Source: an uncultured Eubacteriales bacterium
GTDB lineage: Bacteria; Bacillota; Clostridia; Monoglobales; Monoglobaceae
Direction: 5' to 3'
Length of the DNA stretch: 26,924 bases
Assembly: GCA_900550775.1 (NCBI GenBank)
Contig: URTH01000003.1
Span: 1-26,924 of the forward strand
Part shown: one piece after another, positions 1 to 26,924 of the stretch
Position numbering within the stretch: position 1 is the first letter of the stretch
Layout: each line of letters opens with the position of its first letter
Notes under the pieces: generated by a model
Databases searched by the model: none
The model's input: the letters and a program-made list of their open reading frames with translations, nothing else
Told to the model about the DNA's origin: nothing
Program-made: the position numbers and the translations under genes

Positions 1-735
1 GGGGTCCTGCACCGGCGCGCCGGAGCCGTAGCCGCGGTAGCCACACCGGAGCCCACGCCGACGCCCACACCGGAGCCTACGCCGACGCCCACACCGGAGC
101 CCACGCCGACGCCCACACCGGCGCCTACACCGGAACCCACACCGGAGCCCACACCGGCGGTGAAAAACGGGCAGCCGCTTGTCGTCCTGGATCCGGGACA
201 TAACTATAGCGTGACCGATACCGGTGCAACCGGCTGCGGTCTGCGTGAACAGGATATTACCTATGCAATTGCCAGCAGAGTAAAACCGCTTTTGGAGCGG
301 AACGGATTTACCGTGGTGATGACCAGAAATAACCTGACCGATAACGTCTCGACCGAGTCGGTCAGCGCAAGCCTGCATAGAAGGGCAGATATCGCCAATG
401 ATGCCAATGCGGATTTGTTCCTTTCCATTCACTGTAACGCCGGCGGCGGCAGCGGAACGGAGACTTATTATTTTGAGGATTCTTCCATTGGCAAGACCCT
501 TGCGACCGTGATTCAGCGCAACGTTGTCAGTGAAGTCGGACTTCAAAACCGCGGCGTCAAATCGGCAGGATTTGCGGTTTTGCGTTATACCGGCATGGTG
601 GCTGCGCTGCTTGAGACGGCGTTTATCGATACCGAGGCGGACGCGGCACAGCTTGGCAGCATCAGCGGCCAGGAGGCATATGCGCGCGGTATCGCAAAGG
701 GAATCTGCGAGTATTTCGGAAAAAGCTTTCAATAA
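1..735 (+). CDS. N-acetylmuramoyl-L-alanine amidase (Amidase_3), 5' end missing
   Basis: A zinc-dependent peptidoglycan amidase that cuts the bond between N-acetylmuramic acid and the stem peptide, acting outside the cell. The frame is open from base 1, so the protein begins upstream of the window; a GTG at 160 lies inside the frame and is probably not the real start. The visible part has a Pro/Thr/Glu linker (residues about 15-53 of the fragment) and then a complete catalytic domain. Visible motifs are LDPGHN (zinc His), GLREQDI (zinc Glu), SIHCNA (zinc His) and ALLETAFI (catalytic Glu). The C-terminus follows the domain closely, so any signal peptide or wall-binding domain must lie upstream. 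A terminator follows 14 bases after the stop. Family assignment is firm; the biological role (sporulation, cell separation or autolysis) cannot be read from this fragment. Confidence 0.93.
43..156 (+). repeat. Coding tandem repeat for a Thr-Pro-Glu linker
   Basis: Three nearly identical 24-base units (43-66, 67-90, 91-114) encode TPEPTPTP and differ at one base (ccc/cct). They are followed by shorter 12-base variants up to 156. The repeats sit in frame in the amidase gene and encode an extended linker. Near identity at third codon positions points to recent expansion by slippage or recombination, so copy number may vary between strains. Confidence 0.9.
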
Positions 736-749
736 TTAAAGAATCTGAT

Positions 750-785
750 AATGTCCGCCGCCCTTGTGGGCGGGGACATTTTGTG
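750..785 (+). terminator. Rho-independent terminator after the amidase gene
   Basis: The left arm at 750-763 pairs with 768-780, with one bulged G at 757, a TTGT loop and a T-rich tail from 779. The core is CCGCCC pairing with GGGCGG, extended by ATGTCC with GGACAT. It lies 14 bases after the amidase stop and before the U32 gene, so it likely separates the two transcripts. Confidence 0.85.
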
Positions 786-838
786 TTAGTCGGATCGATA
801 TCGGCATACACAGGGCTTTTACAGCCGGGGAGGTAAGT

Positions 839-2074
839 ATGAAAAAACCTGAACTGCTGGCGCCGGCCGGCAATCTGGAAAAATTAAAAAAAGCGTTTGT
901 CTACGGGGCAGACGCGGTCTATATCGGCGGCGAAGAGTTTTCTTTGCGTGTGGCGGCCGATAATTTCAGTATCAACGATATTTATGAGGGGGTCGAATTT
1001 GCGCATCGCCGCGGCGGCAAGGTCTACCTGACGGCGAATGTGATTCCCCATAACCGGGATATTGACGACTACGCAAAGTATCTGATGGAGGTTAAGGACA
1101 CCGGAATTGACGCGGTGATTTTATCGGATCTTGGGATGTTTGCCGTCACCAGAGAGCTTGCGCCGGATCTGGATATTCACGTCAGCACACAGGCCAATAA
1201 TGTCAACTACCGCAGTGCGGCGCAGTGGTATGCCATGGGTGCAAAACGGGTGATTTTGGCGCGTGAGATGTCCCTTTCCGAAATCCGCGAAATCCGGGAG
1301 AGGACGCAGCCCGGTCTGGAGCTTGAGGCGTTTGTGCATGGGGCGATGTGCATCTCGTATTCCGGCCGCTGCCTGCTCAGCAATTACATGGCCGGCCGTG
1401 ACAGCAACCAGGGTAATTGTGCGCACCCGTGCCGCTGGAAGTATTATTTAATGGAAGAAAACCGTCCCGGCGAGTATATGCCGGTCTATGAAAACGAACG
1501 GGGCACCTTTATCTATAATTCCAAGGATCTGTGTATGATTGAGCATGTCCCGGAACTGATCGGGTCAGGGCTTACCAGCTTTAAGATTGAAGGACGGGTC
1601 AAGTCGGAATTTTATGTGGCAACGGTCGTGGGGGCATACCGCCGTGCGATTGACGCATACTTTGCGGATCCTGCGCATTATCAAACCGACCCGTCTTGGA
1701 TGGAGGAACTGAAAAAGGTCAGCCACCGCGGCTACACAACGGGATTTTATTTCGGCCGTCCCGGCGCAGCGGAGCAGAACTATGCCAGCAGCTCCTACAT
1801 TCGGGAATACGATATGGTCGGTGTTGTGACCGATTATGACGAAAAGACCGGCATGGCGAGGATTATACAGAAAAATCGGTTCTTTGTCGGCGATACGGTG
1901 GAATTTTTGCGCCCGGTCGGAAAATTTTATTCGCAAGAAATCCGGGAGATGACGGACGAGAACGGCGTTTCGCTGACCGTTGCCAACCGTCCGCAGAGCG
2001 TTGTCTATGTCAAGACCGAGCAGCCGGTGGAAAAGGACACCTTTTTACGGAAATTCCGCGGCGAAACCGTGTGA
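839..2074 (+). CDS. Peptidase U32 family protein (TrhP/YrrO-like)
   Basis: A 411-residue U32 family protein. Characterised relatives (E. coli TrhP/YegQ and RlhA; B. subtilis YrrN/YrrO) are needed for 5-hydroxylation of uridine in tRNA or cytidine in 23S rRNA, despite the old 'collagenase' name. Here that role is by family only. The N-terminus KPELLAPAGNLEKL is the typical U32 start. The signature region has EAFVHGAMC, then SGRC, then NCAHPCRW, the conserved cysteines being candidate metal or cluster ligands. The C-terminal part resembles the U32 C-terminal beta domain. I chose ATG 839 because GGGGAGG lies about six bases before it; the frame extends upstream but without a plausible site. In B. 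subtilis, yrrO belongs to the same region as yrrK (ruvX) and yrzB, both also found in this window. Confidence 0.9.
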   Translation: MKKPELLAPAGNLEKLKKAFVYGADAVYIGGEEFSLRVAADNFSINDIYEGVEFAHRRGGKVYLTANVIPHNRDIDDYAKYLMEVKDTGIDAVILSDLGMFAVTRELAPDLDIHVSTQANNVNYRSAAQWYAMGAKRVILAREMSLSEIREIRERTQPGLELEAFVHGAMCISYSGRCLLSNYMAGRDSNQGNCAHPCRWKYYLMEENRPGEYMPVYENERGTFIYNSKDLCMIEHVPELIGSGLTSFKIEGRVKSEFYVATVVGAYRRAIDAYFADPAHYQTDPSWMEELKKVSHRGYTTGFYFGRPGAAEQNYASSSYIREYDMVGVVTDYDEKTGMARIIQKNRFFVGDTVEFLRPVGKFYSQEIREMTDENGVSLTVANRPQSVVYVKTEQPVEKDTFLRKFRGETV

Positions 2075-2122
2075 CGGGAATGCGTAATGGAATTGTAACC
2101 AAAAACTGCCTTTTATTTTAAC

Positions 2123-2151
2123 TTGACATTGTCTATAAGTGATGATAAAAT
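2123..2151 (+). promoter_or_regulatory. Sigma-A-type promoter of the SLH protein gene
   Basis: TTGACA at 2123-2128 and TAAAAT at 2146-2151 are separated by 17 bases, so the -35 is perfect and the -10 differs at one position. Transcription should start near 2158, giving an untranslated leader of about 80 bases. This fits high expression of a surface protein. Confidence 0.82.
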
Positions 2152-2239
2152 AGGATTTGTGAAAGTGTACATACACACTGCACCAAAATACATGGTCAAT
2201 GATTCAAAACACATTATATTTATACAGGAGGAATGGAAG

Positions 2240-5116
2240 ATGAAAAAAACAAAACGGCTTTTTGCGTCTGCGTTAGCGGCAATCATGGTCGCAACCTCAA
2301 TGGTTGTTCCCGTGTTTGCGGATAACGCGGCAGAGGATACGAAAACAACGGCTGCCACATCGGAGGTATTTCCCGATGTTGCAAAGGACGCGGTTTACGT
2401 CACTTCGGTTGAGACGCTGAATTTGATGGGTATTATCAAGGGATATGAGGACGGTACGTTCGGTCCGCTGCAAAACGTGACCCGTGCGGAATTTACCGCA
2501 ATGCTGATGAGAACCTTAAATTATGGATCGCTCGGATCGTCCAGTGCGGCGGCATTGCCTTTTACGGATGTCGATGATAATAATTCCGATATTAACTGGG
2601 CAATCCCGAACATCAATACGGCGTATGATATGGGCATTATCAACGGTTATGAGGACGGCACCTTCCGCCCGAATGACAACGTTGCTTATGAAGAAGCGCT
2701 CAAGATGATCGTTTGCACCCTGGGCTATACCGATATCAGTGTGGACAGCACGCCGTGGTACAGCTTATACCTCTCCCAGGCAAAGAAGCTTGGTATCACA
2801 GACGTTGCAGACGGACTGGGCAGCGCCGGAACACCGGCCAGCCGTGCGTGCATCGCGCAAATGCTGTATGATTCCCTGGAGGCAGAGATTGTCGAGCAGG
2901 GCAATGTCACCAAAAAGACCATTTTGACGGACTACCTGGGCTATGTCAAGAGCACCGGTGTGGTTTCCTCGGACGGCGTAACCAGCCTGAGTGAGCCGGA
3001 CGCGGACTTGAGAGACGATGAGGTACAGATCAATGGCCAGGAGCCGGATGGCAGCTATGCAACGTATACCTACAAGACCACCGATTCCAAGCTGAAGAAT
3101 TATCTGGGCTATGAGATTGAATATTATTATAAGGACAACGGCGCATCGCTCAGAACGCTTGCGGTTTACGTACTGCGTCAGAACAATACGCTGACCCTGA
3201 CTGCCGACATGATTGAAGACGGCGCAAGCACAAACAATCAGATCCGTTATTACAAGAGTGATGCGGACAAGAATACCGTTTCCGTTTCGCTGGCATCCGA
3301 CAACGTTGTGATCTACAACGGAAAGCTGTACGGCCTGAACGGGACAAACAGTGCATTCAGCCTTGATATGATCCCGAAGGTTGGCACAATTACCCTGCTT
3401 GATTCCGATTCGGACGGCAAGTATGAGATCGTAAAGATCGAAAGCTATGAAATTTACTACGTTTCCAGCAAGGTTTCTGCGGAGTACTCCATCATTGATG
3501 ATGTGACCCGCAGCGGCAATGATAAAAAGCTGATTCTGGATGTGAATGACAACGCGATTGACACTAGGATTGTTAACACCAGCGGCAACGAGATCAATTA
3601 TAGCGCGATTGCAACCGGCAACATTATCTGCCTGGCAAAGAGCAACCCGGCCAACGGCGGTAAGCAGGTGCAGACGGCGGTTGTTGTCAATGACAGCGTA
3701 ACCGGAACGGTTACGGCAGTAGAGCCGGGCAAGTCTATGACGATTGCCGGCACCAAATATGAATATTCTAAGGCTGCACCGTGGATCAGCGGCGCCAACA
3801 CCAATCTGACCGAGCCGCAGTTACAGGATTCCGGCACGTATTGCAAGGATATTAACGGCGACATCGTTGCGTATAAAAAGAATGCGGTAACCGAGAATGT
3901 TTACTATGGTTATATCATGGGGATTGCAGATGCAAAAGGCGCGTTTGACGATGAAAAGTCGGTTCGGATTCTGACCCAAAGCGGCAGTGAGATTGAGGCT
4001 ATTCTGCAAAAGAATGTACGTGTGGACAATAACGCTTGCACCGTTTCGGAAGCAATGACTGCGTTGCAGAACGCAGCAAGAAATCAGAAAGAGGCTGACG
4101 CGGTTGGCGCAACGGTGCATCAGACCATTAAGTACACCACCAAGACCTCCGGCGGCAAGACGGTTTTGGATAAGATCTACACCGCAACCGGCGCGGATAA
4201 CGGCGCTGAGGTTGTTTCCAATGCGATTACCTATTACACGCCGTCTAACGGCCAGACCATGAAGTATGACAGCACCGCAAAGCAGCTGAAAGTTGGCAAT
4301 GTCAGCGTTAACATCGGCAGCGCAACCATCTTTGTTGTACCGAATAACCGCGGTGAATATAAGAACTATAAAAAGGCTGGATTATCTGCAACCTTTAAGA
4401 ACGGCCAGAGCTATACGGTAGACCTCTTTGATGTCAGCAAGACCAATGCGGCAAAAGTGGTTGTATGCTACGGCGGAAATGCCAGCAGCGATGTTGACAG
4501 CCTGTCGGCAGTCAATGTATTGTCTGAGGATCCGGAGAGCAGAACCAACACAGATAACGGCGACACCATGAACTACCTGACCGGATATAAGGCTTCTTAC
4601 AGCAGTGCAAAGGGAACCTTGGGTACATGGCTTTCTGATGAGACGGAATATATTCCGCAGCTTGGCGATATTTTCCGCGCCGGTACTGACCGGGATGGTT
4701 TTGCGGTTGCCAAGGACAGAGATTTGCTCTACCGTGTCGGCGGCAATAATCAGTTTGGTATCTTAAAGGGTGCCTCGAACTTCTATCAGGATGAATGTGC
4801 GATTATGCTGGGCAGCGTGATTGCAACCGATGACAATAGCATTTCGATTCTGCCGCAGCGTCTGGCAGAGGGCGATATCATTGACAGCACGTCCGAGGCG
4901 ATGAACTTTACCTTCTCGCAATTTAGCGGTGCGCGTGTGCTGCAATACGATGATGCCGGCAGAGAACTGGTAATCAACGATGTGTCGGATGATTATGAGG
5001 GCGTTTTAAAGGGTCTTGCAGGTTATAATGAGGGCCTGTCGAATCCGGATAAAGTGCTTCTGTATATGCACAAGGGTTCTGTAAAGCTCCTTTGCGTCTT
5101 AGACAGCGAAGCATAA
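2240..5116 (+). CDS. Secreted S-layer-homology (SLH) domain protein
   Basis: A 958-residue exported cell-surface protein. The start at 2240 follows AGGAGG with eight bases of spacing and begins a clear signal peptide (MKKTKRLF, hydrophobic core, likely cleavage after VFA near residue 27). Three SLH units follow at about 44-95, 107-162 and 171-215. The first carries the canonical TRAE motif and the first two share GYEDGTF. The motif is degenerate in the second (AYEE) and third (ASRA). SLH domains bind pyruvylated secondary cell-wall polymer and hold the protein to the wall. The remaining 740 or so residues are polar, rich in Gly, Asn, Asp, Thr and Ser, with no catalytic motif I recognise. Some stretches recur in style (for example VTAVEPGKSMTIAGTKY) and suggest beta-sandwich repeats. 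It could be the main S-layer protein or an accessory surface protein. Confidence 0.9.
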   Translation: MKKTKRLFASALAAIMVATSMVVPVFADNAAEDTKTTAATSEVFPDVAKDAVYVTSVETLNLMGIIKGYEDGTFGPLQNVTRAEFTAMLMRTLNYGSLGSSSAAALPFTDVDDNNSDINWAIPNINTAYDMGIINGYEDGTFRPNDNVAYEEALKMIVCTLGYTDISVDSTPWYSLYLSQAKKLGITDVADGLGSAGTPASRACIAQMLYDSLEAEIVEQGNVTKKTILTDYLGYVKSTGVVSSDGVTSLSEPDADLRDDEVQINGQEPDGSYATYTYKTTDSKLKNYLGYEIEYYYKDNGASLRTLAVYVLRQNNTLTLTADMIEDGASTNNQIRYYKSDADKNTVSVSLASDNVVIYNGKLYGLNGTNSAFSLDMIPKVGTITLLDSDSDGKYEIVKIESYEIYYVSSKVSAEYSIIDDVTRSGNDKKLILDVNDNAIDTRIVNTSGNEINYSAIATGNIICLAKSNPANGGKQVQTAVVVNDSVTGTVTAVEPGKSMTIAGTKYEYSKAAPWISGANTNLTEPQLQDSGTYCKDINGDIVAYKKNAVTENVYYGYIMGIADAKGAFDDEKSVRILTQSGSEIEAILQKNVRVDNNACTVSEAMTALQNAARNQKEADAVGATVHQTIKYTTKTSGGKTVLDKIYTATGADNGAEVVSNAITYYTPSNGQTMKYDSTAKQLKVGNVSVNIGSATIFVVPNNRGEYKNYKKAGLSATFKNGQSYTVDLFDVSKTNAAKVVVCYGGNASSDVDSLSAVNVLSEDPESRTNTDNGDTMNYLTGYKASYSSAKGTLGTWLSDETEYIPQLGDIFRAGTDRDGFAVAKDRDLLYRVGGNNQFGILKGASNFYQDECAIMLGSVIATDDNSISILPQRLAEGDIIDSTSEAMNFTFSQFSGARVLQYDDAGRELVINDVSDDYEGVLKGLAGYNEGLSNPDKVLLYMHKGSVKLLCVLDSEA

Positions 5117-5127
5117 CTTAGAATATG

Positions 5128-5440
5128 AAAGGGGCGCCGCGAAGGCCGCCACCGGACAAGGAAACGTTGCCCTGAGAAACATCTTTTTTGCGAATCTCTG
5201 CGTTAAAAAAGTCTCGCAATCCGACAGGATTACTCGCTTTTTTGCCTTGACCTTCATCAAAAAATATTGTTTCCAGGGTGCAAAGCAGTTTTGAACATCG
5301 TAGTTTAAGCTTTAGACAAGAAGAAAAGCCGCCGTAATACTGACGTATACGGCGGTTTTTTGACGAAGTATAAACTTAAACTACGGCTTCAAGACCAATG
5401 TTTCCTTATCCGGTGGCGGCCAATGCGGCGCCCTTTTTTT
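5128..5440. repeat. Branched nested inverted-repeat element between convergent genes
   Basis: This fills nearly all of the 337-base gap between the SLH and MATE genes. An outer inverted repeat pairs 5131-5169 with 5397-5439 (blocks of 9, 13, 8 and 3 matches with few mismatches). Inside are two further arms. Arm B pairs 5170-5190 with 5258-5278 (about 17 pairs with small bulges) and encloses a weaker hairpin at 5205-5243. Arm D pairs 5291-5314 with 5369-5392 and encloses the strong hairpin at 5324-5361. The predicted fold is a three-way junction on either strand. No target-site duplication is clear. It may be a MITE-like non-autonomous element or a structured RNA; I do not recognise the family. 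Confidence 0.75.
5324..5361. terminator. Bidirectional rho-independent terminator
   Basis: CCGCCGTA at 5329-5336 pairs with TACGGCGG at 5348-5355. AAAA lies on the left (5324-5327) and TTTTTT on the right (5356-5361), so the hairpin has a U-tract on both strands. It sits between the convergent SLH (+) and MATE (-) genes and would end both transcripts. It is also the tip of one arm of the larger inverted-repeat element. Confidence 0.9.
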
Positions 5441-5453
5441 GTACAAAAGTTTG

Positions 5454-6797
5454 TCAGGACAGATCGGATACCACGTTTTTCATCCACTTTTTGCTGCGAA
5501 AATGCAGGGTAGCCATCACCAGCTTCACGGCTTCCTCGGCATACATCATGAGATAGACATAAAAGAGCGGAAGATGAAGGACAAATCCGCCAAGCAAAAC
5601 CATGGGTACGCCGATACACCAAACCGATCCGATATCGATCAGACAGGCCGTCCGGGTATCGCCGCCGTTGCGGAACACCCCGACAATCAGCAAAAAGGTC
5701 ATGGATTTTACATTCATCATGACTGCAACCAGAAACAAAAGGTGCATGGCCTGCCGGTACACGCCCTCTGAAATATTGTACGGCATTAAAATGACGGGCC
5801 GCAGCAGAATAAATGCGGCGGACAGGACAAGCGCGGTACAAAAGGATAAAAACATCAGCTTTTTGGCATAAAGATAGGCTTGCTTGTACTTTTGCGCGCC
5901 AACCGCCTTGCCGATAAAGACACCGGCTGCGTTGCCGCCGCCATGGAAAAATACCAGCATCAGGCGCTCGATGTTTTGCACAATGGTAATAATGACCATG
6001 GCATCGCTGCTGATGCGTGCAAAGACCCAAGTATAGGCGGTGATGCCAAGCGCCCATGCCATTTCGTTAAAAATGACCGGCGTTGCGGTTTTTAAAAATT
6101 GCACGACAAGGTCCTTCCGAATCGAAAAAAGCTGTGAAAATCCGGCAGCCTGAATCATCTTTTTTCCGTAGACAACCGAAAGCATCACGGCAAGCTCGGA
6201 AAACCTCGCAATGACGGTGGCGATCGCGGCGCCGTTTACGCCCATGGCGCGTACGCCAAAATGGCCGAAAATCAAAATCCAGTTCAGTACAATGTTGACA
6301 GTCAGCCCGACAGCACGCACCAAAAACGGCAGTGCCGCGCGTTCGCTGCAGCATACGCTCATGTCAAAGGCAGTGGTAATCGCGGTTGCCAGATACCCGA
6401 TACAGACAATCCGAAGATAGGGGACACCGGCATGCAAGACCTCCGGGCTTGCCTGAAAGGCGTGAAAAATCGGCACAGGGATAAAAAGCGCAGCGGCAAC
6501 AAAAATCAGGGATAGCGCAAAGGCCAGTAAAATATTGAGTCCCAGGACGCTCCGCATCTCTTTAATGTTTTGCTTTCCCCAAAACTGGGAGGCAAAAACA
6601 CCGGCGCCGCAGCTGATGCCGAACAGAAAAACGGTATAGAGAAAGTAGACCTGGTTTCCGATGCCGACGGCGGCAATGGCGGTCTCGCCCAGTCTCCCGA
6701 CCATAATCGTATCAATCAGGTTGACCAGCGACGAGATAAGCTCTTTAAGCGCCATCGGAATCATCAGTAAAAAAAATCGTTTGTAAAATGATTTCAT
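5454..6797 (-). CDS. MATE family efflux transporter
   Basis: A 447-residue inner-membrane transporter of the multidrug and toxin extrusion (MATE) family, which exports drugs or metabolites by sodium or proton antiport. The protein is hydrophobic throughout, with about 12 predicted membrane helices in two related halves. The first half shows the family pattern around LVNLIDTIMVGRLGE and ASQFWGKQN, and the second half contains the equivalent GKAVGAQKY. I chose the ATG at 6797 (MKSFYKRFF) because AGGAGG precedes it; a longer frame back to 6902 has no ribosome site. The stop lies 13 bases before the inverted-repeat element. The substrate cannot be predicted. It is separated from the upstream zinc-ribbon gene by 159 bases, in which I see no convincing promoter, so it may be read through from the ruvX operon. 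Confidence 0.93.
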   Translation of the reverse strand: MKSFYKRFFLLMIPMALKELISSLVNLIDTIMVGRLGETAIAAVGIGNQVYFLYTVFLFGISCGAGVFASQFWGKQNIKEMRSVLGLNILLAFALSLIFVAAALFIPVPIFHAFQASPEVLHAGVPYLRIVCIGYLATAITTAFDMSVCCSERAALPFLVRAVGLTVNIVLNWILIFGHFGVRAMGVNGAAIATVIARFSELAVMLSVVYGKKMIQAAGFSQLFSIRKDLVVQFLKTATPVIFNEMAWALGITAYTWVFARISSDAMVIITIVQNIERLMLVFFHGGGNAAGVFIGKAVGAQKYKQAYLYAKKLMFLSFCTALVLSAAFILLRPVILMPYNISEGVYRQAMHLLFLVAVMMNVKSMTFLLIVGVFRNGGDTRTACLIDIGSVWCIGVPMVLLGGFVLHLPLFYVYLMMYAEEAVKLVMATLHFRSKKWMKNVVSDLS

Positions 6798-6956
6798 AGT
6801 TCCTCCTATGTAGCATTTGATGTGCAAAAAAACCAGCCTCATCAAGCGAAAATCGCCGTCAGAGACAGATCTCATAATGGTCAAAAAATATTCTATCGAC
6901 AAGCGTGTGCCAAATTCGGTAAGCCATCGGCAGGCAAATCAAGGCATATCGGGTGC

Positions 6957-7847
6957 CTACCGCGGCAATACGTCGGTATCGTCATCACCGCCGAAAAAAT
7001 CGTAATAATACTCGCCGGTATCGGGATCCCCCTGAAACAGACGGTCACGCGACGGGGCAGCGGTATTTTGAAAAACCAGCCGAACGCCGAGCATAATCAG
7101 AAAAGCGAGCACCATGATGGCAAGGGTGCCAAACGCACTGATCAGCAGCGGCGGAAGATACGTTTTCTTTTCGCTGCCGCGCAGCAGCAGGAGCGAGAAA
7201 ACAAATCCGGCGGCAAAGAGAAACAGCATACCGTACGGGGCTGCGGTCAAAGACAGTACATTCCCCGTGAGCAGCGCCATATGGCTGCGCAGCAGAGCAC
7301 CCAAAACCGCGGTATAAATCAAGAGAAACAAGGTCAGGACAAAGCCCAGCGCGTTGCCTGTGACGCCCAGTGCGCCAAACCGCGGCCGGTTGCACCATGC
7401 ACCCACCGCCCCCATAAGGCTCAGCAAAACGGAAACGGCCAAACCGACACAAGTAAGGTAAATCGGCAGCAGTGACAGATCCGGGGCAATGCCGGAAACG
7501 TTTTGCAAAAGGTTTTTGAGATAGCCGACGCGGAAAAAGGTCAGGCGCAATATACCGCTTTGAAAAAAGGTGGTATATTGGATCGCAAACCAGTCTGTAA
7601 ACAGGAGTGCGACGGCCAGAATGCTGCACAGTGCGGAAAATACACAAAGCAGTCTGCGGGGCTGGTGTTTTTCTTTGACGGCTGACGGGTCATAAAATTG
7701 ATAATCCGGCGCGGACGCCGCACCTGTTTCACTGCCGTGTGCAGCCTCGGCGGCCGGGTTTTCCTCCGTAGGGGTAACAGCCTTTCCGCAGCGGCTGCAA
7801 AACCGGGCATTTTCGGTAAGCTGTGCGCCGCATTTTCTGCAATACAT
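6957..7847 (-). CDS. Zinc-ribbon multi-pass membrane protein of unknown function
   Basis: A 296-residue protein that begins with a zinc ribbon: CRKCG at residues 3-7 and CSRCG at 17-21, giving four cysteines to bind one zinc. A polar linker of about 45 residues follows, then about five hydrophobic helices, for example starting near LLCVFSALCSILAVALL and ending near TLAIMVLAFLIMLGV. The C-terminus is acidic (FGGDDDTD). This architecture is common in Bacillota but its function is not known. The start at 7847 has a modest AGAGGCG site. It lies 31 bases after the DUF1292 gene in the same direction, so it is probably the third gene of the ruvX operon. There are no catalytic residues to suggest an enzyme. 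Confidence 0.82.
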   Translation of the reverse strand: MYCRKCGAQLTENARFCSRCGKAVTPTEENPAAEAAHGSETGAASAPDYQFYDPSAVKEKHQPRRLLCVFSALCSILAVALLFTDWFAIQYTTFFQSGILRLTFFRVGYLKNLLQNVSGIAPDLSLLPIYLTCVGLAVSVLLSLMGAVGAWCNRPRFGALGVTGNALGFVLTLFLLIYTAVLGALLRSHMALLTGNVLSLTAAPYGMLFLFAAGFVFSLLLLRGSEKKTYLPPLLISAFGTLAIMVLAFLIMLGVRLVFQNTAAPSRDRLFQGDPDTGEYYYDFFGGDDDTDVLPR

Positions 7848-7878
7848 AAAAATCGCCTCTTTTTATTTTGTAACAAAA

Positions 7879-8163
7879 CTAATCTTCAAAATCAAATTCA
7901 TCAAGGTGCTGCTGTTTAAACAGGTCATACACCGCGTCCAAAAGCGCCGGGTCGTCCACCTGCTCCAAGCAGTCGTCCTCTTTGTCCATATCCACGTGAA
8001 AGACAACGACCTCGGTCACCTCATCCTCATCATCGTCATAGGGGATGCAAACGGCGTAGTCCTTATCCCGGTAACGGACCGTGTCCAGATGTTCAAAGGT
8101 GACGGTGGTTCCGTCCTCGTCAATCAGGTCAATCAAGTGTGGGTTTTCGGGTAATTGTGCCAT
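7879..8163 (-). CDS. DUF1292 family acidic protein (YrzB-like)
   Basis: A 94-residue acidic protein resembling the DUF1292/YrzB family, whose biochemical role is unknown. Typical features are the LIDEDGTTVTFEHL start, the run of aspartates and glutamates (PYDDDEDEVTE) and the LLDAVYDLF helix near the end. I chose ATG 8163 because AAGGAGG precedes it; the longer frame to 8274 runs back into ruvX and looks like out-of-frame extension. It follows ruvX by 22 bases, the same order as yrrK-yrzB in B. subtilis, which supports both assignments. Confidence 0.88.
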   Translation of the reverse strand: MAQLPENPHLIDLIDEDGTTVTFEHLDTVRYRDKDYAVCIPYDDDEDEVTEVVVFHVDMDKEDDCLEQVDDPALLDAVYDLFKQQHLDEFDFED

Positions 8164-8185
8164 GGTTTTCCTCCTTATGGATCGT

Positions 8186-8599
8186 TTATATACGGGTACT
8201 GTCAAGATAAGACTGCAAAAGAAACGCGGCAGAGATGCTGTCCACGCTGTCCTTGCGTTTCTGGCCGCGGACATTGGTCTCGTTCATTAAAATATGGGCA
8301 GAAACCGTAGTGAGCCGCTCATCCCAAAGTTTTACGGGGATGTCGAGCCGCTCCTCCAGCATTCCGGCAAAAATCTGCGTTTTTTCACCGCGGGGGCCGA
8401 TGCTGCCGTTCATATTTTTGGGAAACCCCAAAATAATCAGGCCGACATCCTTTTCCTTGGCGAGGGCGGCGGCATAGTCCGCAACCTTGCGCATATTCTT
8501 TTCCTTGCACGCCGGCAAGGTGCCTGCGCCGAATCCCAACGGATCCGAGACGGCAAAGCCGGTTCGGCTGTCTCCATAGTCAATTCCAAGTATCCGCAT
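8186..8599 (-). CDS. ruvX: RuvX/YqgF Holliday junction resolvase-like protein
   Basis: A 137-residue RNase H-fold protein of the YqgF/RuvX family, about the usual length. Relatives act in 5' processing of pre-16S rRNA in E. coli, and a resolvase role has been shown in other bacteria. The acidic active-site positions are visible in GIDYGDSRTG near the start, in DERLTT near residue 96 and in DSVDSISA near the end. The substrate loop GFPKNMNGS is also present. The start at 8599 has a GTGAGGTAG site. It has its own promoter at 8643-8671 and likely heads an operon with the DUF1292 and zinc-ribbon genes. Confidence 0.95.
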   Translation of the reverse strand: MRILGIDYGDSRTGFAVSDPLGFGAGTLPACKEKNMRKVADYAAALAKEKDVGLIILGFPKNMNGSIGPRGEKTQIFAGMLEERLDIPVKLWDERLTTVSAHILMNETNVRGQKRKDSVDSISAAFLLQSYLDSTRI

Positions 8600-8642
8600 G
8601 ATGCTACCTCACTTTTTGCGGTCAAAATCATTCTTTTGCTCC

Positions 8643-8671
8643 ATTGTATCACAGGCGGATAAAAATAGCAA
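8643..8671 (-). promoter_or_regulatory. Promoter of the ruvX operon
   Basis: On the minus strand TTGCTA (8666-8671) and TACAAT (8643-8648) are 17 bases apart, with TG one base before the -10 box. The start site should lie near 8636, about 37 bases before the ruvX ATG. This shows that ruvX does not depend on the phage operon upstream. Confidence 0.75.
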
Positions 8672-8675
8672 GCCC

Positions 8676-8718
8676 CAGCCGAAAGAAAGCCATCCTCGGA
8701 TTTTGCTTTTTTCGGCTG
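8676..8718 (-). terminator. Candidate terminator hairpin after the terminase gene
   Basis: CAGCCGAAA at 8676-8684 pairs with TTTCGGCTG at 8710-8718, with additional nested pairing (AAAGC/GCTTT and ATCC/GGAT). It begins three bases after the terminase stop. No U-run follows directly; a short T-rich stretch comes about 12 bases later and overlaps the ruvX -35, so termination may be weak. Confidence 0.5.
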
Positions 8719-8721
8719 CGG

Positions 8722-10131
8722 CTATAAGACAAAACGGTGATAATCCGACAGTTTTTCGGTTGCCAGCGGATTATAGGGCAGGGTCTTTTTTGCCTTGTCC
8801 ATGCGCGGGGCGATCGGATCACTCATAAAAAAATACTTTAAGGCGTCATAGAGGTGATCCTCCTGCCGGGTGTCAACGTCCTCCGGGTTGACGCTGTCAT
8901 AATGCAGCTGCGGCAGTGTACGGATCATGTTTTTGCAGCAGTCAAAGACGTAAAACATGGGAATCCCGTTTTCGTCAAAGGCCAGACGGTAATGCACCTG
9001 CATTTTCCCGGCCAGACGGTCGTTTTTTCCTTTTTCAAAATAAACGCCTTCGCGCTCCATCATGGCCGCAATGCTCCCCTCGGTCGATCCGGTGGCGTTC
9101 CAGATGGCAGGGTCGGCGTAGCCGCAGATCGACAAGCCTTGCTCCTCCCGATCCTCAATGGCGCGAATCTCTTTGGCAATCTTTTGCGCGGTCCAGCGTA
9201 CGCCGGTGTCCGGGGCGCCGGTGCATCCGTACAGCTCGCGGTACAGATAGGCGCGGCCGTCGTGGTCGACCGCAAACCAGCACACGGCAAACGGCTTGGC
9301 ATAACCAAAGTCAAAGGTGCGAAACCGCCGCCATTCCTTTGGAATCGGAAACGGCCGAATCACATGAGAAAACTGTCTTGTTTCGTAGCCCTTGGGGTTG
9401 TTTTGCCATTCCGTAAAGACTTGTCCGTCAAAAATGTCCCATTGCCCGTAAAGCAGCGCCTTTCGTTCCGCCTCCGGCAGCTGCTCCAGTCTCTTTTGAT
9501 AATCGGCGTCGGCACGCATCAAAAAGACGTTGTCGCTGACAAAGGAGGGGATAAAGATGCGGCTTGCGCCGGTTTTAACATCCCGAAATCCCTCGCCCGG
9601 CGTATGTCCGTCAATAAACCGGCGTTTGACCCAGCTGTGTCCGATGCCGCCGGGGTTGGTGCTGGATTTCATTTGCTTGGGATAGCGGTTGACCCCGCGA
9701 ATCCTGGAGAGCAGGTAGGTGTACTGTTCCTCCGTAAAATGGGTCAGCTCGTCAAAGCGTACCACATCGTACTCCGCGCCCTGGTAGCGCAGTACATCCT
9801 TTTCTGCCGCGCAGTAGCCAAATTCAATCAGAGAGCCGTTTAAAAATTCCCAGCGGTGGCTGCTGCTTCGGTATGTTGCGGCATCGGCAGGAAAAAACTG
9901 CAAAGAGGTATAAATGATCGAATGCTCCAGCTCCGGGAAGGTGCGGCGCAGAATAAGCTGCCGGCTTTTGGGGTAGCGCAGCGCATAAAGCAGTGCGTCA
10001 ACCAGTTGTCCGTAGGACTTGCCGCCGCCGGCAGCGCCGCCAAACAAAACCTCGTCTGCCTTGGCGTCAATAAATTTTTTTTGGGTTGCGGTCAGAGAAA
10101 GATCAAGCGTCTTTTGCATTATTTTTTTCAT
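8722..10131 (-). CDS. terL: Phage terminase large subunit
   Basis: A 469-residue DNA-packaging motor: an N-terminal ATPase that translocates DNA into the procapsid through the portal and a C-terminal RNase H-like nuclease that cuts the concatemer. All key elements are visible: Walker A GGAAGGGKS (about 31-39), Walker B VVRFDE with the catalytic Glu (about 123-128), the coupling motif TNPGG (about 158), and nuclease aspartates in FDFGYA (near 274), YADPAIW (near 340) and EDHLYDAL (near 425-429). I chose ATG 10131 because AGGAGG precedes it; a TTG at 10158 would add nine residues. It overlaps the preceding small gene by 29 bases. Both active sites look intact, which is notable in an island without a capsid gene. 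Confidence 0.95.
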   Translation of the reverse strand: MKKIMQKTLDLSLTATQKKFIDAKADEVLFGGAAGGGKSYGQLVDALLYALRYPKSRQLILRRTFPELEHSIIYTSLQFFPADAATYRSSSHRWEFLNGSLIEFGYCAAEKDVLRYQGAEYDVVRFDELTHFTEEQYTYLLSRIRGVNRYPKQMKSSTNPGGIGHSWVKRRFIDGHTPGEGFRDVKTGASRIFIPSFVSDNVFLMRADADYQKRLEQLPEAERKALLYGQWDIFDGQVFTEWQNNPKGYETRQFSHVIRPFPIPKEWRRFRTFDFGYAKPFAVCWFAVDHDGRAYLYRELYGCTGAPDTGVRWTAQKIAKEIRAIEDREEQGLSICGYADPAIWNATGSTEGSIAAMMEREGVYFEKGKNDRLAGKMQVHYRLAFDENGIPMFYVFDCCKNMIRTLPQLHYDSVNPEDVDTRQEDHLYDALKYFFMSDPIAPRMDKAKKTLPYNPLATEKLSDYHRFVL

Positions 10132-10339
10132 CCGGATCCTCCTGACTTTCGCCGACAATGCGGATGTTGACGGTCAGCGCAACGGTTTGTTCCTTTTCGC
10201 TTTCCCTTTCCAGTTCCTCTGCCAGCGATAAAATTTCCTTTGCGGCAGACAGCTCGACCCGCTCATTGCCGCAGTGCAAGAGCTCCTTGAGTTTTTCCGC
10301 CGCCTGTGCATGGGATTGTATGTTGTTTGGTTCCTTCAT
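10103..10339 (-). CDS. Small phage protein upstream of terL, possible small-terminase role
   Basis: A 78-residue protein, largely helical and charged, containing AAEKLKELL and SAAKEILSLAEELE. I recognise no family with confidence. Its position immediately before terL, overlapping it by 29 bases, is where small terminase subunits are usually found, and the SAAKEIL stretch resembles phage small-subunit-like proteins, but it is short and has no clear helix-turn-helix. The ATG at 10339 has GGAGGT in front; the longer frame to 10438 does not. It also overlaps the upstream sigma-like gene by 77 bases in another frame. It could equally be an accessory regulator. Confidence 0.65.
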   Translation of the reverse strand: MKEPNNIQSHAQAAEKLKELLHCGNERVELSAAKEILSLAEELERESEKEQTVALTVNIRIVGESQEDPDEKNNAKDA

Positions 10340-10727
10340 TTGGTTTTTTACCTCCAATCTCAATGCCGACCAGACGCAAAACGGCGTTGTTATGAATCCG
10401 TATCGCCTGCCGCCGGCAGTAATGAACATGAAATTCAATTGCGTCCCAATAAAGCTGGTTGACGTAGCGCGCCGTCAGGATGCTCCGCTCCTCCGGCGTC
10501 AAATGCTCCATCATGCTGTCAAAACAGGAAACCAGTTCCTTTAGTTTTTGGTGAATCTCATCAATCTGTGTTTGATAATAGTGAATATACTTTTCTCCGA
10601 CTGTCCCCATTTTCGCACTGTCACGAATTAAATCCTGATAAAAATCCGATTTCATTGTAAGCTCTTTCCGCAATAGCGGCAGCCCGCGCAGCCATTTCTT
10701 TACTTCCTCTACTGTTGAAAATCTCAT
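10263..10727 (-). CDS. Sigma-70 region 4-like phage transcriptional activator
   Basis: A 154-residue protein whose residues about 75-120 look like a sigma-70 region 4 helix-turn-helix: LTPEERSILTARYV, then DAIEFHVHYCRRQAIRI, then HNNAVLRL. Proteins of this type (ArpU/RinA-like activators, often sitting just before the terminase genes) switch on phage late or packaging genes; that role is inferred here. The N-terminal half is helical and may mediate dimer contacts. The ATG at 10727 has GAGGA in front and lies three bases after the zinc-finger gene. The last 25 or so residues (from GGKKPNEG) overlap the next gene and look unlike the rest, so this tail may be a relic of a frameshift or extension. 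Confidence 0.7.
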   Translation of the reverse strand: MRFSTVEEVKKWLRGLPLLRKELTMKSDFYQDLIRDSAKMGTVGEKYIHYYQTQIDEIHQKLKELVSCFDSMMEHLTPEERSILTARYVNQLYWDAIEFHVHYCRRQAIRIHNNAVLRLVGIEIGGKKPNEGTKQHTIPCTGGGKTQGALALRQ

Positions 10728-10730
10728 TCC

Positions 10731-10988
10731 TCATTCATCCTTTCTTTTGTAAAATGTTGTCCGTCTTTCCATCGGCCGTTCGGACAAGACAGCGAAGCCA
10801 TCGGAGCGCATGTAGGCGCGGCGGCATTGTGCGTTGCAAAATACGTTGTTGTCCTCAAAAACGATATTCGGATTGTATCTGCGATACAAGGGAGCGCCGC
10901 AGCAACGGCACTCTCCGATTTGCCGCCCGTCTCGCATAGGTTCCAATTCTCCGAACTTTTCCATCGTCAAAATATCCGGGTGTGTCAT
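10731..10988 (-). CDS. Small zinc-finger protein, first gene of the terminase operon
   Basis: An 85-residue protein with a likely zinc-binding site: CRCCG (Cys 27, 29 and 30) and CNAQC (Cys 51 and 55), separated by about 20 residues. This spacing suits a single treble-clef or zinc-ribbon unit. I do not recognise the family; small Cys-rich proteins are common in phage early operons and may bind DNA or a host protein. The ATG at 10988 has AAAGGAGGG five bases upstream, so the longer frame to 11027 is not used. It is the first gene after the leftward promoter at 11059-11086. Confidence 0.75.
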   Translation of the reverse strand: MTHPDILTMEKFGELEPMRDGRQIGECRCCGAPLYRRYNPNIVFEDNNVFCNAQCRRAYMRSDGFAVLSERPMERRTTFYKRKDE

Positions 10989-11058
10989 TTTGTTCCCTCC
11001 TTTGCGGCACGAAGTTTTATTTACCATAATTTCCCAATATTTTGACTGGCATATTCCT

Positions 11059-11086
11059 ATTATACAACATAAATATCGTTTGTCAA
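11059..11086 (-). promoter_or_regulatory. Leftward promoter of the terminase operon
   Basis: On the minus strand a perfect TTGACA (11081-11086) and perfect TATAAT (11059-11064) are 16 bases apart. It should start transcription near 11052, about 64 bases before the zinc-finger gene. A promoter this strong implies control, most likely by the divergent repressor. Confidence 0.85.
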
Positions 11087-11147
11087 TAGAAAAAAACCAA
11101 AAATATTGTTGAATTTTCTCTTGTAATGCGGAAAAATTTATGTTATA
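11061..11147. promoter_or_regulatory. Candidate paired operators overlapping both divergent -10 boxes
   Basis: ATACAACATAAAT at 11062-11074 and ATTTATGTTATAC at 11136-11148 are inverted copies matching at 11 of 13 positions. Each covers one of the two divergent -10 boxes. Such symmetry suggests that the S24 repressor binds both promoters. A second, weaker ACAA...TTGT symmetry spans 11064-11083. The protein-DNA link is inferred. Confidence 0.5.
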
Positions 11148-11149
11148 CT
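11121..11149 (+). promoter_or_regulatory. Rightward promoter of the repressor gene
   Basis: TTGTAA (11121-11126) and TATACT (11144-11149) are 17 bases apart. The start site would be near 11156, leaving a leader of only about 11 bases that contains the ribosome site. The promoter points away from the stronger leftward promoter, as in a phage genetic switch. Confidence 0.78.
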
Positions 11150-11166
11150 AGCGGTGAGGTGAAATT

Positions 11167-11874
11167 ATGGCAAACAGCTATATCAGTGAAAAATTAAAAG
11201 CTGCCCGCATCGCATCCGGCCTGAAGCAAAGAGAGGTATATGAATGGCTTGGCGTCGGCCAATCGACCTTCAGTGCCTGGGAGACCGGAGCCAGTGAGCC
11301 GTCCATCGGCGTTTTTCTCAGGCTCTGTCAAAAATACGGAATTCAGGATATCTATGCCTATTTTATGCCGGACTCTCCGCTGCAGGGACTTTGGAAGGAT
11401 TTGGATCCCTCGTTTTTAAATCGGCTGCTTGCACTGCCGCCGCGTGGCAGGGCGGCAGTAAAGAACTGCCTGGATTTTGAATATAAAGCATCGATGCAAA
11501 AACGGATTCCCCTGCAGCCGCGTAATATTATGGTATATACGCAGGTTGCGACGGCCGGGCGCGGCAGTTACCTGGATGACCAGGACGCCGAGGTCTGCCA
11601 TATCGAGGCGCCGGAGACGGCGTCTTATGCAATCCGCATCTCCGGCGACAGTATGGAGCCGCTGATTCATGACGGTGATCTGGTGTTTGTGCAGCGCCAG
11701 AATGAGCTTGCCTCCGGCGAAATCGGCATCTTTACTTATAATGGAGAGTGCTTTTGCAAAATGTGGGATAACCGCAACGGTGTTCCCAAACTGATCTCGC
11801 TCAATAAAAAGTATGCGCCGATTTTTGTGCAGGCATCGGATAATTTGTACGTCAACGGCAAGGTGTTGCTTTAG
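11167..11874 (+). CDS. XRE-family repressor with S24 self-cleaving domain (CI/LexA-like)
   Basis: A 235-residue phage-type repressor. Residues about 5-60 form an XRE helix-turn-helix (LKQREVYEWLGVGQSTFSAW). The C-terminal S24 domain (about 125-235) has the Ala-Gly cleavage site in ATAGRGS (130/131), the nucleophile Ser in GDSMEP (162) and the general-base Lys in CFCKMW (198). All self-cleavage residues are present, so it is expected to inactivate itself when RecA is activated by DNA damage, releasing the divergent operon. GGTGAGGTGA precedes the ATG. Its gene converges on the portal gene with only 18 bases between stops and no terminator visible there. Confidence 0.93.
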   Translation: MANSYISEKLKAARIASGLKQREVYEWLGVGQSTFSAWETGASEPSIGVFLRLCQKYGIQDIYAYFMPDSPLQGLWKDLDPSFLNRLLALPPRGRAAVKNCLDFEYKASMQKRIPLQPRNIMVYTQVATAGRGSYLDDQDAEVCHIEAPETASYAIRISGDSMEPLIHDGDLVFVQRQNELASGEIGIFTYNGECFCKMWDNRNGVPKLISLNKKYAPIFVQASDNLYVNGKVLL

Positions 11875-11892
11875 GCCGTGACGCACGTGTTC

Positions 11893-13557
11893 TTATTTCG
11901 TTTTTTGCGCGTCTTGGTGCGGTGTTTGGGCTTTTTCCGTACCGGGCGCGCTGTTTTCGTTTGGCGCGGCGGCCGCCGCATCGCGCTGCTTTAAAATGCT
12001 TTCCATGATTTTTTCTTTTCCGTCCAAATACATTGCGTCCAGCAAAATGGCGGCGCTCTCCGCCATGTCGGGACGAAAGACGCCCAGCTTCCATAAATCG
12101 GTCAGAGTCTGGTTTTGACTGATGCGGCTGTATGGGTTGTTTTTTTCGGCGCTGACGGCAATGTCAAATTCGACCGGCCGCATTGCGGTGCTCTGCCGCA
12201 GGCTGTGGCTGGAAAACCTGATATATTCCCGTGCGCCGTTTGGCCCGTCCACGCGGTAGGTGCGCGGCTGATGATAGAATTGGCGCATCAGTTCGATGCA
12301 AAGCAGAATGATTTCCTTGTAGGCGTTATACCCCTCGGCAATCATATCGCGGCTGAGTTTTTCGCCGGCCTGCTGCAGTGCGACAATGGCAGAGTATGCC
12401 GTCACGCCGCCGCTGGTCTGTCCCTGCTGGAAGTCGCGGTTGCCGGAGACTTCTTTGAGCTCCTCAATTTTATTTTGCCGATGGGCAATGATAAAGCTGT
12501 GCAGCGGTTTTGCTTGCAGCTCGCGAATGTTTTCTTCGCTGACCGATCCGGCCACATGGATAATGTCTTTGGAGAGATCGCTCAGCTCGTATTCGTTCAG
12601 GCCGCCGTTGTCCTTTACCATAAACCGGGTCTTGCCGGAGATCAGGGCGTTGCGGCTGATCAGGGCGTCCAGACGGTCGATGTAAAGCTGCGGACTTTTG
12701 ATGATATCAACCAGTCCAAAGCCGACCGGACTGTCCTCATCGGGGTACATGACGTCAAAGACAAAGGGGTACTTCCCGTGATGGTAAATGCCGTCCTCGC
12801 CGCGATCCTCGGACGCATCTAAAATCTGGTTGCCGCAGAATTTTATAAGCTCTACCGTCTGCGCACCGTCACGCTGTTTTTTATAGTAGCAGTCCACAAC
12901 CAGAATTTTGTTGTGGGTCACATCGCTGCCGCTGGTGTTTTGCATGTCGTCATAGGTTAAAATCTCCATCGGACTGCCGGCGGTAAACTTGTCCGCAAGG
13001 TGCGGATATTGCCGCTTAAGGTCGTCCGGGTCGCAAAGCGCGGTCAAAAAAACAAAACGGCTGTCCTGAATATCGCAGATGCCCGGCTCCCAAAAGAGGT
13101 TTAAAAGGTCGATTTTGCGGATGTCGATTTCGCCCATGCCGCCGCGCAGCCGCGGATTAAAGAATACGCCGTAGCAGGCGGCACCGTTTTTTAATTTATA
13201 CCACCATGCGCGGCTGTATGTGCGCTTAAAGTTGCATAAATCCAGCTGCACCGGAAGAATCCGGGTAAAGGTCTCCGCGATTTTGCGATCCGCCTCATCA
13301 CGCTCTAAAATATTGGGAGACGGATAATTGTCCATGGCGTCTGCATGCTTGTTGGCAATGGCGTTAAAAAGGTAGGGTGTGGTCGGTTCCGGCATTTCGT
13401 CCTGCTGTTCGCCCATGTAGCGCGATTTAAACCAGCGGTTGTTTTCGATGACACGCCGGTCAAAGGCCTGCTTGTGTTCCTTGTAGCGCCGAAACTCCTC
13501 GGTGAGCAACCGAAAGAATTCCGGCTTGATGATTCCCTCATAATTTTGATTTTCCAT
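11893..13557 (-). CDS. Phage portal protein
   Basis: A 554-residue protein resembling portal proteins, the dodecameric ring at a capsid vertex through which terminase pumps DNA. Supporting features are the length, the N-terminal NNRWFKSRYMGE region, the early PYLFNAIANKHADAM stretch typical of P22-like portals, the long central mixed domain and an Ala/Pro/Gln-rich disordered C-terminus. I chose ATG 13557: the ATG at 13563 would have only two bases after AAGGAG, whereas 13557 has eight. The gene follows the fibre-like gene by 17 bases, so the two form one unit. No frameshift or internal stop is seen. Its natural partner terL is present in the island but in a separate transcription unit. Confidence 0.85.
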   Translation of the reverse strand: MENQNYEGIIKPEFFRLLTEEFRRYKEHKQAFDRRVIENNRWFKSRYMGEQQDEMPEPTTPYLFNAIANKHADAMDNYPSPNILERDEADRKIAETFTRILPVQLDLCNFKRTYSRAWWYKLKNGAACYGVFFNPRLRGGMGEIDIRKIDLLNLFWEPGICDIQDSRFVFLTALCDPDDLKRQYPHLADKFTAGSPMEILTYDDMQNTSGSDVTHNKILVVDCYYKKQRDGAQTVELIKFCGNQILDASEDRGEDGIYHHGKYPFVFDVMYPDEDSPVGFGLVDIIKSPQLYIDRLDALISRNALISGKTRFMVKDNGGLNEYELSDLSKDIIHVAGSVSEENIRELQAKPLHSFIIAHRQNKIEELKEVSGNRDFQQGQTSGGVTAYSAIVALQQAGEKLSRDMIAEGYNAYKEIILLCIELMRQFYHQPRTYRVDGPNGAREYIRFSSHSLRQSTAMRPVEFDIAVSAEKNNPYSRISQNQTLTDLWKLGVFRPDMAESAAILLDAMYLDGKEKIMESILKQRDAAAAAPNENSAPGTEKAQTPHQDAQKTK

Positions 13558-13574
13558 AATCATTTCTCCTTTTC

Positions 13575-14465
13575 TCAGGCTTTTGCGGTCAGCGCCGCAA
13601 TATCGTTTTCTATTTTGTTAATTTTTGCTTCAATATCAATGCCGTTGAGCATAACCCTCTGCCCGGTGACCCAGATTTCACCGTTTTCTTCCCAAAAGGT
13701 AATAAAGGGCGAATAGCCGACCAGCCCCATGTTGGCGTAATTTTCCGCCTTTTCGATCTTAAAGGCGCCGTTGGTATACACCACACCGTTGATGCTGTGG
13801 CTGCCCTCGCCATTGCCGGCGCCCAGAACCAGGTAGGCGGTGCCGTTGTCGCCGACCGACATGCCCAGCTTTTGCTTGCGGACGCCGTTTTCATCCTGCA
13901 TCATTTTGATGCCGGTCGGATCCATCAGGGCAAATACGCCGCCGGTTTGGTTGGTATAATTCTGACTGTTTGTACCGACAATGGTAGAGGCGTAGATGGC
14001 GGAGCTCTCTACCGTTCCGCTAAAGACGGCCTCGCCGCTGCTGTTGATCGAGACGGTGGGGATGCCCTGTGCATCGCAAAGCATAAACTGAAATTTTTGC
14101 GTGTCCTTGTCGTAGGCGGCCAAAAACCGCGTCCTCTCTCCGCGGTCGCGGATGATGAGCTTAGAGCCGCTGATTTCCATCTTTCCGCTGTTATCCCTGA
14201 CGGATACCTTGGAGGTGTCGACCGTGCCGGCCGTCAGCTTGTCCGCCGTCAGTGCGCCGATTTGCGCGTTGCTGATTTTGGCGTTGTTTGTGTCAATGTT
14301 TTCCGCCTTGACGGCGGCCGCCTCGCTGACGTTTCCGGCGTCCAGGTTTTGAAAGAGGTACGACAGTTCATCCACCAGCGCCGTGCCCCATTCCTTGACC
14401 GCCCGAATGTCCCGGCCGGTGTCCCCGGTCAGCTTGGGCGGTATCGGTGTTGTTAAGTTTGGCAT
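13575..14465 (-). CDS. Phage tail fibre/minor structural-like protein
   Basis: A 296-residue protein with features of phage tail or appendage proteins. Residues about 1-40 are a short head (PIPPKLTGDTGRDIRAV). A repetitive Asn/Ala/Thr-rich stretch (AKISNAQIGALTADKLTAG) typical of phage host-specificity and fibre proteins comes next. The remainder is a Gly-rich beta-type domain, ending in a short coiled coil (KINKIENDIAALTAKA). The start at 14465 has GGAGG with eight bases of spacing. A specific family is not certain; a virion-surface role is inferred from composition and from linkage to the portal gene. It is unusual for a fibre-like gene to be directly upstream of a portal gene. Confidence 0.62.
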   Translation of the reverse strand: MPNLTTPIPPKLTGDTGRDIRAVKEWGTALVDELSYLFQNLDAGNVSEAAAVKAENIDTNNAKISNAQIGALTADKLTAGTVDTSKVSVRDNSGKMEISGSKLIIRDRGERTRFLAAYDKDTQKFQFMLCDAQGIPTVSINSSGEAVFSGTVESSAIYASTIVGTNSQNYTNQTGGVFALMDPTGIKMMQDENGVRKQKLGMSVGDNGTAYLVLGAGNGEGSHSINGVVYTNGAFKIEKAENYANMGLVGYSPFITFWEENGEIWVTGQRVMLNGIDIEAKINKIENDIAALTAKA

Positions 14466-14496
14466 GTTTGATTCCTCCATTTCTTGGTTTTCTTTT

Positions 14497-14530
14497 ATTA
14501 TAGGGATTTTAGAGTGACATGGAGTGCCAT
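14497..14530 (-). promoter_or_regulatory. Candidate activated promoter of the fibre-portal operon
   Basis: On the minus strand a perfect TATAAT is at 14497-14502 but no -35 box is recognisable. Where a -35 should be, a direct repeat GAGTG(A/C)CAT occurs twice, at 14512-14520 and 14522-14530 (plus-strand reading), exactly one helical turn apart. This suits a promoter that needs an activator; the sigma-region-4-like protein of the island is the obvious candidate. Confidence 0.45.
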
Positions 14531-14562
14531 CCGCCGCTTTTTGAAAAAGTTTTTTGTTTGTC

Positions 14563-14591
14563 TTGACAATCGGGAAAAAACGTTTTATAAT
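14563..14591 (+). promoter_or_regulatory. Consensus promoter of the marR-ABC exporter operon
   Basis: Perfect TTGACA (14563-14568) and perfect TATAAT (14586-14591) with a 17-base spacer. Transcription should begin near 14598, directly in the candidate MarR operator, so this strong promoter is probably kept silent by the regulator. Confidence 0.9.
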
Positions 14592-14595
14592 GTAA

Positions 14596-14614
14596 GTGTT
14601 AAACAGTTAAGCAC
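14596..14614. promoter_or_regulatory. Candidate MarR operator
   Basis: GTGTTAAACAGTTAAGCAC is an imperfect palindrome with a TTAA-N4-TTAA core (14599-14610) and GTG/CAC ends. It covers the predicted transcription start just after the -10 box. Size and position suit autorepression by the MarR protein encoded next. Confidence 0.55.
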
Positions 14615-14639
14615 AAAACTATTAGGAGGTGATGGCGCC

Positions 14640-15131
14640 GTGGGGCTATCCTATTTTCATATTAACCAAAGCCTGCGCAAGGTACATCTGCTGCGCAAAC
14701 GGTCACTGCAGCAGGCCATGCGGAAACAGAAGCTGCAGCCAAGCTGGCTGCCGCTTTTGCATTATGTAGAGGAACATCCGGGCTGTACCCAGGCAGAGGT
14801 GGCAGAAAATCTGGCGCTGACGCCGGCGGCAATTACGCTGGCAACGCAGCGGCTTGCGGCACAAAAGATGCTGGTGAAAAAGACGGATCAAAAGAACCTG
14901 CGCCGCAACATTCTCAGCGTGACTGCGGTCGGCCAGGAGCGGCTGCGCAAAATGGGAATATTTTTTGAAGAATTTGATCAAAAGATGTTTCAGGGGCTGA
15001 GCGAGGCGGAGCTTTGCGCCTTTCAGGAGACCTTGGATCGTATCACCACCAATATTACCGGTGAGGACAAAAACGAGGTATCCAGACAGGTGATTACCGA
15101 TCTCTTGCGTGAAATCCGTGAGGACGCTTAG
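14640..15131 (+). CDS. MarR family transcriptional regulator
   Basis: A 163-residue winged-helix regulator of the MarR type, which binds DNA as a dimer and usually lets go when it meets a small ligand. The winged helix spans about residues 40-105: GCTQAEVAENLALTPAAIT is the helix-turn-helix and KKTDQKNLRRNILSVT the wing. Flanking helices would form the dimer interface. The start is a GTG at 14640, set by a near-perfect AGGAGGTGAT ribosome site; the nearby ATG at 14632 is out of frame, and the long upstream open frame has no site. The gene is followed 33 bases later by two ABC exporter genes, a common pairing in Clostridia in which the regulator controls drug or toxic-metabolite export. Confidence 0.92.
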   Translation: MGLSYFHINQSLRKVHLLRKRSLQQAMRKQKLQPSWLPLLHYVEEHPGCTQAEVAENLALTPAAITLATQRLAAQKMLVKKTDQKNLRRNILSVTAVGQERLRKMGIFFEEFDQKMFQGLSEAELCAFQETLDRITTNITGEDKNEVSRQVITDLLREIREDA

Positions 15132-15164
15132 AGAAACAATTTGAAAGAAAGGAAGGATATGACG

Positions 15165-16889
15165 ATGCGAAAATTATTATCTCTTCTGCGCGGCAAGGAT
15201 TTTTGGATGTCGATTTTGACGCCGATTCTGATCGTGGGAGAGGTCATTATGGAGGTTGCGATCCCCAAGGCCATGTCCAAAATCGTGGATATCGGGATTG
15301 CAAACCGTGACATTGACTATGTATTAAAGGCCGGCGGCGTCATGGTGCTGATGGCGCTCGCTTCCCTCTTCTTTGGCGCAATGGCGGCGTGGACGGCCTC
15401 AATCGCCAGCATGGGATTCGGACGGTCGGTGCGGCAGAGCCTGTTTTATCGGGTACAGGATTTTTCGTTTTCCAATATTGACAGGTTCAGCACCTCTTCG
15501 CTCATTACCCGAATGACAACCGATATTACCAATCTGCAAAACGCCTTTATGATGGTGATCCGTACCCTGGTACGTGCGCCGATCATGTTTATTTCGGCGT
15601 CCGTTATGGCGTTTTCCATCAATGCGGAGCTTTCGTGTATCTTTTTGGTTGCCGTGCCGATTTTAGGCACTGTGCTGGCGTTTACCATCAGCAAGGCGCA
15701 TCCGCGGTTTAAAAAGATGCTGCGCTGCTTTGATAAGCTCAACGCCAAGATACAGGAAAACCTGATCGGAATCCGTGTTGTCAAGGCCTTTGTCCGCGGC
15801 GACTATGAGGATCAGAACTTTGACGAATGTGCCGACGCCGTGCGCCAGACGCAAATCCGTGCCGAGCGGATGGTAATCCTGAATATGCCGATTATGCAGA
15901 TGATGGTGTATCTGTGTATCATATTGGTGCTTTGGCTGGGCGGTAACATGATCGTGGTAGGGCAAATGGGCACCGGTGAGCTGGTTAGCTTTATCAGCTA
16001 TGTCAACCAGATTCTGATGTCACTGATGATGATCGCCTTTTCCTTTACCATGCTGGTAATTTCAAAGGCTTCGGTCAGCCGTATCGTAGAAGTGTTAAAC
16101 GATACCCCGGATATCCCGGATCATAAGGATTCTGATATTGCGGTGGCAGACGGTTCAATCGCGTTTGAGGATGTTTCTTTTAGCTATCAGGGAGATCTTA
16201 GCCGCTGCGCCTTAGAGCATATCAACCTTCAGATAAGGTCCGGCGAGACAATCGGAATCATCGGCGGTACCGGCAGCGCAAAGTCGACGCTGGTGCATCT
16301 GATTCCGCGGCTTTATGAGGCGACAGAGGGCGCGGTCAAGGTCGGCGGCGTTGATGTAAAGGACTATCGGCAAAAGACGCTGCGGGATCAGGTTGCCATG
16401 GTGCTGCAGAAAAATGTGCTCTTTAGCGGTACCATCCGCGAAAACCTCCGCTGGGGAAACCCGGACGCCACCGATGAAGAAATCGTTGCCGCATGCAAAG
16501 CGGCACAGGCACACGACTTTATCATGGAATTTCCAAACGGTTACGATACCGAGCTGGGACAGGGCGGTCTGAATGTTTCCGGCGGCCAGAAGCAGCGGCT
16601 TTGTATCGCCCGTGCGCTCCTGAAAAAGCCGAAGATCGTAATCCTGGACGACAGTACCAGTGCGGTTGACACGGCGACCGACAGTAAAATCCGCGCGGCG
16701 TTCCGTAAAGAGCTTTCCGATACAACAACCATTATCATTGCGCAGCGGATTTCGTCCGTGAGCGATGCCGATCGGATTGTGGTGCTGGAGGAGGGTAAAA
16801 TCTCCGCGGTCGGCACGCATGACGAACTCTTAAAGAGCAGTGAAATTTACCGCGAAGTCTATGAATCTCAGCAAAAGGGGGTGGCGTAG
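15165..16889 (+). CDS. ABC exporter half-transporter with degenerate ATP site (TM287/YheI-like)
   Basis: A 574-residue fusion of six membrane helices (about 1-310) and an ATP-binding domain (about 330-574), one half of a heterodimeric type IV exporter. Walker A is GGTGSAKST (367-375) and the signature is a good NVSGGQ (480-485). The Walker B reads ILDDSTSA, with Asp in place of the catalytic Glu, and the switch His is Gln (IIAQRISS). These are the hallmarks of the degenerate site in heterodimers such as TM287/288. I chose ATG 15165, eight bases after GGAAGG; ATG 15159 and TTG 15141 are alternatives. Its partner follows with no gap. The substrate is unknown; multidrug or lipid export is typical. 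Confidence 0.93.
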   Translation: MRKLLSLLRGKDFWMSILTPILIVGEVIMEVAIPKAMSKIVDIGIANRDIDYVLKAGGVMVLMALASLFFGAMAAWTASIASMGFGRSVRQSLFYRVQDFSFSNIDRFSTSSLITRMTTDITNLQNAFMMVIRTLVRAPIMFISASVMAFSINAELSCIFLVAVPILGTVLAFTISKAHPRFKKMLRCFDKLNAKIQENLIGIRVVKAFVRGDYEDQNFDECADAVRQTQIRAERMVILNMPIMQMMVYLCIILVLWLGGNMIVVGQMGTGELVSFISYVNQILMSLMMIAFSFTMLVISKASVSRIVEVLNDTPDIPDHKDSDIAVADGSIAFEDVSFSYQGDLSRCALEHINLQIRSGETIGIIGGTGSAKSTLVHLIPRLYEATEGAVKVGGVDVKDYRQKTLRDQVAMVLQKNVLFSGTIRENLRWGNPDATDEEIVAACKAAQAHDFIMEFPNGYDTELGQGGLNVSGGQKQRLCIARALLKKPKIVILDDSTSAVDTATDSKIRAAFRKELSDTTTIIIAQRISSVSDADRIVVLEEGKISAVGTHDELLKSSEIYREVYESQQKGVA

Positions 16890-18797
16890 ATGCCTCCGCA
16901 TAAGAATATGGGAATGAAAAAACCAAAAGACGGCAAGAAAACGCTGTTTCGGATTCTGCACTATTTGGAGGAATACCGCTTTCAGCTGGTTCTGGTGGCG
17001 CTGCTTGTTATTGTCAGCTCCGGCGCAGGCGTGGTCGGCACCTATTTTCTAAAGCCGATCATCGACAACTATATCGCCCCGTGGATCGGAAACGCGAACC
17101 CGGATCTTAGCGGACTGCTGCGCACCATTATACTGCTTGCGGTCATTTACGCAGCCGGTGCACTTTGTACCTATGCGTACAACCGTATCATGGTAAACAT
17201 TGCGGCAAACTCGCTTTACAAGATGCGGATGGATATGTTTACCCATATGCAGACCTTGCCGATCCGTTATTTTGACAGCCGTACCCACGGCGAAATCATG
17301 AGCCGCTATACCAACGATATCGATACGCTGCGCAACATGATGAGCCAAAGCGTGCCGCAGCTGATTTCATCCGGCATTACGGTGGTGGGCGTCTTTGTCA
17401 TGATGCTGGTGCTGAGTATTCCACTGACGATTCTGGTGGTGCTGATGATGCTGACGATCTTTGGCGTCATTAAGCTGGTCGGCGGCAAAAGCGCTTTGTA
17501 CTACCGCAACCAGCAAAAGGCAATCGGCGCGGTCAACGGCTATATTGAAGAGATGATCGAGGGGCAAAAGGTGGTAAAGGTGTTTTGCCACGAGGAGGAG
17601 AGCAAACAGCGGTTTGACGTCATCAACGGCGCACTGTGCGATGCGGCAAGTAAGGCGAACACCTTTGCAAGCATTTTGATGCCGATCATGAACAATCTGT
17701 CCTATATCCACTATGCACTGACGGCAATCATCGGCGCAACGCTCACCATTTTGACCGGCCAGCGCGAAATGGGAATTTTCGCCCTGGGGCTTGGCGCACT
17801 GGTTTCGTTTTTGCAGTACACCCGTTCCTTTGCGCAGCCGATCACCCAGGTGTCGCAGCAGTTTAACGTGATTTTGAACGCGCTTGCCGGTGCGGAGCGG
17901 ATTTTTGCGCTGCTGGATGAAAAGCCGGAGGTTGATGACGGTTATGTGACGCTGGTGAACGTGAAGGAAAAGCCGGACGGCACGTTTGAAGAGACGGCGC
18001 AGCGCACCGGACACTGGGCGTGGAAGCATCCGCATCACGATGGCACGCTGACCTATGTACCGCTGCGCGGCGCCGTGACCTTTGAGGATGTCGAATTTGG
18101 CTACGAGCCGGGCAAGGTTGTCCTGAACGGAATCAGCCTTTATGCCGAGCCGGGACAAAAAATTGCGTTTGTCGGCTCGACCGGCGCGGGCAAGACGACA
18201 ATTACCAATTTAATCAACCGTTTTTATGATGTGCCGGACGGCAAGATCCGCTACGACGGCATCAATATCAATAAGATCAAAAAGGCGGATCTGCGGCGCT
18301 CGCTTTCGATGGTGCTGCAGGATACGCATCTGTTTACCGGCACCGTGATGGAAAACATCCGTTACGGCAGACTGGACGCGACAGACGAGGAAGTCATTGC
18401 TGCGGCAAAGCTTGCCAACGCCCATTGGTTTATTTCGCATCTGCCGGACGGGTATGATACCATGCTGACCGGGGACGGCGCAAATTTAAGCCAGGGTCAG
18501 CGGCAGCTGCTGGCGATTGCAAGAGCGGCGGTTGCGGATCCTCCCGTCCTGATCTTAGACGAGGCGACCAGCTCGATCGACACCCGTACCGAGGCACTGA
18601 TCGAAAAGGGAATGGATCAGCTGATGGAGGGCAGAACGGTGTTTGTCATTGCGCACCGCCTGTCCACGGTAAGAAATTCGCACGCGATCATGGTGCTGGA
18701 ACACGGTGAGATTATCGAACGCGGCAGCCATGAAGAGCTGATTGCCAAAAAGGGCAGATATTATCAGCTCTACACCGGCATGTTTGAACTTTCGTAA
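16890..18797 (+). CDS. ABC exporter half-transporter with consensus ATP site (TM288/YheH-like)
   Basis: A 635-residue half-transporter: membrane domain about 30-340, an extra linker segment about 350-390 (rich in Lys, His and Trp), and an ATP-binding domain about 393-635. Walker A is GSTGAGKTT (429-437), Walker B LILDEATSS with catalytic Glu (554-562), and the H-loop AHRLSTV has His589. The signature is LSQGQ rather than LSGGQ. Pairing this with the neighbour gives one complete ATP site (this Walker A/B with the partner's LSGGQ) and one degenerate site. The ATG immediately follows the previous stop, preceded by a G-rich ribosome site, implying translational coupling and equal production. A terminator follows 15 bases after the stop. 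Confidence 0.94.
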   Translation: MPPHKNMGMKKPKDGKKTLFRILHYLEEYRFQLVLVALLVIVSSGAGVVGTYFLKPIIDNYIAPWIGNANPDLSGLLRTIILLAVIYAAGALCTYAYNRIMVNIAANSLYKMRMDMFTHMQTLPIRYFDSRTHGEIMSRYTNDIDTLRNMMSQSVPQLISSGITVVGVFVMMLVLSIPLTILVVLMMLTIFGVIKLVGGKSALYYRNQQKAIGAVNGYIEEMIEGQKVVKVFCHEEESKQRFDVINGALCDAASKANTFASILMPIMNNLSYIHYALTAIIGATLTILTGQREMGIFALGLGALVSFLQYTRSFAQPITQVSQQFNVILNALAGAERIFALLDEKPEVDDGYVTLVNVKEKPDGTFEETAQRTGHWAWKHPHHDGTLTYVPLRGAVTFEDVEFGYEPGKVVLNGISLYAEPGQKIAFVGSTGAGKTTITNLINRFYDVPDGKIRYDGININKIKKADLRRSLSMVLQDTHLFTGTVMENIRYGRLDATDEEVIAAAKLANAHWFISHLPDGYDTMLTGDGANLSQGQRQLLAIARAAVADPPVLILDEATSSIDTRTEALIEKGMDQLMEGRTVFVIAHRLSTVRNSHAIMVLEHGEIIERGSHEELIAKKGRYYQLYTGMFELS

Positions 18798-18811
18798 AAA
18801 AGGCGACTTTG

Positions 18812-18841
18812 AAGAAGGCGGCGAGAGCTGCCTTCTTTTTG
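18812..18841 (+). terminator. Rho-independent terminator of the marR-ABC operon
   Basis: AAGAAGGCGGC (18812-18822) pairs with GCTGCCTTCTT (18827-18837), one pair being G-U, around a GAGA tetraloop, followed by T residues. It closes the exporter operon and isolates it from the mdh operon promoter 30 bases later. Confidence 0.92.
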
Positions 18842-18870
18842 TATCATGATAATTTTGTTTAAAACGCACA

Positions 18871-18899
18871 TTGATTTTTTTTTAACAAAGTGATATAGT
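18871..18899 (+). promoter_or_regulatory. Candidate promoter of the mdh-fumC-hdr-flx operon
   Basis: TTGATT (18871-18876) and TATAGT (18894-18899) are 17 bases apart, with TG one base before the -10 box. It would give a leader of about 200 bases. It is the best match in the gap; no comparable promoter is seen between the following genes. Confidence 0.6.
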
Positions 18900-19108
18900 A
18901 ATATTTTGTAGAATGTACGTGGGGAAAGAGACAATTTGTCAAAACAGGATATCGAAAATGACATGACAGCTGTGTGAAATCGACAATTCCCAAGAGGGAG
19001 GTTTTGTGTTAAGATAATCGTGGTTTTTTATGGGAAAACCTGACTTGAGACGATTCCCGTGTACAAAAGAAAATGAAAAAACAAATCCAAAGATAGGGAA
19101 GGTGCATT
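18900..19108 (+). other. Long untranslated leader of the mdh operon with alternative stems
   Basis: About 200 bases without an open frame. AAAACC(T) at 19035-19041 can pair with AGGTTTT at 18999-19005 or with GGTTTT at 19022-19027, two mutually exclusive hairpins. A short palindrome GACAATTTGTC lies near 18930. No U-run follows the hairpins and I recognise no known riboswitch. GGGAAGGTG before the ATG is the ribosome site. Confidence 0.4.
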
Positions 19109-20053
19109 ATGAATAAAATATCGATTATCGGAACCGGAAGCGTAGGCTCGACCATCGCCTATACATTAACCGTGATGGGAATCGCTTCGGAAATTGTCAT
19201 GATTGACATTAACAACGAAAAGGCGCTCGGCGAGGCGCTGGATATCCGGCAGGGTACGCCGTTTTGCGGAGCCTGTTCGATTTATGCCGGCGACTACCGC
19301 GATGCGCAGGATTCCAACATCGTGATTTTAACCTCCGGCATTGCCAGAAAGCCCGGTCAGTCCCGGTTAGAGCTGGCACAGACCAACGTGGATATCACCA
19401 AGTCGATCATCCCGGAGATTACCAGATACGCGCCGGACGCGACTTATATTATTGTAAGCAACCCGGTGGATATCTTAACCTATACGTTTTATAAGATTTC
19501 CGGCCTGCCGGAAAATCGGATTATCGGCTCCGGTACGATTTTGGACACGGCGCGTCTGCGTGCAAGACTGTCCGAGTATTTTAACATCAGCCAAAGCAAC
19601 GTGCACGCCTACGTATTTGGTGAGCACGGCGATTCTTCGTTCATTCCGTGGTCGGTTGCCAATATCTCCAACGTGCCGATTAACGAATGTGACGCGCTGG
19701 TGGCCGGCAGCGATGTGTCGATGCCGAAGTTTAAGCGCGAGGACGTGGAGCAGTATGTCCGCAAGTCCGGCGGCCGCGTGATTGAGCGCAAGGGCGCTAC
19801 GTTCTATGCCGTTTCCGCGTCGGTTTGTCATATCTGCAAGTGCCTGCTGACGGGAATCGATACCACCATGACGGTATCGACACTGATGCACGGCGAATAC
19901 GGCGTTGACGATGTCGCGCTGAGCGTTTTGAACATTGTCGGCAAGGACGGTGCGAGAGCAAAGGTCATGATGCCGCTGACCGATGATGAAATCAGCAAGC
20001 TGCGTCACAGCGCCGATACCTTAAAGGACGTTATCAAAAATCTTCATATATAG
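19109..20053 (+). CDS. mdh: NAD-dependent malate dehydrogenase (LDH/MDH superfamily)
   Basis: A 314-residue 2-hydroxyacid dehydrogenase that interconverts oxaloacetate and malate with NADH in the cytosol. The nucleotide-binding GTGSVGS is at 9-15 and the NAD-ribose Asp in MIDIN at 33. The catalytic pair is Asp146 (LDTARL) with His173 (GEHGDSS), and the carboxylate-binding Arg149 is present. The overall sequence looks lactate-dehydrogenase-like. However, the specificity position (102 in LDH numbering) is Arg80 in GIARKPGQSR, where lactate enzymes have Gln; Arg here selects oxaloacetate. The fumarase gene 45 bases downstream supports the malate assignment. Automatic annotation may still call it L-lactate dehydrogenase. 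First gene of the operon. Confidence 0.82.
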   Translation: MNKISIIGTGSVGSTIAYTLTVMGIASEIVMIDINNEKALGEALDIRQGTPFCGACSIYAGDYRDAQDSNIVILTSGIARKPGQSRLELAQTNVDITKSIIPEITRYAPDATYIIVSNPVDILTYTFYKISGLPENRIIGSGTILDTARLRARLSEYFNISQSNVHAYVFGEHGDSSFIPWSVANISNVPINECDALVAGSDVSMPKFKREDVEQYVRKSGGRVIERKGATFYAVSASVCHICKCLLTGIDTTMTVSTLMHGEYGVDDVALSVLNIVGKDGARAKVMMPLTDDEISKLRHSADTLKDVIKNLHI

Positions 20054-20098
20054 AGGCTCTCTGCCGTGGTGCAGTCTGCCGGAAAGGTGGTAGCTAGA

Positions 20099-21475
20099 AT
20101 GGATTATCGTGTAGAACATGATTCAATGGGAGAGGTCAAGGTGCCTGCGGACAGATTGTGGGCAGCCCAGACCCAAAGAAGCCATGAAAACTTTGAGATC
20201 GGTGTGGGAATCGAAACCATGCCGCGTGAGATTACGCACGCCTTTGGTATTTTAAAGAAGGCGGCGGCGCTTGCCAATCATGAATTGAGACCGGAAAAGA
20301 TGACTGAAGAAAAGCTTTGCGCGATCACGAAAGCATGCGATGAAGTGATCGGGGGAAAGCTGAACGACCATTTTCCGCTGGTGGTATGGCAGACCGGGTC
20401 GGGTACGCAGTCGAATATGAATGCCAATGAGGTCATTGCAAACCGTGCCAACCAGATTGCAGAAAAAAAGCTGGCGCACCCGAACGACGATATCAATATG
20501 AGCCAGTCCTCCAACGATACCTTCCCGACGGCAATGCATATTTCCGCCGTCATTGCGATTGAGGATCGGCTGCTGCCGGCGATTGAAACGCTGGTTGCAA
20601 CCTTTAAACGGTTAGAGGCCGAAAACGAAGGAATCGTAAAGTCCGGACGTACGCACCTGCAGGATGCAACGCCGATTCAGTTCAGCCAGGAAATCAGCGG
20701 ATGGCGCGCAAGCTTAGAGCGTGACGCCGAGCTTTTAAAGATGGCGGTAAAGCCCCTCTATGAGCTGGCGCTCGGCGGTACTGCGGTCGGCACCGGGTTG
20801 AATGCCCCCAAGGGATTTTCCGAACTGGTTGCAAAAAAGGTGGCAGAGCTGACCGGCAAGCCGTTTGTGACGGCGCCCAATAAGTTCCACGCCCTGACCT
20901 CAAAGGATGAAATCGTGTTTGCGCACGGCGCCATTAAGGCAACGGCCTGCGATATGTTAAAGATTGCCAACGATGTCCGTCATCTGGCATCGGGACCGCG
21001 CTGCGGCCTCGGCGAGATTCATATCCCGGAGAATGAGCCGGGATCGTCCATCATGCCGGGCAAGGTAAACCCGACCCAGTGTGAGGCGGTTACTATGGTG
21101 GCCGTTCAGGTCATGGGCAACGATGTGGCGGTCGGCGTTGCGGCATCGCAGGGTAATTTTGAGCTGAACGTCTTTATGCCGGTGACGGCGTATAACTTCC
21201 TGCAGTCGGCAAGACTTCTGGCTGAGGCGATTTTATCCTTTAACAAGAACTGCGCTGTAGGCATCACGGCCAATAAGGAAAAGATGCATGAGAATCTGCA
21301 CCGTTCGCTGATGCTGGTAACCGCGCTGAATCCCTACATCGGTTACGAAAATGCGGCAAAGACGGCGAAAAAGGCGTTTAAGGACAATATCTCCTTAAAG
21401 GAAGCCTGCGTTGCGCTGGGCTTTTTGACCGAAGAAAAGTTTGATGAGGTATTCCATCCCGAACAGATGGTTTAA
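20099..21475 (+). CDS. fumC: Class II fumarate hydratase
   Basis: A 458-residue cofactor-free fumarase that interconverts malate and fumarate; works as a tetramer. Family motifs are complete: WQTGSGTQSNMN (97-108), GRTHLQDATP (183-192) and the superfamily signature GSSIMPGKVN (315-324) with the catalytic loop serine. The TGSGTQ-NMN-NEV pattern favours fumarase over aspartate ammonia-lyase. Length is normal. I chose the ATG at 20099 (MDYRVEHDSMG) after GGAAAGGTGG; the longer frame from 20066 has no good site. It sits 45 bases after mdh and 26 before hdrB on the same strand, so the malate-fumarate steps are co-expressed with the Hdr-Flx genes. Class II enzymes do not carry the oxygen-sensitive cluster of class I fumarases. 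Confidence 0.94.
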   Translation: MDYRVEHDSMGEVKVPADRLWAAQTQRSHENFEIGVGIETMPREITHAFGILKKAAALANHELRPEKMTEEKLCAITKACDEVIGGKLNDHFPLVVWQTGSGTQSNMNANEVIANRANQIAEKKLAHPNDDINMSQSSNDTFPTAMHISAVIAIEDRLLPAIETLVATFKRLEAENEGIVKSGRTHLQDATPIQFSQEISGWRASLERDAELLKMAVKPLYELALGGTAVGTGLNAPKGFSELVAKKVAELTGKPFVTAPNKFHALTSKDEIVFAHGAIKATACDMLKIANDVRHLASGPRCGLGEIHIPENEPGSSIMPGKVNPTQCEAVTMVAVQVMGNDVAVGVAASQGNFELNVFMPVTAYNFLQSARLLAEAILSFNKNCAVGITANKEKMHENLHRSLMLVTALNPYIGYENAAKTAKKAFKDNISLKEACVALGFLTEEKFDEVFHPEQMV

Positions 21476-21501
21476 AAATTGACAGTGATGGAGGTAAAAC
21501 G

Positions 21502-22299
21502 ATGAATGTTTCTTATTTTCCGGGTTGTACCCTCCGTACCAAGGCAAAGCAGCTGGACGTCTACGCAAGACAGTGTGCCGAGATTTTAGGCGTGACGCTT
21601 TGCGAAATTGAGGATTGGCAGTGCTGCGGCGGCGTGTTTGTCAGCGCAAAGGACGAGATTGCGTCCAAGCTTTCCGGCGTCCGCGCACTGATTGCCGCAA
21701 GAGAGGCGCAGCAGCCTTTGGTTACGGTATGTTCAGCCTGTCATAATGTAATCAAGCAGACCAATCATGCGATGCAGACCGATGCGGATTTTGCCGCAAA
21801 GGTGAATGCTTATATGGCGCAGGAGAAGAATCCGCCTGCGGCCTATAACGGCGAGACCGCGGTTTATCATTATCTGGAGCTGCTCCGCGACGAGGTGGGC
21901 TTTGACAAGATCAAGGCGGCGGTAAAAAATCCGCTCAGCGGAAAGAAGGTTGCCGCGTATTACGGCTGCATGCTGCTCCGCCCCGGAAAGGTGATGCAGT
22001 TTGATGACCCCGAAAATCCGCGGATTATGGAGGACTTTATCCGTGCGCTCGGCGCAGAGCCGGTGATATATCCCAAGCGGAACGAGTGCTGCGGCGGCTA
22101 TGTCGTGGTCGAAGATGCCGCATCGGCAGAGAAAAAGAGCGGCGCGGTGTTAGAGAGCGCAAAGCAAAGCGGCGCCGAAATGATTGTGACGGCATGTCCC
22201 CTGTGCCGGTATAACCTTTTAAAGAGCCAAAGCGACATGCCGGTGGTTTACTTTACCGAGCTTTTGGCCGAGGCGCTTGGCGTAAAGGAGGGTGAATAA
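21502..22299 (+). CDS. hdrB: Heterodisulfide reductase subunit B-like protein (two CCG domains)
   Basis: A 265-residue protein with two CCG domains. The first uses Cys9, Cys41-Cys42, Cys77 and Cys80; the second uses Cys156, Cys196-Cys197, Cys232 and Cys235. In methanogen HdrB, the same pattern holds two non-cubane [4Fe-4S] clusters that split the CoM-S-S-CoB heterodisulfide. In bacteria the physiological disulfide or other acceptor is unknown. All ligand positions are intact, so it should be catalytic. GGAGGT precedes the ATG. hdrC follows two bases after its stop. Confidence 0.93.
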   Translation: MNVSYFPGCTLRTKAKQLDVYARQCAEILGVTLCEIEDWQCCGGVFVSAKDEIASKLSGVRALIAAREAQQPLVTVCSACHNVIKQTNHAMQTDADFAAKVNAYMAQEKNPPAAYNGETAVYHYLELLRDEVGFDKIKAAVKNPLSGKKVAAYYGCMLLRPGKVMQFDDPENPRIMEDFIRALGAEPVIYPKRNECCGGYVVVEDAASAEKKSGAVLESAKQSGAEMIVTACPLCRYNLLKSQSDMPVVYFTELLAEALGVKEGE

Positions 22300-22301
22300 G
22301 A

Positions 22302-22694
22302 ATGCAGAGAAAAGAGATGCAGCAGAGAGAGCAGATTTTGCGGATCAGCGGCGTCAATCCGCGCAAATGCATGCGCTGCGGAAAATGCTCCGGCACCTGC
22401 CCTTCTTATGATGAGATGGAATATCATCCGCATGAATTTGTCTATATGGTGGAGTCGGGCGATATCGAGGCGCTGAAAAAGTCAGACTCTGTATACAAAT
22501 GCCTCTCCTGCTTTGCGTGCGTGGAGCGTTGTCCGCGCGGCGTAGAGCCGGCAAAACTGATTGAGGCGCTCCGTCTTATGGTGATCCGCGAAAAGGGCGG
22601 CAGCCATTTAAAGGCGGAGGAAATTCCGGCGCTTTTGGACGATGAGATGCCGCAGCAGGCATTGGTCAGCGCGTTTCGGAAATACGCAAAATAG
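22302..22694 (+). CDS. hdrC: Heterodisulfide reductase subunit C-like ferredoxin
   Basis: A 130-residue electron-transfer subunit linking HdrA to HdrB. Two cubane [4Fe-4S] motifs are visible: Cys23, 26, 29 and 33 (CMRCGKCSGTCP) and Cys67, 70, 73 and 77 (CLSCFACVERCP). A helical tail follows, as in HdrC. The start at 22302 has AAAGGAGGGTGA in front, overlapping the end of hdrB. Order B-C-A with near-zero spacing indicates translational coupling and a fixed complex stoichiometry. Confidence 0.93.
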   Translation: MQRKEMQQREQILRISGVNPRKCMRCGKCSGTCPSYDEMEYHPHEFVYMVESGDIEALKKSDSVYKCLSCFACVERCPRGVEPAKLIEALRLMVIREKGGSHLKAEEIPALLDDEMPQQALVSAFRKYAK

Positions 22695-22711
22695 AAAGGA
22701 GAATGTCAACC

Positions 22712-24706
22712 ATGCAGAGAATAGGAGTCTTTGTCTGTCATTGCGGAACCAATATTGCCGGAACCGTCGATGTAGCGGCGGTGGCCGAGGCTTTAAAGAG
22801 CGAGCCGGGGGTTGTTTTCTCCACCGACTATCAATATATGTGTTCGCAGGCCGGACAGGACATGATTAAAAACGCAATCCGGGACGAAAAGCTGACCGGG
22901 ATTGTCGTATGCTCCTGCTCACCCCGTATGCATGAGGCAACCTTCCGCAAGACGGCGGCGTCTGCCGGAATCAATCCGTACATGGTGGAGATTGCCAACA
23001 TCCGCGAGCAGTGCTCCTGGGTGCATAAGGAAATGCCGATCGGAACGGAAAAGGCAATTATTTTAGGAAAGGCAGCGGTTGCGAAGGTAAACCTGAATAC
23101 ACCGCTGACGCCGGGCGAGAGCCCGGTAACCAAGCGTGCGCTGGTCATTGGCGGCGGTATCGCCGGAATCCAGACCGCGCTGGATATTGCCGATGCCGGA
23201 TTTCCGGTCGATATCGTAGAAACAAAGCCGACCATCGGCGGCAAGATGGCACAGCTGGATAAGACCTTCCCGACCTTAGACTGTGCGGCTTGTATTTTAA
23301 CGCCGAAGATGGTGGATGTGGCGCAAAATGAGAATATTCGGATTTTTTCGTATTCCGAGGTGACAGAGGTCGGCGGCTTTGTCGGCAACTTTGATGTAAC
23401 CATCAAACGCCGTGCGCGATATGTCAAAGAGGAGCTGTGTACCGGCTGCGGCGCTTGTACCGAAAAATGTCCGCAGAAAAAGGTACCGAACGAGTTTAAC
23501 CTTGGGATGGATACGCGGCACGCGATCTATATCCCGTTTGCACAGGCGGTGCCGAAGGTTGCCACCATTGACCCGACCTATTGTATTAAAATGAAAACCG
23601 GAAAATGCGGCCTGTGCGAGAGAGTCTGCAGCGCCGGTGCCATCGACTATCAGGCAAAGGATGAATATGTGAAGGAAAAGTACGGTGCAATCGTGGTTGC
23701 AACCGGCTATAATCCGATCTCGATGGAAAAGTTCGACGAATACGCTTACGCACAGTCGAAGGATGTTGTCACTTCTCTGGAGTTTGAGCGTCTGACCAAT
23801 GCGGCAGGCCCGACCCAGGGACAGCTGCTCCGCCCGTCGGACGGAGAGCATCCGCATACCATCGTATTTGTGCAGTGCGTCGGTTCGCGCTGCGAGGCAT
23901 GCGCGCAAAAGGGCAAGGAATACTGCTCTAAGATTTGCTGCATGTACACGGCAAAACATGCCATGCTGATCCGTGACAAATATCCGGATACCAATGTAAC
24001 CGTGTTCTATATTGATGTGCGTACACCGGGCAAAAACTTTGATGAGTTTTACCGCCGCGCAGTAGAGGAATACGGCGTACATTATATCAAGGGTATGGTC
24101 GGCAAGGTTTCCCCGGAGGGCAAAAAGCTGAAGGTGCAGGCCTCCGATCTGATCGCCGGCAAGCAGCTCCATATCGACGCGGATCTTGTCGTTTTGGCGG
24201 CAGCGATTGAGCCGGATCCCTCGGCACGTCCGCTGGCAACCATGCTGACGGCCAGCATGGACACCAACGACTTCTTTACCGAGGCACACCCGAAGTTAAA
24301 GCCGGTCGAAAGTCCGACCGCCGGCGTATTTTTGTCCGGCACCTGCCAGGGCCCCAAGGATATCCCGGAGACGGTATCGCAAGCAGGGGCGGCAGCGTCC
24401 AAGGTAATCGGCCTTTTGTGTAAGGATAAGCTGACCGGTAACCCGTGCGTGGCGCATTCGGACGAGATGATGTGTAACGGCTGCTCCACCTGTGAAAAGG
24501 TCTGCCCGTACGGCGCGATTTCTTACCTGGATAAGGAATTTAGAATGCCGGACAGAACCACACGGGTTCGCCGCGTGGCCTCGGTCAATGAGGCGGTATG
24601 CCAGGGCTGCGGCGCTTGTACCGTGGCGTGCATGTCGGGCGCAATGGACTTAAAGGGCTTTATGAACCGACAAATTATCGCGGAGGTGGACGCAATATGC
24701 AAATAA
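22712..24706 (+). CDS. hdrA: Heterodisulfide reductase subunit A-like flavoprotein
   Basis: A 664-residue flavin- and iron-sulfur-containing subunit, the expected electron-bifurcating centre of the complex. In order: an N-terminal domain with CHCGTN and SCSPRMHE; the FAD-binding VIGGGIAG (about 145-152) and GGKMAQLD; a cluster motif CTGCGACTEKCP (about 243-254); a Cys-rich CIKMKTGKCGLCERVC segment (about 291-306); the conserved CSKICCMYTAKHA; and two C-terminal ferredoxin motifs, CNGCSTCEKVCP (about 588) and CQGCGACTVAC (about 630). No selenocysteine is involved. I prefer ATG 22712: ATG 22703 sits only one base after AGGAG. It overlaps the next gene by 10 bases. HdrA is separate from MvhD here, unlike fused versions. 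Confidence 0.93.
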   Translation: MQRIGVFVCHCGTNIAGTVDVAAVAEALKSEPGVVFSTDYQYMCSQAGQDMIKNAIRDEKLTGIVVCSCSPRMHEATFRKTAASAGINPYMVEIANIREQCSWVHKEMPIGTEKAIILGKAAVAKVNLNTPLTPGESPVTKRALVIGGGIAGIQTALDIADAGFPVDIVETKPTIGGKMAQLDKTFPTLDCAACILTPKMVDVAQNENIRIFSYSEVTEVGGFVGNFDVTIKRRARYVKEELCTGCGACTEKCPQKKVPNEFNLGMDTRHAIYIPFAQAVPKVATIDPTYCIKMKTGKCGLCERVCSAGAIDYQAKDEYVKEKYGAIVVATGYNPISMEKFDEYAYAQSKDVVTSLEFERLTNAAGPTQGQLLRPSDGEHPHTIVFVQCVGSRCEACAQKGKEYCSKICCMYTAKHAMLIRDKYPDTNVTVFYIDVRTPGKNFDEFYRRAVEEYGVHYIKGMVGKVSPEGKKLKVQASDLIAGKQLHIDADLVVLAAAIEPDPSARPLATMLTASMDTNDFFTEAHPKLKPVESPTAGVFLSGTCQGPKDIPETVSQAGAAASKVIGLLCKDKLTGNPCVAHSDEMMCNGCSTCEKVCPYGAISYLDKEFRMPDRTTRVRRVASVNEAVCQGCGACTVACMSGAMDLKGFMNRQIIAEVDAICK

Positions 24707-25131
24707 AGGAATATAAACCGTTGATTGTCGCCTTCTGCTGCAACTGGTGTTCCTACGCCGGTGCAGATTTGGCAGGCAATAACCGGCTGAACTATCCGGC
24801 CGATGTCAAGATTATCCGGGTTCCCTGCTCCTGCCGGGTCAATCCGATGTTTGTACTCCGCGCGTTTCAGCGCGGCGCAGACGGCGTAATCCTCTGCGGA
24901 TGCCATCCCGGCGACTGTCACTATACCTCCGGCAACTACTATACACGCCGGCGTATGGCGCTGCTGTTTTCCATGCTGGATTACCTCGGCATTGAGCGCG
25001 CGCGTACCCGCGTGGAATGGGTCAGCGCCGCTGAGGGTGCAAAATTTGCAAAGACCATGAACGAATTTGCAGAGAGCGTGGCAGCGCTCGGCGAAAATAA
25101 GAGATTGGAGGATTTACGATGCAAGAAATAA
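24697..25131 (+). CDS. MvhD/FlpD-type iron-sulfur subunit (FlxD-like)
   Basis: A 144-residue protein of the MvhD/FlpD family, the [2Fe-2S] adaptor that passes electrons from a hydrogenase, formate dehydrogenase or Flx NADH module to HdrA. The cysteine set is intact: CCNWC (14, 15, 18), CSC (44, 46), CGC (67, 69) and Cys74 in GDCHY. No hydrogenase gene accompanies it, and the next genes are Flx-type, so it most likely plays the FlxD role. The ATG at 24697 overlaps the hdrA stop and has GGAGGTGG upstream; its own end overlaps the next gene by 13 bases. Confidence 0.9.
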   Translation: MQIKEYKPLIVAFCCNWCSYAGADLAGNNRLNYPADVKIIRVPCSCRVNPMFVLRAFQRGADGVILCGCHPGDCHYTSGNYYTRRRMALLFSMLDYLGIERARTRVEWVSAAEGAKFAKTMNEFAESVAALGENKRLEDLRCKK

Positions 25132-26108
25132 AACGTGAGATTCTCCTTGACCGGGCAGCATCCCTTTTGGCGGACGGCACAGTGGATCGTGTGCTGGGCT
25201 GGAAGAACGGAGAATTTGATTATGATGTGACGCCCGCTGTGTTTCGCACGCAGCAGGATTTGGAGGACTTTGTCTGGAACGGCTTCTGCGGCGCAAACTT
25301 TTCAAAGTACCTGGTCGGCGAAACAAGAAAAGGCGAGGGCAAGGTTTTAGCATTCTTAAAGCCGTGCGATACGTATAGCTTTAACCAGCTCTTGACCGAG
25401 TATCGCTTTAACCGCGAAAAGGTCTATGCCATCGGCGTTCCGTGTGACGGAATGCTGGATATCCGCAAGGTCAAAGAGGCGGCGGACGGCGTACGTTCGG
25501 CAGAGATTGCGGGAGGTCAGGTGATCATTCATACCCTCTATGACGGCGATGTTACGGTACCGGCAGAGGATCTGCTCGCCGAGCGCTGCATCCATTGTAA
25601 ATCCAAAAAGCACGTTGCCTATGACGAGCTTTTGGGTGAGGACGGCGCGGTTTGCGAAACGGGTCGCTTTGACGAGGTTGCGCGCCTGGAAAAGATGACC
25701 CCGGACGAGCGGTACGCTTTCTGGCAGAACGAGCTTTCCCGCTGTATTCGCTGCAATGCCTGTCGTGACGTTTGCCCGGCATGCACCTGCGAAAAGTGTG
25801 TGTTTGATAACCCCGATTCCCCGGTGGAAAATAAGGCGGCGGCCAACTCCTTTGAGGAAAAGATGTTCCACATTATCCGCGCCTTTCATGTAGCAGGCCG
25901 CTGCACCGACTGCGGCGAATGTTCCCGCGTTTGTCCGCAGCATATACCGCTGCACCTGCTCAACCGTAAGTTTATCAAGGATATTGATACGCTCTACGGC
26001 GACTATCAGGCCGGCGCCGAGGTCGGCAGCCGTGCGCCGATTGTCAATTATACCGAGGATGATCCCGAACCGGCCGAGGCGGTAGAAAGAGGTGACGAAA
26101 ATGCGTAA
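25119..26108 (+). CDS. Flx-type 4Fe-4S dicluster electron-transfer protein
   Basis: A 329-residue iron-sulfur protein. The N-terminal part has KPCDT (Cys83) and VPCDG (Cys109), as in F420-hydrogenase beta-like and Flx proteins. The C-terminal part has ferredoxin-like clusters: Cys209, 212, 215 and 219, and Cys262, 265, 268 and 272, with a dense extra group CPACTCEKC (219-227). An acidic tail follows. Position after an MvhD-type gene and before a second such protein matches the FlxB/FlxC pair of Desulfovibrio Flx-Hdr complexes; which of the two it is I cannot say. GGAGG precedes the ATG. It overlaps both neighbours (13 and 8 bases), so the genes are tightly coupled. Confidence 0.82.
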   Translation: MQEIKREILLDRAASLLADGTVDRVLGWKNGEFDYDVTPAVFRTQQDLEDFVWNGFCGANFSKYLVGETRKGEGKVLAFLKPCDTYSFNQLLTEYRFNREKVYAIGVPCDGMLDIRKVKEAADGVRSAEIAGGQVIIHTLYDGDVTVPAEDLLAERCIHCKSKKHVAYDELLGEDGAVCETGRFDEVARLEKMTPDERYAFWQNELSRCIRCNACRDVCPACTCEKCVFDNPDSPVENKAAANSFEEKMFHIIRAFHVAGRCTDCGECSRVCPQHIPLHLLNRKFIKDIDTLYGDYQAGAEVGSRAPIVNYTEDDPEPAEAVERGDENA

Positions 26109-26924
26109 AATAGCACTTGATTCTCTTGACGCCCTGTTTGAAAAGCTGGCGCAGTACACAAAGCTTTATCTTCCGGTCGATACCGAGGCCGGTGCAAAGT
26201 TTGAGGAATGGGAGCGCGGAAAGCAGCTGTCGAATGCGCTCAATACGGTGCGCAGCGCAAAGGACTTCTTCTTTCCGCAGACCGAAAACCTGATGGATTT
26301 TCAGGTGGAGGGGAAGAAAATTTCCGTCATCGATACCCGAAAAGAGTGTGAGGATTTCATCATCTTCGGCGCGCGCGCCTGTGACGTGCGCAGCTTTACG
26401 GTATTAGATCGCGTATTTTTGGCAGAGCCGGTAGATACCTATTACCAAAACCGCCGCGAACACGGCATCATTGTTTCGATGGCTTGTACCCGTCCGCAGG
26501 AGACCTGCTTCTGTCAAACCTTTGCGATTGATCCGGCAGAGCCGGAGGGCGACGTTGTCTGCTACCGTACCGAGGATGCGATGTACTTTTTGGCAAAGAC
26601 CGAAAAAGGCGAGGCAATGCTTGCCGCCGTCTCCGAGCTGACCGAGGATTCGGACGGTGCGGCCGTGGAGGCGCAGAAGAACACCATCCGTGAGAGAATG
26701 GAAAAGCTGCCCCTTGCGTCACTTCGCGCCGATGCCTTTGGCAAGGATAAAACCAAGGAATTTTTTGACGCGCCGGAGTGGAAGGAGCTTTCCGAGACCT
26801 GTCTCGGCTGCGGAACCTGTACCTTTGTCTGCCCGACCTGTCAGTGCTATGATATTAAGGATTTTAATACCGGCCACGGCGTGCGGCGTTTCCGCTGCTG
26901 GGATTCCTGCATGTACTCCGACTT
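26101..26924 (+). CDS. Second Flx-type 4Fe-4S protein (AsrA/dicluster-like), 3' end missing
   Basis: Open to the window end, at least 274 residues. It begins at ATG 26101, overlapping the previous stop by eight bases, with AGAGGTGA upstream. Visible features are GARACDVRSF and a Cys group CTRPQETCFC (129, 136, 138), both seen in the 4Fe-4S dicluster family that includes AsrA and hydrogenase beta subunits. The first ferredoxin motif CLGCGTCTFVCPTCQC has Cys234, 237, 240, 244, 247 and 249; a second is expected past the edge. This family couples a flavoprotein (here FlxA, expected next) to the other Flx subunits. I translated the whole stretch and found no stop or frameshift. Confidence 0.85.
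   Translation, partial: MRKIALDSLDALFEKLAQYTKLYLPVDTEAGAKFEEWERGKQLSNALNTVRSAKDFFFPQTENLMDFQVEGKKISVIDTRKECEDFIIFGARACDVRSFTVLDRVFLAEPVDTYYQNRREHGIIVSMACTRPQETCFCQTFAIDPAEPEGDVVCYRTEDAMYFLAKTEKGEAMLAAVSELTEDSDGAAVEAQKNTIRERMEKLPLASLRADAFGKDKTKEFFDAPEWKELSETCLGCGTCTFVCPTCQCYDIKDFNTGHGVRRFRCWDSCMYSD

Follow-up and report, generated by a model that had tools for sequence, protein, structure and literature searches.

A folded element between two convergent genes

The window analysed here is a stretch of 26,924 nucleotides from an uncultured Eubacteriales bacterium, in which a gene encoding SLH domains and a gene of the MatE family (MATE) converge on an intergenic region that is filled by an inverted repeat (Table 1). 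The outer arms of this repeat begin 11 bases past the SLH stop and 13 bases past the MATE stop, spacings that an earlier note on this DNA had given and that agree with the ORF ends at 5116 and 5454. The same note had described the region as almost wholly paired, and folding of 5120-5450 bears this out: the plus strand reaches -155.7 kcal/mol (z -14.3) and the minus strand -150.6 kcal/mol (z -12.5), with none of 100 shuffles as good in either case. We also recovered its two independent arms and the terminator-like hairpin that caps the second. What had been read as a three-way junction is instead a four-way junction, a conserved mini-hairpin between the arms having been overlooked. The outer inverted repeat is present (5128-5169 with 5396-5437, 86% complementary), although it is not the single unit that had been described, but two nested layers: an outermost stem, P0, which varies from copy to copy of the family described below, and inside it the element's own outer helix, P1. 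P0 is followed by its own T-run, and therefore termination need not occur only at the inner terminator. The boundaries of the element proper were placed after the pattern had been noticed, and the ORF list holds no ORF of at least 90 aa inside them.

Table 1. Position and basis of the features discussed, numbered from the first base of the window.
Feature	Position	Strand	Basis or detail
Upstream convergent gene, SLH domains	2123..5116	+	ORF list
Left half of enclosing (host) terminator stem P0	5128..5140		AAAGGGGCGCCGC; pairs with 5425-5437
Mobile element proper, 279 bp	5143..5421		Ends placed by eye against homologous copies
Left half of the element's outer helix P1	5143..5169		Pairs with 5396-5421
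Arm 1	5170..5278		Tip 5205-5243 (A-run, hairpin, T-run) is the best match to other copies
Mini-hairpin TGC-AAA-GCA between the arms	5279..5287		Three pairs invariant in 13 aligned copies
Arm 2	5288..5395		Internal loop TTAGACAAG / GAAGTATAAAC
Bidirectional terminator-like tip of arm 2	5324..5361		AAAAGCCGCCGTA...TACGGCGGTTTTTT
Right half of P1	5396..5421		Pairs with 5143-5169
Right half of P0 and T-run	5425..5440		GCGGCGCCC at 5425-5433; T-run at 5434-5440
Downstream convergent gene, MatE family (MATE)	5454..6902	-	ORF list
Terminase large subunit	8722..10158		Phage-gene patch
Regulator	10263..10727		Phage-gene patch
CI/LexA-like repressor	11167..11874		Phage-gene patch
Portal protein	11893..13563		Phage-gene patch
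Tail-like unknown	13575..14480		Phage-gene patch

No second copy of the folded region was found within the 26.9-kb window, and plasmid and phage records held no match to the intergenic region. Rfam 15 gave no match at the gathering score in the window, and for 5000-5600 and seven copies it gave sub-threshold matches only. An orthologous SLH gene was found in 10 of the 11 relatives examined at this locus, and all 10 have a hairpin 3' of it, usually a plain terminator; the element was not detected in the 9-kb stretches around these orthologues. The MATE gene is not the neighbour of the SLH orthologue in the relatives, and these loci are therefore not strict empty sites.

Dispersed copies in related genomes

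The nearest relatives were traced through the window's U32 peptidase among 391 members of the class, the best being 77% identical (genome G079). A blast search with 5100-5460 against 38 genomes of the related family gave matches in 12 of them at E 0.01 or better, often several per genome, and the best match to the window was 74% over 244 bases (G405). To varying degrees the aligned copies have the tip of arm 1, the mini-hairpin (TGCnnnGCAGTTTTG) and arm 2 in common, and their outer ends divide them into subtypes. At E 0.001, a covariance model built on the mini-hairpin and arm 2 of 13 copies found matches in 26 of the 51 genomes in the order of G399, where the 12 copies of the model that come from these 51 genomes match by construction. 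At 1e-5 the model found matches in 36 of 291 Clostridia genomes, and in ten genomes beyond the 51 of the order matches reached 1e-17 or better. Within the order, up to 25 matches were listed for one genome, a copy matched on its two strands being counted twice, and the many copies of a genome adjoin different genes. Dispersed copies in relatives, which the earlier note had named as a mark of a mobile element, are thus found by both methods.

One further locus, L071 (G130), is a short hairpin that has a P1 of the type seen in the window but lacks the arms, and is probably an internally deleted copy. Two scans of viral contigs with exact patterns taken from pieces of the outer arm returned two and six stretches, and a scan of genome contigs returned 14. 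The first viral scan and the genome scan used a common pattern; for all 16 of their stretches, the closest complement lying within 500 bases agreed at only 11-14 of 20 positions, and we attribute these to chance. For the six stretches from the second viral pattern, the comparison was by blast alone. A scan of viral contigs with the MATE protein found no relative.

The enclosing stem as a probable split terminator

When the element is removed and the flanks of the window copy are joined, they read GGGCGCCGC-GAAAT-GCGGCGCCC-T7, a perfect intrinsic terminator at -27.8 kcal/mol, and their pairing with each other beats all 380 mismatched pairings. Many copies are likewise enclosed by a further, copy-specific stem with an A-run before it and a T-run after it, and joining the flanks of other copies yields textbook intrinsic terminators. 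For 20 copies of this terminator type, flank-flank pairing came to -14.2 kcal/mol compared with -6.5 kcal/mol for the 380 mismatched pairings (p 3e-7), and 12 of the 20 were equalled by at most 10 of the 380. A terminator stem can be seen by eye in 14 of the 20, two of which (L170 and L189) do poorly on pairing energy, and the enclosing stem is absent from the other six (L054-L057, L068 and L187). With five classed loci from genomes outside the order added (L303, L304, L307, L310 and L311, three of which lie in terminators), 15 of 25 loci beat the 5% threshold in flank pairing. A T-run of at least five bases lies within 26 bases rightward in 14 of these 25, compared with 2 of 23 copies of the TA type described below (Fisher p 5e-4). 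We conclude that P0 is probably the split terminator in which the element landed, and not part of the element.

These flank tests were run without the loci cut by contig ends (L060, L062-L067, L074, L075, L080-L084, L168, L169 and L186), without L171, which occupies the same site as L187, and without the internally deleted L071. Five TA-type loci whose ends were missed by the search pattern (L184, L204, L206, L208 and L211) were dropped, and L053, L072, L087, L173, L174, L177, L182, L193-L202 and L213-L227 were left unclassified. The nine loci outside the order comprise the five classed ones, two without the mini-hairpin pattern (L308 and L309) and a variant represented by L305 (G072) and L306 (G044). 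This variant is longer, almost identical between the two genomes, and has a conserved outer stem, AATACCCC...GGGGTATT, which may belong to the element.

Empty sites in sister genomes

We searched for empty sites of 12 terminator-type copies, all picked for a visible stem; the stemless L054-L057, L068 and L187, as well as L088 and the window copy, were left out. The joined flanks of seven copies were searched in 38 genomes and those of five more in five genomes. Empty sites were found for eight of the 12, and all eight are uninterrupted terminator hairpins of differing sequence. At L058, L061 and L070 a sister genome matches straight across the joint, with the sequences GGATGAAG-AATAAT-CTTCATCC-T6, AAGGTGGTC-CTAATT-GACCACCTT and AACCTCC-TGAAAA-GGAGGTT, respectively. 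For all five of L185, L188, L172, L189 and L170, one or two sister genomes have the empty site, which is always a terminator hairpin and mostly has the stem of the filled copy; at L188 the terminators of both sister genomes carry a stem sequence other than that of the filled copy, and at L185 the sister terminator differs in part in one of two genomes. L059 has a half site, where in G309 the gene on the left leads into an unbroken terminator and the right flank lies elsewhere, and for L052, L069 and L089 no match across the joint was found in the 38 genomes. Together with three of the four TA-type copies searched, these empty sites support the MITE-like mobile element that the earlier note had favoured.

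The same comparison bears on whether P0 might be the element's own, merely variable part, with no host terminator involved. In the fold there is hardly any boundary between P0 and P1, and P1 too varies while its complementarity is kept, both of which would fit such a reading. Against this, P0 differs between copies of type c whose elements are about 89-97% identical, and sister genomes that lack the element have terminators alone at the same places, mostly with the same stem. For most copies whose empty site was found this excludes the idea, and overall we regard it as highly improbable. Insertion into hairpins or terminators without a sequence consensus, the behaviour of IS1272-type elements, is seen at all eight empty sites. 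The bases flanking the terminator-type copies show no target-site duplication of a fixed kind such as a MITE would leave: of 20 copies, 4 have the same two bases left and right of the element, none the same three and 2 the same four.

A subtype that inserts at TA

A second subtype has the same core and inserts at TA. The empty sites of this TA type are a single TA at all three found, and none is a terminator; in the filled copies TA lies on both sides at L175 and L190, and TA and TT at L192. Of 23 TA-type copies, 17 are flanked by TA left and right, a count that the search pattern favoured. Flank-flank pairing in these 23 is no better than in mismatched pairings (-6.5 vs -6.5 kcal/mol, p 0.65), with L210 an outlier whose flanks pair strongly.

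Tc1/IS630 elements duplicate TA, and the existence of this subtype speaks for the view that the whole family is a TA-targeting MITE of the IS630/Tc1-like kind, landing anywhere in AT-rich intergenic DNA, with the copies in terminators being those that selection tolerates. Such a view is difficult to reconcile with the TA-type copies themselves, which show no terminator bias, or with the terminator-type copies, which have no constant flanking bases. In addition, an IS630-type (DDE_3) transposase was found in none of 12 genomes, and we consider this account improbable. Two subtypes with one core and different targets, a terminator hairpin or TA, amount to a natural experiment on shape recognition. 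Several TA-type copies among L175-L192 (G421 and G422) lie close 5' of a ribosome-binding site and start codon, and the subtype can therefore sit in 5' leaders.

Structural constraint on the repeat

Over the mini-hairpin and arm 2 of 13 copies, 94.8% of the cells are standard pairs, compared with 84.9% when shuffled and 40-55% when the register is slid. The covarying stems that had been proposed as a check are present, with 12 of 33 pairs changing on both sides against an average of 8.1 in shuffles. In 20 copies, the two halves of P1 pair with their own partners at an average of -27.2 kcal/mol, compared with -10.5 kcal/mol in 336 cross-pairings of copies that differ in P1 (p 1.4e-12, from pairings that are not independent of one another). 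P1 is paired in each of the 20, which gives the element the terminal inverted repeats of a MITE, with a sequence that varies between subtypes. The family is therefore both mobile and under structural constraint, and copies of it have inserted within terminator hairpins.

The conserved internal loops and mini-hairpin and the compensatory changes would also fit a structured RNA that acts locally, as a 3' UTR regulator or sRNA, in place of a mobile element. Presence and absence at the same place between sister species argue against this, as do the many copies per genome beside different genes. Mismatches in the stems lean toward G-U (65, vs 39 A-C; 18 copies have more G-U, 6 have more A-C and 9 are ties), yet the plus strand folds better than the minus strand in only 18 of 33 copies, and there is therefore no firm strand preference. 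We judge an RNA that does not move to be very unlikely. The RNA of a mobile element may have a function as well, but neither the mismatches nor the folding energies of the two strands clearly support a one-strand RNA function.

Candidate mobilising enzymes

IS1272 / TnSha1, of the IS1182 family, is described in PMC4923244 as targeting hairpins, often confirmed terminators, without a consensus or target duplication; it leaves stem halves on both sides and deletes part of the stem-loop. The element resembles it in lying in hairpins or terminators with no sequence consensus, no constant duplication and stem halves on either side. It differs in having no gene, where IS1272 is an autonomous IS, and in its conserved four-way core and its ends.

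These likenesses raise the question of whether an IS1182-family transposase moves the element. G405, which bears the copy closest to the window, has a complete IS1182-type gene, and its IS (L243) carries the same 29-base palindromic sequence on both outer flanks (about 1295-1360 and 2930-2990), by eye a direct repeat and a terminator-like hairpin beside a T-run. The ends of this IS (CAGACTGAAGACAAA) are unlike those of the element. IS1182 transposase matched in 14 of 51 genomes and exceeded the cut-off in only 2 of 51, and no match was found in eight copy-bearing genomes (G399, G309, G418, G420, G421, G422, G400 and G412), which are drafts in which absence is weak evidence. The element behaves like a hairpin-targeting IS, but neither IS1182-family ends nor, in most copy-rich genomes, an IS1182-family transposase was found with it. 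Mobilisation by such a transposase is a minority reading that we think rather unlikely.

A Y1 transposase is present in 20 of 51 genomes, including G400, G404 and G405, and gave no match in G399, G309, G418, G420, G421, G422 and G412, so that the association expected of a REP/RAYT system was not found. A reverse transcriptase (RVT_1) is present in 12 of 51, among the copy-rich genomes only in G420. Genes for IS630-type, IS1182, Y1 and reverse transcriptase enzymes do not track the copies, with the reservation that absence from draft genomes is weak evidence, and no autonomous IS with the end pattern of the G418 copies was seen in these drafts.

A proposed route of insertion

The reading that we prefer, with a probability of about 0.8, is that 5143-5421 is a non-autonomous, MITE-like element inserted in the hairpin loop of the bidirectional terminator between the SLH and MATE genes. 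The window copy would have arrived in the same way as the copies of its relatives, by insertion into a pre-existing terminator. We hypothesize that it is the shape of the hairpin, in a cruciform or in single-stranded DNA, that directs insertion, and not the sequence, because the targets have no common sequence and the flanks no constant duplication. Such insertion would be cheap, as the split stem could re-pair across the compact element and arm 2 could supply a terminator of its own, and the mobilising enzyme may be encoded elsewhere. More tentatively, we speculate that this is a Clostridia-wide, gene-free family that homes to terminators by shape alone and moves by a so far undescribed route, with the folded four-way core, as single-stranded DNA or RNA, being the part that the enzyme recognises. 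If the enzyme recognises the core, the outer helix would be free to vary between copies.

Because terminators are numerous, hairpin-forming and situated outside genes, they would offer an insertion an ideal and safe place. A repeat inserted into their loops, with a stem that re-pairs and a terminator of its own, would, if the proposal is true, spread at low cost and shape the evolution of 3' ends in many Clostridia, and it makes testable how a transposition machine recognises hairpin shape without sequence.

Comparison with known repeats

We found no description of this repeat family in the open-licence literature searched, and its novelty is provisional. What is new here is the composite nature of the outer inverted repeat, the landing-site terminator and the element's own helix being nested. 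Bacterial MITEs are short, non-coding, folded, multi-copy sequences with inverted repeats (PMC10969869). The element, at 279 bp, is likewise short, without a transposase gene and present in many dispersed copies, and its TA subtype is as expected of a MITE; unlike MITEs as described there, the terminator subtype has variable outer repeats, a conserved core in place of conserved ends, and no constant duplication. RUP, BOX and SPRITE of pneumococcus are, like the element, small interspersed folded repeats, and SPRITE resembles a terminator and lies near the 3' ends of genes (PMC3049150). SPRITE is itself one long stem, and unlike these repeats as described there, the element lies inside a pre-existing terminator hairpin. 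IS1397, ISKpn1 and IS621 land specifically in REP palindromes (PMC1525189), and the element similarly lands in palindromic units. These IS are autonomous and have one repeated target sequence, whereas the target hairpins of the element each differ.

Other features of the window

Elsewhere in the window, the phage genes of Table 1 form a patch (8722-14480) with ordinary bacterial genes on either side. A 12-base tandem array (GCCCACRCCGGA-like) occupies positions 17-181, directly 5' of an N-acetylmuramoyl-L-alanine amidase domain, and probably encodes a proline-threonine linker.
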